In this document: positions 1 to 64,000 of the stretch, piece after piece
Layout: each line of letters opens with the position of its first letter
Numbering within the stretch: the first letter of the stretch is position 1
Source of the DNA: Acidimicrobiales bacterium
GTDB taxonomy: Bacteria; Actinomycetota; Acidimicrobiia; Acidimicrobiales; SZUA-35
Assembly: GCA_020629695.1 (NCBI GenBank)
Contig: JAHDCV010000006.1
Span: 1-64,000, forward strand
DNA length: 64,000 nucleotides
Direction of reading: 5' to 3'
The notes under the pieces: model-generated
The model's database searches: none
Seen by the model: only the letters and a program-made list of their open reading frames with translations
What the model was told of the DNA's origin: nothing
Program-made: the position numbers and the translations under genes

Positions 1-689
1 GCGGTGATCTTCCAGACCTCGGGGTCGACGCCGAAGCCGATGTGGGCGGACGAGACCTCGATGTTCTCGGTCGTCGGATTCACCCGGTCGATGCAGGCCT
101 CGTAGGCGACGACGCCGTCGTTCTTCGACCACATCGCCGTGACCGGGGTGCGCAGCGGGACCTCGTCGCGCTCGATGATCGCCTGCTCGATCTCGTCGAC
201 GTCGACACCGCGTCGACGGTAGATCTCGGCCGAGACCGTGTACTTCGGGCCGCCGACGATCGGGGACCCCATCGTCACGATCCGACGGACCGCATGGGGG
301 TGGTCTCGGGCGACCTCCCTCGCGAGATAGCCGCCGAGGCTCCAACCGACGAGATCGATCGGCTTGCCCACCTCGGCGAAGACGTCGAGTACGCGTTCGC
401 CGAGTCGCTCGACCCATGCCGGAACGTCGTCGCCGGTGTTCACCCCGAGCCCCCACCCGACGGGCCGGTGGTTCAGATACCTGAGGTACGACTGCAGCGG
501 AGCGAGCACGACGTCGTTCGTCCCGAATCCGGGCACGGTCATGACGGTGCGTCCGTTGCCCTTGGGCTGGCGGAGCAGCGCCGGGGTCGCGAGCACGAGG
601 CGGGTCAGATCCCAGCCCGCCCGCGCTTCGGTGGCGAGGCGGATCCAGCCGGGGGCCGGAGGTGTGAGCGCGCCGACATGAGCCGTCAT
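1..689 (-). CDS. alpha/beta hydrolase (lipase/esterase-like), C-terminus cut by window edge
   Basis: Read from the complement; about 229 residues are visible and the C-terminus runs off the window. The GWSLGG nucleophile elbow lies at residues 115-120 (Ser117). An oxyanion-type TVPGFGTND stretch is near residue 51. A later Asp in WSKNDG and a His in SSAHIG complete a plausible catalytic triad. This is the alpha/beta hydrolase fold, closest in style to actinobacterial triacylglycerol lipase-like esterases; the substrate is unknown. There is no signal peptide, so it is probably cytoplasmic. The start at 689 shares two bases with the ATG of the divergent P450 gene, so one of the two starts may be misplaced. 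Confidence 0.8.
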   Translation of the reverse strand, partial: MTAHVGALTPPAPGWIRLATEARAGWDLTRLVLATPALLRQPKGNGRTVMTVPGFGTNDVVLAPLQSYLRYLNHRPVGWGLGVNTGDDVPAWVERLGERVLDVFAEVGKPIDLVGWSLGGYLAREVARDHPHAVRRIVTMGSPIVGGPKYTVSAEIYRRRGVDVDEIEQAIIERDEVPLRTPVTAMWSKNDGVVAYEACIDRVNPTTENIEVSSAHIGFGVDPEVWKIT

Positions 690-1959
690 GGTGACCTCGG
701 AGGGTGCGAGAAAGGAGTCCGACGGTACCAACCGGTCCGGTCCCGAGCGGAATCCCGGGCGTCGTTCCGGGTTGAATGGCGACGTGGACCCCGACGTCGA
801 GCCGATCGATCCGGCGAGCATCACCCTCGCCATGCTGGAGCAGCGCCCCGGTCCGATCCTGCAGGCACTGCAGCGGGATCAGCCGGTCGTGTTCGTGCCG
901 GCGCTCGATGCTTGGTTGGTCACGGGCCGCGAGGAGGCCGTCGAGGCGATGCGAGATGCCGACCGGTTCACGGTCGACGATCCCCGCTTCTCCACCGCCG
1001 TCGTGCTCGGACCCAGCATGCTCAGTCTCGATGGCGACGAGCACGGTCGTCATCGAGGCGCGTTCGCGCCGCACTTCCGGCCGATGGCGGTTCGTGACGG
1101 GTTCGACGACTGGCTCGATCGACGAGCCGCCGAGCTCGTCGCCCGGTTCGCCGGCGACGGTGAGGCGGAGCTGCGAACCGCCCTCGCCGGTCCGCTGGCG
1201 GTCGACACGATCGCCCGGTTCCTCGGACTCGAGGGTGTCGGTTCGGCCGACGTCCTCGGTTGGTATCGACATCTCGCCGATGCGATCGTCGGGGTGAGTG
1301 TGGGCGAGCCGGTGTCGACCGAGGCGAGACGAGCGGTGGCGCAGATCCAGGATCGGGTCGACGAGGCCCTCGCCGATCGTGGTCATCCGTCGCTGATCCG
1401 ACGCATCGCCGATGGTGGTGCCCTCCACGCCGACGAGCTCGGACCCTCGGTGGCGGTACTGATGTTCGGCGCGATCGAGACCTCGGAGGGCATGACCGCC
1501 AACGTGCTCTGGCATCTGTTGAGCCGGCCGGCGCTGCTCGATCGAGTCCGCCTGGACCGCTCGCTGCTGCCGGCGGTCGTCGAGGAGTCACTCCGATTGG
1601 AACCGGCGGCCGCCGTGGTCGACCGCTACACCACGGGTCGCGTCCAGCTCGGCGGGGTGACGATCCCGGCGGGAGATCTCGTCACGATCTCCCTGGCCGG
1701 GGCCAACCTGGATCCGGCGACGTTCGAGCATCCGACGCGGTTCGACATCGACCGGCCGAACCTTCGGCAACACGTCACCTTCGTGCAGGGCCCGCATGGC
1801 TGCCTCGGTCTGCACCTCGCCCGGGCCGAGACGATCGCGGCGGTGCATGCCGTGCTCGACGCCTGTCCCGACGTCGCGTTCGATCGCGAGCGTTCGAGCG
1901 ATCCGTCCGGCCTGATCTTCCGGAAGCCGGCGTCGCTCGTGGCGACCTGGGCGACCTAG
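688..1959 (+). CDS. cytochrome P450
   Basis: A soluble bacterial class P450 heme monooxygenase of 423 aa. The I-helix segment is FGAIETSEG near residue 261, with Glu-Thr as in the usual acid-alcohol pair. The K-helix ExxR is EESLR near residue 300. The heme-thiolate loop is FVQGPHGCLG, with the proximal Cys near residue 372. The substrate cannot be read from sequence, and no ferredoxin or reductase gene is adjacent. The ATG at 688 overlaps the start codon of the divergent hydrolase and lacks an upstream ribosome site. An internal AAAGGAG near 710 and later in-frame TTG/GTG codons near 770-785 suggest the real protein may begin about 28-33 residues later. Confidence 0.93.
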   Translation: MVTSEGARKESDGTNRSGPERNPGRRSGLNGDVDPDVEPIDPASITLAMLEQRPGPILQALQRDQPVVFVPALDAWLVTGREEAVEAMRDADRFTVDDPRFSTAVVLGPSMLSLDGDEHGRHRGAFAPHFRPMAVRDGFDDWLDRRAAELVARFAGDGEAELRTALAGPLAVDTIARFLGLEGVGSADVLGWYRHLADAIVGVSVGEPVSTEARRAVAQIQDRVDEALADRGHPSLIRRIADGGALHADELGPSVAVLMFGAIETSEGMTANVLWHLLSRPALLDRVRLDRSLLPAVVEESLRLEPAAAVVDRYTTGRVQLGGVTIPAGDLVTISLAGANLDPATFEHPTRFDIDRPNLRQHVTFVQGPHGCLGLHLARAETIAAVHAVLDACPDVAFDRERSSDPSGLIFRKPASLVATWAT

Positions 1960-1963
1960 TTTC

Positions 1964-2416
1964 ATGGGCGTGACCGATGACGACTTCATGGCGCTGGCAC
2001 TCGAACAGGCCCGGGCCGCCGACGCTCGCGGCGAGGTGCCGGTCGGTGCGATCGTCGTTCGCGACGGCGAGGTGATCGCCGCCCGGGGCAATGAACGTGA
2101 GGCCACCCACGATCCGACGGCGCACGCCGAAGTGCTCGCGTTGCGTGACGCGGCCGAGGTCGTCGGTTCCTGGCGCCTCGACGACTGCACGCTGGTGGTG
2201 ACCCTCGAGCCGTGCCCGATGTGCGCGGGAGCGATGGTGCAGGCCCGCCTCGGCAAGGTCGTCTACGGCGCTGCCGATCTGCGCGGGGGTGCCGTCCTCA
2301 GCTTGTTCAACATCGGGGGCGACCCACGGCTGCATCACACGCTCGAGATCGTCGACGGCGTGATGGCCCAGGACTGCGCTGCACTGTTGACCGAGTTCTT
2401 CGAACAGCGCCGCTGA
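1964..2416 (+). CDS. tadA: tRNA-specific adenosine deaminase
   Basis: Converts A34 to inosine in the tRNA-Arg(ACG) wobble position. It is a 150 aa cytidine-deaminase-fold protein with the zinc/catalytic motif HAE (His54, Glu56) and PCPMC (Cys84, Cys87), a spacing typical of TadA. The KVVYGAADLRGGA stretch after the motif is also characteristic. The gene starts 4 bases after the P450 stop, so it may be cotranscribed. The length matches the family. Confidence 0.93.
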   Translation: MGVTDDDFMALALEQARAADARGEVPVGAIVVRDGEVIAARGNEREATHDPTAHAEVLALRDAAEVVGSWRLDDCTLVVTLEPCPMCAGAMVQARLGKVVYGAADLRGGAVLSLFNIGGDPRLHHTLEIVDGVMAQDCAALLTEFFEQRR

Positions 2417-2427
2417 GGCTCAGCGGC
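2409..2427. terminator. short hairpin at convergent gene ends
   Basis: GCCGCTGA-GGC-TCAGCGGC forms a perfect 8-bp stem that includes the tadA stop codon and lies just before the stop of the opposing alkylation-repair gene. There is no U-tract, so termination is inferred from position only. Confidence 0.4.
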
Positions 2428-2430
2428 CGT

Positions 2431-3108
2431 TCAGCGTTCGAGGTGCTTGAGCGCCTCGCGGATCGTCAGCCCGGAGAGTCGATGTCGGTGCTCGTCCACG
2501 ACCCGGGCGACCCAGTCGGGATCGGTCCGGGCGTACTGGCGGAGGGCCCAGCCCAATGCCTTCCGGATGAAGAAGTCCCGGTCGTCGGCCCGTCGGTCGA
2601 GGTACGTCTCGAGCCGAACCGTGTCGGTCTCCTCCTTCCACAGGAGCTGATGGAGGATGGCGGTCCGGGCGACCCAGAGGTCCCGATCATCGATCCACCG
2701 GTCCATCTCGGTCTGGAGCTCGCGGTGGCCGCGCACCATCGGGCCGACGACGTGGATGGCGAGCACGTCGACCGAGTCCCACCAGGCCCTGGCCGTGAGC
2801 AGGCCGCGCACCGCGGGGAGCTGCTCCGGTCCGAGGATCCCGGCGTGTCGGCGGAGCTCGTCCGCGCCGACCATCTGCATCTCCCGCTCGGGGAGGTCCC
2901 AACAGGCGGCGGCGAACTCCAGCAGTTCGTCGGGGGAGGGACGGGTGCGGCCGAGCACGTCCTTGGCGATCGCCCGCCGCTGCGGCGTCTTCACCCCGGC
3001 GAACGGGAAGTGGTCCTTCAGGTACGCCGCCATTTGCGCGGCGTCGGCGGGGTCGCCCGCATCGAGCAACGTGATGTGGAGCTCGGGGACGTGATCGGCC
3101 ATCGCCAT
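2431..3108 (-). CDS. DNA alkylation repair protein (AlkD-like, HEAT-like repeats)
   Basis: A 225 aa helical-repeat protein of the AlkD/AlkC-like DNA glycosylase family, which removes bulky or charged N3/N7-alkylpurines. Recognisable family segments are FPFAGVKTPQRRA near residue 34, the WDLPEREMQ segment, WWDSVDVLA near 109, WVARTAILHQL and FFIRKALGWALRQYA near the C-terminus. The start is ATG with a GCGGGA purine run just upstream; an internal Met3-Ala-Asp start is possible. A 17-bp palindrome lies 12 bases upstream of the start codon. The gene is convergent with tadA. Confidence 0.85.
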   Translation of the reverse strand: MAMADHVPELHITLLDAGDPADAAQMAAYLKDHFPFAGVKTPQRRAIAKDVLGRTRPSPDELLEFAAACWDLPEREMQMVGADELRRHAGILGPEQLPAVRGLLTARAWWDSVDVLAIHVVGPMVRGHRELQTEMDRWIDDRDLWVARTAILHQLLWKEETDTVRLETYLDRRADDRDFFIRKALGWALRQYARTDPDWVARVVDEHRHRLSGLTIREALKHLER

Positions 3109-3120
3109 TCCCGCAGCTCA

Positions 3121-3137
3121 GCACAACCCGGTTGTGC
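3121..3137. promoter_or_regulatory. 17-bp palindrome between divergent alkD-like gene and tRNA-Ser
   Basis: GCACAACC-C-GGTTGTGC is a perfect inverted repeat with 8-bp arms. Its right arm contains the TTGTGC hexamer proposed as the tRNA-Ser -35 box, and its left edge is 12 bases from the start codon of the minus-strand gene. It could be an operator acting on either promoter or a 5'-UTR hairpin. Confidence 0.45.
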
Positions 3138-3159
3138 GTTTCGACCGCGCCGCTAGTCT
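3132..3159 (+). promoter_or_regulatory. tRNA-Ser promoter (-35 TTGTGC, -10 TAGTCT)
   Basis: TTGTGC (3132-3137) and TAGTCT (3154-3159) are separated by 16 bases. The -10 box ends 7 bases before the first base of the tRNA, so transcription would start at or very near the mature 5' end. Confidence 0.6.
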
Positions 3160-3166
3160 CGACCCC

Positions 3167-3256
3167 GGAAGGTTGCCAGAGCGGACGAATGGGGCGGCCT
3201 CGAAAGCCGTTGTGGTCTTCGGGCCACCATGGGTTCGAATCCCATACCTTCCGCCA
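3167..3256 (+). tRNA. tRNA-Ser(CGA)
   Basis: A 90-nt tRNA with a long variable arm, as expected for class II tRNA-Ser. The acceptor GGAAGGT pairs with ACCTTCC, followed by a G discriminator and an encoded CCA. The anticodon loop CTCGAAA gives anticodon CGA (reads UCG). The T arm contains GGTTCGAATCC. Confidence 0.95.
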
Positions 3257-3258
3257 CG

Positions 3259-3290
3259 AACCCCGCCCTCGGGCGGGGTTCTCTCGTTTT
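3259..3290 (+). terminator. rho-independent terminator after tRNA-Ser
   Basis: AACCCCGCC-CTCG-GGCGGGGTT is a perfect 9-bp GC-rich stem, followed by CTCTCGTTTT. It starts 3 bases after the tRNA CCA end. Confidence 0.75.
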
Positions 3291-3413
3291 CCGGTGGGAA
3301 CCGGGGTGGAGCGACCGTGCGACGCCGGTGGCCGCGGTCGGGGTTGAGGGCTGATGCATCGGCGAAGAACGTCTCGACGTCGAGGCCCCGAGCGTCGCAC
3401 ACCACCCCCGTCG

Positions 3414-3419
3414 TAGTGT
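3414..3419 (+). promoter_or_regulatory. -10 box, leaderless start for gene at 3426
   Basis: TAGTGT ends 6 bases before the ATG at 3426, so the transcript probably begins at the start codon. No Shine-Dalgarno sequence precedes the ATG. Confidence 0.45.
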
Positions 3420-3425
3420 GCAGGC

Positions 3426-4100
3426 ATGGGTGAGGTCGTCCGCGTGATGCTCGAACACGGCAGGAAGAAACGGCTCGTGGCCAGCGCGTTCGACTGGCCC
3501 GGCTGGGATCGCAGCGACCGGCTCGACGGCGACGCCCTGGCCGTGCTCGAGGCGTATCGGCCCCGCTTCGCGGCGGTCGCCGACCGGGCGGGATACGGCG
3601 AGGCGTTCGCCTCCCTCGGGCCGCTCGACGTGGTCGAAGAGGTCGAGGGCATCGGCATGACCGACTACTACGGCGTGTCCGGTCGACCGTCGTCAGCAGA
3701 GCTCGAACCCATGTCGGAGCCCGATCTGGAGCGGAAGCTCGCACTGCTGCGGGCGGCCTGGGCGACGTTCGACGATGCGGCGGCTCGGGTGTCGACCGAG
3801 CTCCGCAAGGGGCCTCGAGGTGGGGGGCGTGAGAAGGAGAAGATCATCCAGCACGTGAACGGTGCGGAGATCCACGAGTTCGCCCCGAAGGTCGGGGTGA
3901 AGGTTCCGATGGAGACCCGCGACGATCCCGATGCTCTCGCCTCCTACCGGGACGCGGTCGTCGACGCGATCCGCGAACGTCACGCGAGCGGCGAGCCGGC
4001 CCGATCGTGGACGCTGCAGTTCCTGATCCGACGGTGCTCGTGGCACATGCTCGACCACGCGTGGGAGCTCGAGGATCGGGACCTGGGCGCCACCACATAA
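3426..4100 (+). CDS. DinB-like / mycothiol-dependent-type four-helix protein
   Basis: A 224 aa soluble protein. The C-terminal segment RRCSWHMLDHAWELEDR near residue 205 resembles the last helix of the DinB superfamily, where His residues bind a divalent metal, and the rest is predicted mostly helical. A second conserved-looking stretch is IIQHVNGAEIHEFAPKVGV near residue 140. DinB-family proteins include metal-dependent thiol transferases and stress-induced proteins; no substrate can be assigned. It is preceded by a leaderless-type -10 box. The family assignment rests on a short motif and overall helical character, so it is tentative. Confidence 0.6.
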   Translation: MGEVVRVMLEHGRKKRLVASAFDWPGWDRSDRLDGDALAVLEAYRPRFAAVADRAGYGEAFASLGPLDVVEEVEGIGMTDYYGVSGRPSSAELEPMSEPDLERKLALLRAAWATFDDAAARVSTELRKGPRGGGREKEKIIQHVNGAEIHEFAPKVGVKVPMETRDDPDALASYRDAVVDAIRERHASGEPARSWTLQFLIRRCSWHMLDHAWELEDRDLGATT

Positions 4101-4123
4101 GCCGCGGCCGGAGCCGGATCTCG

Positions 4124-4555
4124 CTATTCGCTGCGTTGGACCCGGATCAGTTCGCCGTCGCTGTTGTAGATCAACAGGAACTCGGCGCCGAGCAGTTCGG
4201 GATTCGGCCCGGGAGGCCCCTCGAGCGGGTCCGGTTCGAGGAGATCGCCGGGGAGCTCGACGGTCTGTTCGTCGGGCAGGTTGCTCACGCGGAACCGGAT
4301 GAGCTCGCCGTCGACGTCTTCGAAGGAGTAGTCGGTCGATCCGGCGTAGACGGTCGCTGATCGATACGTGGCCGGCCGGACGTCACCGGCTGCATCCGCG
4401 ATCGCCGTCTCGACGCTGCTGGAGCTCGTGGATTCCGCGGCGGTGGTCTCGGTCGCAACACCCGCGGCGCTCGTGCACGCCGACGCCGCGATCACCAGCG
4501 GGATGGTGACGAGCCAGCGGCGGCTGACCACTCGATGGGTCTGGTGCTTCTGCAT
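4124..4555 (-). CDS. small lipoprotein of unknown function
   Basis: From the ATG at 4555 the product is about 143 aa, with a basic n-region, the hydrophobic core WLVTIPLVIAA and the lipobox ASAC, so it should be a membrane-anchored exported lipoprotein. A Ser/Thr-rich spacer follows, then an acidic C-terminal domain with the DVDGELIRFRVSNLP and IYNSDGELIRVQRSE stretches, two similar beta-strand-like segments. No known family is recognised. An in-frame Met nine codons upstream (4582) is possible but would lengthen the signal peptide oddly. A GAGACGTCTC palindrome lies at 4563-4572, just upstream of the chosen start. Confidence 0.65.
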   Translation of the reverse strand: MQKHQTHRVVSRRWLVTIPLVIAASACTSAAGVATETTAAESTSSSSVETAIADAAGDVRPATYRSATVYAGSTDYSFEDVDGELIRFRVSNLPDEQTVELPGDLLEPDPLEGPPGPNPELLGAEFLLIYNSDGELIRVQRSE

Positions 4556-4587
4556 ACCGGATGAGACGTCTCGGGTCCGCACTCGGT

Positions 4588-5793
4588 TTACTCCCGGTCG
4601 GGCCGCGTCGACCGGGCGAGCATCACGCTGCGGTTCCCGCAGGTCGGGTCCTCGGGCACGAAGTCGAGGATCTCGACACCTTCCGCCGCGAGCAGCTCGC
4701 GGTAGTGCTCCGGCGCGAGGGAGGCGTGGTAGACGGTCTCGTCACCGACCCGGCCCGAGAGCACACCGGCGGACGGCCCGACGTTCATCAGGAGCGGACC
4801 CCGTGGTCGGAGGTGGCGGGCGATCCGACCGACGACGTCGATCTGGTCGGCCGGCGTCAGGTGGAAGATGCTGTCCCAGGCCACGATGCCGTCGAACCGT
4901 TCCCCGAGGTCGAGCCTGCGGAGGTCGAGCTGTCGCCAGTCGCCGTCGGGCGCACGTTCACGCGCGATCGCGAGCATCGCGGCCGAGGCGTCGATGCCGG
5001 TGACCCGCAGGCCGCGCTCGGCCAGCCATCGGCCGATGGGTTCACCCGTTCCGCACCCGAGATCGAGCACGCGACCGTCGCCGGGCAGGAGCCCGACGAA
5101 GCGCTCGAGCCAGCCGACCTCGTGCAGTGCACGGGATCGATCGCGGTCGAACCGGGCGGCTTGGCGTTCGTACGTGCTCGTGACCCCATCGGGTGTCAGG
5201 TCGGCCGGGATCCCGACCTGGGCGAGATGGTCGCGGAACGTGTCGACGCCGGTGAAGTGGCGGGCGGTCATGCCCAGCTCGACCGCGCCGGCCAGCTTGT
5301 GGGGTGAGTCGTCGGTGAAGAACACGGTGCCGGCCGCCACGCGCAGTTCGTCACACACGTGTCGGAACGCACGAGGGTCGGGTTTGGCGGCACCGATCTC
5401 GGCGCTGTTGAACACGGCGTCGACCCGGATGTCGATGCCGAGCTCGATCATCTCGTCGGGGATCGTGTCCGTGCCGTTGGTCAGGATGGCGACGGTGAGC
5501 CCGAGCGCTCGGAGCCGGTCGATCTCGGACAGCATCTCCGGGTCGACCGCACCTCGCTCGGCCAACCAAGCAGTCGCCGCCTCGGCATCGCCGAGCCGCC
5601 GGCCGACCTCGTCGACCCAGGCGGCCCGGGTGATCCGGCCGGTCGTGACCGAGTCGATGAGCTCGGGCTCGAACGCGACCCGTGCGGTCTCTCCCTCGGG
5701 CAGGCCGTGCGCGACCTCGATCGCCCGTCGGTGCTCGGGGTCGAAGTGGCGGATCACCCCGTCGAGGTCGAGCAGCACCACGTCGATCGCCAT
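4588..5793 (-). CDS. fusion: HAD-superfamily hydrolase + SAM-dependent methyltransferase
   Basis: A single uninterrupted 401-aa frame with two complete enzymes. Residues 1-200 form a HAD hydrolase: motif I LDLDGV (Asp9, Asp11), motif II ILTNGT near 103, motif III Lys137 in AAKPDP, and motif IV FFTDDSPHK near 158. Residues 205-401 form a class I methyltransferase: the lead-in TSTYERQAARFDRDRS, SAM motif I VLDLGCGTGEP at 242-252, motif II VTGIDAS, and DGIVAWDSIFHL later. All HAD catalytic residues are kept, so both halves look active. The substrate is unknown. The fusion could channel a phosphorylated small molecule between dephosphorylation and methylation. The start is the ATG at 5793, which gives a canonical HAD N-terminus. 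Confidence 0.88.
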   Translation of the reverse strand: MAIDVVLLDLDGVIRHFDPEHRRAIEVAHGLPEGETARVAFEPELIDSVTTGRITRAAWVDEVGRRLGDAEAATAWLAERGAVDPEMLSEIDRLRALGLTVAILTNGTDTIPDEMIELGIDIRVDAVFNSAEIGAAKPDPRAFRHVCDELRVAAGTVFFTDDSPHKLAGAVELGMTARHFTGVDTFRDHLAQVGIPADLTPDGVTSTYERQAARFDRDRSRALHEVGWLERFVGLLPGDGRVLDLGCGTGEPIGRWLAERGLRVTGIDASAAMLAIARERAPDGDWRQLDLRRLDLGERFDGIVAWDSIFHLTPADQIDVVGRIARHLRPRGPLLMNVGPSAGVLSGRVGDETVYHASLAPEHYRELLAAEGVEILDFVPEDPTCGNRSVMLARSTRPDRE

Positions 5794-5860
5794 GCGACGA
5801 AGCCTGGCACACCCCATCCGGGCTTGACCTCGACCACGGTCGAGGTCGTTGGATGTCGAG

Positions 5861-6313
5861 ATGCGCCGACTCCTCCCACCCCACTTCGTTGCCGTCGCCC
5901 TGCTCGTGTCGGTGTCGATCGGCGTCGTGGCGCCGCTCGGCGGACGCATGCCGTCGGCGCTTCGAGTCGTCGGCGCGCTGCCCCTCCTCGTCGGTGTCGG
6001 GCTCACGATGCGGGGAGCCGCGACCTTCGAGCGACTCGGCACGAACATCCGGACCTTCGACGACCCGGACCGCCTGGTGCGAACCGGGGTCTTCGCCCGA
6101 TCGCGGAACCCGATGTACCTCGGTTTCGCGCTTCTGCTCGCGGGCGTGGCGATGGTGATCGGCACGTTGTCGGCATGGATCGGTCCGTTCGCGTTCCTGG
6201 TCGCCGCCGATCGGTGGTACATCCCCTTCGAGGAGGAGCGGATGCGAACGACGTTCGGGGAGGAGTACGAGCGCTATCGCGCCGAGGTGCCGCGATGGAT
6301 CGGACCATGGTGA
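5861..6313 (+). CDS. isoprenylcysteine carboxyl methyltransferase-family membrane protein
   Basis: A small polytopic membrane protein (about 150 aa) of the ICMT/phospholipid methyltransferase family. Hydrophobic segments lie near residues 8-27, 36-50 and 90-125. The family signature RTGVFARSRNPMYLGF and the C-terminal EEERMRTTFGEEYERYR-VPRW stretch contact SAM in this family. The methyl acceptor in bacteria is usually unknown. A TTG at 5849 in the same frame would add four residues. It overlaps the following MerR gene by 7 bases, which suggests cotranscription. Confidence 0.85.
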   Translation: MRRLLPPHFVAVALLVSVSIGVVAPLGGRMPSALRVVGALPLLVGVGLTMRGAATFERLGTNIRTFDDPDRLVRTGVFARSRNPMYLGFALLLAGVAMVIGTLSAWIGPFAFLVAADRWYIPFEEERMRTTFGEEYERYRAEVPRWIGPW

Positions 6314-6717
6314 ACCTCCGCGGCGACCAGCCGCTCGACATCGGTGACGTGATCGCTCGATCCGGCGTGCCCGCCTCGACCCTGCACGTCTGGGAGCAGC
6401 ACGGGCTGCTGGATCCCGTGGGACGATCGGGGCTCCGGCGCCAGTACGCACCCGACGTGCTGGACACGATCGCCGTGATCGTCGTCAGTCAGCGCAGTGG
6501 TTTCACCCTCGCCGAGATCCGCGAGCTCCTGGCGCCGTCGGCGTTCGACGGTGGGAAGCATCGGCTGGTGGCAAAACTCGTCGAGCTGCGTCGGCGTCGC
6601 GACGAGCTCGACCGCGCGATCGACGGCCTGGAGCATGCAGTCTCATGTCCCCAGCCGTCCCCGCTCGACTGCGATCGATTCCGCGAGCTGATCGCCGAGG
6701 TGCTGCCCGTCGAGTGA
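6307..6717 (+). CDS. MerR-family transcriptional regulator
   Basis: A 136 aa protein with an N-terminal MerR winged helix-turn-helix: DIGDVIARSGVPASTLHVWEQHGLL, then RRQYAPDVLD, followed by GFTLAEIRELLAP. A C-terminal coiled dimerisation helix (LVELRRRRDELDRAIDGLEH) ends with CPQPSPLDC. Two Cys near the end could sense metal or redox state, but they are not in a known MerR sensor pattern. The ATG at 6307 overlaps the stop of the membrane methyltransferase gene; an in-frame ATG at 6295 is an alternative. Confidence 0.88.
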   Translation: MVNLRGDQPLDIGDVIARSGVPASTLHVWEQHGLLDPVGRSGLRRQYAPDVLDTIAVIVVSQRSGFTLAEIRELLAPSAFDGGKHRLVAKLVELRRRRDELDRAIDGLEHAVSCPQPSPLDCDRFRELIAEVLPVE

Positions 6718-6786
6718 CGCCTCGGCGATGGTGGCCAATACTCAACGCAGCGCCGAAGTCCGTCTCACTTGATCGCCGAGATCTCG

Positions 6787-7365
6787 TCAGCTCGGCGGTT
6801 CGGGGATGGTCTTGCCGAGGGCGAAGCCGAGATCGCTGGGGCCGTGGGCTCGGAAGTGGTCGAGCCGGGCACACGCCTCGGCGAGGGTCGGGACCATGCC
6901 TGCCGGGGTCCACCAGGCGACGGTCAGCGGCTGGTCGCTGTGGCGGAACCATTCGGTCCGTCGGCGGAGATACGCGACGTGGTCGGTGCGGTACATGAAC
7001 GCCCACAACGACTCGAGATCGGTCCACACCGAGAGGTTCGATGCGATGAGGGGGTCGTCGGTGCCCGGCACGTCCACATAACTGGACGAGCTGCCGTCGT
7101 CAGTCATCAGCCGCCACACGAAGCCGGGTGAGGCTTCGGCGAGGGCGTTGATCCGGTCGAGGGCATCGGCGAACGGGGCCATCTCCGGCGAGTCGAGGGG
7201 CGCGTTGAAGAGCCCGAGGTTGAGCTGGGCGAGATGCCAGTCGGTGGGCGATGTCCGCTCGCCCCGCTCGATGGCCACGAGATCGCCCCGGAGGCGCTCG
7301 ACGAACTCGGTCGTCGGTGGCGCGGTGGTGGCCGGGGCCAGTCCGGCGAGTGGATCAGTCGTCAT
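6787..7365 (-). CDS. DUF3291-domain protein (dimeric alpha+beta barrel)
   Basis: About 192 aa from the ATG at 7365. HLAQLNLGLFNAPLDSP near residue 42, FVWRL near 80, LSVWTDLESLWAFMYRTDH near 108 and QPLTVAWWTPAG near 145 are diagnostic of DUF3291, related to the antibiotic-biosynthesis-monooxygenase fold. The biochemical role is not established. It overlaps the upstream ECF sigma gene by 11 bases, so the two are probably translated from one message. Confidence 0.8.
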   Translation of the reverse strand: MTTDPLAGLAPATTAPPTTEFVERLRGDLVAIERGERTSPTDWHLAQLNLGLFNAPLDSPEMAPFADALDRINALAEASPGFVWRLMTDDGSSSSYVDVPGTDDPLIASNLSVWTDLESLWAFMYRTDHVAYLRRRTEWFRHSDQPLTVAWWTPAGMVPTLAEACARLDHFRAHGPSDLGFALGKTIPEPPS

Positions 7366-7891
7366 CACGGCCTCCGGTGAGTTCATAGGTCGTTCGGAAC
7401 GCCGCCCGAGCCCGCACGAGCAGGCTCTCGGTCGCATGCACGCTCTTGCCGAGCGTCTCGGCGCATTCGGGCACGGTCAGGTCATCGAGGTAGCGCAGGG
7501 TGAGGGCCAGCCGATGGGTGGGCGACAGCGCGGCCAAGACCTCCGACGATCGAGCCTGGTCGATCACGGCGTCCCACGGTTCGTCGCGATCCGGTTGAGC
7601 GTCGAGCGCGGCGAGCGAGCGCTCCGCGACGGCGTGCCGCCGCCAGTGGTCGACGAGCTTGTGGCGCGCCACCGTGATGAGCCAGCCGATCGAGAGTCCG
7701 TCGGGCGGGCCACCGGCGGCGACGGTGCTCGCCGCCTGGACGAAGGTCGCAGAGGTCAACTCCTCGGCGAGCTCCACCGAGGGGCAACGACCGCGGAGGT
7801 AGCGGAACACCTGGGGGAGGGCGTCGTCGTAGATCTCGGAGATCCGGCTCGGTGACGGGTCTCGGGTGGTGGCTCCTGGCATCACGCTCAT
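7355..7891 (-). CDS. ECF RNA polymerase sigma factor
   Basis: A 178 aa sigma-70 family protein of the ECF class. Region 2 spans about residues 20-90 (FRYLRGRCPSVELAEELTSATF, then GWLITVARHKLVDHWRR). Region 4 spans about 115-170 (LSPTHRLALTLRYLDDLTVPECAETLG, SLLVRARAAFR). No anti-sigma gene is adjacent; the coupled downstream gene is a DUF3291 protein. The start could instead be the internal Met4. Confidence 0.9.
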   Translation of the reverse strand: MSVMPGATTRDPSPSRISEIYDDALPQVFRYLRGRCPSVELAEELTSATFVQAASTVAAGGPPDGLSIGWLITVARHKLVDHWRRHAVAERSLAALDAQPDRDEPWDAVIDQARSSEVLAALSPTHRLALTLRYLDDLTVPECAETLGKSVHATESLLVRARAAFRTTYELTGGRDDD

Positions 7892-7958
7892 TCAACGGTC
7901 GAACCGGGTCAGCTCCGTCGCGCTGTCGACGATTCGTTCCGCGTGGCACGATGGATCG

Positions 7959-8351
7959 ATGGCGTTCGGTCGGAAGAGTCACGATGGGCCCCTGCCCTTC
8001 GTTCGCCACCGGCCGACCACCAACCCGATCCTGCCCGTTGCCGACATGGGCGAGGCGATCGGGTTCTACGAACGCCTCGGGTTCAGCGTGCACGCCTACG
8101 ACCCCGGGTACGCCTGGGTGAAGCACTGCGGGTGGGAGTGGTGCCATCTCCGTGCCGTCGAGTCCGTGGCGGGCAACGAGGCCAGCGCCTACTTCCACGT
8201 CGATGACGCAGCGGCCTGGCGCGCCGGATTCACGACGGCCTGCGCCGGCGAGATCGAGCTCGGCGAACTCGCGGACATGCCGTGGGGAAAGCGGGAGTTC
8301 TCCTTCGTCGACCCGGCCGGGAACCTCATCCGGCTCGGGAGCCCCGTCTGA
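7959..8351 (+). CDS. VOC-family (glyoxalase/bleomycin-resistance) protein
   Basis: About 130 aa. The N-terminal strand-helix NPILPVADMGEAIGFYERLGFSV and the closing strand FSFVDPAGNLIRLG are the classic VOC module. The WCHLRAVES segment carries a candidate metal-ligand His. The length corresponds to one VOC domain, which would dimerise. A resistance or small-molecule-binding role is possible but not shown. The start is chosen at ATG 7959 because the longer upstream frame has no domain content. Confidence 0.82.
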   Translation: MAFGRKSHDGPLPFVRHRPTTNPILPVADMGEAIGFYERLGFSVHAYDPGYAWVKHCGWEWCHLRAVESVAGNEASAYFHVDDAAAWRAGFTTACAGEIELGELADMPWGKREFSFVDPAGNLIRLGSPV

Positions 8352-8374
8352 TCGGAACCCCACCTCCCGGGGCT

Positions 8375-8833
8375 TCAGCTCCCGTGGGTTCGCATCTGAT
8401 AGTGGTTGGTCGAGATCGCCACGACCGTGCCCGCCGCGTCGACGATGTCGACCGTCCGGGAGTAGTCGGCCTTGCCGTTGGCGTCGGCCTCTGCGGCGAT
8501 GGCCGCCGCTTCTTCCGGGGTCATCGTCATCTCGACCGACACGTCGCTCGTGGCCGGTCGACGGAAGCGGATGTTCTGCTCCTTCACGATCGGGTAGTAG
8601 CGCTGCGGGTCGAAGGTGGTCGAGAACAACGTGCCACCGGGGAGTTCGGCGAGTGTGTAGAGCGCCCCGGCGTAGATGGTGCCGATGTGGTTGGTGTTGC
8701 CCTCTTTCGGCATCGAGAGGACGACACGCCCGGGCTCCGCGACGTCGACCGTCACCCGGATGTGGGCGGCCATGCTGACGCTTCGGTGGGTGGCCTCGGT
8801 GAGGCGTTCGGGATCGAAGGTTCGCTCGCTCAT
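8375..8833 (-). CDS. hotdog-fold thioesterase-like protein (DUF4442/PaaI type)
   Basis: A 152 aa single hotdog domain. MPKEGNTNHIGTIYAGALYTLAE near residue 42 corresponds to the HGG/N-x-x-G helix of hotdog thioesterases. FRRPATSDVSVE and ADYSRTVDIVDAAGTVVA supply the central strands. It is probably an acyl-CoA thioesterase or a regulatory hotdog protein; specificity is not readable. Confidence 0.75.
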   Translation of the reverse strand: MSERTFDPERLTEATHRSVSMAAHIRVTVDVAEPGRVVLSMPKEGNTNHIGTIYAGALYTLAELPGGTLFSTTFDPQRYYPIVKEQNIRFRRPATSDVSVEMTMTPEEAAAIAAEADANGKADYSRTVDIVDAAGTVVAISTNHYQMRTHGS

Positions 8834-8900
8834 GCGGCGAGCATCGCACGGCGTCTTCCGCGCGTCGACGTCGACCTCGTCAGCCCGGGTCGCCGGCTCC

Positions 8901-8906
8901 TACACT
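8901..8906 (+). promoter_or_regulatory. -10 box, leaderless start for gene at 8914
   Basis: TACACT ends 7 bases before the ATG at 8914. A weak TCGTCA hexamer lies 18 bases upstream of it. Confidence 0.45.
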
Positions 8907-8913
8907 GCCGGCC

Positions 8914-9105
8914 ATGGCTGCTCCTCCTCCGCCACCGCCCGAACTCACCACCAAGGGCGGTCTGATCGGTCTCGTGTTCGCGTTGATCATCCTGACCGGC
9001 GTCGGCGCCGCCATCGCCGTGCCCGAGATGAACCGGGACGACCACAAGAGCGACTACGACGATCACAGCGATGACGACCATGACGAGGAGTCCGGCGACC
9101 ACTGA
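8914..9105 (+). CDS. small single-pass membrane protein with acidic His-rich tail
   Basis: 63 aa. A proline-rich N-terminus (MAAPPPPPPEL) is followed by one transmembrane helix (GLIGLVFALIILTGVGAAIAV, about residues 16-36). The hydrophilic tail is built almost wholly of Asp, Glu, His, Ser and Lys (DDHKSDYDDHSDDDHDEE). The tail could bind divalent metal. No family is recognised. A clean leaderless-type -10 box and the correct membrane architecture support it as a real gene. Confidence 0.6.
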   Translation: MAAPPPPPPELTTKGGLIGLVFALIILTGVGAAIAVPEMNRDDHKSDYDDHSDDDHDEESGDH

Positions 9106-9123
9106 TCGCCGGGGCCGCGGTGA

Positions 9124-9768
9124 TCAGCCTGCGGCGCCCCAGAATTCGAGCGTGGCGTCCTCGGTCTGCTGCCCTCCGACGCGAGCCAGCAGTGTGTTGT
9201 CGCCGTCCAGCAGCACCGCATAGGGGAAGCCGCTTCCTCCGAATGCCGCCAGCGCCTCGCTGAGTTCGGAGTCGCGCATGATGTCGCCGCTGAACGCCTC
9301 GGTCTCGAACCACGCGCTCGCCGGATAGTTCGGTCGCTCGGCGCTCACGGCGGTCGACACGGCGATGAGTTCGACGCCCTCGGGGAACGAGCCTTGGTTG
9401 ACGAGTCGCTGCACGAGCGGCAGCTCCTCCTGGCAGTGCGGGCACCAGTGCGCCAGGAAGTAGACGACCTTGGTCGTGCCGTCGGCGCCGACGGTGAACT
9501 CGGTCCCGTCGAATCGTTGACCGGTGAGTGTGGGTGCGGTCTCGCCGAGGCCCGTCGACGATCCGTCGAACGTGGGAAGCGCGGCGCCGTCGATCGCCAC
9601 GGCCGAGGCCTGGGTGGTGGCCGCGTGGTCCAGACCCGACACGGAGGCATGGGCGGGAGCCGTCGGGCCGGCGCTCGCCACGGTGTCGTCAGCGTCGGAG
9701 CCACATGCTGCGGCGATCAGGGCGAGTGCGGCGAACAGAACGCCCAGGCGGCGTTGGCGTCGAGACAT
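9124..9768 (-). CDS. TlpA-like thioredoxin-fold lipoprotein
   Basis: 214 aa from the ATG at 9768. The signal peptide ends in the lipobox IAAACG. After a low-complexity Ala/Thr linker comes a redoxin domain: KVVYFLAHWCPHCQEELP near residue 100 holds the CxxC (WCPHC) active site. The later GSGFPYAVLLDGDN segment carries the cis-Pro loop. It probably acts in extracytoplasmic disulfide reduction or cytochrome maturation. A -10 box TACGCT (complement, 9775-9780) ends 6 bases before the ATG and supports this start over the longer frame. Confidence 0.85.
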   Translation of the reverse strand: MSRRQRRLGVLFAALALIAAACGSDADDTVASAGPTAPAHASVSGLDHAATTQASAVAIDGAALPTFDGSSTGLGETAPTLTGQRFDGTEFTVGADGTTKVVYFLAHWCPHCQEELPLVQRLVNQGSFPEGVELIAVSTAVSAERPNYPASAWFETEAFSGDIMRDSELSEALAAFGGSGFPYAVLLDGDNTLLARVGGQQTEDATLEFWGAAG

Positions 9769-9774
9769 GATGTC

Positions 9775-9780
9775 AGCGTA
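9775..9780 (-). promoter_or_regulatory. -10 box, leaderless start for TlpA-like gene
   Basis: TACGCT on the complement ends 6 bases before the ATG at 9768. Confidence 0.45.
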
Positions 9781-9812
9781 TTGCCGACCGTGCGCCCGGA
9801 CGGATCGGGTCG

Positions 9813-10940
9813 TCAGTTCCGACGGATGACGAAGGTCTCGTCGTGGAACCACAGACCGCCGTGGCGGTGGAGGACCTCTTCGGCCGCTTCCAGGTAGCGC
9901 CCGTCGCGGGTCGCCTCCTCGACCCGTTGGTCCTCGATCTGCGCGACGTAGATCGCTGCGTTCCAGGCGGCGAACAACGTCGAGGTGCCGATGTTCGACC
10001 CCAGATCGCTCGGCAGCGTGTGCATCTCGTAGGTCAGGGTCGACACGTCGTCCGGGAAGGCCATCAGGTCGAAGTCGCGGGCATCGGTGTCGAGGGCCCG
10101 ATGCAGCTCGGCCAGCAGTTCGTGCCGGCCGACCGGGAACGGCTCCTCATCGGGCCAGATCGAGCGGACGATCTCCATGGCCGGGTCGTCACCACTCGAT
10201 TGGATCCCGAGCAACACCCCGTGGGATCGGAGGGCACGACTGAGCGGGCAGAGGATCTTGTCGACCTTGAACGATGCGCTCGTCTTGGCCCGCCAGGGTT
10301 GGGAGGCGATGATCAGGTCGTAGTCGGTGCGGTGCTCACCCGGCTGCGGGATGACGTTGTCGAGGGCGAAGGTCTGATCCGACCGGTGGATCACGAGCGC
10401 CGTCGGGGTGACGTAGAGCGGGTTCCCGGTCTTCGGGCTCGGCTCGACCGCCCAGTGTTCCACGAGCCAGTCGTCGAGATCCCGGAGCTGTTCACCGAAG
10501 GTCTGGGAGTCGCTGCCGTCGAGGGCGACATGCCGCATGACCATCTTCTCGCGTTTCGCCGCGGAGTTCGGCCACAGGCCGGGCGACTCGGCGTAGTGCA
10601 TGTTGGTCAGCACGATCACCGAAGCCGGATGCTCGATGAAGCGATCGGGCAGCTTGTCGAGGGTGAGCCGGGCGTCCTCGAGGCTGATCTCCTTGCCGAC
10701 CACGTAGAACGGCACCGTCGGATACTCCCGATGCATCGCCCGCAAGAGGTGTGCGAGCACGGTGCCGTCCCCGATCCCGGCATCGAACACCCGAAGCGCC
10801 GGAGGTATGGGCCGGAGATTGGCGAGTTCCTGAGCGGCCCGTTCGGCGACCTTCCACTTCTCGTTCGTCGTGGTGACGAACTGGAGGTACTTCTGTCGGT
10901 TGTCGACGAATCGAAACGGGGCGGCGTCGGAGACGTTCAT
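9813..10940 (-). CDS. class I SAM-dependent methyltransferase-like protein
   Basis: 375 aa. A Rossmann-type SAM motif (VFDAGIGDGTVLAHLL) lies near residue 50. FYVVGKEIS near 80 fits the motif II acidic position, and YDLIIASQPWRAK near 205 resembles motif IV/post-I of small-molecule methyltransferases. The N-terminal FVDNRQKYLQFVTTTNEKW stretch and the long C-terminal domain are not recognised. No neighbour hints at a substrate. A TAGGTT box (complement, 10949-10954) ends 8 bases before the start codon. Confidence 0.65.
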   Translation of the reverse strand: MNVSDAAPFRFVDNRQKYLQFVTTTNEKWKVAERAAQELANLRPIPPALRVFDAGIGDGTVLAHLLRAMHREYPTVPFYVVGKEISLEDARLTLDKLPDRFIEHPASVIVLTNMHYAESPGLWPNSAAKREKMVMRHVALDGSDSQTFGEQLRDLDDWLVEHWAVEPSPKTGNPLYVTPTALVIHRSDQTFALDNVIPQPGEHRTDYDLIIASQPWRAKTSASFKVDKILCPLSRALRSHGVLLGIQSSGDDPAMEIVRSIWPDEEPFPVGRHELLAELHRALDTDARDFDLMAFPDDVSTLTYEMHTLPSDLGSNIGTSTLFAAWNAAIYVAQIEDQRVEEATRDGRYLEAAEEVLHRHGGLWFHDETFVIRRN

Positions 10941-11050
10941 CGGGGAGCAACCTACTCAACGGGCGCGGTGACGCTCCACGAGCCGGGGTCGGATCCGCTG
11001 GGGCGCGGGCGATCGGACACCGCCGTTGTGGCAGGCTCCGAGCGGAGCGG

Positions 11051-12145
11051 ATGATGGCCAGCGTCGAGTACCGATACGTCTCGAAGAGCTTCGAACCGGA
11101 CGGCTATGCCCTGGCCGGCCTGAACGTGGAGATCGCCGACGGCGAGTTCCTCGCCGTCCTGGGACGGTCCGGGAGCGGGAAGTCGACCATGCTGCGGTTG
11201 CTCACCGGCCTCGACGAGCCCGACGCCGGCGAGCTCCTGGTCGAGGGGCGCAGCCTGCGAGGCGTGCCGGCCCGGGATCGTGGCATCGGCATGGTGATGC
11301 AGATGCCCGCACTCGTGACCCACCGGACGGCCGGGGGCAACGTCCGGCTCCCGCTCGAGTTCGCCGGCACCCACGCGGCCGAGATCCGCGACCGTCTGGC
11401 GAGCGAAGCCGGCGAGCTCCACATCGGCCATCTACTCCGGAAGAAGCCGACACAGCTGTCCGGCGGAGAGACACAGGCGGTGCAGCTCGCCCGTGCACTG
11501 ATCTCCCGCCCGCGGGTGCTGCTGCTCGACGAGCCGCTCGCCCGCATCGATCACGAGGTCCGGTCTCGACTCCGAGCCGACATCACCCGGTTGCAGCGGA
11601 AGCATCGGGTCACGACGATCATGGCGACATCGGACCAGGCCGACGCGATGTCGCTCGCCGATCGGATCCTCGTGCTCGACGACGGACGACTCCAGCAGAT
11701 CGGGGACCCGCTCGAGGTGTACCACCGGCCGATCAACACCGCCGTGGCGCGCTTCCTCGGAGAGCCCGGCATGAATCTGCTCCGCATGCGTGTGGTCGAC
11801 GAAGGTGCCGTCCGGGCCTTCCGTCTGGAGGGGCTCCGCCTTCCGGCGTGGGCAGAGGCCGCCGGACGCTACGTGGGCGCCGACGCACTCGTCGGGATCC
11901 GCGCCGAGGACATCGAGATCGTCGCCGCCGGCGCTGGCCAGATCGACGCCGTCGTCGAGCGCACCGAGCCGTTCGGGGCCGCCACGATCGTGAGGACGCG
12001 ACTCGTGGATCAGCCGCTGTCGATCAGGCACCCGCGCGTGCCGCCCCGGCCCGGTGCCACCGTCGGATTGCGGCTCGACGTGTCCCGGGTGCATCTGTTC
12101 GACCCCTACTCCGAGGCGGCCATCCATCATCCGGCGGCGCCGTGA
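11051..12145 (+). CDS. ABC transporter ATP-binding protein, MalK/UgpC type
   Basis: 364 aa. Walker A is GRSGSGKST near residue 38, the signature LSGGETQAVQLARAL near 135, Walker B VLLLDEPLA near 155, and the switch His lies near 188. The C-terminal 120 residues form a TOBE-like regulatory domain as in MalK/UgpC/PotA ATPases. No permease or binding-protein gene is adjacent, so it may serve transporters encoded elsewhere. The signature motif reads LSGGETQ where LSGGQRQ is usual. Confidence 0.88.
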   Translation: MMASVEYRYVSKSFEPDGYALAGLNVEIADGEFLAVLGRSGSGKSTMLRLLTGLDEPDAGELLVEGRSLRGVPARDRGIGMVMQMPALVTHRTAGGNVRLPLEFAGTHAAEIRDRLASEAGELHIGHLLRKKPTQLSGGETQAVQLARALISRPRVLLLDEPLARIDHEVRSRLRADITRLQRKHRVTTIMATSDQADAMSLADRILVLDDGRLQQIGDPLEVYHRPINTAVARFLGEPGMNLLRMRVVDEGAVRAFRLEGLRLPAWAEAAGRYVGADALVGIRAEDIEIVAAGAGQIDAVVERTEPFGAATIVRTRLVDQPLSIRHPRVPPRPGATVGLRLDVSRVHLFDPYSEAAIHHPAAP

Positions 12146-12191
12146 CCCGATCGGGGGATCATTGATCTGACCTCGCGGCCCCCGGCGTCCG

Positions 12192-12197
12192 TACGCT
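12192..12197 (+). promoter_or_regulatory. -10 box for ABC exporter gene at 12204
   Basis: TACGCT ends 6 bases before the TTG at 12204 and 9 before the in-frame ATG at 12207. Confidence 0.4.
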
Positions 12198-12203
12198 CGT
12201 CGA

Positions 12204-14078
12204 TTGATGATGACGATGCACATGCTCTGGCCCCGGGATCGTTCCGAGATGGAGGGGGCCAAGATCGAACGCGAGGCGGCGGCGCGTGTGTGGCGGTTCG
12301 CCCAGCCCTACCGCGGGATGATCCTCGGGTTCCTGGTCACCGTGATCGCCCAGGCGCTGCTCGGCCTCGTCCCGGCGTTGCTGTTCGGCGAGATCGTCGG
12401 GGACGTCATCCCCGACGAGGACCGTGGGCGGCTCGTCCTGTTCGCGATCCTGATCGTGCTCTCGGCCCTCGGCTCGGGCATCGTGGCGATGTTCGAGCGC
12501 TACTGGTCCTCCAAGATCGGCGAAGGTGTCATCTACGACCTCCGGACGCAGCTGTTCGATCATGTGCAGCGGTTGCCGATCGCCTTCTTCACCCGGGTCC
12601 AGACGGGCACGCTCACCAATCGTCTGAACAACGACGTGATCGGTGCGCAGCGAGCATTGACCGCGACGCTCGGCACCGTCGTGTCGAACGTGATCACCCT
12701 GCTCACGACCGTGGCCGCCATGCTCTACCTCGACTGGCGGCTGACGGTGCTCGCCATCATCCTCACGCCGTTCTTCGTGATGCCGTACCGCAGGATCGGA
12801 CAGATCCAGCAGTCGATCACGCGCGAGGGCATGGACCACAACGCAGCGATGAACACGACGATGACCGAGCGGTTCAACGTGTCGGGCGCGCTGCTGGTGA
12901 AGCTGTTCGGGCGTCAGAACGACGAGCTCGGACTGTTCCGCGATCGGGCCGCGAAGGTGCGCGACATCGGGATCCGCTCCGCGATGTTCACCCGCGGCTT
13001 CATGATCGTGCTGAGCCTGCTCGGTGCGATGGGCACGGCACTCGTCTACGGCCTGGGTGGTTGGTTCGCCATCTCCGGATCGATCGACACCGGGGAACTC
13101 GTGGCGATGGGCCTCCTGGTCGGGCGGGTGTATCAGCCGCTCACGGGTCTCACGAACGCCCGGATCGACGTGCTCACCGCACTCGTCAGCTTCGATCGGG
13201 TCTTCGAGGTGCTCGACGCCCCGTCACCGCTCACCGATGCTCCCGACGCCCGCCTGCTCGAGCGCCCGGCCGGGCGGATCGAGTTCCGCGATGTCACCTT
13301 CCGGTATCCGGGCGCCAACGAACTGATCGTGCCGGCACTCGAGATCCCCTCGTCCGCACCGAGCGACGAGGTCGAGCCGGCGATCATCAACGATCTGAAC
13401 GTCACGATCGAGCCCGGTCAACTCGTCGCACTGGTCGGTCCGTCGGGCGCCGGCAAGACCACGATCACCAACCTCGTCCCCCGCCTGTACGACGTGACCG
13501 AGGGGGCGTTGCTCGTCGACGGGCACGACGTGCGGGAGCTGACGCAGGACTCCCTGCGAGCCGCGATCGGTGTGGTCGTCCAGGATCCACACCTGTTCCA
13601 CGAATCGATCGCCGACAATCTCCGCTACGCGAAGCCCGACGCGACGCTCGAGGAACTGATCACCGCGTGTCGGGCGGCTCGAATCCACGAGACCATCGAC
13701 AAGCTGCCGGGTGGCTACGACACCGTGGTCGGGGAGCGGGGCTACCGCCTGTCCGGCGGTGAGAAGCAGCGGCTGTCGATCGCTCGCATGCTGCTCAAGG
13801 ACCCGGCGATCGTGATCCTCGACGAAGCGACCAGCCATCTCGACTCCGAGAACGAGGCGCTGGTCCAGGAAGCGCTCAGCCAGGCACTCGCCGGGCGAAC
13901 CGCCCTGGTGATCGCCCATCGGCTGTCGACGATCACCGACGCCGACCAGATCCTGGTGCTCGACGAGGGTCAGCTCGTCGAGCGGGGAACCCATGGGGAA
14001 CTGCTGGCCGGTGAGGGGCTCTACGCGGACCTCTATCACCGGTTGGTGCGGGACCCCGTCGACACCATCGAGGCCTGA
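12204..14078 (+). CDS. ABC exporter, fused transmembrane and ATPase domains
   Basis: A 624 aa half-transporter with an N-terminal six-helix type I exporter domain (residues about 35-320; QRLPIAFFTRVQTGTLTNRLNND is a typical coupling segment). The ATPase domain follows: Walker A GPSGAGKTT near 412, signature LSGGEKQRLSIARML near 516, Walker B AIVILDEATSHLD near 534. It would form a homodimer or pair with a second half-transporter. The substrate is unknown (lipid, drug or peptide). The start codon could be TTG 12204 or ATG 12207. Confidence 0.93.
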   Translation: MMMTMHMLWPRDRSEMEGAKIEREAAARVWRFAQPYRGMILGFLVTVIAQALLGLVPALLFGEIVGDVIPDEDRGRLVLFAILIVLSALGSGIVAMFERYWSSKIGEGVIYDLRTQLFDHVQRLPIAFFTRVQTGTLTNRLNNDVIGAQRALTATLGTVVSNVITLLTTVAAMLYLDWRLTVLAIILTPFFVMPYRRIGQIQQSITREGMDHNAAMNTTMTERFNVSGALLVKLFGRQNDELGLFRDRAAKVRDIGIRSAMFTRGFMIVLSLLGAMGTALVYGLGGWFAISGSIDTGELVAMGLLVGRVYQPLTGLTNARIDVLTALVSFDRVFEVLDAPSPLTDAPDARLLERPAGRIEFRDVTFRYPGANELIVPALEIPSSAPSDEVEPAIINDLNVTIEPGQLVALVGPSGAGKTTITNLVPRLYDVTEGALLVDGHDVRELTQDSLRAAIGVVVQDPHLFHESIADNLRYAKPDATLEELITACRAARIHETIDKLPGGYDTVVGERGYRLSGGEKQRLSIARMLLKDPAIVILDEATSHLDSENEALVQEALSQALAGRTALVIAHRLSTITDADQILVLDEGQLVERGTHGELLAGEGLYADLYHRLVRDPVDTIEA

Positions 14079-14106
14079 CGGCCCGGGGGAGGCACTCCCC
14101 GGGCCG
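14079..14106. terminator. strong hairpin between convergent genes
   Basis: CGGCCCGGGG and CCCCGGGCCG form a perfect 10-bp stem with an 8-base loop immediately after the exporter stop codon. There is no long U-tract, so it is a probable bidirectional terminator. Confidence 0.55.
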
Positions 14107-14123
14107 CACCAGCCCCTCCAGGG

Positions 14124-14813
14124 TCAACCGACCCGGGTGATCGTCACCTCGGCGACCGGACCGTTCCAGTCGTACATCGAGGGAAGGTCGCCGATGCCGC
14201 GGATCGACGCGTGGCGGCGGACGACGCCGTTCTCGGCGAGCTCGTCCTGCGGGCCACCGTTGCCGATCTCGGGGTCGCCGCAGAACGGAGCGGGAACGAG
14301 GTCGGCGTCGAGCTCGGTGTTGATCTCGGTGCCGGCGTCGAAGGCGCCCAGCTGGTAGGTCCGGGACTGACCGTCACGGACCGGCAGCGGCCGGCTGTCG
14401 AGCCCGGCGAAGCCGTCGTTGGTGCAGATCAGCATCGACACGATCGACAGGCGGTCGGCGTCCGTGGTGAAGCTGAACGTGGCACTGGCGCCGGGTCGGA
14501 TCGGGGCATCCGCTCCCACACCGCTCGTGCCGTCGGTGGCCGCGGCGAGCTCGGCGGCCAGCACCGGCACACCACCGCTCTCGGCGACGGCGCCGACGCC
14601 CTCGCTGGCGGGTCGTCCCACCTGGAACACGTCGACGGCCTTGGTGTGGGCGGCGAAGTTCGGCGGCGTGAGGTACTGCGCGGCCGTGTTGTTCGTGATG
14701 GTGACCTCGTAGGTCGCCTCGTCGTGGCCATCGGCAGACGCCGGGCCCGCGGCGATCAGCGCCGGGAGTGCGAGGGCGGTGGTGGCGAAGGCGGCGAGTC
14801 GGGATCGGTTCAT
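14124..14813 (-). CDS. secreted spondin-domain protein
   Basis: 229 aa from the ATG at 14813, preceded by a GGAG ribosome site. A signal peptide (MNRSRLAAFATTALALPALIAAG, cleavage near ASA-DG) precedes a single Spondin_N-like domain. That domain is marked by YEVTITNNTAAQYLTPPNFAAHT, then EGVGAVAESG and the later TFSFTTDADRLSIVSMLICTNDGF. It is probably exported and free or cell-wall associated. Bacterial spondin-domain proteins have no settled function. Confidence 0.8.
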   Translation of the reverse strand: MNRSRLAAFATTALALPALIAAGPASADGHDEATYEVTITNNTAAQYLTPPNFAAHTKAVDVFQVGRPASEGVGAVAESGGVPVLAAELAAATDGTSGVGADAPIRPGASATFSFTTDADRLSIVSMLICTNDGFAGLDSRPLPVRDGQSRTYQLGAFDAGTEINTELDADLVPAPFCGDPEIGNGGPQDELAENGVVRRHASIRGIGDLPSMYDWNGPVAEVTITRVG

Positions 14814-14997
14814 GGTTCGTTGCTCCGGGTGTCGTGGCCGGCGGATGCCGGGCGAGCCGGCGGACTGCCGGCGCACGTCAGAGTCGAACTCGATGGGATG
14901 TGCCCGAATTCACCGATCCGGGACTGTTTCGCGAAGCGTTCCGGGTCGTTTCGCTGCCCGTCAGCGAGTCGTTAGCTCCGCCCGAGTCGCGGCGGGG

Positions 14998-15471
14998 TCA
15001 CTCGCCGATCTTCGCGATGACCGACGGAGGGAACCCGCCGGTCGCGATCGGGCCCCATCGGTCGACCTCGATCGAGATGATGCACTTGCCCTGCCGCGCC
15101 ATCATCTCCCGGTACTCCGCCCAGTCGGGATGCTCGCCCGAGGCCGATCGGTAGTACTCCACGAGGTGGTCCATGGCGTCCGGCAGGTCGATGACCGTGG
15201 CGTCGCCGTCGATCTGGACCCAGGCTCCGCCGAACCGGTCGCTCAGCACACACACCGAGGCGCGGTCGTCGCGACGGAGATTGTGGACCTTGTCGCGGAA
15301 GGGGTAGGTGGAGACGTACAGCCGGCCGTCGACGACGGAGCCGGACACCGGGGAGAGCTGTGGTCGACCGTCGGTGCGGAAGGTGGTGAGGATCCACTGG
15401 CGCCGCTCACCCACGAACTCCAGGAGTTCCTCGCGTGTCGCGATGCGTTCCGTTGCGGTCATTCTCGCCAT
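14998..15471 (-). CDS. PPOX-class flavin/F420-dependent oxidoreductase-like protein
   Basis: 157 aa from the ATG at 15471. The split-barrel segments are ILTTFRTDGRPQLSPV, GRLYVSTYPFRDKVHNLRRDDRASVCVL and WVQIDGDATV, typical of actinobacterial pyridoxamine-5'-phosphate-oxidase-like F420 or FMN enzymes. A TAAGGT box (complement 15479-15484) ends 7 bases before this ATG and supports MARM as the N-terminus rather than the Met three codons later or the much longer frame. Confidence 0.82.
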   Translation of the reverse strand: MARMTATERIATREELLEFVGERRQWILTTFRTDGRPQLSPVSGSVVDGRLYVSTYPFRDKVHNLRRDDRASVCVLSDRFGGAWVQIDGDATVIDLPDAMDHLVEYYRSASGEHPDWAEYREMMARQGKCIISIEVDRWGPIATGGFPPSVIAKIGE

Positions 15472-15478
15472 GCACGGG

Positions 15479-15501
15479 ACCTTAGGCGGCGCTGCGATAC
15501 T
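15479..15501. promoter_or_regulatory. divergent leaderless promoter pair
   Basis: On the complement, TAAGGT (15479-15484) ends 7 bases before the PPOX start codon at 15471. On the + strand, GATACT (15496-15501) ends 6 bases before the ATG at 15508. The two start codons are only 36 bases apart. Confidence 0.45.
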
Positions 15502-15507
15502 GCGACG

Positions 15508-16410
15508 ATGACTGCAGCGATCACCGTGCTCGACGGCGGCATGGGAAAGCATCTCGAACGCTCCGGCGCGCCGTTTCGCCAGCCGGAGTGGTCGGCGCTC
15601 GCCCTGCTGGAAGACCCCGACTCGGTGAGCGACGCACACGACGACTTCATCGACGCCGGTGCCGAAGTCGTGATCACCAACGCCTATGCGGTCGTCCCGT
15701 TCCATCTCGGTGACGAACGATTCGCCGAACGGGGAGCGGAGCTCGCCGAGTTGGCTGGTCAGCTCGCACGCGACTGTGCCGATGGCGCTGATCGTCCCGT
15801 GATGGTCGCCGGTTCGATCCCGCCACTGTTCGGGTCCTACGAACCCGATCGATTCGAGGCGGATGCCGCACCGGCGATGCTCGATCTGCTGATCGAGGCA
15901 CAGGCGCCGTTCGTGGACTTCTGGATCGCGGAGACCGTCAGCTCGATCGCGGAGGCCGAGGCGATCATCGCCGCCGTCGAACGTCACGACCCCTCGGTCG
16001 AGCTCTGGATGTCGTTCTCGGTTCCTGACGATCCACCCGGTGACGTGGTCCATCTCCGTTCCGGCGAGACGATCGCCGACGCGGTGGCGGCCGTGCGCAC
16101 TCACGTCGCGGCGATCCTGTTCAACTGCTCGCCGCCGGAGGCGATCACCGTCGCATTGGGACATCTCGTGGAAGCGCTCGGCGCCAATCCGAGTGGGATC
16201 CGCTACGGGGGCTATGCCAACGCCTTCACGCCGAAGACGGCCGGCTATGCCGCCAACGAGGTCGTGCTCGGACGGCGGGAGGATCTGACCCCGGAGGCGT
16301 ACGCCGCGATCTGCCGAGGGTGGATCGACGCCGGCGCGACGCTCATCGGGGGGTGCTGCCAGATGTACCCTGAGCACATCGACGCGCTGAACTCCCTGGC
16401 CGACGGATGA
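15508..16410 (+). CDS. homocysteine S-methyltransferase family protein
   Basis: A 300 aa TIM-barrel methyltransferase of the Pfam S-methyl_trans family, which transfers a methyl group (commonly from S-methylmethionine or SAM) to homocysteine. The N-terminal LDGGMGKHLERSG, the Zn-binding Cys in LFNCSPPEAI near residue 209, and GGCC near 285 supply the three zinc thiolates. The following phytanoyl-CoA dioxygenase-like gene overlaps it by 4 bases, so the two are translationally coupled. Confidence 0.87.
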   Translation: MTAAITVLDGGMGKHLERSGAPFRQPEWSALALLEDPDSVSDAHDDFIDAGAEVVITNAYAVVPFHLGDERFAERGAELAELAGQLARDCADGADRPVMVAGSIPPLFGSYEPDRFEADAAPAMLDLLIEAQAPFVDFWIAETVSSIAEAEAIIAAVERHDPSVELWMSFSVPDDPPGDVVHLRSGETIADAVAAVRTHVAAILFNCSPPEAITVALGHLVEALGANPSGIRYGGYANAFTPKTAGYAANEVVLGRREDLTPEAYAAICRGWIDAGATLIGGCCQMYPEHIDALNSLADG

Positions 16411-17270
16411 CCGGATCGCCGGTCGCAGCGCTCAGGCGTCGCCCCGCGGACGGGCCGCTCGACGAGCAGCTCGAGATCCTCGAGCGCGATGGCGCGGTCG
16501 TGATCGAAGGCCTGTTCGCCACCGAGACGATCGCCGAGATCCGGCGGGCGGCGGACGCCGCGGCCGCCGGCGTCGAACCGGGGTCGGCGACGCAGGGAAT
16601 GGGCGCGGCCGGCAAGGCCTTCGTCGGGGCGAACACCATCCGGTTCTCCGGCCTCGGCCTCCTCACGCCCGCCTTCTTCGACATGCTCGACAACGAGCGC
16701 TACGCGGCGCTCGCCGATGCGTTCCTGCTGCCGAACTGTGGCTCCTACTGGTTGAACACCGCGCAGGTCATGTACATCGGTCCGGGCGAGCAGGCCCAGG
16801 AGCTCCACCGCGACGCCGACAACTGGTGGGAGTTCATCGGTCGGACCTGGCCCGACACTCCCGAGGTCACGATCAGCGCCATGATCGGCCTCGACGAGGT
16901 GACCGAGGAGTTGGGAGCCACCCGGGTCGTGCCGGGTAGTCATCGCAGTCCCGAGCTCTCCTACCGCTCGGCCGGCGACTCGATCCCCGCCGAGCTCGGG
17001 CCCGGCGACGCCCTCGTCTATTCCGGACACGTCTTCCACGGTGGCGGAGCGAACCGCACCGTCGACCGATGGCGGCGGGCGATGCACCTGAGCTTCGTCG
17101 CCGGGTGGCTGACGCCGGAGGAAGCGATCGTGCTCGACCATCCGCTGGGTTCGCTCGACGATCGATCACCCCGTGTCCGACGGTTGCTCGGACACGGCTC
17201 GTACTATCCCGGCGCTCGCCGGGGTGGTGGGTTGTGGCTCCGTCAGGTGCGCGGCATCGACGAGGACTGA
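16407..17270 (+). CDS. phytanoyl-CoA dioxygenase (PhyH) family Fe(II)/2-oxoglutarate oxygenase
   Basis: 287 aa. The iron facial triad is HxD in ELHRDADNWW near residue 133 plus a distal His in GHVFHGGGANR near 211; Arg about 10 residues later would bind 2-oxoglutarate. The N-terminal LEILERDGAVVIEGLF is typical of the family. Substrates in this family range from lipids to natural products and none can be assigned. Its ATG overlaps the stop of the homocysteine methyltransferase gene (ATGA). Confidence 0.88.
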   Translation: MTGSPVAALRRRPADGPLDEQLEILERDGAVVIEGLFATETIAEIRRAADAAAAGVEPGSATQGMGAAGKAFVGANTIRFSGLGLLTPAFFDMLDNERYAALADAFLLPNCGSYWLNTAQVMYIGPGEQAQELHRDADNWWEFIGRTWPDTPEVTISAMIGLDEVTEELGATRVVPGSHRSPELSYRSAGDSIPAELGPGDALVYSGHVFHGGGANRTVDRWRRAMHLSFVAGWLTPEEAIVLDHPLGSLDDRSPRVRRLLGHGSYYPGARRGGGLWLRQVRGIDED

Positions 17271-17280
17271 GCCGCTCCGG

Positions 17281-19203
17281 TCAGGTGCCGGTGCGCCGCA
17301 GGGTGCGCGGGCCGGGGCCATCGGCCCGTCGCAGCGAGCCGTCGGCGAGCACGACCCCGTCAGCACAGTGGGTCTCGACCTCACCACCACCGAACTGTTC
17401 GTCGTAGAGGTTCCGGTAGGCGCCTCGGGCGGCCAGCAGCTCGTCGTGTGAGCCCGACTCGATCACCCGGCCGTGGTCGATCACGTGGATCACATCGGCG
17501 GCCTGGATGGTCGACAGCCGGTGGGCCACGGCGAGGGTCGTCCGACCGGACACCAGGCTCGACAACGCCTCCTGGATCCGCCGCTCGGACGCGGTGTCGA
17601 GGGCCGAGGTGGCCTCGTCGAGCACGAGCACCTTCGGATCGGACAGCAGGACCCGCGCGATGGCGATGCGCTGGCGTTCCCCACCGGACAGACGGAACCC
17701 TCGCTCGCCGACGACGGTGTCGTAGCCGTCTTCGAACTCGAGGATGCGGTCGTGGATCGCGGCCATGATCGCCGCCTTCTCGACGTCCTCATGGGTGGCG
17801 TCGGGCCTGCCGTAGCGGATGTTGTCCCGCAGGGTGCCGGCGAAGAGGTACGACTCCTGCGTGACGAAGCCCACCGAGCGGGCGAGGGTCGCGAAGCCGA
17901 GGTCGCGGAGGTCGTGGCCGTCGATCCGCACCGCCCCGTCATCGACGTCGTAGAGGCGGGCGACGAGCTGGAGCACCGTCGACTTGCCGGCGCCGGATGG
18001 CCCGACGAAGGCGATGAGTTGGCCTGGTCGGGCTTCGACGTCGAGGTCGGTGATCGTCGCCAGGGCCGAGTCCGGATAGTGGAAGTGCACGTGATCGAAG
18101 CTGACCACACCCCGGATCTCGCTGGGCCCGAGCTCCACCGGCTCCTCCGCTTCGACGATGTCCGAGCGGATGTCGAGGTAGCTGAAGATCCGACCGAACA
18201 ACGCCCTGCTCGACTGGAGCTCCACGAAGGTCTCGAGCATCCGGGCGACGGGGAAGAACAGCCGGTTCTGCAGTGTCGTGAACGCCACCACGGTGCCGGC
18301 GGTCAGCTCGGTCCCGCCGTCGAGTGCGTAGCCGGCCGCCAGGTAGACCAGGATCGGTGTCGCCCCGAGGAACGTCTGGACGACGGTGAAGAACGCCTGG
18401 CCGATCACCTGCTGGCGTTCGGAGGTGCGTGCGAGCCGATCGCTCGCGTCCACGAACCGTCCGATCTCCCGGTCCTGCTGACCGAAGAGCTTGGCGAGCG
18501 TGATCCCGGACAACGACAGGGTCTCCGAGGTGATCACCGTCATGTCGGCGGTGTTCTGCTGCGCCTCTCGCGTGATGCGTTCACGCCGTCCCCCCACGGC
18601 GCGGGTGGCGAGGACGAACAGCGGGATGGTGACGAGCATGACCAGGGTCAGCTGCCACGACAGCAGCGACATCGCGATCAGTGCGCTGGCGAAGGTGACG
18701 GCGTTCGACAGGATCGACGACAGCGATGAGGTCACGGCGTTCTGCGCACTCGAGACGTCGCTCGAGACCCGCGACTGGAGATCGCCGGTGCGAGCGCCGG
18801 CGAAGAACGACAGCGGCAGGCTCTGGAGATGGCGGTAGAGGCGGTCCCGCAACTCCCGCAGAACCCGCTGGCCGAGTCGATTCGTCTGCACCGTCTGGAG
18901 GACCCCGAGCACACCGCCACCGAGGGCGACGACGAGCATGATGCTGACCAGTGTCCAGAGCTGCGTGAGGTCCAGGCCGCCGTCGCCGAAGAGTGCCTGA
19001 TCGAAGATCCGCTGGATCAACAGGGGGTTGACGATGCCGAGCAGCGACGAGGTGAGGACGAGCAGCGTGACCCCGACGACGCGGGCTCGGTGGGGAGCGA
19101 AGAGCCCGGCGACCCGACCCCAGCTGAAGGCCTCGGCCGGATCGACCGGCGCGGGCGCACTCCGATGCGGATGTCGTCGGGTGTCGCTGGGGGTGTCGGT
19201 CAC
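17281..19203 (-). CDS. ABC exporter, fused transmembrane and ATPase domains
   Basis: A 640 aa half-transporter. The transmembrane domain occupies about residues 35-330 (HLQSLPLSFFAGARTGDLQSR coupling region). The ATPase has Walker A GPSGAGKST near 404, signature LSGGERQRIAIARVLL near 508, Walker B VLVLDEATSALD, and H-loop AHRLST. The C-terminal tail is basic. It overlaps the YaaA gene by 4 bases and is downstream of it, so it is likely cotranscribed. It is related in architecture to the exporter at 12204 but too diverged to be a recent duplicate. Confidence 0.93.
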   Translation of the reverse strand: MTDTPSDTRRHPHRSAPAPVDPAEAFSWGRVAGLFAPHRARVVGVTLLVLTSSLLGIVNPLLIQRIFDQALFGDGGLDLTQLWTLVSIMLVVALGGGVLGVLQTVQTNRLGQRVLRELRDRLYRHLQSLPLSFFAGARTGDLQSRVSSDVSSAQNAVTSSLSSILSNAVTFASALIAMSLLSWQLTLVMLVTIPLFVLATRAVGGRRERITREAQQNTADMTVITSETLSLSGITLAKLFGQQDREIGRFVDASDRLARTSERQQVIGQAFFTVVQTFLGATPILVYLAAGYALDGGTELTAGTVVAFTTLQNRLFFPVARMLETFVELQSSRALFGRIFSYLDIRSDIVEAEEPVELGPSEIRGVVSFDHVHFHYPDSALATITDLDVEARPGQLIAFVGPSGAGKSTVLQLVARLYDVDDGAVRIDGHDLRDLGFATLARSVGFVTQESYLFAGTLRDNIRYGRPDATHEDVEKAAIMAAIHDRILEFEDGYDTVVGERGFRLSGGERQRIAIARVLLSDPKVLVLDEATSALDTASERRIQEALSSLVSGRTTLAVAHRLSTIQAADVIHVIDHGRVIESGSHDELLAARGAYRNLYDEQFGGGEVETHCADGVVLADGSLRRADGPGPRTLRRTGT

Positions 19204-19985
19204 CCGGTGACGCCCTCGGGCCGGATGAACACCGGTTCGTGCTTCGTGGACCGTTCGGGATCGAGTCGGTAGCCGAGGCCGTCGAAGTCGCGGATTCCGG
19301 CGATCGTGTTGACCCGGTTGCGGACGAGCCAGCCGGCCATGGCGCCGCGGGCGCGTTTCGCGAAGAACGAGATGATCTTGTACTGCCCGTTCTTCTCGTC
19401 CAGGAACTTCGGGCTGATCACGGGTGCGTCCAGCTCATCGGGACGGACCACGCCGTAGTACTCGTTCGATGCGAGGTTCACGATCACCTGGGCACCGGCG
19501 GAGTCGGCGAGGTCGGCGTTGAGCCGTTCGGTGACCGTCGAGCCCCAGTACTCGTACAGGTTCCGGCCGCCGGGGTTCGCGACCTGGGTGCCCATCTCGA
19601 GCCGGTACGGCTGCATCAGATCGAGTGGCCGGAGCACGCCGTAGAGGCCCGACAGGATACGGACGGTCTTCTGTGCCCGGGTGAGATCCCGGCTGTCGAA
19701 GGTGGCCGCTTCCATCCCGGCGTAGACGTCACCCGAGAAGGTGAGGATCGCGGGCTTCGCGTTGTCCGGGGTGAACGGCGTCGTGAAGTCACCGAAGCGT
19801 TCGACGTTCAGTTCGGCCAGCGGTGCGGAGATCCCCATGAGGTCGCTCAGATCGGCCGGGGTCTTGTCGGCCATGACGCCCACCAGCTCCGTCGCTCGAT
19901 CGAGCAGTGCTGGAGTCGAGTGGGATCGCGTCGACCAGTCGGGCGATTCGTCGAGGGACTTGGCCGGTGAGAGCAGGATCAGCAC
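19200..19985 (-). CDS. yaaA: peroxide stress protein YaaA (UPF0246/DUF328)
   Basis: 261 aa from the GTG at 19985. The diagnostic N-terminus is LILLSPAKSLD. It also has LTFSGDVYAGMEAATF, ILSGLYGVLRPLDLMQPYRLEMG, LYEYWGSTVTE and KIISFFAKRARGAMAGW. In E. coli the homologue limits free iron and DNA damage under H2O2. A GATACT hexamer ends 6 bases upstream of the GTG, consistent with a leaderless message. The next gene, an ABC exporter, overlaps by 4 bases. Confidence 0.93.
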   Translation of the reverse strand: MLILLSPAKSLDESPDWSTRSHSTPALLDRATELVGVMADKTPADLSDLMGISAPLAELNVERFGDFTTPFTPDNAKPAILTFSGDVYAGMEAATFDSRDLTRAQKTVRILSGLYGVLRPLDLMQPYRLEMGTQVANPGGRNLYEYWGSTVTERLNADLADSAGAQVIVNLASNEYYGVVRPDELDAPVISPKFLDEKNGQYKIISFFAKRARGAMAGWLVRNRVNTIAGIRDFDGLGYRLDPERSTKHEPVFIRPEGVTG

Positions 19986-20034
19986 CCGGTGAGTATCCCA
20001 CGGACGGTGGCGAAACCGAAGGGCCGGGGCTGTC

Positions 20035-20056
20035 ACGAAACGGTTCGCCGTTTCGT
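20035..20056. promoter_or_regulatory. 22-bp perfect inverted repeat upstream of FAD-SigJ operon
   Basis: ACGAAACGG-TTCG-CCGTTTCGT lies in the divergent intergenic region, 43 bases before the FAD-oxidoreductase start and 50 bases from the yaaA start. It could be an operator or, with its UUCG tetraloop, a very stable RNA hairpin in the leader. Confidence 0.5.
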
Positions 20057-20098
20057 CGAGACCTCGAGCGGCCACGATGGGCCGGAGAGGAGACGACG

Positions 20099-21412
20099 AT
20101 GCACGAGGCGAATCGACCCGGAGGCGTGGTGGTGGTCGGCGGTGGACCGGCGGGTCTCGCCGCGGCCATCACGGCGGCCGACGCGGGTGCGACGGTGACG
20201 CTGCTCGAGCGGAGGGCCGGTCTCGGCGGCCGGTCGCGCACCGACGAGGTCGAGGGCGCCCACCTGAACCTCGGGCCGCACGCGATGTACGAGGCCGGCG
20301 CGGCGCTGGCCTTCCTCCGATCCCACGGCGTCGATGCGGCCGGCGTCGCACCCGACATGCACGAGCCGATCGTCGTCGACGAGCGTGGCCGACACCGCCT
20401 GCCCGACGGCCCGGTCGGTCTGCTGCGGACCTCCGCCGTGCGTGGGCGGGCACGGCTCCAGCTCGCCAAGGTGCTGGCGACGGCGTCGCGCCTCGCCGAC
20501 CGGGCGCCGGGGGACCGCTCGACGGCCGCCGTGCTGGCGGAACAGGTGACCGACCCGGCCGCTCGTCGGCTGCTCCACGCCGTCGTACGGCTCACCACCT
20601 ACGCGCCCGATGCCGATGCCCTCTCGGCCGACGCCGGGCTCCGGCAGGTGGCCATCGGCCTCGACCCCGGGGTGCGCTACGTGCACGGTGGTTGGCAGAC
20701 CTGGGTCGACCGGCTGGCCGAGGTGGCGGGGTCGAAGGGGGTCGACATCCGACGGGGGACCGGTGTGGACACGCTCCGTTCCGACGGGCCGGGTTGGGTC
20801 GTCACCGCCGGCGACGTCGATCACGCCGCCGATGCGGTTGTGTTGGCCGTCGGCCCGGCGGCCGCTCGTCGGCTGCTCGGCCGTGACGACCTCTGGCCCG
20901 ACCTGTCACCGGCCTCCACGGCATCGTGCCTGGATCTCCTCCTCCCCGGCGGCCCGCTCCCGCACACCTTCGTCCTCGGGCTCGACGAGCCCTGGTATCT
21001 CAGCCGGCACGATCCGCCGGCGACGGGCATGGCACCGGACGGCTACGCCCTCGTGTCGATCATGCGGTACGGCAGCTCGGTCGAGCCGTCCGTGGAACCG
21101 GCCGATCGCCGCCGTCAGCTCGAGACCTGGGCCGCCGGTGTCGGTGTCGGTGTCGGTGTCGATCATGCGGTCCGCACGCGCTACCTCCATCGGGTCGAGA
21201 CGGCGTCGTCGATCCCGACGCCGGAGACCGGTGGTCTCGCCGGCCGACCGGCGCCGGACTCGACCGGTGCGCCGGGTGTGTTCGTGTGTGGCGACTGGGT
21301 CGGGGGCGAGGGCCTGCTCGTCGATGCCTCGGTGGCGAGTGCCCAGGGGGCGGGTCGGCTGGCCGCACGCGCCTCGCGGGTCGCGGCGGGCGTGGGACAC
21401 TCGGGGGCATGA
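20099..21412 (+). CDS. FAD-dependent oxidoreductase (phytoene desaturase/amine oxidase-like)
   Basis: A 437 aa Rossmann FAD protein. The dinucleotide motif VVVVGGGPAGLAAAI lies near residue 10, ending in the ribose-binding Glu of TLLERRAGLGGRS. A C-terminal FAD-contact motif reads GVFVCGDWVGGEGLLVDAS near 400. GGWQTWVDRLAEVA near 200 matches the amine oxidase/desaturase family. The start has a strong ribosome site (GGAGAGGAGA). A (Gly-Val)4 run encoded by a perfect hexamer repeat lies near residue 350. It overlaps the sigma gene (ATGA), so the two are coupled. Confidence 0.87.
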   Translation: MHEANRPGGVVVVGGGPAGLAAAITAADAGATVTLLERRAGLGGRSRTDEVEGAHLNLGPHAMYEAGAALAFLRSHGVDAAGVAPDMHEPIVVDERGRHRLPDGPVGLLRTSAVRGRARLQLAKVLATASRLADRAPGDRSTAAVLAEQVTDPAARRLLHAVVRLTTYAPDADALSADAGLRQVAIGLDPGVRYVHGGWQTWVDRLAEVAGSKGVDIRRGTGVDTLRSDGPGWVVTAGDVDHAADAVVLAVGPAAARRLLGRDDLWPDLSPASTASCLDLLLPGGPLPHTFVLGLDEPWYLSRHDPPATGMAPDGYALVSIMRYGSSVEPSVEPADRRRQLETWAAGVGVGVGVDHAVRTRYLHRVETASSIPTPETGGLAGRPAPDSTGAPGVFVCGDWVGGEGLLVDASVASAQGAGRLAARASRVAAGVGHSGA

Positions 21413-22314
21413 GCGACACGGCCGCCGACGATGTGGCGGCGCAGGACCAGGTCTTCGAGCAGCACCGCGCCGAGCTGACCCGGATCGCCTATCGCATGCT
21501 CGGCTCCTGGAGCGACGCCGAGGACGTCGTCCAGGAGACCTGGCTGCGCTGGCGGCGGGTCGATCTCGTCGAGGTCGATCGTCCGGTCGCCTACCTCGTG
21601 CGGATCACGACCCGTCTCGCCATCGACCTGTGCGGCCGGGCCGACCGCCGGCGTGAGACCTACATCGGGCCGTGGCTCCCCGAACCGGCCAGCCTCGAAC
21701 CCGCACCCGACGAGGTGGCGGAAGTGGCCGAGAGCCTGACGCTCGGATTCGTCGCCGTGCTGCAGCGGCTCGGCCCGGTCGACCGCGCGGTCTTCCTGCT
21801 CCATGAGGTCTTCGGCTGGTCGCACGCCGACGTCGCGGTGGCCGTCGGTCGCAGCGAGGCGGCGTGTCGCCAGATCGCCCGGCGGGCGCGCGGGCGGGTC
21901 CGCGACGAACGTCGAGGTGCCCGATTCGGGCACGACGCCGACCTCGAGCTGCTCGGCCGTGCGGTGGAGGCCGTCCGGGCCGGCGACGTCGACACGGTCA
22001 CGAGCCTGCTCTCGGCGGATTGTGTGCTCGTCTCCGACGGTGGGCCGAGCCGTCACGCCGCCCGCGTGCCCGTTGTCGGCGCCGACCGGGTCGCCCGCTT
22101 CCTGATCGGCATCGCTCGTCGGCCCGGCTGGACCGGCGAGCCGCCGAGCGAGATCGAGTCCGGCTGGGTGAACGGCCAACTCGGTCTGCTCTTCGTGACC
22201 GACGGCGTGCCGACCGGCGCCATGGTCGCCGACAGCGACGGTGATCGTCTCGTGGCCGTCACCGCCGTCGTCGCACCGGAGAAAGCCCATCGCCTCGAGC
22301 GGATGGGCGGATGA
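21409..22314 (+). CDS. ECF41-type (SigJ-like) RNA polymerase sigma factor
   Basis: 301 aa. Sigma region 2 is at about residues 17-90 (AYRMLGSWSDAEDVVQETWLRW). The linker motif WLPEP near 88 is followed by region 4 (FLLHEVFGWSHADVAVAVGRSEAACRQIARRAR). A SnoaL-like C-terminal domain of about 110 residues follows. ECF41 factors use this fused domain in place of a separate anti-sigma. The usual DGGGK signature reads DGGPS here, followed by the expected AARVPVVG and VARFL. Coupled to the FAD oxidoreductase, which fits the ECF41 habit of sitting next to an oxidoreductase gene. Confidence 0.92.
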   Translation: MSDTAADDVAAQDQVFEQHRAELTRIAYRMLGSWSDAEDVVQETWLRWRRVDLVEVDRPVAYLVRITTRLAIDLCGRADRRRETYIGPWLPEPASLEPAPDEVAEVAESLTLGFVAVLQRLGPVDRAVFLLHEVFGWSHADVAVAVGRSEAACRQIARRARGRVRDERRGARFGHDADLELLGRAVEAVRAGDVDTVTSLLSADCVLVSDGGPSRHAARVPVVGADRVARFLIGIARRPGWTGEPPSEIESGWVNGQLGLLFVTDGVPTGAMVADSDGDRLVAVTAVVAPEKAHRLERMGG

Positions 22315-23339
22315 GTCGGCCGATCGCCGCGCTGGCCCTCGCACTGCTCGCTGCGGCGTGTTCGTCGGTCGGTGACACCGTGACGGTCGCGGTGACCACG
22401 ACGGTTCCGTCGACGAGCGACCCGTCGCCGACGACGATCGAGACCACACCCCCGACGACCGCCGCGACCGTCCAGACGACGTCGTCGTCGTCGCCGCCGT
22501 CCACCACCACCACAACCGCCCCACCGCCGGAGCCGGACGAGCGATCGCTCCCCACCGACGCGACGTCGTTCGCCACCGAGATCTCCGACGTCGAACTCGA
22601 ACTCCGCGATCCCGCCGTCGCCGACGCCGCTCGGCTCGCGGCGCTCGGCCGCCGCCAGCAGCAGCTCTACCGGTTGCTCACGACACACCCCGAGTGGTTC
22701 GACGACGCCGCCGGAACGGTGGATCCGGCCGTGCTCCCGGCCGTCACCGCCAACTGGGAGGCCCGCCGCCAACTGTCCGCCCACGTGTCCTCCGGCACCC
22801 TCGCCACGACCGTGCCGGCATGGCGCATCGTCGAACCGCTCCCCATGGACGAGCTGCTCGGCTACTACGGGGAGGCCGAGGCGGCGACCGGTGTGCCGTG
22901 GCACGTGCTCGCGGCCATCAACCTCGTCGAGACCCGGTTGGGTCGGATCGAGGGACTGTCGACCGCGGGCGCGGTCGGGCCGATGCAATTCCTCCCGTCC
23001 ACCTGGGACTGGTGTTGCGAGGGTGACCCGACCGACCCTCGGGAGGCCATCCTCGGCGCGGCGACCTACCTGACGATCAGCGGGGCAGCCGACGACCTGC
23101 CGAGCGCCGTCTTCGCCTACAACCGCTCACAGCGTTACGTCGATGCCGTGCTCGCCTACTCGTCGGTGATGGCGGAGAACGAACTCGCGTTCCGCGGGTA
23201 TCACGCCTGGGACGTCTACTACCTCTCGGCGGCCGGGCTGCTCCGATTGGAGCCCGGCTATCTCGAGGCCGAACCCGTCGATGCCGCGGCGTGGGTACGA
23301 GCCCATCCGGATGCGCTCGTCGGCCTCGTCGATCCCTGA
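22311..23339 (+). CDS. lytic murein transglycosylase-like lipoprotein
   Basis: 342 aa. A lipoprotein signal (ALALLAAACS) is followed by a Thr/Ser/Pro-rich wall-spanning linker (residues about 20-80) and a helical region. The catalytic domain (about 180-290) has LAAINLVETRLGRI with the presumed catalytic Glu, AGAVGPMQFLPSTWDW and AVFAYNRSQRYVDAVLAY, typical of SLT/MltB-type goose-lysozyme folds. It should cleave peptidoglycan glycan strands outside the membrane. It overlaps the sigma gene by 4 bases, so three genes form one coupled operon. Confidence 0.88.
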   Translation: MSRPIAALALALLAAACSSVGDTVTVAVTTTVPSTSDPSPTTIETTPPTTAATVQTTSSSSPPSTTTTTAPPPEPDERSLPTDATSFATEISDVELELRDPAVADAARLAALGRRQQQLYRLLTTHPEWFDDAAGTVDPAVLPAVTANWEARRQLSAHVSSGTLATTVPAWRIVEPLPMDELLGYYGEAEAATGVPWHVLAAINLVETRLGRIEGLSTAGAVGPMQFLPSTWDWCCEGDPTDPREAILGAATYLTISGAADDLPSAVFAYNRSQRYVDAVLAYSSVMAENELAFRGYHAWDVYYLSAAGLLRLEPGYLEAEPVDAAAWVRAHPDALVGLVDP

Positions 23340-23342
23340 GGC

Positions 23343-24122
23343 TCAGACCTCGACAACCTGCACCCGCTTCAGCCGGTGGTCGTCGGTGAACATCTCCCGG
23401 GTCAGGCCGAGCCCCACGACCACCACGTTGATCGCGACCGAGCCGAGGATCAGGAACATGACCGCCGCCTGGACGAGCACGGCATCGACGGGGCGCACCC
23501 CGGCGAGGATCAGGCCGGTCATCGTGCCCGGCAGCGAGATCAGTCCGACCGCTTTCGTCGACTCGATCTGCGGGATGAGCGCGGTCCGCAGGGCTCGGCG
23601 GATGAATGGCTGCGCCGCCTCCGCCGAGGTCTGGCCGAGTGCGAGTCGGGCCTCGACGTCGAGCCGGTGATCGCTCAGCTCCGCCACGACGCGCCTCGCC
23701 GCCACGACGGTGCCGCCGAGTGCGTTCCCCACGATCATCCCGCCGACCGGTACGACCACCCGCGACTCGAGAGGGAAGACGTCGAGCCCGAACGCGATCG
23801 CCAGGGCGACCGCGGTGGACATCGCCATCGCCGTTGCCGCGAGCTTGGTCGCCCCCGGGACCTCGGGGGCACGCCGACCGACGGTGGTCGCCGCGATGGC
23901 GATCATCAGTGCCACCCAGCACCAGGCCAGGACGAGCGGCGCGTCCTCGGCGAGGATGACGAGCAGCACGTAACCGACTGCCACCAACTGGGCGACGGCT
24001 CGCACCGCGGCGATGACCAGATCCCGCTCCAGACGGAGCCCGCGCCGCCAGCTGAGGCCCAGGGCCAGCGCCACGAGGGTGAGCGACGCAGCCAGCCCGA
24101 GGGGTGTGACGTCACCGTCCAT
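23343..24122 (-). CDS. UPF0014 ABC permease (FetB-like)
   Basis: About 259 aa with roughly seven transmembrane helices. Signature segments are RAVAQLVAVGYVLLVI, VVVPVGGMIVGNALGGTVV and KAVGLISLPGTMTGLILAG, diagnostic of the FetB/UPF0014 family, described in E. coli as an iron exporter with FetA. The start at 24122 overlaps the end of the ATPase gene by 11 bases. It is convergent with the transglycosylase gene, with only three bases between the stops. Confidence 0.88.
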   Translation of the reverse strand: MDGDVTPLGLAASLTLVALALGLSWRRGLRLERDLVIAAVRAVAQLVAVGYVLLVILAEDAPLVLAWCWVALMIAIAATTVGRRAPEVPGATKLAATAMAMSTAVALAIAFGLDVFPLESRVVVPVGGMIVGNALGGTVVAARRVVAELSDHRLDVEARLALGQTSAEAAQPFIRRALRTALIPQIESTKAVGLISLPGTMTGLILAGVRPVDAVLVQAAVMFLILGSVAINVVVVGLGLTREMFTDDHRLKRVQVVEV

Positions 24123-24888
24123 CGGTCGAATCCCCGTCGGATCGCCGGGTGCGCTCGTGATCAGTGGTCTCGTCGTGGTCGAGCGGTTCGGCGTGGAGGT
24201 AGTGATCGATCTCGTGTGGCGTGGCCGGGCGACCATCGACGAGGACGATCCGCCTGGCCGGATCGATCCGGTCGACCTGGTCGAGCTGGTGGGTCACCCA
24301 GAGCACGCTCATCCCGTCGTCGACCAATGCGGCGATCGTCTGCTCCAACTGCCGTGTCGATGCCGGATCGAGTGCGGATGTCGGTTCGTCGAGCAGCAGG
24401 ACGTCAGGCCGGGTGAGCAGGGTTCGCGCCAGACACGCCCGCTGCGCTTCGCCCCCGGAGAGGACCGAGGCGTCGCGGTGGGCCATCTCCGCGGGGAGGG
24501 CGACCCGCCCCAACTGTGCGGCGATGTCGGCATCCGAGGCCGTTGGTTCGGCGATGCGCAGATTGTCGGCCACCGTTCCTTCGAACATCGTCGGCCGTTG
24601 GAACACCATGCCCACCCGCCGCCGTAGCGCGAGCGGGTCGATCGTCCTGACGTCGTCACCACGGAACCGGACCGTGCCGGAGCTCGCGATCTCGAAGCGA
24701 TTGCAGAGTCGGAGCATCGTCGACTTGCCGGCCCCCGATGGGCCGAGCAGTACGGTCAGCTCGCTCTCGGCGACCGTGGCGTCGAGGTCGTGCAGGATCG
24801 TCCGATCGCCGGCGGTGACGGCCACCCGATCGAATTCGAACAGAACGCCGGGGCCGTCAGGGGCGGTGGAACGGGGGGATTCGGGCAT
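24112..24888 (-). CDS. ABC ATPase partner of UPF0014 permease (FetA-like)
   Basis: 258 aa. Walker A GPSGAGKST near residue 45, Q-loop VFQRPTMFEG, signature LSGGEAQRACLARTLL near 143, Walker B VLLLDEPTSALD. The C-terminus is His/Asp-rich (HAEPLDHDETTDHE). It forms an importer-architecture ATPase/permease pair with the overlapping downstream gene; by homology the exported substrate may be iron. A good GGAGG ribosome site precedes the ATG at 24888. Confidence 0.88.
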   Translation of the reverse strand: MPESPRSTAPDGPGVLFEFDRVAVTAGDRTILHDLDATVAESELTVLLGPSGAGKSTMLRLCNRFEIASSGTVRFRGDDVRTIDPLALRRRVGMVFQRPTMFEGTVADNLRIAEPTASDADIAAQLGRVALPAEMAHRDASVLSGGEAQRACLARTLLTRPDVLLLDEPTSALDPASTRQLEQTIAALVDDGMSVLWVTHQLDQVDRIDPARRIVLVDGRPATPHEIDHYLHAEPLDHDETTDHERTRRSDGDSTDGR

Positions 24889-24938
24889 GTGCCTCCATGA
24901 AACTCCAGCCGGGCCGAGAATCATCCGATACAACGGCC

Positions 24939-25478
24939 ATGACACGCCCCGTGGTACGAGACGCGATGATGCGCATGAAAGACGTCGCGATCGGCGATGT
25001 GGTGTCCCGGACACCTCACGACCGGGAAGGCTGGTTCCAGGTCGGCGTGATCAGCCGGATGTTCGACGGCAAGCTCCAGGTCACCGACGCCGGCGGCGAT
25101 CTTGCCGTCTCGGGCAACGACTTCGACCTGATCGGCGTCCAGGTGATCACGGAGCTCGAGCTTCCTCAGGAAGAGATCGTCGACGCCGCCATCTCCGGTT
25201 TCGGTGGCTCGCACGACAAGGACGACAGGGACGACGAGGGCGGGAAGCCCGAGGCGTCGTCGGATCCGAAGCCTGCGACGGAGGCATCGAACGGCGCATC
25301 GGAACGCCCGTCGATCCTCGCCGGGAGCAAGCCGTCCGATGCAGCCGAACCGGCACCCCCGCCCGCGCCGCCGACCTCGCTGGCCCCTCCTGCTTCGTTG
25401 TCGGGAGCGCCGGCAGCGCCACCGGCATCGCTGGCACCCCCGGCGGCGCTGTTCGCCGAGCGGCGACCGACTGGCTGA
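24939..25478 (+). CDS. protein of unknown function: small N-terminal domain plus Pro/Ala/Ser-rich tail
   Basis: About 179 aa from the ATG at 24939 (an ATG at 24897 would add 14). Residues 10-75 look like one small beta-barrel (DVAIGDVVSRTP, GWFQVGVISRMFDGKLQVTD, DFDLIGVQVI). A charged, disordered linker (HDKDDRDDEGG) follows, then a low-complexity tail with repeated APPASL/PPAS units. No signal peptide. Nothing in the family databases that I can recall matches. The upstream FetA-like gene is divergent. Confidence 0.6.
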   Translation: MTRPVVRDAMMRMKDVAIGDVVSRTPHDREGWFQVGVISRMFDGKLQVTDAGGDLAVSGNDFDLIGVQVITELELPQEEIVDAAISGFGGSHDKDDRDDEGGKPEASSDPKPATEASNGASERPSILAGSKPSDAAEPAPPPAPPTSLAPPASLSGAPAAPPASLAPPAALFAERRPTG

Positions 25479-25495
25479 GCGGGCATGATGGCCGG

Positions 25496-26368
25496 GTGAT
25501 CGTGCACCTGGTCGACGGAACCTACGAACTCTTCCGGCAGTTCTTCGCGAGGCCGTCGCGTGAGAACGACGACGGCACGGAGATCGCCGCAGCCCGCGCC
25601 GTGGTGCGGTCGGTGATGATGATGCTCGAGGACGGGATCACCCACGTCGGCGTGGCCTGCGACACCGTGATCGAATCGTTCCGCAACGACCTGTACGACG
25701 GCTACAAGGACGGCTCCGGCATCGATCCGGTCCTCTTCGCACAGTTCCCCCTCGTGGAGGAAGGGCTCCGGGCGCTCGGCATCCCCACCTTCTCCATGAT
25801 CGAGTACGAAGCCGACGACGGACTCGCTGCCGCAGCGGTCATGGCGGCGTCGGACGATCGGGTCGAGCAGGTCCGGATCTGGACGCCCGACAAGGACCTC
25901 GCCCAGTGCGTGAACGATCGGATCGTCCAGTACGACCGGCGGAACGACAAGCTGATCGACCACGACGGTGTGATCGAGAAGTTCGGGGTGCCTCCGGCGT
26001 CCATCCCCGACTACCTGGCGCTCGTCGGTGACTCCGCCGACGGGTTTCCCGGGTTGAAGGGCTGGGGCGCGAAGTCGACGGCGACCGTGCTCGCCCGCTA
26101 CGGCCACATCGAGGAGATCCCGCTCGCCGCCGGCCAGTGGGACGTCGGGGTGCGCGGTGCGGCGAAGCTCGCCATGAGCCTCGAAGCGGGACTCAGCGAC
26201 GCGATCCTGTTCCGGACCCTCGCCACACTCGCGCTGGACGCTCCGACCGTCGCCGATGTCGATGCCCTCGAGTGGACGGGGCCGACCGATCAGCTCGATG
26301 TCGTCGCGGCGAAACTCGAGGCCCGCGATCTCCCCCGTCGGGCCGCCGACGTCCTCGCGTCCCGATGA
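25496..26368 (+). CDS. stand-alone 5'-3' exonuclease (Pol I N-terminal-like)
   Basis: 290 aa from the GTG at 25496. It has the PIN/FEN architecture of the 5' nuclease domain: LVDGTYELFRQF, IEYEADDGLAAAA near residue 103, WTPDKDLAQCV near 127, LVGDSADGFPGLKGWGAKSTATVLARYG (helix-hairpin-helix plus metal-binding Asp residues). It would process flaps or RNA primers. Its ATG-overlapping neighbour is a GNAT gene. No polymerase domain follows. Confidence 0.87.
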   Translation: MIVHLVDGTYELFRQFFARPSRENDDGTEIAAARAVVRSVMMMLEDGITHVGVACDTVIESFRNDLYDGYKDGSGIDPVLFAQFPLVEEGLRALGIPTFSMIEYEADDGLAAAAVMAASDDRVEQVRIWTPDKDLAQCVNDRIVQYDRRNDKLIDHDGVIEKFGVPPASIPDYLALVGDSADGFPGLKGWGAKSTATVLARYGHIEEIPLAAGQWDVGVRGAAKLAMSLEAGLSDAILFRTLATLALDAPTVADVDALEWTGPTDQLDVVAAKLEARDLPRRAADVLASR

Positions 26369-26853
26369 TCCGGCCCTATCGGCCCACCGACCGGGCCGAG
26401 GTTCTGCGGATCAACGCGGCCAACGTGCCGGAGGTCGGTCCGCTCGACGACGACAAGCTCGACGTCCTGATCGCCGCCGCATCGGTGTTCCGCGTCGTCG
26501 AACTCGACGGTGAGGTCGTGGGCCTCTTCATCGGCCTCCCCGAAGGGGCCGCCTATGGCTCGCCCAACTACACGTGGTTCGCCGAACGCCACCCGCGCTT
26601 CGCCTACGTCGATCGCGTTGCGCTGGTCGACACGGCGCGGGGCGGGGGTTGGGGCCCCGCGATCTACCACCAGTTCGAGCAGTGGGCCCGCACGACGGAG
26701 CGGCCGGTTCTGTGTGCGGAGGTCAACGTCGAACCCCCCAACCCTCGTTCGATGCACTTCCACGAGCGATTCGGCTTCGCCGCCGTGGCCGAGACCTCGC
26801 CCTATGGCCCCGGCGAACGGGTCGCCATGGTGGAGAAACACCTCGACATCTGA
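26365..26853 (+). CDS. GNAT-family N-acetyltransferase
   Basis: 162 aa. IRPYRPTDRAEVLRINAAN at the N-terminus, the central strand FAYVDRVALVDTARGGGWG (acetyl-CoA pyrophosphate loop R-G-G-G-W-G, a variant of Q/RxxGxG/A) and LCAEVNVEPPNPRSMHFHERFGF near 115. The substrate is unknown. Coupled by a 4-base overlap to the exonuclease gene. Confidence 0.82.
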   Translation: MIRPYRPTDRAEVLRINAANVPEVGPLDDDKLDVLIAAASVFRVVELDGEVVGLFIGLPEGAAYGSPNYTWFAERHPRFAYVDRVALVDTARGGGWGPAIYHQFEQWARTTERPVLCAEVNVEPPNPRSMHFHERFGFAAVAETSPYGPGERVAMVEKHLDI

Positions 26854-26869
26854 GGTGTGCGGCGGCGGG

Positions 26870-28159
26870 TCAGGTGTCGGACGGGTCGTCGACGTCGGCG
26901 CGCAGTCGGTCCCGCAAGGATCGGGTCGGCGCGGCGTCGTCGGCCGGTTTCCGCAGCGGTGGCCGTCCGGCCTGGGTGCTCGGCGCGCTCGGTACGGCCA
27001 GCTCGTCGCCGGATGTCTCGGGCGCTCGGACCGCCCACGCGGCCAGCCAGGTGGTGAGCGGCACCGAGGCGACGAGCCCGATCGAGCCGACCAGTGTCCG
27101 CACGATCTCGGTCGCGACGAGCTCGGAGTTGGCCACGTCGGCCCAGCCACGTCCACCGACGACGAACAACAGGAGCAGCGGCAGCGATGCGCCGGCATAC
27201 GCGAGCACGAGGGTGTTGACCGTTGCGCCGACGTGGTCGCGGCCGACGCGCATCGCCCGGCTGAAGATCTCGAACCGGGGCATCGACGGATCGGCCGACC
27301 GCAGTTCGAAGGCGAGCGACGCCTGGGTCAGGGTCATGTCGTCGAGCGCGCCGAGCGCCCCGATGACGAGTCCGGCGAGTAGGAGGCCTCGCACGTCGAC
27401 CGTGCCGGACGCCGCGGCCAGGTAGAAGGCCTCGTCGGAGGTGAACCCGGTGAACTGGGCCAACGAGATGAACAACCAGCCGAGGGTCGTGGTGAGGGCC
27501 AGGGCGGAGACCGTCCCGAGCAGGGCGACGCTGGTCATCATCGTCACGCCGTGGGTCAGGAACATGGCGATGATGGCGATGGCCGAGGCGGACACCAGGG
27601 CCACGGCGAGCGGCGGTGTCCCGGCGAGGATGGCCGGCAGCGCGAAGAACCCGAGCACGGCGGCCGAACCGGCCAAGCCGAACAACGCGAGGAAGCCGCG
27701 CTCGCGGCCGAGGAGGATCACCGCCCCGGCGAACAGGATGGCGAGTGTCACGAGGGTCGCGAGGCGTTGGCGGTCGGCGAACGAGTAGCGGACCGGTGCG
27801 TCGAGGCTGGCGCTGCCGGCGACCACGATGTCGTCGCCGGCCTCGAAGATCGTCTGGGCGTCGTACACGGGCGGCAGTTCGAACAGCTGTCCGGCGTCGG
27901 GCCCGTCGAGGACCTCGATCTGGAGGATCTCGCAGGAGATGTCGGGGTTGGAGGCGGCCCGATCCGGTGGGCACTCGAGCCGAGCGGTCACGGTGGCGTC
28001 GTAGAGCTCGGTCCCCTGGTCGATCTGGTCCGGTCGTGCCGGCCACAGCACCAGCGCCGCGACGATGGTCGCGGCGACCAGGAGGCCGACGGCGACCGCG
28101 ACCGGTGTCCGCCACGGGGTCTCGACGGTCTCGTGCGTGTGGCTGTGTCCCGCGCCCAT
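26870..28159 (-). CDS. YibE/F-family integral membrane protein
   Basis: 429 aa. A His-rich N-terminus (GHSHTHE) and one anchor helix precede an extracytoplasmic part (residues about 45-130 with two Cys). About seven transmembrane helices follow. The family hallmark is the GALGALDDMTLTQAS stretch near 265 with AMRVGRDHVGATVNTLVLAY after it. The C-terminal 60 residues are soluble and basic. The function is unknown across bacteria. A TAGCCT box (complement, 28168-28173) ends 8 bases before the ATG. Confidence 0.87.
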   Translation of the reverse strand: MGAGHSHTHETVETPWRTPVAVAVGLLVAATIVAALVLWPARPDQIDQGTELYDATVTARLECPPDRAASNPDISCEILQIEVLDGPDAGQLFELPPVYDAQTIFEAGDDIVVAGSASLDAPVRYSFADRQRLATLVTLAILFAGAVILLGRERGFLALFGLAGSAAVLGFFALPAILAGTPPLAVALVSASAIAIIAMFLTHGVTMMTSVALLGTVSALALTTTLGWLFISLAQFTGFTSDEAFYLAAASGTVDVRGLLLAGLVIGALGALDDMTLTQASLAFELRSADPSMPRFEIFSRAMRVGRDHVGATVNTLVLAYAGASLPLLLLFVVGGRGWADVANSELVATEIVRTLVGSIGLVASVPLTTWLAAWAVRAPETSGDELAVPSAPSTQAGRPPLRKPADDAAPTRSLRDRLRADVDDPSDT

Positions 28160-28167
28160 CGGCGCCG

Positions 28168-28173
28168 AGGCTA
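28168..28173 (-). promoter_or_regulatory. -10 box, leaderless start for YibE/F gene
   Basis: TAGCCT on the complement ends 8 bases before the ATG at 28159. Confidence 0.45.
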
Positions 28174-28211
28174 CCGGTCAGGACGTCGGCCGTTCGTCGA
28201 GGGTGTTCGCC

Positions 28212-29237
28212 TCAGGGGTCGAGCTTCTTGGCCCGGCTCGGTGCGACTCTCGGCGGCTCGTCGGGCTGTTTCGGATACACCGGCGGCCAGGGTGCGTCCA
28301 TGAGACCCGAGGCCCGGTCGGCCCGGTGCATCGCGAGCAGCGGCTCGAGGTCCTGTGGGTGTGCGCCCATGTCGGCCCACGGGTCACCGTCGGCCGCCAG
28401 CTTGGCGGGCACGGTCTCGATCGTGAGTTCATCCGGCACGACGGTCGGGACCTCGTCCCACCGGATCGGCGTCGAGACCTGTGCTCCCACCCGCGGTCGG
28501 ACCGACCAGGTACCGAACACCGTCTTGTGCGGAGCGTTCTGGTTGAAGTCGACGAAGATCCGCTTGCCCCGTTCTTCCTTCCACCAGGCCGCGGTGAGGA
28601 GGTCGGGGCGACGCCGCTCCATCTCCCGGGCGACCGCCACGGCGGCGAAGCGCACGTCGTAGGAGTCCCAGCCCGGTCGGAGTCGGCTGTAGAGGTGGAG
28701 ACCCTTCGAGCCGCTCGTCTTGACCCGCAGATCGATGTCGAGTTCGTCGAACAGCGCCTTCACCTCCAGCGCCGACTCCCGGACCATGTCGAACGTCGTG
28801 CCCGGCGTCGGGTCGAGGTCGATCCGGAGCTCGTCGGTCGTGTCGGGTGTCTCGGCCAGATACGGCCAGACGTGGAAGCCGAGACATCCCATGTTGACCG
28901 CCCACAGGATGTGGGCGAGATCGGCGGCGACCATCGCGTTGGATTCCGTACCGTTGGGGGTCGACACGATCGTGGTCTGCAGCCAGTCCGGTGCACCCTT
29001 GGGCACCCGCTTCTGGAAGAAGTTCTTGCCCGAGGCTCCGTCGGGGAACCGCTGCAGCAGGACGGGGCGCCCACCGATGGCGGCCAGCAGAGGCCCCTCG
29101 ATCTCGCGATAGAAGTCGACCAGGTCGAGCTTGGTCTCGGAGCGCTTGGTGAAGAAGACCTTGTCGGGGTTGGTGATTCGCACGGTGTGACCGTCGATGT
29201 CCAACTCGATCGGTTCGCCCGCGTGCTCGGTCGCCAT
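28212..29237 (-). CDS. LigD-type primase-polymerase (NHEJ polymerase domain)
   Basis: A 341 aa stand-alone archaeo-eukaryotic primase-like polymerase of the LigD PolDom family. NPDKVFFTKRSETKLDLVDFY near residue 23, the catalytic LRIDLDPTPG (DxD) near 138, KTSGSKGLHLYSRL near 170 and the distal IFVDFNQNAPHKTVFG near 228. It would fill gaps and add ribonucleotides at broken ends. The ligase is encoded separately at 30370-31437, so the multidomain LigD is split here. No Ku gene is visible. Confidence 0.92.
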   Translation of the reverse strand: MATEHAGEPIELDIDGHTVRITNPDKVFFTKRSETKLDLVDFYREIEGPLLAAIGGRPVLLQRFPDGASGKNFFQKRVPKGAPDWLQTTIVSTPNGTESNAMVAADLAHILWAVNMGCLGFHVWPYLAETPDTTDELRIDLDPTPGTTFDMVRESALEVKALFDELDIDLRVKTSGSKGLHLYSRLRPGWDSYDVRFAAVAVAREMERRRPDLLTAAWWKEERGKRIFVDFNQNAPHKTVFGTWSVRPRVGAQVSTPIRWDEVPTVVPDELTIETVPAKLAADGDPWADMGAHPQDLEPLLAMHRADRASGLMDAPWPPVYPKQPDEPPRVAPSRAKKLDP

Positions 29238-29243
29238 CCCCGG

Positions 29244-29268
29244 ACGGTAGTCGGCCCGCTTCTAGCGT
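29244..29268. promoter_or_regulatory. divergent leaderless promoter pair (LigD-Pol / HD)
   Basis: On the complement, TACCGT (29244-29249) ends 6 bases before the ATG at 29237. On the + strand, TAGCGT (29263-29268) ends 7 bases before the GTG at 29276. The start codons are 38 bases apart. Confidence 0.5.
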
Positions 29269-29275
29269 TCGTCGG

Positions 29276-29899
29276 GTGGACACAGCGGATGTGGTGACTC
29301 TGGCCGGTGGTGTCGACGAGCGACTGGCTCGCCAGATCGGGTTCCTCGTCGAGATCGACAAGTTGAAGAACGTCGAACGGATGAGTGTGATCAGCGACGC
29401 CTCCCGCCGGGAGAACACCGCCGAGCACTCGTGGCACCTGGCGATGTGTGCGCTCGTGCTCGCTGACCGGGCCGGGCCCGAGGTCGACATCGGCCGAGCG
29501 ATCCTGATGTGCCTCGTGCACGACATCGTCGAGGTCGATGCGGGCGACACCTACATCTACGCCCCCGACCGCAGCCACAAGGCCGACGCCGAGGCGGCGG
29601 CCGCCGATCGACTCTTCGGTCTGCTCCCCGACGAGCTCGGCGCCGAACTCCGGTCGTTGTGGGAGGAGTACGAGTCCCACGAGACGCCCACCGGCGCCTT
29701 CGCCTACTCGATCGACCGGCTGCAACCGATGCTGCTGAACGCCGTCACCGGTGGCCGGACCTGGACCGAGAACGGCATCCGTCAGAGTCAGGTCCGTGAG
29801 AAGAACCAACCCATCGAGGCCGGCTCGTCCGACCTCTGGATGTTGGCGTCGGGCATCATCGACACCGCCGTCGACGAGGGCGTGCTCGCCCCCGACTGA
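29276..29899 (+). CDS. HD-domain phosphohydrolase (YfbR/HDDC2-like)
   Basis: 207 aa from GTG. The HD motif is built from RRENTAEHSWHLAM near residue 44 (first His), LVHDIVEVDAGD near 80 (His-Asp) and a distal Asp in YSIDRLQPMLLNA near 144. This is the 5'-deoxynucleotidase/HDDC2 branch. It sits between NHEJ-type genes on the opposite strand; a nucleotide-pool role is possible. Confidence 0.87.
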   Translation: MDTADVVTLAGGVDERLARQIGFLVEIDKLKNVERMSVISDASRRENTAEHSWHLAMCALVLADRAGPEVDIGRAILMCLVHDIVEVDAGDTYIYAPDRSHKADAEAAAADRLFGLLPDELGAELRSLWEEYESHETPTGAFAYSIDRLQPMLLNAVTGGRTWTENGIRQSQVREKNQPIEAGSSDLWMLASGIIDTAVDEGVLAPD

Positions 29900-29918
29900 G
29901 CCGGCGAGTCCGGCTCAG
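29896..29918. terminator. hairpin at convergent HD / HIT gene ends
   Basis: CTGAGCCGG-CGAGT-CCGGCTCAG is a perfect 9-bp stem that contains the stop codons of both converging genes. There is no U-tract. Confidence 0.45.
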
Positions 29919-30373
29919 GTCTCGAGCGCCGAGCCGACGGCGACGGCGATCTCGTCGCGCCGAGCCTCCGGGACCTCGTCGTCGGCCGCCACCCCGAGGG
30001 CGTGCACGAAGATGCCCGGTCCCTTCCACTCGGACGGCTGGTCGGCCTGACGAGGGATGACGTGCACGTGCACGTGGCCGTGGTTCGCGGCCTCGGCGAA
30101 CTGGGCGATGTAGGTCTTCACACATCCGAGTGTCTCGGTGAGGGCGATCGACACGAGACGAGTGAGCCGGCCCATCTCGGCGGCTTCGTCGGCGGTCAGC
30201 TCGGCAAGGGCGTCGAGGTGACGCCGCAACACGAGGACCGTCCAGCCCTCGACACTCGTGCCGAAGGCGTGCACGACATCCCAGTGATCGGTCCGGTGGA
30301 TGGCATCCCACGGCGGGGCCTCACCGCGGTCGCGCCGCTCGATCAGCTCACACGTGTGGCAGTCCGCGCTCAC
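29915..30373 (-). CDS. HIT-family hydrolase
   Basis: 152 aa from GTG. The catalytic histidine triad is HVHVHV in NHGHVHVHVIPR near residue 103. An N-terminal CHTCELIERR pair of Cys could bind zinc, as in many bacterial HIT proteins. The C-terminus is acidic. HIT enzymes hydrolyse nucleoside phosphoramidates or nucleotidyl conjugates. The gene overlaps the ligase gene by 4 bases (GTGA) and is translated after it. That coupling suggests an aprataxin-like clean-up of adenylated intermediates, but this is inference. Confidence 0.87.
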   Translation of the reverse strand: MSADCHTCELIERRDRGEAPPWDAIHRTDHWDVVHAFGTSVEGWTVLVLRRHLDALAELTADEAAEMGRLTRLVSIALTETLGCVKTYIAQFAEAANHGHVHVHVIPRQADQPSEWKGPGIFVHALGVAADDEVPEARRDEIAVAVGSALET

Positions 30374-31437
30374 GCCCCGAGCACCGCGCTCAGCGGGGAC
30401 GGCTGCGGCTCGTCGAGTTGATCGAAGTCGCAGTCGGCGGGGGACTTGTCGTCGCGCCACCGGAGCACCTTGGTGACCTCGCGGAAGCGGCCGCCGAGGG
30501 TCGAGCCGTACTTCACCTCGACCACCCGCTCGCACCGCAGCGGGACCCAGGAATGATCCTTCTGGGCGTTCCAGCGGTGGGGTGCGCCGGGCATCCGGCC
30601 GTCGGCGTGCGCCTCGGCTTCGGCCCACTCCCGCCACGGGTGATCGGTGAGGGCGTTCTCGCCGAGGGGTGCCAGCTCCTCGACCAGTTCAGCTCGCCGC
30701 TTCGCCGTGAAGCTCGCCGCCACACCGACGTGCTGGAGTCGACCCTCCTCGTTGTGCAGGCCGAGCAGGAGCGAACCGACGCCCTTGCCGTCCTTGTGCC
30801 ACCGGAAGCCGGCGACGACGGCGTCGGCCGTGCGGACGTGCTTGACCTTGAGCTGGGTGCGCTTGTTCTCGACGTAGGGGTCGCCGACCGGCTTCGCGAT
30901 GAGACCGTCGAGGCCGGCACCCTCGAAGACCCGGAACCACTCGGCGGCGACCGCCGTGTCGTCGGTCGTCGGCGTGAGGTGGATCGGCGGTTCGACGTCG
31001 GCGAGGGCAGCCTCGAGCCGGGCCCGTCGTTCGCTGAACGGGCGCTCGCGCAGGTCCTCGTCGCCGATGGCGAGCAGGTCGAAGGCCACGAATTCGGCCG
31101 GGGTCGTCTCGGCCAGCATGTTGACCCGCGATTCGGCGGGGTGGATGCGCTGCTGGAGTTGGTTGAAGTCGAGGTGGTCGTCGGTGGCGAGGATCAGCTC
31201 ACCGTCGACCACACACCGCTCGGGCAGGTTGGCGATCACCGCGGGGACGATCTCGGGGAAGTAGCGCGTGAGCGGCTTCTCGTTCCGGCTGCCGAGGATC
31301 ACCTCCTCGCCGTCGCGGAAGACGATGCAGCGGAAGCCATCCCACTTCGGCTCGAAGCTCATGTCGTCCCGCTCGGGGATGCCGTCGACCGCTTTCGCCA
31401 GCATCGGCTTGACGGGCGGCATGACAGGGAGGTCCAT
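30370..31437 (-). CDS. ATP-dependent DNA ligase (LigC-like)
   Basis: A 355 aa two-domain ligase. The adenylation motif I is FEPKWDGFRC (KxDG, Lys30). Motif III ELILATDDHLDF, motif IV DGLIAKPVGDPY and motif V LKVKHVRTADAVVAGF follow. The C-terminal OB-fold region includes EVKYGSTLGGRFREVTKVLRWRDDK. The compact size, with no N-terminal DNA-binding domain, fits LigC-type ligases used in end joining and base excision repair. Preceded by a TAACCT -10 box ending 6 bases before the ATG. Confidence 0.92.
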   Translation of the reverse strand: MDLPVMPPVKPMLAKAVDGIPERDDMSFEPKWDGFRCIVFRDGEEVILGSRNEKPLTRYFPEIVPAVIANLPERCVVDGELILATDDHLDFNQLQQRIHPAESRVNMLAETTPAEFVAFDLLAIGDEDLRERPFSERRARLEAALADVEPPIHLTPTTDDTAVAAEWFRVFEGAGLDGLIAKPVGDPYVENKRTQLKVKHVRTADAVVAGFRWHKDGKGVGSLLLGLHNEEGRLQHVGVAASFTAKRRAELVEELAPLGENALTDHPWREWAEAEAHADGRMPGAPHRWNAQKDHSWVPLRCERVVEVKYGSTLGGRFREVTKVLRWRDDKSPADCDFDQLDEPQPSPLSAVLGA

Positions 31438-31443
31438 CCCCGG

Positions 31444-31449
31444 AGGTTA
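31444..31449 (-). promoter_or_regulatory. -10 box, leaderless start for ligase-HIT operon
   Basis: TAACCT on the complement ends 6 bases before the ATG at 31437. Confidence 0.45.
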
Positions 31450-31454
31450 GGACC

Positions 31455-33671
31455 TCAGTCGGACGTGGTCCGTGCGTCGATGCTGGCCGTCACGAGCTCG
31501 TCGTCGTCGACCTCGTGGTCGACGTGCTGCTCCAGCTCGGCCGGTCCGTCGAACCCCTCGAAGGTCGCCTGGACCGGTGTCGCCGCAGCGCCCGGACCGC
31601 CGTCGGGCCCGTCGTCGTCGCCGGCGGGGTCGTCGCCGTCGTCCGGCCCGGAGCCGGGTCCACCCGGCCCGGGGTCGGTCGTGGCCATCGCGGTGCGGCT
31701 CCGTCGGCGTCGTCGCCACCACACGAACGCCGCCACGAGGACGAGCAGTCCGACGACGACAGCGACCGCGAGCAGGAGGCGGGTCCGGCCGATCTCGGCC
31801 GCCTCGTCGACCAGGGTGTCGACCTCGTTCGCCTCGATCTCGGCGGCTGCGGTGTCGTCGGCGTCGAAGGCCTCGACGGCGTCGTCGAACTCGGCTTCGA
31901 GATCCGTGCCGTAGAGACCGATCGAGGTGAGCAGGCCCTCGGTTCCGTCGATCTTCGTCCGGGCCTCCCGGATCTCGTCGATCGCCCCGGCGAGATCGTC
32001 GAACTCTGCGGAGAGGGCCTCGGCGCCCTCCTCGAGCGTCACCTCCTCGTCCTCGTCCAGCGCCTCGTAGTCCGTCTCGAGACGGTCGGGCAGCGTGAGG
32101 TCGAACTCGGCGGCGGCGTCGCGCAGGGCGTCACGTTCCCCGAGCAGCTCGCTCGATCGCTCCATCTGCTCGGCCGCGGTCTGGAACTTCCAGTCGGCCA
32201 TCGACAGACGGACCGCGGTGGGTGCGGCCCAGCCGTCGCCGGCCGCCACGAGATCGGCGTAGGCGGCGCGCGCCTCGGACCGGTCGACCAGCTGATTCCG
32301 ATTGATCACGACCCAGGTGTCGAAGATCTCGCTCAGGTCCTCGGCACCGCCGACCTCTTCGGCGAGGTCGAGGAAACGCCGCCAGTCGTCGATCTCCGCG
32401 TCGACCGACTCGGGATCGAGGTCGCCGACGTAGGCGATCTGGTCGGCCTCGGCAGCAGCGATCACCGCCGCCAGGCCGTCGATGCCGATCTCGTCCGCGA
32501 TCTCGTCCATCACCTTGAACGACGCTGGATAACCGAACATGTCGTCGTCGTCCCGGGAGAAGTGGCTCCAGCGGTTCAACGGCATCGCGTTGGCGTCGGT
32601 GGCCGAGACCCGGTCGGGGTCGATGCGCTCGGGCGCGTCGGGGTCGTCCATGCGGGCGACGGTCTCGGCGGCGAAGACCTCGGCGAGGCCCTCGGTGATC
32701 CACCGCTCCTCGAACAGATCGTGGTTGAACCAGCCGTGCGACAGCTCGTGGAAGAGGAGCTGAGCGTCCAGGGCGTCGGTGATCTCGATGCGTTCGTCGT
32801 CGAGGTCGTACCAACCGCCATAGCCGGCGTTCGGGGGGTTGTAGGACTCGATCAGGTCGAGCTCGCTCTCCCGTGGCCAGGGGCCGAGCATGTCGGCCAT
32901 CACCGGGAAGCCGTCCGTCAGTTGCTCGGTGGCGAAGTCCAACCACGTCGGGTCGTCGGGCCACGCACGCAGGTTGACGTCCAGACCGTCGAGCTCGAGG
33001 GTCTCGTCGACCGCGCGATCCACGTCCGATGCCGACACGTAGGCCCAGAAGTCCAGAGCGTCGATCTCTTCGGCTTCGAGCACACGCAGGCCGTCCTCGA
33101 CGCGTTCCGACATCTGCGAACCGAACGTGTCATCCACGCGGAACCTCGCCGGCATCTCGACCCGGACGTTGACCGTGCTCGCGAGGTCGATCGCCAGGAT
33201 CTCGAAGCCGGCGTAGGCGTCGTTGACCCGGACGAACGAGTCGGTTCGAGGGCCGCGATCGATGATCCGATACGACATGTTCACCGTCGTCGACTGTCGA
33301 TAGAAGATGTTGCGAGCGAAGGCGACGTCGATCACGTCGTAGTACTGGTCGGAGTCCTCGGGGATCCGCTCCCAGTCGAGCTCGGTCCCGTTCGACGAGG
33401 TGATCGACAGGTCACGCACCCCGGTCGGCACGATCAGCACCGAGCCGGTGAAGTAGTACTGCGTGGTGCCACGGCTGGTGGAGCGATTCGGCTTCACGTT
33501 CGTGAAGACGGTCTCGACGCTCACGTCGACGGAGTTCGTCTCGGTGTTGACGACGTAGGTCCAGGACGAGGCGGAGGTGACCCCGTCGCTCTGTGCCGTC
33601 GCCGCCGGGGCCAGCCCGACGACCCCCGCCGCGGCGATCGCCATCGCCAGAAGTACTCGCAGCCCACTCAT
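31455..33671 (-). CDS. membrane-anchored extracytoplasmic gluzincin metallopeptidase-like protein
   Basis: 738 aa from the ATG at 33671. A signal peptide (MSGLRVLLAMAIAAAG..ATAQ) and a beta-rich N-terminal region come first. The zinc motif HELSH lies near residue 306, followed by WITEGLAEVFA with the third ligand Glu about 20 residues later, the M1-like gluzincin pattern. A long acidic helical region (about 440-620, coiled-coil-like) precedes a C-terminal transmembrane helix (LLLAVAVVVGLLVLVAAFVWW near 632), then RRRRRS and a Gly/Asp/Pro tail inside the cell. The catalytic part is therefore outside. The substrate is unknown. The longer frame to 33755 lacks a signal sequence at its start. Confidence 0.82.
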   Translation of the reverse strand: MSGLRVLLAMAIAAAGVVGLAPAATAQSDGVTSASSWTYVVNTETNSVDVSVETVFTNVKPNRSTSRGTTQYYFTGSVLIVPTGVRDLSITSSNGTELDWERIPEDSDQYYDVIDVAFARNIFYRQSTTVNMSYRIIDRGPRTDSFVRVNDAYAGFEILAIDLASTVNVRVEMPARFRVDDTFGSQMSERVEDGLRVLEAEEIDALDFWAYVSASDVDRAVDETLELDGLDVNLRAWPDDPTWLDFATEQLTDGFPVMADMLGPWPRESELDLIESYNPPNAGYGGWYDLDDERIEITDALDAQLLFHELSHGWFNHDLFEERWITEGLAEVFAAETVARMDDPDAPERIDPDRVSATDANAMPLNRWSHFSRDDDDMFGYPASFKVMDEIADEIGIDGLAAVIAAAEADQIAYVGDLDPESVDAEIDDWRRFLDLAEEVGGAEDLSEIFDTWVVINRNQLVDRSEARAAYADLVAAGDGWAAPTAVRLSMADWKFQTAAEQMERSSELLGERDALRDAAAEFDLTLPDRLETDYEALDEDEEVTLEEGAEALSAEFDDLAGAIDEIREARTKIDGTEGLLTSIGLYGTDLEAEFDDAVEAFDADDTAAAEIEANEVDTLVDEAAEIGRTRLLLAVAVVVGLLVLVAAFVWWRRRRRSRTAMATTDPGPGGPGSGPDDGDDPAGDDDGPDGGPGAAATPVQATFEGFDGPAELEQHVDHEVDDDELVTASIDARTTSD

Positions 33672-33760
33672 GGTCCATCGTCCCGATCCGGATCCCCCGA
33701 CCGTCGGGGCCCTGACATCTGGACTCGGTGGATCCGTCGGCGGGCTTGATGTCACTTCTA

Positions 33761-33803
33761 CGATCCGGGCCGTCCGACCCTCCCGATCTGGGCCGTCCGA
33801 CCC
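33761..33803. repeat. tandem 20-bp direct repeat upstream of the peptidase gene
   Basis: CGATCCGGGCCGTCCGACCC (33761-33780) and CGATCTGGGCCGTCCGACCC (33784-33803) differ at one base and have a 23-base period. They lie 90-133 bases upstream of the peptidase start, in the only spacer between two same-strand genes, so they may be regulator binding sites. Confidence 0.6.
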
Positions 33804-33824
33804 GGTGTCGATGTCAGATCGGCG

Positions 33825-34403
33825 TCAGCGATCGTCCCACTTCGGCTCGTAGTGGAGTTCGGTCGCTTCGAGCCGGTCGAGCAGCACCGTTGGGTCGGCG
33901 TCGTCGATGCAGGCGATCCGGTTCTTGGGCTTCAGCAGACCATCGCTGACCGCACGATCCATCCACTCGACGAGGTGCGACCAGTAGCCGTCGACATCGA
34001 GCAGGCCGACTGGCATCGAGTGCAGCCCGAGCTGGGTCCAGGTGAGCGCTTCGGCCAGCTCCTCGAGCGTGCCGAAACCACCCGGAAGGGCAACGACCGC
34101 ATCGGCCGCCGCATACATCTCGGCTTTTCGTTCGTGCATCGAGCCGACGACGCGGAGTTCGGTGATCTCCGCATGGGCGACCTCGGTGGAGATGTGCTCC
34201 GGGATCACGCCGAGGACCTCGCCACCGTTTGCCATCACGGTCGTCGCGACCCGGCCCATCAGCCCACTGTTGCCGCCGCCGTACACGAGCCGGATCCGCC
34301 GCTCGGCCAACTCCCGGCCGAGCGCGACGGTCGCCGCCTCGATCGCGGCGTTGCTCCCGCTCGACGAGGCGCAGAACACGGCGACGGATCGAAGTCGAGG
34401 CAT
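33825..34403 (-). CDS. LOG-family protein (TIGR00730; cytokinin-riboside phosphoribohydrolase-like)
   Basis: 192 aa from the ATG at 34403. VAVFCASSSGSN at the N-terminus, LVYGGGNSGLMG near 45 and the signature ALPGGFGTLEEL near 106 (PGGxGTxxE) are the LOG nucleotide-binding motifs. Members hydrolyse N6-substituted AMP or related nucleotides. A TACGGT box (complement 34410-34415) ends 6 bases before this ATG, which favours it over the Met seven codons upstream at 34424. Confidence 0.9.
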   Translation of the reverse strand: MPRLRSVAVFCASSSGSNAAIEAATVALGRELAERRIRLVYGGGNSGLMGRVATTVMANGGEVLGVIPEHISTEVAHAEITELRVVGSMHERKAEMYAAADAVVALPGGFGTLEELAEALTWTQLGLHSMPVGLLDVDGYWSHLVEWMDRAVSDGLLKPKNRIACIDDADPTVLLDRLEATELHYEPKWDDR

Positions 34404-34468
34404 TCCGGGACCGTAGGCGGTCATCGCCCCGACATGGCCCGCAATTCCAGCCTTCCCATCGGGCCAGC

Positions 34469-34474
34469 TAGCCT
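34469..34474 (+). promoter_or_regulatory. -10 box, leaderless start for acyl-CoA carboxylase gene
   Basis: TAGCCT ends 7 bases before the GTG at 34482. Confidence 0.45.
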
Positions 34475-34481
34475 CGCCGCT

Positions 34482-36032
34482 GTGAGCGACTCCCCCTTGC
34501 AATCGAAGCTCGATGACCTCGCACGTCGGAAAGAGGAGGCCCGCAACGCCGGGCCCGAGCGGTCCGTTCTGCGCCAGCGGGAGAAGGGCAAGATGCTCGC
34601 CCGCGAGCGGATCGACTACCTGCTCGACGAAGGGTCGTTCCACGAACTCGACATGTTGGCCCGCACCCGTCACGCCGACGCGACCGACCGGCCGTACACC
34701 GACGGCATCATCACCGGCTGGGGCACGGTCGACGGGCGCAAGGTGTTCGTCTACTCCCAGGACTTCACGATCAACGGCGGTTCGCTCGGCGAGGTGTTCG
34801 CCGAGAAGGTGCACAAGGTCATGGACCTCGCCACCTCGGTCGGGGCCCCGCTCATCGGCCTCAACGACGGCGCCGGGGCGCGGATCCCCGAGGGCGTCGT
34901 CTCGCTCGACGGCTACGGCGGGATCTTCTACCGGAACGTCCAGGCCTCCGGCGTCATCCCGCAGATCTCGGTGATCCTCGGGCCGTGCGCCGGTGGAGCG
35001 GTGTACAGCCCGGCCATGACCGACTTCATCTTCATGGTGCGGGAGACCTCGCACATGTTCATCACCGGCCCTGACGTCGTGAAGACCGTGACCGGCGAGG
35101 AGGTGACGCTCGAAGAGCTCGGTGGTGCCGGGTCGCATTCGTCGAAGTCCGGCGTGGCCACCCACGTCTCACCCAACGAGGAAGCGGTGCTCGACGAGGT
35201 CAAGTACCTGCTCAGCTTCCTGCCCTCGAACAATCTCGAGGAGGGCCCCGCCGTCGAGCCCGAGGACGATCCGGCGCGTTTGTGTCCCGAGCTCGCGGAC
35301 CTCATGCCCGAGTCGCCGAACATGCCCTACGACATGAAGGCGGTCATCTCGGCCGTCGTCGATGACGGCGAGTTCATGGAGTACCACGCCGCGTGGGCCC
35401 AGTCGATCGTGTGCGGCTTCGCACGTCTCGACGGTCGGCCCGTCGGCATCGTCGGCAACCAGCCGATGTTCTTCGCCGGCGTGTTGGACATCGACTCGTC
35501 CTCGAAGGCCGCTCGCTTCGTCCGCACCTGCGACGCCTTCAACCTCCCGATCGTCACCTTCGTCGACGTGCCCGGGTTCCTGCCCGGTGTCGATCAGGAA
35601 TACGGCGGCATCATCCGTCATGGCGCCAAACTGCTCTACGCCTATTGCGAGGCGACCGTGCCCCGGATCCAGGTGATCACCCGCAAGGCCTACGGCGGCG
35701 CCTACGTCGTGATGGACTCCAAGTCGATCGGTTCGGATCTGTCGTACGCGTGGCCGTCGGCCGAGTTGGCGGTGATGGGCCCCGAGGGCGCCACCGACAT
35801 CGTGTATCGGCGGGAGATCCAGTCTGCGTCCGACCCGGTCGCCCGGCGCACCGAGCTGATCGACGAATACAAGGAGCGGTTCGCGAACCCGTGGATCGCG
35901 GCCGAGCGGGGGTACGTCGACGACGTGATCGATCCCGCCGAGACCCGGGTGAAGCTCATCGCCGGGTTGGAGATGCTGCGGTCCAAGCAGGAGGACCTAC
36001 CGAAGCGCAAGCACGGGAACGTGCCGCTGTGA
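34482..36032 (+). CDS. pccB: acyl-CoA carboxylase carboxyltransferase (beta) subunit
   Basis: 516 aa from GTG. N-terminal carboxyltransferase domain: ARERIDYLLDEGSFHELD, VFVYSQDFTINGGSLGE and GLNDGAGARIPEGV (acyl-CoA oxyanion loop). C-terminal domain: TFVDVPGFLPGVDQEYGGIIRHGAKLL and WPSAELAVMGPEGA. This matches propionyl/acetyl-CoA carboxylase beta chains of actinobacteria, making methylmalonyl-CoA or malonyl-CoA. It is translationally coupled (GTGA) to an epsilon-like subunit. The biotin-carrying alpha subunit is not in the window. The Asp/Cys residue that sets acyl preference was not resolved by eye. Confidence 0.93.
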   Translation: MSDSPLQSKLDDLARRKEEARNAGPERSVLRQREKGKMLARERIDYLLDEGSFHELDMLARTRHADATDRPYTDGIITGWGTVDGRKVFVYSQDFTINGGSLGEVFAEKVHKVMDLATSVGAPLIGLNDGAGARIPEGVVSLDGYGGIFYRNVQASGVIPQISVILGPCAGGAVYSPAMTDFIFMVRETSHMFITGPDVVKTVTGEEVTLEELGGAGSHSSKSGVATHVSPNEEAVLDEVKYLLSFLPSNNLEEGPAVEPEDDPARLCPELADLMPESPNMPYDMKAVISAVVDDGEFMEYHAAWAQSIVCGFARLDGRPVGIVGNQPMFFAGVLDIDSSSKAARFVRTCDAFNLPIVTFVDVPGFLPGVDQEYGGIIRHGAKLLYAYCEATVPRIQVITRKAYGGAYVVMDSKSIGSDLSYAWPSAELAVMGPEGATDIVYRREIQSASDPVARRTELIDEYKERFANPWIAAERGYVDDVIDPAETRVKLIAGLEMLRSKQEDLPKRKHGNVPL

Positions 36033-36220
36033 GCCTCGAGATCTCGCCCGTTCCGAGCGACGAGGAGGCGGCGGCGATCGCCGCCGCGCTGGTGGTCGGA
36101 TGGCCGACGGTCGCCGCCGAGGTCGAGGCCGGCGTTCGACGCCCGCCGGCCTGGCGCTTCGCCGGGCGCTGGTGGGGCGGTCCCGTCGCCGTCGAGCGCG
36201 CCCGCCCCTGGCGACGGTGA
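36029..36220 (+). CDS. acyl-CoA carboxylase epsilon-like subunit
   Basis: 63 aa from the GTG at 36029, overlapping the beta-subunit stop. It has a short acidic N-terminus (EISPVPSDEEAAAIAAAL) with a following helix, then WRFAGRWWGGP. The acidic-helix plus Trp/Arg-rich end, the size and the position right after the beta gene match the epsilon subunits (AccE/PccE) that stimulate actinobacterial acyl-CoA carboxylases. Sequence similarity in this family is weak, so position carries much of the evidence. Confidence 0.75.
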   Translation: MSLEISPVPSDEEAAAIAAALVVGWPTVAAEVEAGVRRPPAWRFAGRWWGGPVAVERARPWRR

Positions 36221-36564
36221 TCGCACGACGCGTCGCGGCGGTGGCCCTGCTCGCCCTGCTCGCCGGATGTGCGACTCAGGAAGAACTCACGATCGAGACC
36301 GTGGCGTCCGGAGACTTCCGACTCACCGTCGGTGTGCGTCACCTGGTGTGCGACTCCGAACCGATCCTCCAGGCCCGCGAGGTCGACGGTGCGATCGAAC
36401 TCCGTGCCCGGCGCGCCACGAACCGTTGCGGGACCGAACAGCGACTCACCGAGTTCGAGCTCGACTTCTCCGAGCCGCTGCCCGGGCGACAGATCATCAT
36501 CACCCAACCCGCAGGCGTCACCGTCTGCCCCGTCGCCGAGCTCGTCACCGTCACCTGCAACTGA
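36217..36564 (+). CDS. small lipoprotein coupled to acyl-CoA carboxylase genes
   Basis: 115 aa from the GTG at 36217, overlapping the epsilon gene stop (GTGA). A short signal peptide with the lipobox LAGC leads into an all-beta-looking domain with four further Cys (LVCDSE, RCGTEQR, VCPVAE, VTCN), enough for two disulfides outside the membrane. No family is recognised. Coupled translation to a carboxylase operon is unusual for an exported protein. Confidence 0.7.
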   Translation: MIARRVAAVALLALLAGCATQEELTIETVASGDFRLTVGVRHLVCDSEPILQAREVDGAIELRARRATNRCGTEQRLTEFELDFSEPLPGRQIIITQPAGVTVCPVAELVTVTCN

Positions 36565-36572
36565 CCCGCCCC

Positions 36573-36633
36573 CGAAATCCCAGGCCCAGCCGACAGGTTT
36601 TGTCGCTGTCGCCATGCAATTCCAGCAAGCGCG
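36573..36633 (+). repeat. left copy of ~61-bp inverted repeat flanking the APH-methyltransferase cassette
   Basis: Aligns without gaps to the complement of 38295-38355, with about 47 of 61 positions identical. Shared blocks include TCCCAGGC, CGACAGGT and TGCAATTCC, and AGCGCG. It contains a CGACA-GGTTT-TGTCG hairpin. It lies between the lipoprotein stop and the methyltransferase stop. Confidence 0.75.
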
Positions 36634-36639
36634 GGATGA

Positions 36640-37383
36640 TCAGGCCGGTTTCCGCCATGTCGAGACGTGGCTGGCGCTGTCGGCGGTGAACGTCGACCCG
36701 CTCCAGTCCCCCCAGCGATGCTCGAGTTCGAGCCCGGCGATCCGAGCCATCAGGTCGTACTCCGCCGGCCAGGCGTAGCGGTGGGTGGAGGCGAAGGTGC
36801 GGGCACGACCCCCGTCGACCCAGGTGTGGTGGGACGTCAGCGTCTGGTTGACGAAGTCGTACTCGTCGATTCCGGTGTGGTCGCCCGTGGCGTCGAACAC
36901 CGCATGCCGTTCGCCCGGCATGACGCGGCGGATCTGCGGGATGTGGACCTCGATCAGGAAACGCCCGCCAGGGCCGAGATGGTCGGCGGCGTTCCGGAAG
37001 CAGCGCACCTGGGCGTCTTGGGTGAGCAGGTTCGTGATCGTGTTGAAGACCAGGTAGACGAGTCCGAACTCACCTTCGACCCGGACCGATGCCATGTCGC
37101 CGAGCACCACCGGCAGATCGGCTCCGCCGGGTTTGGCCCGCAGCTCCGCGAGCATCCCGGGTGAGTACTCGATGCCGTGCACCTCGGCACCGGTCTCGGC
37201 GAACGGCAGGCCGATCCGTCCGGTCCCGATCGCGAACTCGAGGACGGGTCGGTGGTCGGCCAGTCGTCGGAGGCAGGCGACGGTCTCGGCGACTTCCGCC
37301 GTTCGCCCGTGGCCGCGCAGGCTCGCGTCGTAGTGCCGTGCGCCTTCGTCCCAGGTCTCGACGGGTTGCAGATGGTCGGTCAT
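36640..37383 (-). CDS. class I SAM-dependent methyltransferase
   Basis: 247 aa from the ATG at 37383. Motif I is VLEFAIGTGRIGLPFAETG near residue 47, motif II VHGIEYSPGMLAELR, motif III VLGDMASV near 92, then LVYLVFNTITNLLTQDAQ and GGRFLIEVHIP. The VETWDEGARHYDASLRG lead-in is typical of this small-molecule branch. The gene is coupled by a 4-base overlap to the upstream phosphotransferase gene, and the pair lies between inverted repeats. Confidence 0.85.
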   Translation of the reverse strand: MTDHLQPVETWDEGARHYDASLRGHGRTAEVAETVACLRRLADHRPVLEFAIGTGRIGLPFAETGAEVHGIEYSPGMLAELRAKPGGADLPVVLGDMASVRVEGEFGLVYLVFNTITNLLTQDAQVRCFRNAADHLGPGGRFLIEVHIPQIRRVMPGERHAVFDATGDHTGIDEYDFVNQTLTSHHTWVDGGRARTFASTHRYAWPAEYDLMARIAGLELEHRWGDWSGSTFTADSASHVSTWRKPA

Positions 37384-38267
37384 CGCTCCTCCAGCAGGGT
37401 TCGCCGACACCACTCGTCGAGCTCGGGCTCCTCATCGCCGACCCAGCTCCAGTACCCGGCCAGCCATCGCTCCATCGCCGGCAATGCCCCCAGGAGTCCT
37501 CGCCGACGGAGCCAGTCGTCGACGACCGGGTGATCGGTGGGTGCGAGCGCCCCGCGGAGGGTGTCGATCCGGAAGTACGCCGCGGTGGCCAGTGCATCGA
37601 GCCGGCGGTCGGCGATGGCGGTGGTCGGGCCGAAGTCGAGGATGGCCGTGACCGCGGTGCCGGAGGACAGCACATTCGGTGCACATCCATCGAGGTGGCA
37701 CAGCCCGACGGGCCCGTCCGTCGGAAGGCCGTCGGTGAGTGCCGCAGGGTCCACGCTCGCGAAGTCGGGGTCCGCACGCTCGAGACTCCGCGCCACCCGT
37801 TCGACGAGCCAACTGCTCGTCGCGGTGGTGTGGTGAACGAAGGGTCCGATGATGTCCCCGACGACACCGACGCCGGCGGGGTGCGCCGAACGGACGTCCG
37901 GCAGTGCCTCGAAGGCGTCGAGCACGCCGACGATCAGGCGGTCGCGGTCCGGCCGGTCGAGTGAAGGAAGGACCTCCTGGACGGGTCGACCCGGAAGTCG
38001 GCGTTCGACGGCGAGGTGGCGTGTTGCGACGGTGTGGACCTCCAGCGTCTCCGGCAGCGCGAATCGGACGGCTCGACGGTCGAATGTCGTGAGGAGCTCG
38101 ACGCGCTCGTGGAGTGACTCGAGGGATGATCCGGCGTGGGCGATCCGGAGGACGAGGTCGTCCCCGAGGGGGTAGACCGTGGCCTCCCCACCGGAGCCGA
38201 GTGGCTCGGCCGTCACTCCGAAGTGCGCGAGTGCCGCGCGGAGGCCGGCGTCGTCAGAGCGAGTCAC
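37380..38267 (-). CDS. aminoglycoside phosphotransferase (APH)-family kinase
   Basis: 295 aa from GTG. The eukaryotic-protein-kinase-like fold is marked by the N-lobe GSGGEATVYPLGDDLVLRI, catalytic loop LCHLDGCAPNVL near residue 196 (HxDxxxxN) and ILDFGPT near 213 (metal-binding DFG equivalent). It may phosphorylate a small molecule or an antibiotic; resistance is not demonstrated. First gene of the two-gene cassette with the overlapping methyltransferase. Confidence 0.85.
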   Translation of the reverse strand: MTRSDDAGLRAALAHFGVTAEPLGSGGEATVYPLGDDLVLRIAHAGSSLESLHERVELLTTFDRRAVRFALPETLEVHTVATRHLAVERRLPGRPVQEVLPSLDRPDRDRLIVGVLDAFEALPDVRSAHPAGVGVVGDIIGPFVHHTTATSSWLVERVARSLERADPDFASVDPAALTDGLPTDGPVGLCHLDGCAPNVLSSGTAVTAILDFGPTTAIADRRLDALATAAYFRIDTLRGALAPTDHPVVDDWLRRRGLLGALPAMERWLAGYWSWVGDEEPELDEWCRRTLLEER

Positions 38268-38294
38268 GTGCCGCAGCCTCGCAGATCGCGAGCA

Positions 38295-38355
38295 CGCGCT
38301 CGCCGGAATTGCAGGCCCGGAGCGGCAGGACCTGTCGCCTCAGCCTGGGAATTCG
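38295..38355 (-). repeat. right copy of ~61-bp inverted repeat
   Basis: The complement matches 36573-36633 (about 77% identity, no gaps), so the two copies face inward around the APH-methyltransferase pair. It contains an imperfect hairpin GCGACAGG/CCTGCCGC. It fills the gap between the GGDEF-like gene stop and the APH start. Confidence 0.75.
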
Positions 38356-39120
38356 CTAGTCGCCCATGACGGCGGCGACTTCGATGCGGTCCTGGCGCCA
38401 CTCGCGGGCAGACGAGAGCGCCTGGTCGGCGGCGGTCATGATCTCCTCGGAGGAGAACGCATGTGCCGGGTAGCACGCGATGCCGGCCCACATGGTCGTG
38501 CCGGTCGACTGTTCGGTCATGGCCCGGCGGATCCGCTCGACGGTCCAGATGGCACCGTTCTCGGGAGTGTCCTCGAGCAGGAGCGCGAAGTAGCCGTTGC
38601 GGAGACGGCACGCCGTGTCGGCTTCTCGCAGGGTCTCGGTGATCGAGGTGGCGACGATGTGGGCGTCCGCGTCCTGGACCTGATCACCGGGCAGGCCGGT
38701 GACGACTTCGAGCAGGACCACGGCCACGGGCCGGAGGTGGCGACGGGCGGCAGCGAGGCGGGAGTCGAGGGCGACGTGGAAGAAGCCTTCGGAGAACAGC
38801 CCGGTCTGGACGTCGGTGAGCGTGTCGTCCCCGGCGTCGATCTCGGCGACCTCGTACTCGACCTCGATGTCGCGGCGTAGCTGTTCGCGGGCTTCGGCGG
38901 CTTCGGAGCGCACGGTCCGCAGCTCACCTTCGACGAGCTTCTGCAGGGCGGCCTGTTCGTCGAGGCGCTGGGCGAGGCGCACTCCGGCAACACCTGCGGC
39001 GAGCGCGAGCACACCGGCGACGGCGCCGAAGATCTGCTCACCCATGAACGCCGCGAGCAGACCCGCAGCGAGTCCGAGGAAGCCGGTCACCAGGCCGGGC
39101 AGGGCAGCACGTCCACTCAT
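38356..39120 (-). CDS. membrane protein with degenerate GGDEF domain
   Basis: 254 aa from the ATG at 39120. Two hydrophobic helices (residues about 6-20 and 26-42) are followed by a coiled-coil helix (about 45-85) and a GGDEF-fold domain. The domain shows TDVQTGLFSEGFFHVALDSRLAAARRHLRPVAVVLLEV, then RNGYFALLLEDT where the GG(D/E)EF loop should be, and WAGIACYPAH-EEIMTAADQAL at the end. Loss of the GG(D/E)EF residues argues against diguanylate cyclase activity. It may be a c-di-GMP- or nucleotide-sensing pseudo-enzyme. Confidence 0.8.
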   Translation of the reverse strand: MSGRAALPGLVTGFLGLAAGLLAAFMGEQIFGAVAGVLALAAGVAGVRLAQRLDEQAALQKLVEGELRTVRSEAAEAREQLRRDIEVEYEVAEIDAGDDTLTDVQTGLFSEGFFHVALDSRLAAARRHLRPVAVVLLEVVTGLPGDQVQDADAHIVATSITETLREADTACRLRNGYFALLLEDTPENGAIWTVERIRRAMTEQSTGTTMWAGIACYPAHAFSSEEIMTAADQALSSAREWRQDRIEVAAVMGD

Positions 39121-39184
39121 CGGTTCTCCATCGGCACCGGGTCGAAGAAGATGAACCATCTGGGCATGACGACCACCGTATTCG

Positions 39185-41143
39185 TCAGGTGGTGGCCAAT
39201 TCGGCGATCTCGGAGATGATCTTGCCGATCTCGAAGTCCTTGGGGGTGTAGACCGCGGCGGCGCCGGCGGCCATCAGTGTCGCCCGGTCGCTCTCGGGAA
39301 TGATTCCTCCCACGACGACCGGGGCCTCGCAACCGGCCTCGCGGATGCGTCGGATCGTGTCCGGGACGAGCTCGAGATGGGAACCCGACAGGATCGAGAG
39401 CCCGACGGCGTCGACGTCTTCGTCGCGTGCCGCCGCGGCGATCTCGGCCGGTGTCAACCGGATGCCCTGGTAGATCACCTCCATGCCGGCGTCGCGTGCC
39501 GCGACGGCGATCTGTTCCGCCCCGTTCGAGTGGCCGTCGAGGCCGGGCTTGGCGACGAGCAGTCTCGGCGGTCCCTCGGGTCGGGCTCCCAACTGCACGG
39601 CGATCGCCCGGAGCGCCTCGCTCCCGCCGCCCGCTCCCGCAGCCGCCGCGACGCCGGTGGGAGCGCGGTACTCGCCGAACACCGAGCGGAGGGTCTCGGC
39701 CCACTCGCCCGTGGTCCCGCCGGCCTCGGCGAGAGCGATCGTCGGGATCATGATGTTGTCGCCGTTCTCGGCCGCTGCGCTCAGCTCCGCTCGGGCTGCG
39801 GCGACGGCACCGTTGTTGCGTCCGGCCCGCCACGCCTCGATCGCGGACACGGCCTCGGCCTGGACGTTCGGGTCGACGGTCAGGATCGCGTCGTCGCCGC
39901 CGAGGGGCGACTCCGCCGTCTCGGTGAAGGCGTTGACGCCGACGATGGTCTGTTCGTTCCGCTCGATCCGGCGGAGGCGCTCGGCATGGGACCGGACCAG
40001 CCGGCCCTTCAGCTCCTCCACGGCGTCGAAGGCGCCGCCCATCTCCAGGACCTCGTCGAGCTCGGCGGTGGCGGACTCCATGAGGTCGTTGGTGAGGCGG
40101 TCCATCACGACGGACCCCTCGAAGATGTCGCCGTACTCCAGCAGGTCCGTTTCGTGGGCGAGCACCTGCTGGATCCGGAGCGACCACTGCTGGTCCCAGG
40201 GTCGGGGAAGCCCGAGCGCCTCGTTCCAGGCGGGAAGTTGCAGCGAGCGGGCGCGAGCGTCGGCGGACAGCGTGACGCCGAGAGCCTCGAGCACGATCCG
40301 CTGGACGTTGTTCTCCGGTTGGGCTTCGGTCAGCCCGAGGGAGTTGACCTGGACGCCATAGCGGAAGCGGCGGGCCTTCGGATCGGTGATGCCGTACCGC
40401 TCGAGGCAGATCCGGTCCCACAACTTCGTGAAGGCCCGCATCTTGGCGGTCTCCTCGACGAAGCGGATGCCGGCGTTCACGAAGAACGAGACCGATCCGA
40501 CCACGTGGGTGAAGCGGTCGTCGTCGACCTGACCCGACTCCTTCACCGCATCGAGCACGCCGATGGCGGTGGCGAGTGCGTAGGCGATCTCCTGCGTCGG
40601 CGTCGCTCCGGCCTCCTGGAGGTGATACGAGCACACGTTCATCGGGTTCCACTTGGGCACGTGTTCGGAGCAGAACGCGAACATGTCGACGATCAGTCGT
40701 CGGCTCGGCTCGGGGCCGAAGATGTAGGTGCCCCGGCTGAGGTACTCCTTGACGATGTCGTTCTGGGTCGTGCCGCGCAGGGCGGCCGACGGAACGCCTT
40801 GCACCTTCGCGTTGGCGATGTGCAGTCCGAGCAGCCACGCGGCCGGCGCGTTGATCGTCATCGAGGTGTTCATCTCCCCGACGGGGATGCCATCGAGCAG
40901 CGTGGCCATGTCGCCGAGATGCGACACGGGCACGCCGACCTTGCCGACCTCGCCGGCGGCGAGAGGATGGTCCGGGTCGTAGCCGGTCTGGGTCGGGAGA
41001 TCGAACGCGATCGACAGGCCCGTCTGCCCCTTGGCCAGGTTGGTGCGGTAGAGCTCGTTCGACGCCTTCGCCGTCGAGTGTCCCGAGTAGGTCCGCATCA
41101 TCCATGGACGGCTGCGGGGCGTGGGGCTGGTCGTGTCAGACAT
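39185..41143 (-). CDS. B12-dependent acyl-CoA mutase, MeaA/ethylmalonyl-CoA mutase type
   Basis: 652 aa from the ATG at 41143. The barrel domain carries LYRTNLAKGQTGLSIAFDLP, PVSHLGDMATLLDGIP and MNTSMTINAPAAWLLGL. The cobalamin-binding domain is at the C-terminus (about 520-650): KPGLDGHSNGAEQIAV (DxHxxG, the B12-ligand His), GLSILSGSHLELVP and VVVGGIIPESD. The combined single-chain layout without an extended N-terminus matches MeaA/Ecm rather than the two-subunit methylmalonyl-CoA mutase. It would act in acetyl-CoA assimilation by the ethylmalonyl-CoA route or a related pathway, consistent with the nearby hydroxyacyl-CoA dehydrogenase and acyl-CoA carboxylase. Confidence 0.88.
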   Translation of the reverse strand: MSDTTSPTPRSRPWMMRTYSGHSTAKASNELYRTNLAKGQTGLSIAFDLPTQTGYDPDHPLAAGEVGKVGVPVSHLGDMATLLDGIPVGEMNTSMTINAPAAWLLGLHIANAKVQGVPSAALRGTTQNDIVKEYLSRGTYIFGPEPSRRLIVDMFAFCSEHVPKWNPMNVCSYHLQEAGATPTQEIAYALATAIGVLDAVKESGQVDDDRFTHVVGSVSFFVNAGIRFVEETAKMRAFTKLWDRICLERYGITDPKARRFRYGVQVNSLGLTEAQPENNVQRIVLEALGVTLSADARARSLQLPAWNEALGLPRPWDQQWSLRIQQVLAHETDLLEYGDIFEGSVVMDRLTNDLMESATAELDEVLEMGGAFDAVEELKGRLVRSHAERLRRIERNEQTIVGVNAFTETAESPLGGDDAILTVDPNVQAEAVSAIEAWRAGRNNGAVAAARAELSAAAENGDNIMIPTIALAEAGGTTGEWAETLRSVFGEYRAPTGVAAAAGAGGGSEALRAIAVQLGARPEGPPRLLVAKPGLDGHSNGAEQIAVAARDAGMEVIYQGIRLTPAEIAAAARDEDVDAVGLSILSGSHLELVPDTIRRIREAGCEAPVVVGGIIPESDRATLMAAGAAAVYTPKDFEIGKIISEIAELATT

Positions 41144-41888
41144 GGGATGCTCCATCGGCCGATTCGCGTCGGCCATCAGGCGACGGTGACCATGCACCGT
41201 CGGTCGTGAGATCGGGTCGAGGCAAGTCGACGGCCGCGCTGAGGCGTTCGACGTAGTCCCCACGAGGCAGGTCGATCACGCCCAGCGAGGCGAGGTGATC
41301 CGTTCGCCACTGGACGTCGAGGAGCCGGCGCGAGCTCTCGCCGGCGCTGCGAAGTCGGTCGATGAGGGCGACGAGTGCGACCTTCGACGCGTCGGTGGCG
41401 TGGTGGAACATCGATTCGCCGGCGAAGAGTCCGCCGATCGCGACGCCGTACAGGCCTCCGACGAGGTCGTCGTCACGCCAGACCTCGACCGAGTGTGCCC
41501 AACCGAGGTGATGGAGCTCCGTGTAGGCCCGCTCGATCCGACCGTCGATCCATCGACCGTGTCGACGGGGGTCCGCGCAGGCTCGCAGGACCTGATCGAA
41601 GGCGTGATCCACCGTGACCACGTAGCGCCGGCACGATCGACGGAGCGACCGGGACGGCTCGAACGTGTCGATGGGCAGCACCCCACGTGGATCCGGATGC
41701 CACCAACCGATCGCCCGCCGATCGGCCGGCATCGGGAAGTAGCCATGCCGATACGCCTCGACGAGGGTCGCTGGCTCGAGGTCCGCCCCGATCGTGACGA
41801 AGTCCTCGCCCGGGGCGAGGGTCGAAGCGTCGGGGAACCGCCACTCGGACGGTCCGAGCTCGACGGGCTCAGTAGTCGTAGAAGCCAC
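41136..41888 (-). CDS. aat: leucyl/phenylalanyl-tRNA--protein transferase
   Basis: About 250 aa from the GTG at 41888. Family motifs: YRHGYFPMPADRRAIGWWHPDPRGVLP, RSLRRSCRRYVVTVDHAFDQVLRACA, WIDGRIERAYTELHHLGWAHSVEVW, GGLYGVAIGGLFAGESMFH and LLDVQWRTDHLASLGV. It adds Leu/Phe to N-terminal basic residues to mark proteins for ClpS/ClpAP. The start overlaps the upstream dehydrogenase by 20 bases, and the gene overlaps the MeaA-like gene by 8 bases, so all three are probably cotranscribed. The exact GTG is uncertain. Confidence 0.9.
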   Translation of the reverse strand: MASTTTEPVELGPSEWRFPDASTLAPGEDFVTIGADLEPATLVEAYRHGYFPMPADRRAIGWWHPDPRGVLPIDTFEPSRSLRRSCRRYVVTVDHAFDQVLRACADPRRHGRWIDGRIERAYTELHHLGWAHSVEVWRDDDLVGGLYGVAIGGLFAGESMFHHATDASKVALVALIDRLRSAGESSRRLLDVQWRTDHLASLGVIDLPRGDYVERLSAAVDLPRPDLTTDGAWSPSPDGRRESADGASHV

Positions 41889-42711
41889 GCTTCGACTTCC
41901 GGCCGAGGTGGCCGGCCGAGACCATACGACGCAGGCGAGGAGCGGGAGCGAAGTTCGGATCGGCGAACTCGGCATGGAGCGCGTCGAGAATCGCCACCGA
42001 GGTGTCGAGCCCGACGAGGTCGAGCAGCGCGAGGGGGCCCATCGGGAAGTTGCAGCCGCCCTGCATCGCGACGTCGATGTCCTCGGCCGACGCCGTTCCC
42101 CGCTCGAGCAGCTTGACGGCGTTGTTGAGATACGGGAAGAGCAGTGCGTTGACGATGAAGCCCGCCCGGTCGGTCACCTCGACGGTCTGTTTGCCACATG
42201 CCCGGGCGAACTCGGTGGCGAGGCGCACGGTCTCCTCCGAGGCCGTGCGGGGACGGATGATCTCGACGAGCGACATCATCGGTGCGGGGTTGAAGAAGTG
42301 GATGCCGCAGACCTGCTCGGGGTGGCCGCTCGCGATGGCCATCTCCACGACCGGCAGGGTCGAGGTGTTGGTCGCGAGGATGGCGTCGGGTGCGATCCTG
42401 CCGAGCTCCGCGAACAGGTCGCGCTTCACGTCGAGGTTCTCGACGACGGACTCGATGATCAGATCACAGTCGGCGAGACCGTCCAGATCCACACAGCAGG
42501 TGAGGCGTGCGAGCGCGTCGTCGCGGTCGGCCTGGGTCATGCGCTCCTTCGCAACGGCGCGATCGAAGGACTTGGTCACGGCAGCAACTGAGGCCTCGCC
42601 GCTCGCTGCGCTGCGGGAGCGCAGCACGGTCTCGAAACCCGCCTTGGCGACGACCTCCGCGAGGCCGCTGCCCATGATCCCGGAGCCGATGATGCCGACG
42701 GTCTTCGTCAT
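41869..42711 (-). CDS. 3-hydroxybutyryl-CoA dehydrogenase family protein
   Basis: 280 aa. N-terminal Rossmann NAD(P) motif VGIIGSGIMGSGLAEV, then CDLIIESVVENLDVKRDLF, ILATNTSTLPV and the catalytic HFFNPAPMMSLVEII (His) near residue 138. The C-terminal dimer domain ends KRGFYDY. It oxidises or reduces 3-hydroxyacyl-CoA and is placed with a B12 acyl-CoA mutase. A TACGCT box (complement 42720-42725) ends 8 bases before the ATG. Confidence 0.92.
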   Translation of the reverse strand: MTKTVGIIGSGIMGSGLAEVVAKAGFETVLRSRSAASGEASVAAVTKSFDRAVAKERMTQADRDDALARLTCCVDLDGLADCDLIIESVVENLDVKRDLFAELGRIAPDAILATNTSTLPVVEMAIASGHPEQVCGIHFFNPAPMMSLVEIIRPRTASEETVRLATEFARACGKQTVEVTDRAGFIVNALLFPYLNNAVKLLERGTASAEDIDVAMQGGCNFPMGPLALLDLVGLDTSVAILDALHAEFADPNFAPAPRLRRMVSAGHLGRKSKRGFYDY

Positions 42712-42719
42712 GGCCGCGA

Positions 42720-42725
42720 AGCGTA
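42720..42725 (-). promoter_or_regulatory. -10 box, leaderless start for 3-hydroxyacyl-CoA dehydrogenase operon
   Basis: TACGCT on the complement ends 8 bases before the ATG at 42711. Confidence 0.45.
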
Positions 42726-42758
42726 CGGGAGTGAGCGCGTGCGAGTAAAAAGAAGCAG

Positions 42759-43208
42759 ATGAGCGGATCGACCCCCCGGCTGCGAACGGCGGCCCTCCTC
42801 ACCGATGCCCTCGACGAGTCCGAGGGGCCGAACGTCGTCGTCCGGAGCCGGTTCCACACCCTCCGCGGCGACCTCGATCGGGAGATCGACGGAGCGCTGT
42901 TCGGCTGCTGGCTCTGGAAGCTCGGCGTCGACCCGGCCGAGGTGTTGCGAGCGGTCGCGGCCCGGCTCGTGCCGGGTGCCCGGGTGCGGTTCTGTGAACC
43001 GTCGCCCGGACCGTCGGTCGTGCCTGCGCTCGGTGCGGCGCTCACCGGGTACCGGTTCGATCGGGACATCCCGGCACTGATCCGCGAGAGCGGGTTGATC
43101 GTCACCACGATCGAGCGCTTCGCGATCGCACCCGGTGCGTGGTTCTGTGCCGGTATCGCCGAGTTCGATCCCCTCGAGCTCGCGAACCAGGATCTCAGGA
43201 CTCGGTGA
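42759..43208 (+). CDS. short methyltransferase-like protein lacking the SAM-binding N-terminus
   Basis: 149 aa. The C-terminal half reads like the end of a class I methyltransferase: VLRAVAARLVPGARVRFCEPSPG, DIPALIRESGLIVTTIERF and GAWFCAGIAEFDP. No GxGxG SAM motif precedes it; the N-terminal 60 residues (RSRFHTLRGDLDREIDGALF) do not resemble one. It is either a remnant or a small independent family. It converges with the cyclophilin gene, overlapping by 14 bases. Confidence 0.5.
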   Translation: MSGSTPRLRTAALLTDALDESEGPNVVVRSRFHTLRGDLDREIDGALFGCWLWKLGVDPAEVLRAVAARLVPGARVRFCEPSPGPSVVPALGAALTGYRFDRDIPALIRESGLIVTTIERFAIAPGAWFCAGIAEFDPLELANQDLRTR

Positions 43209-44073
43209 TCGTCACCGACTCGATGATGACGGCCTCCATCGGTGTGCCATCGCTGCTGCCGACGGCCTCGATGCCCTTCACGACGTCGTCGTAGCCGGCG
43301 GTCACCGTGCCGAACAACGAGTAGGCGGGCTGGAGCTGCGCCCCGTCGTCGCCGGTGATGATGAAGAACTGGCTGCCGTTCGAGTCGGGACCGGAGTTGG
43401 CCATCGCGACCGAGCCGAGGTCGTACTGGCCGGCTTCGGGGAGTTCGTCGCCGAACCGGTAACCCGGGCCGCCACGACCGAGGCCCGCACCGGCGCCGTC
43501 GCCGATGGCATCGCCGCCCTGGACGACGAAGCCCGGGATGATCCGGTGGAACGGCACCCCTTCGTAGTAGCGGTACCGGGCGAGCACCACGAAGTTGTTC
43601 ACCGTGTTCGGGGCCTGCTCGGCGTCGAGCGCGATGGTGAACTCACCGGCGGTGGTGCTGACCACGGCCGTGTACGTCGTCGTCGGATCGATGCACATGG
43701 GCGGGGCCGACTCGAATGCCGTGATGCGCTCGGTCTCGCCCTCGGCCGCGGGGCACGGCGTGACTCCGGTGATCGCGCCTCCGGCCTCGGGCGGGGCGAG
43801 CACGGGGGGTGCGTCGGGTGCGGCCTCGGCCTCGGCCGCGGTCGTGGTGCTGGTCTCGACGACGGTGGTGGAGGTCGGCTCGGACGGCGCGGCGGCCTCG
43901 TCGTCGTCGCCACCCGAGAGTGAGATCAGGTACGCGCCGACGAGGACGACCGCGGCGAGTGCCACGAAGAAGATGATCCGCTGGTTCCGGTCCGCCTTGC
44001 GCTCCGCCGCCTCGGCCGCTTCCTTCGCTGCCGCACGGTTGGCCTTCTGTCGAGCTCGTTTGTCAGTTGCCAC
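43195..44073 (-). CDS. cyclophilin-type peptidyl-prolyl isomerase, membrane-anchored
   Basis: 292 aa from the GTG at 44073. A highly basic/Ala-rich cytoplasmic N-terminus (KRARQKANRAAAKEAAEAAERKAD) precedes one transmembrane helix (IIFFVALAAVVLVGAYLISL), an Ala/Thr/Pro linker and the cyclophilin domain. The domain has NTVNNFVVLARYRYYEGVPFHRIIPGFVVQGGD, GSVAMANSGPDSNGSQFFI and LFGTVTAGYDDV. The catalytic Arg (FHRII) and the QFFI motif are intact, so it folds exported proteins outside the membrane. A TAGTTT box (complement 44082-44087) ends 8 bases before the GTG. Confidence 0.9.
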   Translation of the reverse strand: MATDKRARQKANRAAAKEAAEAAERKADRNQRIIFFVALAAVVLVGAYLISLSGGDDDEAAAPSEPTSTTVVETSTTTAAEAEAAPDAPPVLAPPEAGGAITGVTPCPAAEGETERITAFESAPPMCIDPTTTYTAVVSTTAGEFTIALDAEQAPNTVNNFVVLARYRYYEGVPFHRIIPGFVVQGGDAIGDGAGAGLGRGGPGYRFGDELPEAGQYDLGSVAMANSGPDSNGSQFFIITGDDGAQLQPAYSLFGTVTAGYDDVVKGIEAVGSSDGTPMEAVIIESVTITES

Positions 44074-44081
44074 GGCCGCTG

Positions 44082-44087
44082 AAACTA
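44082..44087 (-). promoter_or_regulatory. -10 box, leaderless start for cyclophilin gene
   Basis: TAGTTT on the complement ends 8 bases before the GTG at 44073. Confidence 0.45.
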
Positions 44088-44155
44088 CCAACGGCGATGC
44101 GTCGGACGGCATCACCGGGGGTGTGAAACCCCATGGACGAGCGGCTCGGCATCGG

Positions 44156-44161
44156 TAGCGT
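44156..44161 (+). promoter_or_regulatory. -10 box, leaderless start for lysC
   Basis: TAGCGT ends 6 bases before the GTG at 44168. Confidence 0.5.
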
Positions 44162-44167
44162 GAGGCC

Positions 44168-45400
44168 GTGGCACTCATCGTCCAGAAATTCGGTGGCACC
44201 TCCGTGGCCGACGCCGACCGCATGCGCGCCGTCGCCGACCACGTCGCACGGTGCCGACGTCGTGGAGATCAGATCGTCCTGGTCGTGTCGGCGATGGGCA
44301 AGGAGACCGACGAGCTGCTCCGCCTCGCGAACGAGGTCGCCGACGAGCGCCCCGGCCGTGAGATGGACATGCTCATCACGGCGGGCGAACGCAAGGCGAT
44401 CGCCCTCATGTGCATGGCGATCGCCGATCAGGGCATCGAGGCCCACTCCTTCACCGGTTCGCAGGCCGGCTTCCTCACCGACACCAACCATCGCAACGCG
44501 AAGATCCTGCAGCTGAGGCCCGATCGGATCCGGGCCGCGCTCGACGCCGGCATCGTTCCGGTCGTCGCGGGCTCGCAGGGTGTGTCCACCGACAAGGAGA
44601 TCACATTCCTCGGTCGCGGCGGCTCCGACACCACGGCCGTGGCGCTCGCGCAGGCGCTCGATGCCGATCTGTGTGAGTTGTACACCGACGTCACCGGCGT
44701 GTTCTCGGCCGATCCTCGCATCGTCTCGGCGGCCCGCAGGATCGATCGGATCAGCTTCGACGAGCTCCTCGAGATGACGGCGACGGGTTGTCCCAAGCCC
44801 GCCATGCGGTCGGTCGAAGTCGCACACAATCACCAGGTCCCCCTCCACATCCGCTCGGCGTTCACCTGGGAGCCGGGCACCCTCGTCGTCCAGGAGACGA
44901 ACACCATGGAACAGCCGATCATCCGCGCCGTCACCCATGACGACTCCGAGTCGAAGGTGACCGTGACCCGTGTCGCCGATCGCCCCGGTGTGTCGGCCAC
45001 GATGTTCCGGGCGCTCGCCGACGCCGGCGTCAACGTCGACATGATCGTGCAGAACGTCTCGGAGGAGGGGCAGACCGACATCTCGTTCACCTGTCCGTCC
45101 GAGGATCTCGATGCGGCGTGCGCCGTGTTGGAAGGTGGGCTGCTGGATGCCGTCGGTGGGGCGGGACTGGTGACCGACCCGACGATCGGCAAGGTCTCGG
45201 TGGTCGGCGCGGGCATGAAGTCGAACCCCGGAGTGGCTGCGACGATGTTCGAGACGCTCGCCGAGAACGACATCAACATCGAGATGATCTCGACGAGTGC
45301 GATCCGGATCAGCTGCGTGATCGACGCGGCGGAGCTCGAGCGTGCGGTCCAGCTCCTCCACAGCGCCTTCGGTCTCGATGGTGCGGCGCCGGTCGGCTGA
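44168..45400 (+). CDS. lysC: aspartate kinase
   Basis: 410 aa from GTG. Kinase domain: ALIVQKFGGTSVADADRM at the start, ITAGERKAIALMCMAI, GRGGSDTTAVALAQAL near 155 and CELYTDVTGVFSADPRIV. Two ACT domains follow in the last 150 residues (VTVTRVADRPGVSATMFRALADAGVNVDMI and VSVVGAGMKSNPGVAATMFETLAENDINIEMIS), the site of lysine/threonine feedback. First step of the aspartate family (Lys, Thr, Met, DAP). The asd gene follows after 54 bases with its own -10 box. Confidence 0.96.
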   Translation: MALIVQKFGGTSVADADRMRAVADHVARCRRRGDQIVLVVSAMGKETDELLRLANEVADERPGREMDMLITAGERKAIALMCMAIADQGIEAHSFTGSQAGFLTDTNHRNAKILQLRPDRIRAALDAGIVPVVAGSQGVSTDKEITFLGRGGSDTTAVALAQALDADLCELYTDVTGVFSADPRIVSAARRIDRISFDELLEMTATGCPKPAMRSVEVAHNHQVPLHIRSAFTWEPGTLVVQETNTMEQPIIRAVTHDDSESKVTVTRVADRPGVSATMFRALADAGVNVDMIVQNVSEEGQTDISFTCPSEDLDAACAVLEGGLLDAVGGAGLVTDPTIGKVSVVGAGMKSNPGVAATMFETLAENDINIEMISTSAIRISCVIDAAELERAVQLLHSAFGLDGAAPVG

Positions 45401-45433
45401 CGGTTCGCGAAACTCGATGGCCGGTGTGCGTGA

Positions 45434-46465
<1,032 letters not shown>

Positions 46466-46471
46466 CGCCGC

Positions 46472-46723
46472 TCAGGGCGGGTCGGTCACGTAGCGCTGCG
46501 CGGCGTCGTCGAGCGAGAGGTCGAGCTGGTTCGCCAGCGACGACAGCCAGGCGAGCACGTCGCCGAGCTCATGGAGCTGCTGCTCCCTCGTGCCCTTGCG
46601 GGTGGCCTGGGCCAGTTCACCGAGCTCCTCACAGAGCCAGGCCACGGTCGAGGGGATACCCCGAGCGCGATCGGCCTCGCCATAGAGGTCTTCCATGAGC
46701 TGCTGGAACGCCGTGATCTCCAC
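46472..46723 (-). CDS. MazG-like nucleotide pyrophosphohydrolase
   Basis: 83 aa from GTG. The single MazG/dUTPase-like helical domain has WLCEELGELAQATRKG (EExxE) and ELGDVLAWLSSLANQLDLSL (ExxD), the metal-binding motifs. It would hydrolyse non-canonical or excess NTPs. Small stand-alone MazG proteins form dimers or tetramers. Confidence 0.88.
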   Translation of the reverse strand: MEITAFQQLMEDLYGEADRARGIPSTVAWLCEELGELAQATRKGTREQQLHELGDVLAWLSSLANQLDLSLDDAAQRYVTDPP

Positions 46724-46746
46724 GGCGCCGAGTCTGGCAGGTGCGC

Positions 46747-47652
46747 TCAGGCGGCGGGGCGTCGGAGTCGCTCCGCGAGCGCGGCCTCGCGTGCGCCGTC
46801 GGCCATGAGCCAGCCGATCGTGCGGGTGAGCACGGTTGCGGCGGGCCGAACGGCCAGCGGATCGATGAGCGGCGGAACGGGCAGACCGAGCTTGGCCCGT
46901 GCGGACGACGGCAGCAGACCGATCGAGGCGGCGGTGAGCAGTGCGTACGGCCCGCGCAGAGCGAGCGGTACACCGGGCGGTGCGACGAGGAATCGCACGG
47001 CCTCGCGGGCCTGCGCCCCGACGGAGAGCTCGGGTCGGAACTCCCGAAGCTGCTGTTCCAACTCGGCCACCGAGCGGGGCATGGGCTCCGAACCCATCAG
47101 CTCGGCGATCCGGGAGACCTCCGACACGTAGATGTCGGCTTCGGCGTCGGTGAGCTTGCCGGCGCCGTAGGCCCGATAGGCGCCGAGGAAGCTGTCGATC
47201 TCGGTGACGGCCACCCAGCGGAGCAGATGCGGGTCGTTGGCGGCGTACGGGCGTCCATCGGGTGCCGTGCCGACGACCCGCTCGTGCACACGGCGGACGA
47301 GATCGATCTGCTGGTGTGCCGCAGCGGTCGAGCCGAACGTGGTGGCGCCGATGAACTTCCCGGTCCGGTGGAGCCGGCCCCAGGGGTCGTGTCGATAGTC
47401 CGAGTGATCCGAGACGCCGGCCATCGCCAACGGGTGCAGGGTCTGGATGAACAGGGTCCGGAGGCCGCCGATCAACATCGACGAGTCGCCGTGCACCCGC
47501 CAGATCACACTCCCCGGACCGAACAGGCCGGGGTCGTCGGCCGAGGCCATCTCGTCAGCCGTCAACCCCTCGTCACCGGCGAGGGCGGTTCGCAGCGCCC
47601 CGCCGCCCAGGGCGCGGACCCGGTGGATGAGTTGGTCGATCATGCCGAGCAT
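46747..47652 (-). CDS. MpaB-family oxygenase (DUF2236)
   Basis: 301 aa. Typical segments are GSVIWRVHGDSSMLIGGLRTLFIQTLHPLAM, HRTGKFIGATTFGS, RRVHERVVGTAPDGRPYAANDPHLLRWV and EQQLREFRPEL. Conserved His residues in DUF2236 are proposed to bind heme. The family includes latex-clearing protein Lcp and MpaB; the physiological substrate is not readable. Confidence 0.88.
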   Translation of the reverse strand: MLGMIDQLIHRVRALGGGALRTALAGDEGLTADEMASADDPGLFGPGSVIWRVHGDSSMLIGGLRTLFIQTLHPLAMAGVSDHSDYRHDPWGRLHRTGKFIGATTFGSTAAAHQQIDLVRRVHERVVGTAPDGRPYAANDPHLLRWVAVTEIDSFLGAYRAYGAGKLTDAEADIYVSEVSRIAELMGSEPMPRSVAELEQQLREFRPELSVGAQAREAVRFLVAPPGVPLALRGPYALLTAASIGLLPSSARAKLGLPVPPLIDPLAVRPAATVLTRTIGWLMADGAREAALAERLRRPAA

Positions 47653-47760
47653 GCCGCGGTGGTCATGAGCTCACGGTAGGCACACCCGCGGCCCCGGGAC
47701 GGATCGGCCCGCTGGGCAATCCGTTCGCCGAGTCGTGCGGAACCGGTCACGATGTCATGC

Positions 47761-48087
47761 ATGGAACTCGCTCCGCTGTTCGAGCCGCCCTACGTGGCGG
47801 TGATCTTCTCATCGGTCCGGACCTCCGACGCGCTGAACACCGGATACGGGGAGATGGCGGCGCGGATGCTCGAGCTCGCCGCCCGACAGCCCGGGTATCT
47901 CGGCGTCGAGTCGGCACCGGGGATCACGATCTCGTACTGGCGCGATGCTGCATCGGCCACGGCATGGCGTGCGGTCGCGGAGCATCGGGAGGCGCAGCGA
48001 CTGGGGCGCACCGAGTGGTACTCCGCCTATCGCCTGCGCATCGCGACGGTCGATCGAGAGGTCGGGCACGACGTCGGCGACGGCTGA
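47761..48087 (+). CDS. antibiotic-biosynthesis-monooxygenase (ABM)-like domain protein
   Basis: 108 aa from the ATG at 47761. YVAVIFSSVRT begins a ferredoxin-like dimeric barrel; MLELAARQPGYLGVESAPG, ISYWRDAASATAWRAVAEH and RTEWYSAYRLRIATV complete it. Such proteins are heme-degrading or quinone monooxygenases or stress proteins. It is single-domain, with no neighbour that hints at a substrate. Confidence 0.78.
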   Translation: MELAPLFEPPYVAVIFSSVRTSDALNTGYGEMAARMLELAARQPGYLGVESAPGITISYWRDAASATAWRAVAEHREAQRLGRTEWYSAYRLRIATVDREVGHDVGDG

Positions 48088-48144
48088 CCGACGCTGACGG
48101 AGAAGCGAATCGGGCCCCCGCCGAAGCGGAGGCCCGATGCAACG

Positions 48145-48221
48145 TGGTCGGGTTGGGGAGATTTGAACTCCCGACCTCCTCGTCCCGAACGAGGCGCGCT
48201 GCCAAGCTGCGCCACAACCCG
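48145..48221 (-). tRNA. tRNA-Pro(CGG)
   Basis: 77 nt including an encoded CCA. Acceptor CGGGTTG pairs with CAACCCG, followed by an A discriminator. Anticodon stem-loop CCTCG-TTCGGGA-CGAGG gives anticodon CGG. T arm GGGAGTTCAAATCTCCC. Confidence 0.95.
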
Positions 48222-48237
48222 TGTTGTGTAGCCAACG

Positions 48238-48243
48238 AGCGTA
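48238..48243 (-). promoter_or_regulatory. probable -10 box for tRNA-Pro
   Basis: TACGCT on the complement lies 16 bases before the tRNA 5' end. A CACAAC-CCGT-GTTGTG inverted repeat (48213-48228) spans the tRNA 5' end. Confidence 0.35.
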
Positions 48244-48282
48244 GCGGCCTCTCCAGACCTCGACTCGTGGCTTTTCCGATTC

Positions 48283-48684
48283 TCAGCCGGTGGCGGTCGG
48301 TGCTTCCTGGAGCTGTCCACCGCCGAGCAGCGTGGTGGTGAGCCGACTCAGCCGCAGTGAGTCGAGCGGCTTGATCAGCCAGCCGTCGGCGCCGGCCTGC
48401 TGTCCGAGAATGGTGTCGGCGGAGCGGTCCATCAACAATGCGATCGGACGTCGGGCGAGGCGCCCGGCGCCCTCTTCCTGGCGCAGCGCCAGACAGGCGG
48501 CCACGCCGCCCATGTTGCCGATCTGCAGGTCGAGGATCACGAGATCGGGATCGATCGTCTGCACGACCTCGAGGACGTCGGCGCCTTTTCGGACCCGGAG
48601 TACCTCGATGCCGTCGCCGGCGATCGCGGCGTCGACGTCGTCGAAGACATGGTCGGCATCGGTGGCGAGGAGCACGGTGGTCAC
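48283..48684 (-). CDS. single-domain response regulator receiver-like protein
   Basis: 133 aa from the GTG at 48684. One receiver domain: TVLLATDADHVFDDVDAAI, the phosphorylation strand LVILDLQIGNMGGVAA (Asp near residue 52) and PIALLMDRSAD, GADGWLIKPLDS (Lys-Pro). The acidic pocket at the N-terminus reads ATDAD. There is no output domain. Adjacent divergent STAS gene suggests a signalling pair. A TAGCCT box (complement 48692-48697) ends 7 bases before the GTG and fixes this start. Confidence 0.85.
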   Translation of the reverse strand: MTTVLLATDADHVFDDVDAAIAGDGIEVLRVRKGADVLEVVQTIDPDLVILDLQIGNMGGVAACLALRQEEGAGRLARRPIALLMDRSADTILGQQAGADGWLIKPLDSLRLSRLTTTLLGGGQLQEAPTATG

Positions 48685-48691
48685 GCCGCGA

Positions 48692-48697
48692 AGGCTA
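48692..48697 (-). promoter_or_regulatory. -10 box, leaderless start for receiver gene
   Basis: TAGCCT on the complement ends 7 bases before the GTG at 48684. Confidence 0.45.
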
Positions 48698-48783
48698 GCG
48701 CTCCGGCTCGTGACGCAACGGGGTCGCCGCCGACCGCTACCATCTGCCCACCAGCGCAGCCGCCGGACCGGGAGGGAGTGGTC

Positions 48784-49134
48784 GTGCTCGACGTGACCAT
48801 CGAAGAAGTGCCCGAAGGTGACTACACACTCTGTCGCCCGTCGGGTGAACTCGACGCCTACACGGTGGGCGGATTCCGGGAAGCGTTGGCGAAGCTCGCC
48901 GACGTGCCGCGGGTCATCATCGACCTCTCGGACGTGCCGTTCATGGACTCCGCCGGTCTCGGTGCCCTGATCGGCGGTATCCGCCGTGCCAGGGAAGCCG
49001 ACGGTGCCGTCGTGGTGCTCTGCAATCGCCCGACACTGACGCGGCTGCTGCACACCACGGGGTTCGACCGGATCGTGCCGGTCACCGAGCATCTGGACGA
49101 CGCGGTCGCCGCCCTGGACGAACCCGTCTCCTGA
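48784..49134 (+). CDS. STAS-domain anti-sigma factor antagonist
   Basis: 116 aa from the GTG at 48784, with a GGGAGGGAG ribosome site upstream (a GTG at 48778 is also in frame). The STAS fold shows YTLCRPSGELDAYTVGGFREAL and VIIDLSDVPFMDSAGLGALIGGIRRA, with the phosphorylatable Ser in MDSAGLG. This is the SpoIIAA/RsbV type. It would release a sigma factor from a Ser/Thr kinase anti-sigma, which is not in the window. Confidence 0.88.
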   Translation: MLDVTIEEVPEGDYTLCRPSGELDAYTVGGFREALAKLADVPRVIIDLSDVPFMDSAGLGALIGGIRRAREADGAVVVLCNRPTLTRLLHTTGFDRIVPVTEHLDDAVAALDEPVS

Positions 49135-49151
49135 GGCGGCGTCGTGACGCT

Positions 49152-50207
49152 TCAGCCCAGCTGATCCGCCACGAGCATCATCCCGGTCAGATCCGCGACC
49201 GGCGCATCGAGTTCGGCGACGCTCCTGAGATCACCGACACCGAGCTGTGCGACCATCTCCGCGACCACGCGGGCCTCGGCCTCGGCGAGCACCCGGAGTT
49301 CCCGCCAGGCATCGTCGACCACGCTCGGGAGCGCCCCGGTGGCGTCGATCGCCGACAGGTCGGGGAGCGTGAGCCGATTCATCACGAGGGTCGATGGTCG
49401 CAAGCCGCGCCGTTCGAGGTTGCCGGCGATCCAGCCGAGCTCGGCCATCGCCGCCCGTCGGGCTGAGCCGACCAGGAGGAATGCCGTCGCCGGTGACGCG
49501 AGGAGTTGCTCGACCTCCTTCGCACGATCGCGGAATCCGGTGTCCATGCCCTCGAACGCGGCGAAGAAGCCGACCGCATCGTCGACGAGGTCCGCCCCCA
49601 CCACCCGGGCGATCGTGCGAACCACGAGCTGTGCGGTCGCGTTGACCGCACGGAGCACGCCGCGCCGCGGGGCGAGCACGGACCGGTAGATCCGATGGTC
49701 GACGAAGCGGGCGAGCCGGCCCGGTCCGTCGAGGAAGTCGAAGGCATGCCGACTCGGCGGCGTGTCGATGATCACGAGGTCGAATCGTGGGTCGGCGTGG
49801 AGTTCCCGCAAGCGCTCGGAGGCCATGTACTCCGACACCCCGGACAGCCCAGCCGTGAGATTCTGGTAGATGCGGTTGGCCAGAATTCGTTCGACCTGTT
49901 CGTCGGAACCGGCGTGGGCCCGGATCACGTCGTCGAAGGTCGCCGCCGGGTCGAGCATGGCGACGTGGAGCGAACCCTCGGCGTCGACGGCCGTGAGATC
50001 GACCGCCCGGGCGGTGTCGGCGGCGCCGTCGAGCCCGAGTGCGTCGAGGAGGCGCCGGGCCGGGTCGATCGTCAGGACCACGACGTGTCGTCCACGGCGT
50101 GCCTCGGCGACCCCCAGTGCCGCGGCGGTCGTGGTCTTGCCCACCCCGCCGGGGCCGAGGCACACGACGACCTCGATCCCGGCGGCGAGCGGCGGTCCGG
50201 AACTCAT
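49152..50207 (-). CDS. ArsA/Get3-like ATPase (second of pair)
   Basis: 351 aa. Deviant Walker A GPGGVGKTTTAAALG near residue 18 (signature Lys pattern differs from its neighbour), LTIDPARRLLDALGL near 46 and the switch II-like FDLVIIDTPPSRHAFDFLDGP near 145. Closest in style to the paired actinobacterial anion-transporting ATPase homologues (Rv3679/Rv3680 in M. tuberculosis). It overlaps the first ATPase gene by 4 bases. Confidence 0.87.
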   Translation of the reverse strand: MSSGPPLAAGIEVVVCLGPGGVGKTTTAAALGVAEARRGRHVVVLTIDPARRLLDALGLDGAADTARAVDLTAVDAEGSLHVAMLDPAATFDDVIRAHAGSDEQVERILANRIYQNLTAGLSGVSEYMASERLRELHADPRFDLVIIDTPPSRHAFDFLDGPGRLARFVDHRIYRSVLAPRRGVLRAVNATAQLVVRTIARVVGADLVDDAVGFFAAFEGMDTGFRDRAKEVEQLLASPATAFLLVGSARRAAMAELGWIAGNLERRGLRPSTLVMNRLTLPDLSAIDATGALPSVVDDAWRELRVLAEAEARVVAEMVAQLGVGDLRSVAELDAPVADLTGMMLVADQLG

Positions 50208-51139
50208 GCCGCAGGTCCGCCCAGTCCGTGGGCGAGTTGCTCGCCGAGAGCCCGGCGGTCGGCGGCGTCCAACATCACCGTCGACCGCCGCGACAACTCG
50301 ACGATCGGGAGTCCGGTCTCGCCCGACAGGCGCTGGATCTGGGCCCGCTGCTCGTGGCTGCGTTCGAGGTGGGCCGCGACGGCGCCGACGCGAGCGTCGG
50401 TGTGATCGGCGCGCGCGAGGGCCTCGGCAAGTCCGTCCGGAGGGCGGACCACCGCGTTCACGACGATCGGCCCGAGCGCGACACCGACGTCGTCGTCGAG
50501 TGCGAACGCCGTCTCGATGGTCTCGTTCACCGGCGTCTCCTCGGGCAGCGTCACCAGCATCACGCGGATCGACGACGGGTCGGCGAGGAACTCGAGCGCG
50601 GCGTCCGCCTGCTGGCGTACGGGTCCCGACGCGGCCGTCGCCGCGAGGTGGGCCGGTGCGTTGAGGAATGAGCGAGCGTGGCCTGAAGCGGGGGCGTCGA
50701 CCACGATCAGATCCGCGACACCCTCGTCTGCCAGGGATCGCACCTTGCCGAGGGCCAGAAGGTCGCGGATGCCGGGAGCGGCCGTCGTGATCACCTCGAT
50801 CGCCCCCGTGGTGAGGAGCCGCCCGGCGGTGGCCAGCAGGCCGTGTCCGCCGAGGTAGTCGAGGAGTGCGTCGTCGGGGGCGAGGTGTCGTCCGTCGATG
50901 TGGCCGGGTCGATCAGCGGCGTCCGGGTCGAGCGGGAGTGCCGTCGATTCGTACACGAGCGTCTCGACACCGAAGGTCCGACCGGCATCCGAGTGACCCT
51001 CGAGTTCGAGAAGGAGCACGTTCCGGCCCGCCCGAGCTGCCGCGTCGGCGAGGGCCACGCCTACCGTGGTCTTGCCAACGCCCCCCTTCCCGGCAACGAG
51101 TACGACCCGAGATGCATCGCAGAATTCGACGAACGTCAC
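50204..51139 (-). CDS. ArsA/Get3-like ATPase (first of pair)
   Basis: 311 aa from GTG. Signature P-loop VLVAGKGGVGKTTVGVALADAA near residue 12 (KGGVGKT), LLLELEGHSDAGRTFG and LIVVDAPASGHARSFLNAP near 145. The tandem, overlapping arrangement suggests a heterodimer. In mycobacteria the homologous pair lies next to whiB4; here a WhiB gene lies 1.4 kb away beyond the divergent NfeD gene. Confidence 0.87.
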   Translation of the reverse strand: MTFVEFCDASRVVLVAGKGGVGKTTVGVALADAAARAGRNVLLLELEGHSDAGRTFGVETLVYESTALPLDPDAADRPGHIDGRHLAPDDALLDYLGGHGLLATAGRLLTTGAIEVITTAAPGIRDLLALGKVRSLADEGVADLIVVDAPASGHARSFLNAPAHLAATAASGPVRQQADAALEFLADPSSIRVMLVTLPEETPVNETIETAFALDDDVGVALGPIVVNAVVRPPDGLAEALARADHTDARVGAVAAHLERSHEQRAQIQRLSGETGLPIVELSRRSTVMLDAADRRALGEQLAHGLGGPAA

Positions 51140-52446
51140 AACTCAGCCCTCTCCGCCATCGTTCGGCTCGCCGCCGCCGGTCGCTCACGAGGCTAGCTCT
51201 GGTGCTCTGCGCCCTCGGCACCGCGCTCGCCGGCGCGGGCCCGTTGGGGGCCGCCGCAGCTGCCCAGGACACCGAGCCGGACACGTCGGTCCGGATCCTC
51301 GAGATCTCCGGATTGATCGATCCGGTGATGGACGACTTCATCCGGGCCGAGCTGGACCAGGCCGTGAGCGACGGTTCGCTCGCCCTCGTGCTCCAGGTCG
51401 ACTCCCTCGACGTCGTGCTGTCGCCGGAGGACTTCGGCTCGCTCGTCGACGAACTCGATGCCGCCCCGCTCGAGATCGTGCTGTGGGTCGGACCGTCGGG
51501 GTCGGACCTGCTGGGAAACGCGGCCGAACTGGTGAACGTGGCCGACCTGATCGGGATCGCGAAGGGTTCCCGGATCGGTGAGACCGGCGAACTGATGCTC
51601 GGTGGCGAGCCGTTCGGCGACGCCACCGCTCGCCTGGAGTCGGTGGCGATCTCGGCCGAGGAGGCGATCGAGCTGGGCATCTCGATCGGGCCGCTCGAGG
51701 ACACGAGCTTCATCGGCCCGCTCCTGACCTACGTGGAGGGCTTCGAGACCGAACCGAATCTCGAATCCGGCGGCATCAGCCCGACCACCCAGACCCGGTT
51801 CGTGCAGCTCCCGTTGAGCTCGCAGGTGTTCCACACGATGGCTTCCCCCGAGGTCGCGTACCTGATGTTCGTGCTCGGACTGAGCCTCTTGTTGTTCGAG
51901 CTCTACACCGCCGGTGTCGGCGTGGCCGGTGGAGTCGGTGTGTTGGCGCTGGTGCTCGGTTGTTACGGCCTCGCCGTGCTGCCGACCTCCATCGTGGGGG
52001 TCGCGCTGCTGATCCTGTCGTTCCTGGCCATGGCGATCGATGTCCAGACGAACGTGCCGAGGGCCTACACCATCGTGGGTCTCGTGTTGTTCGTGCTCGG
52101 CACGTGGTTGCTCTACGACGGTGTCACCATGTCCTGGGTGACCGGCCTCGCCGGCATCATCGGCGCGGTGCTCTATGCGACCACGGGGATGCCCTCGATG
52201 GTGCGGACCCGTTTCTCGACGCCGACCATCGGTCGACGTTGGATGATCGGCGAGATGGGAACCGCGGTGTCCGACCTCTCCCCGGACGGCACGATCGAGC
52301 TCCGGGACGCCCTGTGGCAGGCCCGGACGAACCGGGCGACGCCGATCTCGGCAGGTGATGCGGTCCGTGTCATCGAGATCGATCAGCTCGTGTTGGAGGT
52401 CGAGCCGGAACAAGGCGCGGCGAAGGACTACCGCGACCGGAGCTGA
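51112..52446 (+). CDS. NfeD/ClpP-class membrane protein
   Basis: Up to 444 aa. A basic N-terminus and signal helix lead to a ClpP-like extracytoplasmic domain (VRILEISGLIDPVMDDFIRAELDQAV, ALVLQVDSLDVVL). About four to five transmembrane helices follow (VAYLMFVLGLSLLLFELYTAGVGVAG and onwards). The C-terminal NfeD OB-fold has GEMGTAVSDLSPDGTIELRDALWQA. The ClpP-like part appears to lack a clear Ser-Lys dyad, so protease activity is doubtful. The start is uncertain: ATG 51112 lies inside the divergent ATPase gene, and a GTG near 51200 would give a shorter signal peptide. Confidence 0.8.
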   Translation: MHRRIRRTSQLSPLRHRSARRRRSLTRLALVLCALGTALAGAGPLGAAAAAQDTEPDTSVRILEISGLIDPVMDDFIRAELDQAVSDGSLALVLQVDSLDVVLSPEDFGSLVDELDAAPLEIVLWVGPSGSDLLGNAAELVNVADLIGIAKGSRIGETGELMLGGEPFGDATARLESVAISAEEAIELGISIGPLEDTSFIGPLLTYVEGFETEPNLESGGISPTTQTRFVQLPLSSQVFHTMASPEVAYLMFVLGLSLLLFELYTAGVGVAGGVGVLALVLGCYGLAVLPTSIVGVALLILSFLAMAIDVQTNVPRAYTIVGLVLFVLGTWLLYDGVTMSWVTGLAGIIGAVLYATTGMPSMVRTRFSTPTIGRRWMIGEMGTAVSDLSPDGTIELRDALWQARTNRATPISAGDAVRVIEIDQLVLEVEPEQGAAKDYRDRS

Positions 52447-52493
52447 CGACCGGCTGCTCACGCGGCGGCGGGTTCCACGGCGCGGATCCCCTC

Positions 52494-52523
52494 TTGTGCA
52501 ATCCGTCACACCGTGAGTACCTT
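52494..52523 (+). promoter_or_regulatory. whiB promoter (-35 TTGTGC, -10 TACCTT)
   Basis: TTGTGC (52494-52499) and TACCTT (52518-52523) with an 18-base spacer, 26 bases before the ATG. The -35 hexamer is identical to that of the tRNA-Ser promoter. A GAAGGGGGA ribosome site follows. Confidence 0.4.
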
Positions 52524-52549
52524 GGCGAGGCTGTGAAGGGGGATTTCAC

Positions 52550-52804
52550 ATGACCGCCACCATCGTCGAAGACTGGCAAGACCGTGCGGCCTGCCGAGGG
52601 CCGTCACAGAGGATCTTCTTCCCGCCCACCACCAGCGAGCGTCGGAGCGAGAAGCGCATGCGCGAGGCTCGCGCGAAGCAGATCTGCGCCGATTGTGGTG
52701 TGCAGGATCGGTGCCTGGACTACGCCCTCTCGATCCGTGAACAGCACGGGATCTGGGGTGGATTCACCGAGTCCGAGCGCCGGGGGATGCTCGGCCCCCG
52801 CTGA
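52550..52804 (+). CDS. WhiB-family iron-sulfur transcription factor
   Basis: 84 aa. Four Cys at 15, 46, 49 and 55 (ACRGP, ICADCGVQDRC) would bind a [4Fe-4S] cluster. The GIWGGFT beta-turn near residue 67 is diagnostic, followed by SERRGMLGPR. WhiB proteins bind the primary sigma factor region 4 and control division, redox or antibiotic responses. The ribosome site is strong. The nearby ArsA-like pair recalls the mycobacterial whiB4 neighbourhood. Confidence 0.95.
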   Translation: MTATIVEDWQDRAACRGPSQRIFFPPTTSERRSEKRMREARAKQICADCGVQDRCLDYALSIREQHGIWGGFTESERRGMLGPR

Positions 52805-52843
52805 CCGCTCGAACGCCCGGGGGCCGACCGGCACCGGGCCCCC

Positions 52844-54583
52844 TCATCTGAGGGTGTCGCCCTCGATCACCCGCTCCAGGCGCGGTCCGGCGATCCGGAG
52901 ATCCTCCCGCCGCCGGGTCGCACCGTTCCGGTCCAGGATCCCGATCAGCGGCAGAGCGAACTTGCGCGTCGTGCCCAATGCGTCGCGGATCTGGGCCATG
53001 GTGAGGCCTTCCGGAGCGGTGGCGAGCTCGTCCCGAACGGTCGCTGCGGCGCGCCGCACCGCCCCGGCGGAGAACATCACCCCCTCGTGCTCGATGACGT
53101 GGCCCCGGCGGATCAGTTCCCGCACGGCGGCCCGGTCGACATCGTCGGGTGGCGGTGGCTGGAACGGGTCGGCGTCGAGATCGGCGAGCCAGGGCAGATC
53201 GGCGAAGGGATCCGGCGGCTCACCGAGGACGACCCGTGTGCCCGACACCTGGGCTTCTTCGATCAGCTCGAGCATCGCCCGGCCCCGATCGTCGAGCGAC
53301 GCCAGGTCGACGCCTTCGGCGCCGGCGTCGTCGAGGGCGAGTCGGAGTGCACCCACCGCAGCCGTGAGCTCGGGCGGATGGACGACCCACCGGCCGACGT
53401 CGGGCTCGACCCGAACGCCGGAGATCCGCTCGAGATGCTCGATGTCCACCCAACCCCGCTCGGCCACGAGACGCTCGACCGACCGATCGGGTCGAGCCTT
53501 CGCTGCCGCGACCAGCGGCTCCACGTCGAGCACCTGTCCACCGCCCACGGTCTCGTCCCGGCCCTGTTCCCGCAAGACGAATCGGTCGCCGGGGATCAGC
53601 GGCATCGGACGATCGAGATGGAGTCGGATGAGCCCGGTGCCGCCGGGCGCGATGGCCTCGGGCCCGAGCACACGGAGACGGACGCTGAGCTCGGCCGAGC
53701 CGATGTAGATCGCGTACGCCCCGCGTCGGGAGACCCTGTGCCCGAGGGCATCCAGCACGCGCAGCTCGGCGTCGATGCGGTCGGTGTGGTGCCACTCGTC
53801 GCGTCGCACGATGGCGTGGCCGCGGCCGATGTCTCGATGGTTCACCCCGACCAGATTGATGGCCGCACGTTCACCCGGACCGATCCGCTCTCGTTGTTCG
53901 TGATGGCTCTGCAGCCCACGGATCCGGGCCCCGAGGTCGCCGGGCACGAGATCCACGTCGTCACCGACCGCCAGCCCGGCCCCGGTCGTCGTGCCGGTGA
54001 TCACCGTGCCGGCGCCGGCGGGGGAGAACGAGCGATCGACCCACACGCGGAGCCGACTCCCGGCCTCGGGCGGCGGGGTGTCGTCGATCAATCGATCGAG
54101 CGCGTCGGACAACGACGCCAGCCCCACCCGGTTCACGGCCGAGACCCCGATGATCGGAGCATCGGCGAGGAACGTGCCCTCGACGTGATCGGTCACGTCG
54201 AGCTCGGCGAGCTCGCGGAGTTCGTCATCGACGAGATCGACCTTGGTGAGGGCGATGACGCCCCGCTCGATCCCCAGCAGGTCGAGGATCCGCAGGTGTT
54301 CTTCGCTCTGGGGCTTCCAGCCTTCGGTGGCCGACACGACGAAGACGCAGCCGTCCACCGCCCCGACACCGGCGAGCATGTTGCGGATGAATCGGATGTG
54401 GCCGGGGACGTCGATGAAGGACAATCGGCGACCGGACGGCAGCGTGAGGCCGGCGAAGCCGAGATCGATGGTCAGCCCGCGGGCCTTCTCCTCCTCCAGG
54501 CGGTCCGGGTCGGTGCCCGTCAACGCCTGGACGAGGCTCGACTTCCCGTGATCGACGTGGCCTGCGGTGGCGACGACGGGCAT
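52844..54583 (-). CDS. selB: selenocysteine-specific elongation factor
   Basis: 579 aa. GTPase domain: VVATAGHVDHGKSSLVQALTG (G1), DRLEEEKARGLTIDLGFA (switch), SFIDVPGHIRFIRNMLAG (G3) and ALTKVDLV (G4). EF-Tu-like domains follow (SFSPAGAGTVITGTTTGAG). The C-terminal winged helices bind SECIS RNA (MAQIRDALGTTRKFALPLIGILDRNG). It overlaps selA by 1 base in a selA-selB operon. No selC was found in the window. Confidence 0.95.
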   Translation of the reverse strand: MPVVATAGHVDHGKSSLVQALTGTDPDRLEEEKARGLTIDLGFAGLTLPSGRRLSFIDVPGHIRFIRNMLAGVGAVDGCVFVVSATEGWKPQSEEHLRILDLLGIERGVIALTKVDLVDDELRELAELDVTDHVEGTFLADAPIIGVSAVNRVGLASLSDALDRLIDDTPPPEAGSRLRVWVDRSFSPAGAGTVITGTTTGAGLAVGDDVDLVPGDLGARIRGLQSHHEQRERIGPGERAAINLVGVNHRDIGRGHAIVRRDEWHHTDRIDAELRVLDALGHRVSRRGAYAIYIGSAELSVRLRVLGPEAIAPGGTGLIRLHLDRPMPLIPGDRFVLREQGRDETVGGGQVLDVEPLVAAAKARPDRSVERLVAERGWVDIEHLERISGVRVEPDVGRWVVHPPELTAAVGALRLALDDAGAEGVDLASLDDRGRAMLELIEEAQVSGTRVVLGEPPDPFADLPWLADLDADPFQPPPPDDVDRAAVRELIRRGHVIEHEGVMFSAGAVRRAAATVRDELATAPEGLTMAQIRDALGTTRKFALPLIGILDRNGATRRREDLRIAGPRLERVIEGDTLR

Positions 54584-55863
54584 CAGCGCGCCCGGGCCGT
54601 CCGGAGTGCGGCCACGACGAGCTCGTCGTCGTCGGGATGCACCGTGCGCAGATCGATGATCGTGTCGTCGCCCGACGCCCGAGCGATGACAGGATGGTCG
54701 GCCGCGCGCAGGGCCGCCCGGACGTCGCCCCGGATGAGCAGTCCGATCGACGGGATCTCGACGTCGGGCAGGGTTCCTCCACCCGGGGTCGCTGCGGTGT
54801 CGACGACGGCGATCGACCCACCGAGCTCGTCGACCATCGCTCCGGCTCGCCGAGCGAGCTCGTCGGTGCCGGTGGTCGCCATCCGCCAGAACGGCAGGTC
54901 GGTGCCACGACCGTCGAGGAGGGTCAGCAGTGTCTCGGTGAAGGCCGCGATGACGTGGACACCCGGCCGCAGGGCTCGAGCGAGGGGATGCCGGGCGCAC
55001 GCCTCGACGAGGTCCGCACGACCGGCGATGACCCCTGCCTGGGGCCCGCCGAGCAGCTTGTCGCCGGAGAAGATCACCAGGTCGGCACCTCGATCGAGCG
55101 TCTGGCGTGCGCCGGGTTCGTCCCGCAGCCAGTGCGGAGGCGGTCCGTCGAGCCAGGGACAACGCTCGTCGAGCAGTCCCGAGCCGAGGTCGACCACGAG
55201 GGGCACGCCCTGCCCGGCGAGATCGGCCGAGGGCACCGCTTCGGTGAAGCCCTCGATCCGGTAGTTCGACTGATGGATCTTCATGATCAGGGCGAGGTCG
55301 TCGTCGATCACGGCCCGGTAGTCGGCGAGGCGCGTGCGGTTGGTCGTGCCGACCTCGACGAGACGGGCCCCCGACTGCCGCATCACGTCCGGGATCCGGA
55401 ATCCACCGCCGATCTCGACGAGTTCGCCACGACTCACGGCGACGCCCCGATTCGCCGCCAGGGCAGCAAGGACGAGCAGGACGGCGCCGGCGCAGTTGTT
55501 GACGATCAACCCACGCTCGGCCCCGGTCGCCGCCCGGACGAGATCGGCGAGTCCGGCCTGCCGTGAGCCGCGCTCGCCCGTCTCGAGATCCAGCTCGAGA
55601 TTCGTGGCCGTCGGTGCGACCGAGGCGGCCAGGGGAGCGCGCCCGAGATTCGTGTGCAGCAGCACGCCGGTGCCGTTGACGACCGGTGTCAGCAGCCGGC
55701 GGCGCCGGGTGTGTGCGAGACCGGTGGCGATCGTGGCGGCGTCGCCGCCGCTCGATCGAGCCGTCTCGACGGCCGCTCGGGCGACCTCCACGAGCATCGG
55801 GGCCGGCAGGCCGGAGTCGGACAGGGACCGGGCCAACCGGTCGACGCTGGGCGGACGTTCCAC
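54583..55863 (-). CDS. selA: L-seryl-tRNA(Sec) selenium transferase
   Basis: 426 aa from GTG. PLP enzyme that converts Ser-tRNA(Sec) to Sec-tRNA(Sec) with selenophosphate. N-terminal VNGTGVLLHTNLGRAPL, NNCAGAVLLVLAALA, GGGFRIPDVMRQSGA, KIHQSNYRIEGFTEAV and the PLP-lysine segment IFSGDKLLGGPQAGVI near residue 265. A TAACCT box (complement 55870-55875) ends 6 bases before the GTG, so the selA-selB message is probably leaderless. Confidence 0.95.
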   Translation of the reverse strand: MERPPSVDRLARSLSDSGLPAPMLVEVARAAVETARSSGGDAATIATGLAHTRRRRLLTPVVNGTGVLLHTNLGRAPLAASVAPTATNLELDLETGERGSRQAGLADLVRAATGAERGLIVNNCAGAVLLVLAALAANRGVAVSRGELVEIGGGFRIPDVMRQSGARLVEVGTTNRTRLADYRAVIDDDLALIMKIHQSNYRIEGFTEAVPSADLAGQGVPLVVDLGSGLLDERCPWLDGPPPHWLRDEPGARQTLDRGADLVIFSGDKLLGGPQAGVIAGRADLVEACARHPLARALRPGVHVIAAFTETLLTLLDGRGTDLPFWRMATTGTDELARRAGAMVDELGGSIAVVDTAATPGGGTLPDVEIPSIGLLIRGDVRAALRAADHPVIARASGDDTIIDLRTVHPDDDELVVAALRTARAR

Positions 55864-55869
55864 GACCTC

Positions 55870-55875
55870 AGGTTA
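55870..55875 (-). promoter_or_regulatory. -10 box, leaderless start for selA-selB
   Basis: TAACCT on the complement ends 6 bases before the GTG at 55863. Confidence 0.45.
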
Positions 55876-55905
55876 GGGCGCTCATCGACCACGCCCCGTG
55901 GCCGG

Positions 55906-55911
55906 TAGACT
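55906..55911 (+). promoter_or_regulatory. -10 box, leaderless start for fxsA
   Basis: TAGACT ends 8 bases before the ATG at 55920. Confidence 0.45.
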
Positions 55912-55919
55912 CGAAGCCC

Positions 55920-56399
55920 ATGTTTGGCTGGCTCGCCATCGCACTCCTCGTGGTGCCCGTCATCGAACTCGTGGTCGTGCTCCGCGTGGGATCGATGCTC
56001 GGCGTGTTGCCGACGATCGCACTCCTGATCGCCATCTCGGTGTTCGGTGCGGTTCTGCTGCGCTCGCAGGGTCGGCGGACCCTCACGGAGATCTCCACGA
56101 CGATCCGCCGCGGCCGAAACCCCACCGGCCCACTGTCCGATGGTGCGATGCTCGTCTTCGCCGCCGCGCTCCTGCTGACGCCCGGATTCTTCACCGACGC
56201 GGTCGGCTTCGCCCTCCTCCTTCCTCCCGTCCGTGCCGTCCTGCGCCCCGTGTTGGCGGCCGCGGCGGCGCGGTCGCTGGCTTCCGGCCGTACCCGAGTC
56301 GTTCGATTCGGGGGTGCACACGGCACCGTCGTCGACGTCGAGTCGTCAGATCCGTCCGACGGTCCGGCCGATCCGCCCTCCAACCCCTCGCTGGGTTGA
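55920..56399 (+). CDS. fxsA: FxsA-family membrane protein
   Basis: 159 aa. Hydrophobic segments: MFGWLAIALLVVPVIELVVVL at the N-terminus, GVLPTIALLIAISVFGAVLL and LVFAAALLLTPGFFTDAVGFALLLPPVR. LLTPGFFTDAVG with the LLLPPVR end is the FxsA hallmark. In E. coli FxsA suppresses F-plasmid exclusion of phage T7; its general role is unknown. The C-terminal 40 residues are soluble and Pro/Asp/Ser-rich. Confidence 0.92.
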   Translation: MFGWLAIALLVVPVIELVVVLRVGSMLGVLPTIALLIAISVFGAVLLRSQGRRTLTEISTTIRRGRNPTGPLSDGAMLVFAAALLLTPGFFTDAVGFALLLPPVRAVLRPVLAAAAARSLASGRTRVVRFGGAHGTVVDVESSDPSDGPADPPSNPSLG

Positions 56400-56428
56400 G
56401 TCCATCCGAGCTATCCAGGAGCGTTCCC

Positions 56429-56995
56429 ATGGTCGAAGAACCGACGCCACCACCACCGATCACGCCCGGCGTGGCCCGCGCCCTCAGCCCTTTGCTGCGG
56501 CGGATCGCTGCGAAGGGACCGGGCGGCGAGCCCGGGACGAACACCTATCTGGTCGGCATCGACGAGATCGTGATCGTCGACCCGGGCCCCGAGGACGCCG
56601 ATCATCTCGATGTCGTCTGCGGGTGCGGCGGTGACCGCATCCGGTGGATCGTGATGACCGAGGTCTCGCCCGAGACCACCGCCGGCGCGCTGGCGATGAA
56701 GGAGCGCACCGGGGCCGAGCTGCTCGCCCCTCCCGGGTTCGACGGCGCCGATCGCGTGCTCGGTGACGGTGAGAAGATCGATGCGACCGAATTCCGGATC
56801 CACACCATGGCGGTGCCCGGCGAGAACCGCTTCGTCTTCGTGATCGAGCAGGAGCGGACGATGCTGTCGGGCCGCCACCTCGAGGAGTCGATTCCGGAAG
56901 ACCTGCCCGCTCGGGTCCGGACCTTCCGGCTCAAGGCGATCGCCCCGGGCGAGGGCCAGTACATCGACGACGCCAAGGCGTTCCTCAACCGCTGA
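56429..56995 (+). CDS. metallo-beta-lactamase-fold protein with lost metal site
   Basis: 188 aa, with a CAGGAGC ribosome site. N-terminal PGTNTYLVGIDEIVIVDPGPEDADHL is the LACTB2-like MBL opening. Where HxHxDH should follow, residues 77-86 read TEVSPETTAG, so the three His and the Asp are replaced by Glu, Ser, Glu and Thr. A late GDH-like motif reads LSGRHLEES. The fold is probably kept but zinc hydrolase chemistry is lost. It may be a binding or scaffold protein. Confidence 0.82.
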   Translation: MVEEPTPPPPITPGVARALSPLLRRIAAKGPGGEPGTNTYLVGIDEIVIVDPGPEDADHLDVVCGCGGDRIRWIVMTEVSPETTAGALAMKERTGAELLAPPGFDGADRVLGDGEKIDATEFRIHTMAVPGENRFVFVIEQERTMLSGRHLEESIPEDLPARVRTFRLKAIAPGEGQYIDDAKAFLNR

Positions 56996-57044
56996 GCCGC
57001 GCCGCCGCCGGACCCCGGTGGCGGACAACCAGACCAACACCGAC

Positions 57045-57070
57045 GGGCCACCTCCCTCAGGAGGTGGCCC
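57045..57070 (+). terminator. strong hairpin after the MBL-like gene
   Basis: GGGCCACCTCC-CTCA-GGAGGTGGCCC is a perfect 11-bp stem with a 4-base loop, followed by GTTCGTCGTGT. Confidence 0.65.
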
Positions 57071-57104
57071 GTTCGTCGTGTCCTCCCCGGTCGAGCCCGG
57101 GGCA

Positions 57105-57145
57105 AAAAGAAGGATGGGGCCGGATCGCCCCCCGGCCCCATCCTC
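57105..57145 (-). terminator. rho-independent terminator for the minus-strand CmpX-like gene
   Basis: On the complement, GATGGGGCCGG and CCGGCCCCATC pair with a short loop, and the stem is followed by CTTCTTTTTG. It is the clearest intrinsic terminator in the window. Confidence 0.75.
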
Positions 57146-57150
57146 TTCAA

Positions 57151-57198
57151 CCCGCTCGAGAGCGGGCGATGTTGGCCGGCTCCCCGGGGGGAGCCGGC
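57151..57198. repeat. two further adjacent hairpins
   Basis: CCCGCT-CGAG-AGCGGG (57151-57166) and GCCGGCTCCCC-GG-GGGGAGCCGGC (57175-57198) lie between the terminator and the stop codon of the CmpX-like gene. With the 57085-57102 stem this makes five hairpins in 155 bases. Confidence 0.6.
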
Positions 57199-57204
57199 GC
57201 CGAA

Positions 57205-57900
57205 TCAGCGCTGTGCTTCGTCGACCTCGCCGGCGACGGAGTTGTAGACCGCCGGCCAGAAGCGGTCCCGAGCGGACCAGATGCCGCCGATACCGAACTT
57301 CAGGATGAGGATGAGGCTCAGCGAGCTCACGATCGCCGTGAAGAGCGTGTCGACGATGTCCTGGGCGAAGCCGAGCTGGTCGAGGGCGGCGAAGCCACCG
57401 ATGACCCAGATCGCACCCACGATGATCTTCGAGAGCGTGCCGCCGAAGCTCAGGTCGGTCAGCATCGGCGAGACGATGTCCCGCACGGCGTTGGCGACGA
57501 GTCCGGTGATGATCACGATCGCGATGGCCACGATGGCCTTCGGGATGAAGTTCACCATGTCGCTGAGGGCATCCGAGATCGCGTTGTCGCCGAACGGCTG
57601 CAGCGCGAGCTGGAGGACCAGCAGCATGATGAGGTAGTAGACCAGCTTGGCGACGAAGCGGCCGCTGTCGGCGTAGCCGGCCCGCTCGAGCGGACCGCCG
57701 ATGCCGGCACGGTCGACCATGTCGTCGAACTTGATCATGCGGAGGCCTCGCTCGATCAGCTTCTTGACGAAGCCGGCCACGAGACGGCCGATGATCAGGA
57801 CCAGGATGAAGATGGCAAGTTTCGGCACGAAGGTGCCGATGGAGCTCAGGCCATCGGAGATGGCACCTCGCCAGTCAACGGATTCTTGGGCTAGCAGCAT
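57205..57900 (-). CDS. TM-helix-repeat membrane protein (CmpX-like, mechanosensitive-channel related)
   Basis: 231 aa. About five transmembrane helices: FVPKLAIFILVLIIGRLVAGF near residue 24, FVAKLVYYLIMLLVLQLAL near 82, FIPKAIVAIAIVIITGLVANAVRDIV near 118 and TLFTAIVSSLSLILILKFGIGGI near 190. The repeated P-K-A-I/L-hydrophobic-helix units are the conserved TM_helix (PF05552-like) repeats of MscS-related CmpX proteins, here without the cytoplasmic MscS beta domain. It is divergent from an ECF sigma operon. The purine-rich AAGAGGGAAACCAC upstream serves as ribosome site. Confidence 0.85.
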   Translation of the reverse strand: MLLAQESVDWRGAISDGLSSIGTFVPKLAIFILVLIIGRLVAGFVKKLIERGLRMIKFDDMVDRAGIGGPLERAGYADSGRFVAKLVYYLIMLLVLQLALQPFGDNAISDALSDMVNFIPKAIVAIAIVIITGLVANAVRDIVSPMLTDLSFGGTLSKIIVGAIWVIGGFAALDQLGFAQDIVDTLFTAIVSSLSLILILKFGIGGIWSARDRFWPAVYNSVAGEVDEAQR

Positions 57901-57973
57901 GTGGTTTCCCTCTTTCGGTACGGTTCGCCGAGGTACATGACGATCGCAGGACGCCTGGTGTCGCGAGATTCGA

Positions 57974-57987
57974 CGAAAATCTTTTCG
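57974..57987. promoter_or_regulatory. AT-rich inverted repeat between CmpX-like and ECF genes
   Basis: CGAAAA-TC-TTTTCG lies in the divergent promoter region, about 75 bases from the CmpX start and 50 bases from the proposed sigma start. It is conspicuously AT-rich in GC-rich DNA, so it may be an operator. Confidence 0.4.
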
Positions 57988-58035
57988 ATGCCCCCGAATC
58001 GCGACTTCTCGTCGCGCTGGGGCGTCTTCCGCACG

Positions 58036-58623
58036 ATGTTGTTGTCCGTCCACACGCTGATGCACTGGATCCGCTTCGCCGCGGATCCGCGCGCGGGTGT
58101 CGACGCTCCAGCCGTGGCTGAGCCGGATCCGCAACAGCTGCACGACCTCGTGGTCGAGCACGGTGACGCCGTGTTCCGCGTGGCGATGTCGGTCGTGCGT
58201 GACGCTGCCCTTGCCGAAGACGTCTCGCAAGAGGCGCTCATGAAGGCATGGCTCGCGCTTCCGACCTTCCGCGGTGACTCTGCACTGCGGAGCTGGTTGC
58301 TCCGTATCACCCACAATCACGCCATCTCGACCCTGCGGACCCGCCGAGCTGTCGTCACCGACCCCGACGAGATGCCCGAGCGCATCGAGCACGTGAACCG
58401 GTCGGTCGAGACACAGGTGGAGAGCCGCTTCGTACGAGAGGAATTCGAAGCCGCCCTCGGTGAGCTCGACGAGTTGTCGAGAACCATCGTGGTGCTGCGG
58501 GAGGTGGAAGGCATGGCGTACGACGAGATCGCTCGCACGCTCGACCTGGCGTTGCCGACGGTGAAGACCAGGCTGCTCCGGGCCCGCCGTCGCCTCGGCT
58601 TGTCTCTGCGGGAGTGGGCGTGA
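58036..58623 (+). CDS. ECF RNA polymerase sigma factor
   Basis: About 195 aa from the ATG at 58036; the open frame extends upstream to 57901 but has no domain content there, and a Met at 58060 is an alternative. Region 2: DLVVEHGDAVFRVAMSVVRDAALAEDVSQEALMKAW. Region 4: LDELSRTIVVLREVEGMAYDEIARTLDLALPTVKTRLLRARRRL. It is followed without a gap by a zinc-binding anti-sigma gene, the classic ECF arrangement, and flanked by two CmpX-like membrane genes. Confidence 0.92.
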   Translation: MLLSVHTLMHWIRFAADPRAGVDAPAVAEPDPQQLHDLVVEHGDAVFRVAMSVVRDAALAEDVSQEALMKAWLALPTFRGDSALRSWLLRITHNHAISTLRTRRAVVTDPDEMPERIEHVNRSVETQVESRFVREEFEAALGELDELSRTIVVLREVEGMAYDEIARTLDLALPTVKTRLLRARRRLGLSLREWA

Positions 58624-58943
58624 TGAGGCTCCGACGACATCCACCCAGGCGGCTGCTGCTCGAATGGCTCGACGGCGCCGACGGCTCCGATCGCCTGGAC
58701 CCGCACCTCGACACCTGCGAGGTGTGCGCCACGCGACTGATGGATCTCGAGTCGGTCGACGCCGGCCGCTCGATCAAGGCCGCACTGGATGAGGTGCTCG
58801 CGCCGCCGGAGGATCTCGCCCTGCGGTTGGAAGACGGGGTCAAGACGCGATTGGCTTCACGGGTGGTCTTCGGTGTTCTCGCCGATCTCTACGCCACCGG
58901 ATGGGAGACGTCCAAGATGTTGTTGATCGAAGGTGAAGAATGA
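58623..58943 (+). CDS. zinc-binding anti-sigma factor (ZAS type)
   Basis: 106 aa, overlapping the sigma stop (TGATG). HLDTCEVCATRL near residue 31 is the HxxxCxxC zinc-binding anti-sigma motif. No membrane helix is evident in the C-terminal half (LALRLEDGVKTRLASRVVFGVLADL), so it is probably soluble and may sense redox or bind a membrane partner. It overlaps the next membrane protein gene by 4 bases. Confidence 0.85.
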   Translation: MRLRRHPPRRLLLEWLDGADGSDRLDPHLDTCEVCATRLMDLESVDAGRSIKAALDEVLAPPEDLALRLEDGVKTRLASRVVFGVLADLYATGWETSKMLLIEGEE

Positions 58944-59662
58944 CCACGACCGATTGGCTCGTCGTCGCCGGCCTGATCGTCGGTTCGTTGCTGCTCGGGG
59001 CGATCGTGTCGCGCATCGTCTACCGGGTGTTGTCCGCCGAGGGCCGTCCGAGCACGGTGTCGAATGCCGCGTCGCCGATCTCGAGCACCGTGTTCTGGGG
59101 CTTCGTCGTGGCCGGCCTGCTCGGCGCACTCGGTGTCATCCAGCCCGACACGCTCGATCAGATGTCGGCCGACATCGTCGACTTCGTGCCCCGGGTGATC
59201 GCCGCGGCGGTCCTGGTGATCGCCGCCCGTGTCATCGCCGAGTTCGTCAAGTCGACGGTCGGGCCGACCATGGGTCGAATGCCGACGCACGTGCAGCGTC
59301 AGGTGCTGAACGCGATCGACGTCGTGATCCTCGGCGTCGGTGTGCTGCTCGCCGTGAACCAGCTCGGCATCGACACGACGATCGTCAACATCGCCGTGGC
59401 AGCGTTCCTGTTCAGCCTCGCGCTCAGCTTCGCTCTGCTCGTCGGGCTGGGCGGTCGCGGCGTGGCCGCCGAGGTCGCGGCCGGACGCGCGGTGAAACGC
59501 ATCGTGAAGATCGGTGACGAGATCGAAGCCGGAAACGTCAGTGGTGTGGTCACCGCGATGCATCCGACACTGGTCGAGCTGGCCGACACCGACGGACGGG
59601 TGGAGATGATCGCTCCGTCGACGCTGTTGAACGGCGGGCTCAGGATGCGCCGGGGCGACTGA
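58940..59662 (+). CDS. TM-helix-repeat membrane protein (CmpX/MscS-related)
   Basis: 240 aa, coupled to the anti-sigma gene (ATGA). Transmembrane helices lie near 7-28, 50-68, 82-105 (FVPRVIAAAVLVIAARVIAEFVKS) and 120-165. A short C-terminal beta part, IVKIGDEIEAGNVSGVVTAMHPTLVELADTDGRVEMIAPSTLL, looks like the start of an MscS beta domain. The helices are of the same TM_helix type as those of the divergent gene at 57205. A membrane-tension or envelope sensor feeding the sigma/anti-sigma pair is a reasonable inference. Confidence 0.85.
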   Translation: MTTTDWLVVAGLIVGSLLLGAIVSRIVYRVLSAEGRPSTVSNAASPISSTVFWGFVVAGLLGALGVIQPDTLDQMSADIVDFVPRVIAAAVLVIAARVIAEFVKSTVGPTMGRMPTHVQRQVLNAIDVVILGVGVLLAVNQLGIDTTIVNIAVAAFLFSLALSFALLVGLGGRGVAAEVAAGRAVKRIVKIGDEIEAGNVSGVVTAMHPTLVELADTDGRVEMIAPSTLLNGGLRMRRGD

Positions 59663-59677
59663 CCGGGCCGGCCCGGT
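59662..59677. terminator. 16-bp perfect palindrome at convergent gene ends
   Basis: ACCGGGCC-GGCCCGGT overlaps the last base of the membrane-protein stop codon and precedes the mrp stop. There is no U-tract. Confidence 0.4.
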
Positions 59678-59685
59678 GCCACGCT

Positions 59686-60879
59686 TCAGTCCGGTGCGGT
59701 GATGCCGGCCTCGTCGAGGGCCTCGGTGACGGCCGAGAGCAGCCGGGCCGAGCAGCTCGCGATCTCGACCGGCGGCGCGAGTCGGTCGGCGATGTCGGCG
59801 GCGAGTGCCCGGAACGCCTCGGCTGCCGGACCTTCGCCGAGCGCGATCGGTTCACCGACGTCGCCGCCGGTCGACACCTCGGGTTCGATCGGGATCCGGG
59901 CCACGAGTTCGACGTCGGCCGACTCGGCCAGTGCGGCGCCCCCGCCCGTGCCGAAGATGTGATGCTCCGACCCGTCGGGCGCGATGTAGACCGACATGTT
60001 CTCGACCACACCCACGACCCGGAGGAACGACTTCCGGGCCATCGTGACCGCTCGTTCGGCGACCTTCTGTGCGCCTCCGGCCGGTGTCGTGACGACGAGG
60101 AGCTCGGTGCGGGGCAGCATCGTGGCGAGCCCCATCGCCACATCACCCGTGCCCGGCGGCAGGTCGATCACGACGTAGTCGAGATCGGACGGCCAGGCGA
60201 CGTCGTCGAGGAAGTGCTGGACGGCGCGGTTGAGCATGAGCCCGCGCCACATGAGGGCCGAGGCCTCGTCCTCCACGAGGAAGCCCATCGAGACGACCTC
60301 GAGGCGGCCGGGCCCGATGTCTCGACGGTGGGGCACGATGACCTTGCGGTCCCCTTCGGTGCGGGCTTCGAGCCGACCGGAGATCCCGAACATCCGCGGC
60401 AGCGAGAAGCCCCAGATGTCGGCATCGATGACCCCGACCACATGACCACGTGCCGCCAGGGCGACGGCGAGGTTGGCGGTGACCGACGACTTGCCGACCC
60501 CGCCCTTGCCCGACGCGATGCCGAGTACCTTCGCCGTCGGCGGGATCGCCGTCGCGTCGTCGTCGGCCCGGGCGTTCCAGCGGGCTCGCTTCATCGTCTC
60601 GGCCTTCTCCTCGGCCGACAGCACACCCCAGTCGATCGTGACCTTCTCGACACCGGGGAGACCCCCGACACGGACCTTGGCGTCGGCCGCGATCTGGGCT
60701 CGGAGCGGGCAGCCGGCGGTGGTCAACGAGACCTGGAGGGTGACGGTGCCGTCGTCGCCGACGGAGGCCGAGCGGGCCATACCGAGCTCGACGATGTCGG
60801 CGCCCAGCTCGGGATCGATCACGCCGCGCAACGTCTGCATGACGTCGTCGGCAGAGGGAAGGGGGGGTCCGTCGGCCAC
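59686..60879 (-). CDS. mrp: Mrp/NBP35-family Fe-S cluster carrier ATPase
   Basis: 397 aa from GTG. N-terminal MIP18/DUF59 domain (VMQTLRGVIDPELGADIVELGMA), then deviant Walker A GIASGKGGVGKSSVTANLAVALA near residue 115, GVIDADIWGFSLPRMFGI, VVIDLPPGTGDVAMGLA. The C-terminal CxxC used for cluster binding in many Mrp proteins is replaced by ENMSVYIAPDGSEHHIFG, without Cys. A TAGCCT box (complement 60886-60891) ends 6 bases before the GTG. An A-type Fe-S carrier gene lies divergently next to it. Confidence 0.92.
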   Translation of the reverse strand: MADGPPLPSADDVMQTLRGVIDPELGADIVELGMARSASVGDDGTVTLQVSLTTAGCPLRAQIAADAKVRVGGLPGVEKVTIDWGVLSAEEKAETMKRARWNARADDDATAIPPTAKVLGIASGKGGVGKSSVTANLAVALAARGHVVGVIDADIWGFSLPRMFGISGRLEARTEGDRKVIVPHRRDIGPGRLEVVSMGFLVEDEASALMWRGLMLNRAVQHFLDDVAWPSDLDYVVIDLPPGTGDVAMGLATMLPRTELLVVTTPAGGAQKVAERAVTMARKSFLRVVGVVENMSVYIAPDGSEHHIFGTGGGAALAESADVELVARIPIEPEVSTGGDVGEPIALGEGPAAEAFRALAADIADRLAPPVEIASCSARLLSAVTEALDEAGITAPD

Positions 60880-60885
60880 GAGTGG

Positions 60886-60891
60886 AGGCTA
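60886..60891 (-). promoter_or_regulatory. -10 box, leaderless start for mrp
   Basis: TAGCCT on the complement ends 6 bases before the GTG at 60879. Confidence 0.45.
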
Positions 60892-60965
60892 ACGCCCCGT
60901 GGTCGCGTGGCCCGGATCGGTGAGATGGTCCGCACCCCGGCTGTGCCCGGGGGTTCGTCGGGCCG

Positions 60966-60971
60966 TACAAT
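60966..60971 (+). promoter_or_regulatory. -10 box upstream of the A-type Fe-S carrier gene
   Basis: TACAAT, a near-consensus -10 box, lies 46 bases before the ATG at 61018, with a weak CTGTGC hexamer 19 bases further upstream. This gene has a leader and a ribosome site (GAGAGGGA). Confidence 0.45.
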
Positions 60972-61017
60972 GATCGGGCCGGCTGGTTGCCGTGCCCTGG
61001 ACCGAGAGGGACGCATC

Positions 61018-61341
61018 ATGATCACACTCACCGACGCCGCGACGACGAAGGTCGGCCAACTCCTCGAACAGGAGGGCGACGAGCGTCTCGCACTGCGGGT
61101 CGCCGTGCGCCCCGGTGGATGCTCCGGGTTCAGCTACGAGATGTTCTTCGACGCCGAGGCTGCGGACGATGACGTCCGCAAGGAGTTCGCCGAGGGGGTC
61201 GCCGTGGTCGTCGACCAGACCAGCGCGCAGCTGCTGACCGGCGCCACGCTCGACTACAAGGACGGCCTGAACCAGGCCGGTTTCGCCATCGACAACCCGA
61301 ACGCCCAGCGCACCTGCGGCTGCGGCCAGTCCTTCAGCTGA
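61018..61341 (+). CDS. erpA: A-type iron-sulfur cluster carrier (ErpA/IscA/HesB)
   Basis: 107 aa. The three cluster-binding Cys are in PGGCSGFSYEM near residue 38 and RTCGCGQSFS at the C-terminus. ITLTDAATTKVGQLLEQEG and DYKDGLNQAGFAIDNPNA are typical. It transfers clusters to apo-enzymes. With the divergent Mrp carrier this is a small Fe-S assembly locus serving, for example, WhiB and the 2Fe-2S fusion protein nearby. Confidence 0.92.
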   Translation: MITLTDAATTKVGQLLEQEGDERLALRVAVRPGGCSGFSYEMFFDAEAADDDVRKEFAEGVAVVVDQTSAQLLTGATLDYKDGLNQAGFAIDNPNAQRTCGCGQSFS

Positions 61342-61354
61342 ACACGGCGGTCGT

Positions 61355-62221
61355 TCAGGCGGCCGACAACCGGGCGAGCGCTTCGGCGAGTTCGCCCGCG
61401 GCCAGCGTGTGGTCGTAGCGATCGATGATCGAGCCGTCGCCGTCGACGAGATAGAGCGACGGCTCGAAGTCGAGCCCGAGATCGAGCACCGTCGGCGCGA
61501 GTTCGATGGCCGGATCGGCGATGTTGCCGTTGACGGTGTCGGTGTTGGCGTAGACCTCCACGTGGATCGGGAGCACGTCGGGATGATCCGGGACGGCGTC
61601 GATGAGGTCTTCGAGGATCGGTCCGCACCAGAAGGTCTGGCAGAACGCCGGGGTCGCCACCAACACGGCGAGCTTCTGACCGGACCCCACGACCGTCGCC
61701 AGATCGGTCTCGTGGAATCCGCAGCCCTCGAACCGGGTGCAGATCCGCTCGACCCCGAGCGTGTTCGACGGCGTCGGTGACGCGATCGCGGGGAGCGAGT
61801 CCCCGGCTCCGAGGCCCAGCACCTCGGACCGGTCGAAGGCCTGGACGAACTGCACGATCTCGGTGCCGTCGATGTCGGTGACGAGTTCGAAGATCCCGGG
61901 TTCGGGCAGGGTCGTCCGCACCGGGTAATAGAGGCGCGGCGCGTCGCCGTAGGCGGCGACGGTGACCGTCTCGATGGTCGCCCCGGAGCCGTCACGGATC
62001 TCGAAGGTCAGCTCGGGCGGGCCGGACACGCTCGTCGTGCCGTTGCTGAGCAGCCCGATCGGCAGTCGCTCCCGGCGCCCCGCGGCCACGGCCCGGTTGG
62101 ATGAGAACAGCGCCTGCAGCTCCGTCGTGGAGCCGCTCGTGCCGGGCGAGTCGGAGCCGGTGCAGGCGCCGAGCACCAGCGCCCCGGCCCCGAGGAGGAA
62201 CGTACGACGGTCGAGGGTCAC
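61355..62221 (-). CDS. exported lipoprotein with thioredoxin-like domain
   Basis: 288 aa from GTG. The N-terminus DRRTFLLGAGALVLGACTG has a Tat-like twin Arg and the lipobox LGAC. Residues 45-140 form a beta-rich domain (LTFEIRDGSGATIETVTVAAYG). The C-terminal part is thioredoxin-like (KLAVLVATPAFCQTFWCGPILEDL, then VLDLGLDFEPSLYLVDGDGSIIDRYDH), with CQTFWC spaced as CxxxxC rather than CxxC. A TAGGTT box (complement 62229-62234) ends 7 bases before the GTG. The frame continues far upstream without domain support. Confidence 0.78.
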   Translation of the reverse strand: MTLDRRTFLLGAGALVLGACTGSDSPGTSGSTTELQALFSSNRAVAAGRRERLPIGLLSNGTTSVSGPPELTFEIRDGSGATIETVTVAAYGDAPRLYYPVRTTLPEPGIFELVTDIDGTEIVQFVQAFDRSEVLGLGAGDSLPAIASPTPSNTLGVERICTRFEGCGFHETDLATVVGSGQKLAVLVATPAFCQTFWCGPILEDLIDAVPDHPDVLPIHVEVYANTDTVNGNIADPAIELAPTVLDLGLDFEPSLYLVDGDGSIIDRYDHTLAAGELAEALARLSAA

Positions 62222-62228
62222 GGGCGCG

Positions 62229-62238
62229 AACCTATCCT
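62229..62238. promoter_or_regulatory. overlapping divergent -10 boxes
   Basis: Complement TAGGTT (62229-62234) ends 7 bases before the GTG at 62221, and TATCCT (62233-62238) ends 7 bases before the ATG at 62246. The hexamers share two bases, and both promoters sit in a 24-base spacer. Confidence 0.5.
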
Positions 62239-62245
62239 CGGCCGG

Positions 62246-63844
62246 ATGGTCGTCGAAGGTCACCCCACACCACCGCGTCGCACGGCGACCGTCGACGGTC
62301 GCATCGTCGAGATCCCGGACGAACCGATGAGCCTGCTCGACCTCGTCCGGGACGTCGCGGGGGTGCGATCGGCGAAGGACGGCTGCAGTCCCCAGGGTCA
62401 GTGCGGCTGCTGCACCGTGCTGGTCGACGGCGCGGCGCGTGTCGCCTGCGTCACCCCGGCGCGTCGTGTGGCCGGGCGGGACGTGACGACGTTCGAGGGT
62501 CTGGCCGCCGACCGCCGAGCGGCATGGTGTGACGCACTCGTGGCGACGGGCGGCACCCAGTGCGGTTTCTGCACCCCGGGCATCGCCGTCCGGCTCGAGG
62601 CGGCGGCTGCGGGCGGCGCGGATCTGGCGGACCGGGCCACGGTCGATCGGCAACTCCTCGCCCACCTGTGCCGTTGCACCGGATGGCAGACGATCCGGGA
62701 AGCGGCCGAACGTGTGGCGGTCGGGCAACCGGTCGACCTCGGCGGTCGAGACCTGGGTGCTGCGGCTCGGCGGGCGGCCCTCGAAGGTGGTGCCGCACAG
62801 TCGGTGGGTCCGGATGTCGCCGCCGGCGGAGGTGGCTTCCCGGCCGACACCGCACCCGACGACGCGCTGGTGGCGGTGCCGTCGGCCGACGGTGGATGGG
62901 TCGTCGCCGAGACCGTCGCGGCCGCACGGCTGGCCTCGGGCAAGGTGCAGGGCCGGCGGACGACCCAGGGGCACCGGTGGCCGCTCGAGCTCCCCGAAGG
63001 GTCCTTCGTCGCCACGCTCCAGACCACGTGGACCGAGCCGGCGGCGCTCGAGACCGATGCCGCCTGGTGCCGGCCGGGAGCGACGCCGGTCGGTCCGATC
63101 GTCAACGGGGGAGCGTTCGGCGCCAAGGTCGACTCGCCGGTGGCAGATGCCGCCCGACGGCTCGCCGATGAACACGGCCGGGCCGTGCTCGCGATCTGGA
63201 GCCGGGAGGACGCCGTCACGCAGGGCCCGAAGCGGCCACCACTGGCGGCGGGTGTCCGGGCCGACGGGTCCGGCATCGTGCGACTCGTCCGGACCGCCGG
63301 TGCTCGGGACCTCGTCGCCGATCTCCTCCCGGACTGGGACATCGACGAGGTCGACGTCGCCGGCCCGCCGACATCGGTCGAACTCCGCGGGGCGATCGCG
63401 GTCGAGCTCCTGGCGCTCGCCTCCGCGGCCGGCCGCCGGGTGGACCAGCCCGGCGGAGCTCGTGCCACGGCGATGGTCCTCGACGGCGGGCTGCGCATCG
63501 AGGTCGATGCGGGTGACCCGCTCGACGAGACGGTGCTGCGGTCCTACGTGATCGGCGCCGCGCACGCAGCGTGGTCGCTCGTCACCTCCGAGGCCCTGAC
63601 GGTGGACGAACACGGCGACGTGCTCGACCTGACGGTTCGGAGCTTCGGCCTCAGCCGTGCGGTCGACACCCCGGAGTTCGACGTCGTGCTCGTGCCCTCG
63701 GACCGGCCATCGGTCTCCTCGCAGCTGGCCGTGATGGTCGCGGTCGCCGAGGCCGTCTGGAGCGCCGCCGGACGGCCGGGACGGTGGCCGATCAGCCAGG
63801 ACGAACTCGGGCGAGTGTCGGCCCGTCGGGAACCCAGCTTGTAG
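62246..63844 (+). CDS. 2Fe-2S ferredoxin domain fused to a truncated molybdenum-hydroxylase-like domain
   Basis: 532 aa. Residues 15-160 hold two [2Fe-2S] sites: Cys47, Cys53 and Cys55/56 in KDGCSPQGQCGCCTVLVDG (with Cys68), then Cys106, Cys109, Cys142 and Cys144 (QCGFC, LCRC), as in xanthine dehydrogenase/CoxS small subunits. Residues about 200-532 resemble parts of the Mo-cofactor large subunit (AARLASGKVQGRRTTQGH, SFVATLQTTWTEPAALE, PIVNGGAFGAKVDSP). At about 330 residues this is less than half the usual size. Much of the cofactor-binding region appears to be missing, so activity alone is doubtful. Confidence 0.82.
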   Translation: MVVEGHPTPPRRTATVDGRIVEIPDEPMSLLDLVRDVAGVRSAKDGCSPQGQCGCCTVLVDGAARVACVTPARRVAGRDVTTFEGLAADRRAAWCDALVATGGTQCGFCTPGIAVRLEAAAAGGADLADRATVDRQLLAHLCRCTGWQTIREAAERVAVGQPVDLGGRDLGAAARRAALEGGAAQSVGPDVAAGGGGFPADTAPDDALVAVPSADGGWVVAETVAAARLASGKVQGRRTTQGHRWPLELPEGSFVATLQTTWTEPAALETDAAWCRPGATPVGPIVNGGAFGAKVDSPVADAARRLADEHGRAVLAIWSREDAVTQGPKRPPLAAGVRADGSGIVRLVRTAGARDLVADLLPDWDIDEVDVAGPPTSVELRGAIAVELLALASAAGRRVDQPGGARATAMVLDGGLRIEVDAGDPLDETVLRSYVIGAAHAAWSLVTSEALTVDEHGDVLDLTVRSFGLSRAVDTPEFDVVLVPSDRPSVSSQLAVMVAVAEAVWSAAGRPGRWPISQDELGRVSARREPSL

Positions 63845-63846
63845 TG
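63841..63846 (+). promoter_or_regulatory. -10 box, leaderless start for RidA gene
   Basis: TAGTGT ends 8 bases before the ATG at 63855 and overlaps the stop codon of the preceding gene. Confidence 0.4.
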
Positions 63847-63854
63847 TCCGCGGA

Positions 63855-64000
63855 CATGAGCAAGCCCGTCGGTCCCTACTCACCCGTCCTCCGCGCCGGA
63901 GCGCTGCTGTTCACCGCCGGCCAGGTCGGCATCGTCGACGGCGCACTGGTCGACGGCGGCCTCGCCGCCCAGGCCGACCAGGCCCTCGCCAACCTCCGAG
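63855..64000 (+). CDS. RidA/YjgF-family protein, C-terminus cut by window edge
   Basis: The first 48 residues are visible: KPVGPYSPVLRAGALLFTAGQVGI and AAQADQALANLR match the RidA (Rid/YjgF/UK114) N-terminus, including GPYSP and the helix with QAxQAL-NL. Full-length members are about 125 aa trimeric enamine/imine deaminases. Confidence 0.85.

Follow-up and report, generated by a model that had tools for sequence, protein, structure and literature searches.

Inward-facing copies of a dispersed, probably genus-restricted REP-like palindromic element flank a kinase-methyltransferase gene pair in an Acidimicrobiales bacterium

The kinase-methyltransferase locus and its flanking repeats

The window analyzed here is the whole 64,000-nucleotide stretch that opens contig JAHDCV010000006.1 of the Acidimicrobiales assembly GCA_020629695.1. 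Within it, a class I SAM-dependent methyltransferase gene (36640..37383, minus strand; Pfam Methyltransf_25, 1.8e-12) and an APH-family kinase gene (37380..38267, minus strand; Pfam PF01636, 4.1e-15) lie between two genes of other kinds. On the left is a short lipoprotein-like gene call (36217..36564, plus strand), for which Pfam and NCBIfam searches returned no family match. On the right is a GGDEF (diguanylate cyclase-type) gene (38356..39159, minus strand; PF00990, 3.3e-14), which keeps its synteny with MCM-like and carboxylase genes throughout the family. The kinase and methyltransferase genes share four nucleotides (ATGA at 37380-37383), and because of this overlap the two are likely coupled, as the sequence-only reading of the region had supposed. 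Both fell under every NCBIfam cut-off. In a plasmid search the kinase had no matches, and the methyltransferase produced only stretches of about 66-70% identity from Rhizobium, Streptomyces and others.

The pair is bordered by two 61-nucleotide repeats. The left copy (36573-36633, plus strand) starts 8 nt past the stop of the lipoprotein-like gene, and the right copy (38295-38355, minus strand) starts directly behind the stop codon of the GGDEF gene, each in the sense of its upstream gene. At 77% complementarity, these arms constitute the top inverted pair of a repeat search whose runner-up measured only 30 nt. A recount confirmed the ungapped match of 47 of 61 positions first reported, and the shared words named at that time are present in both arms. 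The same words at window positions 22984 and 23205 lie inside coding sequence; these were set aside as chance occurrences, not further copies.

A dispersed palindromic family behind stop codons

A BLAST search with the right copy revealed full-length relatives elsewhere in the source genome (G000; 4.17 Mb in 121 contigs). A covariance model built from ten copies and applied at a cut-off of E<=0.01 located 31 copies in this genome, 13 in the sister species (G001, the only other genome of the genus compared) and none in 29 further members of the family and order; of the 31, the ten founders match the model by construction and the other 21 do not. A second search, by pattern, recovered 17 copies in the source genome and 11 in the sister, with zero matches for its reversed control and none in 59 other relatives. 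Among about 85,000 genomes scanned, the sister MAG alone (JAHDBV01, Acidimicrobiales MAG-119) gave matches with the right length; seven others, with differing spacings and from unrelated taxa, were judged to be chance. Three viral contigs (L181, L182 and L183) carry one two-box pattern match each, which may also be chance. Neither element matches any Rfam covariance model, even at E<=5.

In the repeating unit, an imperfect hairpin of 38 nt is framed by a 5' box (CRAAATCCC) and a 3' box (GSAAYTCCRGCAAGC), the outer boxes being more conserved than the hairpin. Among 41 aligned copies, 13 of the 17 pairs joining columns 8-24 to 28-45 have changed on both sides, and double-change cells number 106, compared with a mean of 57 in shuffles (0/500) and at most 47 when the pairing is slid. 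The hairpin potential originally ascribed to each repeat is thus well supported for the family and modest in the two window copies themselves (z of -0.2 and +0.9). Folding energies do not favor the sense strand, the complementary strand being the more stable in most copies; therefore, a DNA-level structure is as plausible as an RNA-level one, and a role confined to RNA finds no support in strand asymmetry. A second small hairpin (GCRAGC..GCTYGC) follows directly on the 3' side, for example at window 38280-38305 (minus strand); it was left out of the unit because it is visible in only about one third of the copies.

Placement relative to genes, derived from codon-usage-model gene calls and with the two window copies included, is markedly uneven. 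In the source genome, 22 of 30 copies start no more than 3 nt ahead of, and no more than 13 nt past, the end of a same-orientation stop codon, a criterion satisfied by 0.8% of random strand-specific sites, and 9 of the 13 copies in the sister genome also lie near a sense stop codon. Some copies are antisense between genes. The neighboring genes, where identified, are unrelated (bipA, dnaE, a LysR regulator and a glycerol-phosphate oxidase-like gene). This sense-after-stop placement by itself accounts for the inward orientation at 36573-38355, where one copy comes after the stop of the lipoprotein-like gene on the left and the other after that of the GGDEF gene on the right. It also implies that the element is probably transcribed within 3' untranslated regions. 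In two copies, e.g., L029 and L022, a separate terminator-like hairpin lies 3' of the element, which is therefore probably transcribed there.

The same placement, at 0-13 nt behind stop codons, would fit the proposal that the hairpins are simply vertically inherited transcription terminators of the genus, which would explain both their post-stop location and their inward orientation; hairpin covariation and the occurrence of several sites in both species point the same way. However, the U-tract is absent, sequence-conserved boxes lie outside the stem, and many orthologous gene ends lack the element. In addition, the downstream hairpins at L029 and L022 provide some copies with a terminator-like structure of their own, one copy lies in frame within a gene, and others are antisense between genes, so that we regard a terminator function as improbable. 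The presence of many copies at unrelated gene ends argues instead for the dispersed regulatory or REP-like element that the sequence-only reading had offered as one of its options. The two repeats are probably independent copies of one palindromic element, about 61 nt long, which is dispersed and confined to the genus.

Comparison with the sister species and the inward-facing pairs

Gene order in the sister species is identical, running from carboxylase through lipoprotein (60% identity), methyltransferase (88%) and kinase (70%) to GGDEF (91%). There, about 24 nt separate the lipoprotein and methyltransferase stops and the left element is absent, while the right one is present in degenerate form. 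Absence of the putative cassette from this site, proposed as a check in close strains, is thus not seen in the sister, which keeps the gene pair without the left repeat. In two genomes of a neighboring genus, the GGDEF and carboxylase genes converge at a distance of 0.2-0.3 kb and the gene pair is absent; the pair was therefore gained or lost at the genus level.

The element itself also comes and goes alone. One copy (G000:C75:24440-24500; L133:3441-3501) sits in frame inside an HrpA-type helicase gene, as part of an insertion of about 90 nt, or about 30 residues, that is missing from the sister and from eight other genomes; this insertion is a gain in the source genome. The second small hairpin seems to belong to it. 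For about ten more copies, the orthologous stop in the sister is not followed by a counterpart, a difference that in most cases would reflect either gain in the source genome or loss in the sister; a degenerate remnant is likely at L003, one of the sites compared. Several element sites are common to both species. Many copies without a cassette, together with genes fixed in relatives, had been named beforehand as the outcome that would reduce the repeats to a dispersed family, and this is essentially what was found, with one sister genome as the comparison. That the element is dispersed, and does not form cassette ends, is a conclusion we hold with considerable confidence. The 61-nt unit would move or be copied by itself, mostly to sense sites just behind stops, and the methyltransferase and kinase would be ordinary genes that were gained or kept at this intergenic position and that two copies now flank.

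Inward-facing pairs closer than about 2 kb recur in the source genome: five are clear (C25, C77, C80, C89 and C51) and a further one is weak (C30), against well under one expected from an estimate assuming independent placement, and no outward-facing pair was seen within about 2 kb. Counterparts of the pairs at C77, C80 and C89 exist in the sister. Partner copies are no more similar to each other than random copies, which sets them apart from the matched ends of typical transposons. The spacing is 13-126 nt at C51 and C89 and 0.3-2 kb in the other pairs. Two pairs enclose other genes. In one (L120:3922-4569, L146:4708-5346), a gene with a sub-threshold MTES_1575 restriction-endonuclease-like match lies in this genus between bipA and dnaE, which are adjacent in G002. 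In another (L121:3335-5197), an ABC transporter gene pair is enclosed; in G007, related genes flank the glycerol-phosphate oxidase-like gene on its opposite side.

These pairs bear on the idea of a non-autonomous mobile cassette, in which inward copies would serve as transposon ends and a transposase acting in trans would move the gene pair. Besides the absence of outward-facing pairs, three inward pairs enclose genes that are missing or relocated in the examined relatives of other genera, and the kinase and methyltransferase genes are missing between GGDEF and carboxylase in the two genomes of the neighboring genus. Nevertheless, the majority of copies are single, the sister retains the genes without the left repeat, the unit inserts alone, as in the helicase gene, partners are unmatched, no target duplication was recognized, and the sense-after-stop rule already yields the orientation at 36573-38355. 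The small mobile or rearranged cassette initially suggested is consequently unsupported, and we consider its trans-mobilized version very unlikely; the excess of inward pairs keeps a weak form of the idea alive. REP dimers are arranged in opposite orientation with spacers mostly of 20-100 bp, and DNA inserted between their partners has been described (PMC3733652). The simplest reading of the pairs would be dimers of this kind, with DNA inserted between the partners. That two GC-rich intergenic stretches resemble each other by mere chance, a reading with nothing beyond a GC content of 69% to recommend it, is practically out of the question, since 47 of 61 matches exceed the best of 41 (mean 33.7) among 129 random inverted comparisons of 400x400 nt in the window, BLAST with one copy returns an 84% match at E 3e-12 plus others, and the existence of a copy family already refutes it.

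Comparison of the dispersed element between the two species also revealed a difference in its center. In most sister copies the hairpin core departs from the type found in the source genome. Eight orthologous gene ends were compared, each preceded by 600 nt with 79-93% identity between the two species; there, box identity ranges from 0.63 (a copy cut by Ns) to 0.96 and core identity from 0.18 to 0.50; mean core identity between subfamilies is 0.35. The core is the same at one shared site (0.88) and degenerate at the GGDEF site (0.47). Different cores between similar outer boxes can be seen in L139/L144, L126/L149, L120/L146, L121/L150 and L123/L148. At least one copy in the source genome (C30:77486-77546; L126:8487-8547) carries the core of the sister type, and both core subfamilies thus occur within the genus. 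These alignments suggest that cores have been exchanged in place between the species.

Relation to known repeats and biological significance

REP families often exceed 100 copies per genome, and their associated RAYT transposases belong to Y1_Tnp (PF01797). The element is a REP in the broad sense, being a dispersed palindromic repeat located mostly outside genes. Like REPs and BIMEs, it comprises short intergenic palindromes, single or in inverted pairs, with several subfamilies and with sets that differ by species, located in many cases shortly after stop codons and occasionally inside genes. It differs in lacking the tag and a detected RAYT, in numbering only about 31 copies in the source genome, and in being a 61-nt unit with long conserved boxes outside the stem, whereas REPs measure 20-40 bp. 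Searches of both genomes of the genus, whose assemblies are 97% and 81% complete, yielded no RAYT or IS200-type mobilizer over the cut-off (best score 11.7 bits versus 23). The GTAG and CGTC REP superfamilies are defined by an unpaired tag at one end of the palindrome (PMC3733652); in the alignment of 41 copies neither tag is present, and CRAAATCCC and GSAAYTCCRGCAAGC stand beside the stem instead. Published REP positions (PMC12306157) and dimers (PMC3733652) agree with the pattern of the element, which is REP-type by anatomy and position, yet outside the tagged superfamilies.

Other known systems resemble it in part. Rickettsia palindromic elements, some of which are CGTC REPs (PMC3733652), share the ability to insert a palindromic unit in frame into a protein-coding gene, but the element described here occurs in an unrelated host, mostly outside genes, without the CGTC tag and with a single in-frame case. 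Mobile insertion cassettes, exemplified by the qnrD elements (PMC3913671), and MITEs offer a likeness in carrying transposase-free genes between inverted repeats. In contrast, this unit moves on its own and lacks ends that are inverted versions of one another, paired copies are unmatched, target duplications were not seen, and the genes persist where one repeat is missing. Matched terminal repeats, target duplication and presence or absence of the block as a whole, the marks of a mobile insertion cassette, were not found. Integron attC sites are likewise palindromic, about 60 nt long and directly behind a gene in sense, with a variable middle and conserved ends. However, the copies described here are scattered and not arranged in cassette arrays, and the attC core sites RYYYAAC/GTTRRRY are absent from the conserved ends of the 41 aligned copies.

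In E. coli, REPs located within 15 nt of a stop codon have an effect on translation or mRNA (PMC12306157). By analogy, the hairpin might affect translation termination or mRNA 3'-end processing of the upstream gene, a role that we put forward tentatively and at somewhat less than even odds; it is not independently supported, because folding energies do not favor the sense strand.

A further and bolder possibility is that the element represents an untagged, new palindromic class whose core is exchanged wholesale between species at given gene ends, with the outer boxes left in place. We consider this unlikely. If true, wholesale core replacement would imply copying, for instance by gene conversion or by renewed insertion into older copies, under the action of some enzyme that is not a RAYT and that may also occasionally carry genes between inward-facing copies.

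The present analysis removes a false lead, that of a mobile kinase-methyltransferase cassette. It documents, in a genus of the Acidimicrobiales, a REP-like family that strongly favors positions just behind stop codons, for which no RAYT was detected and whose two subfamilies occupy the same sites in the two species. Such a family offers a test case for how short palindromes spread without the usual transposase.

Follow-up and report, generated by a model that had tools for sequence, protein, structure and literature searches.

In Pseudomonas aeruginosa, the ECF sigma factor SigX is encoded next to cfrX-cmpX, controls these genes, is required at low osmolarity and activates oprF, which belongs to the OmpA family (PMC3875570, PMC7641640). 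SigX responds to membrane alterations by a mechanism that remains to be determined, and how the state of the membrane activates sigma factors of this type is an unsolved question (PMC7641640). A locus of an Acidimicrobiales bacterium (Actinomycetota) invites comparison with this system. It lies in the window analyzed here (a stretch of 64,000 nucleotides, positions 1 to 64,000 of contig JAHDCV010000006.1), and it combines an ECF sigma factor gene with genes for a small zinc-motif protein and for two putative membrane proteins, termed P1 and P4.

A first-pass annotation had described four open reading frames, three of them as a coupled operon of sigma factor, zinc anti-sigma factor and membrane protein, with the gene of a TM-helix protein transcribed divergently. 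This arrangement was confirmed. The sigma factor (195 aa; 58036 to 58623, plus strand) is followed on the same strand by the anti-sigma factor (106 aa; 58623 to 58943) and by P4 (240 aa; 58940 to 59662), and P1 (231 aa; 57205 to 57900) is encoded on the minus strand. The ATG of the anti-sigma gene overlaps the stop codon of the sigma gene (TGATG), and the ATG of P4 overlaps that of the anti-sigma gene (ATGA). By these overlaps, the sigma gene is translationally coupled to both downstream genes, in an operon that is conserved in relatives. As in ECF (group 4) sigma-70 factors, only regions 2 and 4 are present (PF04542 with 60 bits and PF08281 with 55 bits, both above the Pfam cut-off), and the nearest matches in the PDB were AlgU-type and RpoE/SigE-type ECF sigma factors. 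An Rfam search gave no match at the locus.

The protein encoded directly after the sigma factor had no match in Pfam or NCBIfam. It carries an HxxxCxxC zinc motif (HLDTCEVC in the window), which was present in 33 out of 33 close homologues from the window's family. Among PDB sequences, a profile of its homologues had its closest match in RsiW of Bacillus subtilis (E 4.6e-4), with an RsiW-like helix-4 region, and matched ChrR weakly (E 0.3). The zinc motif, which spans helices 2-3 in this class, and the homology to a proven anti-sigma domain, that of RsiW, place the protein among the class I zinc-binding (ZAS) anti-sigma factors; binding and inhibition of the sigma factor are predicted. RsiW is anchored in the membrane by a TM helix that follows the equivalent position, and it is cut by proteases. 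The window protein is without a TM segment and appears to be soluble; instead of an anchor, a conserved amphipathic C-terminal helix (DLYATGWETSKMLL) occupies the position of the TM helix of RsiW. Its pattern, DLFGAGxETxxLL, almost matches the zinc ligands in conservation (G93 in 32/33, E95 in 31/33 and T96 in 30/33 homologues).

In four cassettes from the wider class (L012, L014, L016 and L017), P4 and the small protein are retained, and the zinc motif is missing. Zinc cysteines are invariant within the window's family, though not essential throughout the related cassettes as would be expected of an RsrA-type factor. Since the zinc half was lost while the tail and P4 were kept, the tail rather than the zinc may carry the link to the membrane. 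We also noted that in the small anti-sigma-like proteins of these four loci and of L034 the C-terminal half is retained without the zinc motif, which provides a natural test of the importance of zinc. A fusion of anti-sigma factor and P4 was suspected from a long open frame in L014 and was rejected, as the small reading frame is separate there and zinc-less; no fusion protein was found among the cassettes examined.

P4 is a minimal MscS-like protein and a putative channel. It scored above the Pfam threshold for the conserved TM-helix family PF05552; its score for the MscS beta domain (PF00924), 18.8 bits, was slightly below the required 20.2. A profile built from 17 homologues matched solved MscS channels in the PDB (best E 1.4e-11, positions 83-235) over the pore helix and the beta domain. 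The AlphaFold2 model (pLDDT 83) displayed TM helices, a kinked pore helix (TM3a/b) and a small beta domain, and its best Foldseek matches were E. coli MscS (E 8e-7). P4 thus has the arrangement of the MscS superfamily and of E. coli MscS and YnaI, in which a beta domain comes after the pore helix TM3; in contrast to these channels, P4 stops after the beta domain and is without the canonical C-terminal alpha/beta cage.

P1 contains two PF05552 stretches (62 bits vs a cut-off of 22). No MscS beta domain was found in P1 by Pfam, and the succession of pore helix and beta domain is missing. Its AlphaFold2 model was entirely helical and gave no significant match in a fold search against the PDB, so that PF05552 is the one basis for calling P1 a channel. 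In Pfam, both membrane proteins thus match TM_helix/MscS profiles, as the proposal of the first-pass annotation required. When plasmid sequences were searched by tblastn, P4 had no match and P1 matched only distant solo TM-helix proteins (7 records).

Conservation of the gene order, the other premise of that annotation, was pronounced. P4 was present in 37 of the 39 genomes of the window's family, many of which are incomplete, and in 20/20 of the good ones. Thirty family loci were examined. Sigma factor, anti-sigma factor and P4 were consecutive in every one, and P1 adjoined this triad in at least 24, mostly in divergent orientation; in one genus, P1 lies upstream of the triad in the same direction. 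In one Acidimicrobiales MAG (L005), all four genes were found in the same order with 70-82% identity (P1, 82%). In the wider class, a sigma gene lay directly upstream of each of the best 22 P4 matches, and the two usually enclosed a gene for an HxxxCxxC protein of 90-130 aa. Of 29 loci fetched across the phylum, about 25 had a sigma gene approximately 0.4-0.6 kb upstream of the P4-like gene. The intervening gene was read at one phylum locus, L044; it encodes a 99-aa zinc-less protein and is followed by one CmpX-like protein, in which P1-like and P4-like features are joined. On these counts, chance is excluded as an explanation for the gene order. Judged from the same comparison, the module of sigma factor, small anti-sigma-like protein and MscS/CmpX-like protein is old and widespread in Actinomycetota, in looser forms, which argues against the earlier suggestion that the locus was independently assembled. 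No report of an actinobacterial ECF/anti-sigma/mechanosensitive operon was found in the literature, a search whose partial coverage makes it weak evidence of novelty.

The upstream regions of 33 relatives shared the motif CGCGAC-N17-CGTC. It was directed towards the sigma gene in 27/33 regions and lay on the opposite strand, towards P1, in 18/33; both copies were present in 17. First-order Markov shuffles yielded means of 0.07 (sense), 0.08 (antisense) and 0 (both). The window has both opposed copies, in the form TCGCGAC-N17-CGTC, at 57999 to 58026 (plus strand, in front of the sigma operon) and at 57939 to 57966 (minus strand, upstream of P1). Promoters of ECF sigma factors typically have such a two-element shape, with CGTC at the -10 position. 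Based on position and conservation, the motif is likely the promoter of the sigma factor encoded at the locus, and the two opposed copies would point to autoregulation together with joint control of P1. A role as a target gene suits P1 no less well than one as a sensor. Outside the family, the same motif was found only in L009, L010 and L015, which indicates that promoter specificity has drifted. We also noted a different bipartite motif, TAGAC-N17-CGTT, on the minus strand upstream of sigma genes in 11 of 24 phylum loci (L040-L063); it may be the own promoter of the phylum-level cassettes. Another observation concerns the start of the sigma gene. At 58023-58036 of the window and in the relatives L066-L089, the ATG follows the CGTC -10 element by only a few bases in many genomes, which suggests that the sigma mRNA is leaderless or that the start was set wrongly.

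A strict motif scan of 12 family genomes returned 64 sites, compared with 27 control sites. Genes just 3′ of the strict sites included those encoding aquaporins, MscL, OmpA-family proteins, P1 and a protein of 260 aa. Single targets were assessed with a weight matrix trained on the sigma and P1 sites alone; with this matrix, a site was present in 2 of 358 control windows and in 0/30 recA controls. AqpZ-type aquaporin genes had a site in 15/23 cases (9/14 outside the 12 discovery genomes), compared with 0/7 for the other aquaporin paralogue. The gene of the conserved 260-aa protein was preceded by a site in 24/30 genomes (17/20 outside the discovery genomes). For mscL, sites were detected in 4/30 (G000, G655, G658 and G687), with the window's genome among the four; a fifth match, in G667, was discounted as the site lies inside the coding start of an open reading frame. 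Of the closest OmpA-family orthologues, 6/8 carried a site, as did the OmpA-type genes of G000, G667, G656 and G661, with masked bases between site and domain in G000. DUF808 was rejected as a general member of the regulon (1/29 with a site). The predicted regulon is small; it includes the aquaporin, the 260-aa protein, OmpA-family proteins and, in some genomes, MscL. Aquaporin, MscL and OmpA-family targets together point to osmotic or envelope mechanics, and they lend independent support to the theme of osmotic stress and membrane tension that had been proposed from the locus.

Several features of the target regions deserve mention in their own right. The 260-aa protein, the most consistent predicted target, belongs to no Pfam family, begins with a membrane segment near its N terminus and occurs in 34 of 39 family genomes (e.g. 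L158:2126-2911, L162, L171 and L180). Between its gene and that of an 85-aa membrane protein, at L158:2001-2035 (G000 contig C95:43126-43160), two overlapping motif copies on opposite strands form an imperfect palindrome. In three genera (L165, L176 and L183), a charged, repetitive protein of 57-60 aa with a weak Rv1893-like match is encoded directly 3′ of the motif.

On balance, we lean towards reading the locus as a self-regulating envelope/osmotic stress switch in which P4, acting in trans, releases the sigma factor. The sigma factor would recognize TCGCGAC-N17-CGTC and drive its own operon and the divergent P1 gene from the two opposed promoters, and it would control the small regulon described above. 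The anti-sigma factor, without an anchor of its own, might dock through its C-terminal amphipathic helix on the membrane or on P4. P4 would serve as the membrane part in trans, such that a change in membrane tension or turgor would free the sigma factor, and freshly made anti-sigma factor and P4 would then reset the switch. For P1, an output or auxiliary role would be more likely than that of another sensor. Such a switch would probably help cells to cope with osmotic or membrane stress. The specific step of tension sensing by P4 is one that we infer more tentatively: a minimal MscS-type protein would be the membrane sensor, with tension holding or releasing an anchorless RsiW-like anti-sigma factor, so that tension would be converted directly into transcription, with channels for the release of water and ions among the genes switched on.

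P4 could also be an output channel rather than the sensor, with the signal arriving via ions, c-di-AMP or regulated proteolysis and the response still osmotic. We regard this as possible though somewhat unlikely. Other channels are found in the predicted regulon, and membership in the operon is no proof of sensing; however, those channels are scattered, whereas P4 is always encoded directly 3′ of the anti-sigma gene and often translationally coupled to it, and the anti-sigma factor is missing precisely the anchor that RsiW has. The nature of the signal may be questioned as well. The RsiW-like anti-sigma factor and the OmpA-family targets would also suit a switch that answers damage to the cell wall or the fluidity of the membrane, like SigW and in part SigX, rather than osmotic tension. 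Cold shock and valinomycin both elicit a response of SigX (PMC7641640). An aquaporin among the best conserved targets speaks against this alternative, as does the lack of any identified lipid-synthesis gene among the targets read from the strict motif in 12 genomes, and we consider it unlikely. Still more doubtful, in our estimation, is an anti-sigma factor that is itself a redox or zinc sensor of the RsrA/ChrR type, with P4 and P1 merely targets in an autoregulated operon. The invariance of HxxxCxxC in the family and the missing TM segment fit such a sensor, since soluble zinc anti-sigma factors are often redox sensors and are enriched for this function (PMC7406223). Yet the zinc of RsiW is structural (PMC7406223), and the motif is missing from the four class-level cassettes and from sampled phylum cassettes that retain the small protein and P4. 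The predicted targets, moreover, are channels for water and ions together with proteins of the envelope, and no thiol or oxidative genes were noticed at the strict sites of the 12 genomes.

The self-regulating switch that we favor shares features with several known systems. SigR/RsrA and RpoE/ChrR, which sense thiol or singlet-oxygen stress, likewise have a small soluble HxxxCxxC anti-sigma factor directly after the ECF sigma factor; they differ from the window locus in that here the zinc motif was lost from some related cassettes and the predicted regulon is osmotic or envelope-related. SigW/RsiW of B. subtilis also pairs an ECF sigma factor with a class I zinc anti-sigma factor, whereas at the window locus the membrane part is a separate MscS-like protein encoded next to an anti-sigma factor that has no TM segment. 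The closest parallel is the Pseudomonas SigX/CfrX/CmpX system, where an ECF sigma gene also adjoins those of a small protein and of a TM-helix protein of the MscS type, and where the theme is again osmotic or membrane stress. SigX controls the channel gene and an OmpA-family target; at the window locus, such control is predicted from the motif in front of P1 and of OmpA-family genes. Judged by gene content and published descriptions, the module would work like this system, to which it is likened without being filed as a member. Differences include the gene order, since in Pseudomonas a cmaX-cfrX-cmpX operon precedes sigX, the presence of a second TM-helix protein where Pseudomonas has one, and predicted aquaporin and MscL targets instead of fatty-acid genes.

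A further difference is the recognizable RsiW-like zinc anti-sigma factor within one coupled operon. The first-pass annotation had gone further and considered a soluble anti-sigma factor to be absent from the SigX system. Its presence here is borne out by the prediction, but its absence there is doubtful: SigX was called an orphan sigma factor (PMC3875570), whereas CfrX, an 84-aa protein encoded in the cmpX unit, has been proposed as its regulator (PMC7641640). The window locus represents a conserved version in compact form. Its anti-sigma factor can be identified, its MscS-like partner is defined, the promoter motif is sharp and the osmotic targets are few, and the idea of tension-to-transcription signaling is therefore testable by ordinary genetics and biochemistry.

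Elsewhere in the window, on the minus strand at 52844-55863, adjacent SelB-like and SelA-like genes were identified by eye from the translations only; this genome may therefore make selenocysteine.
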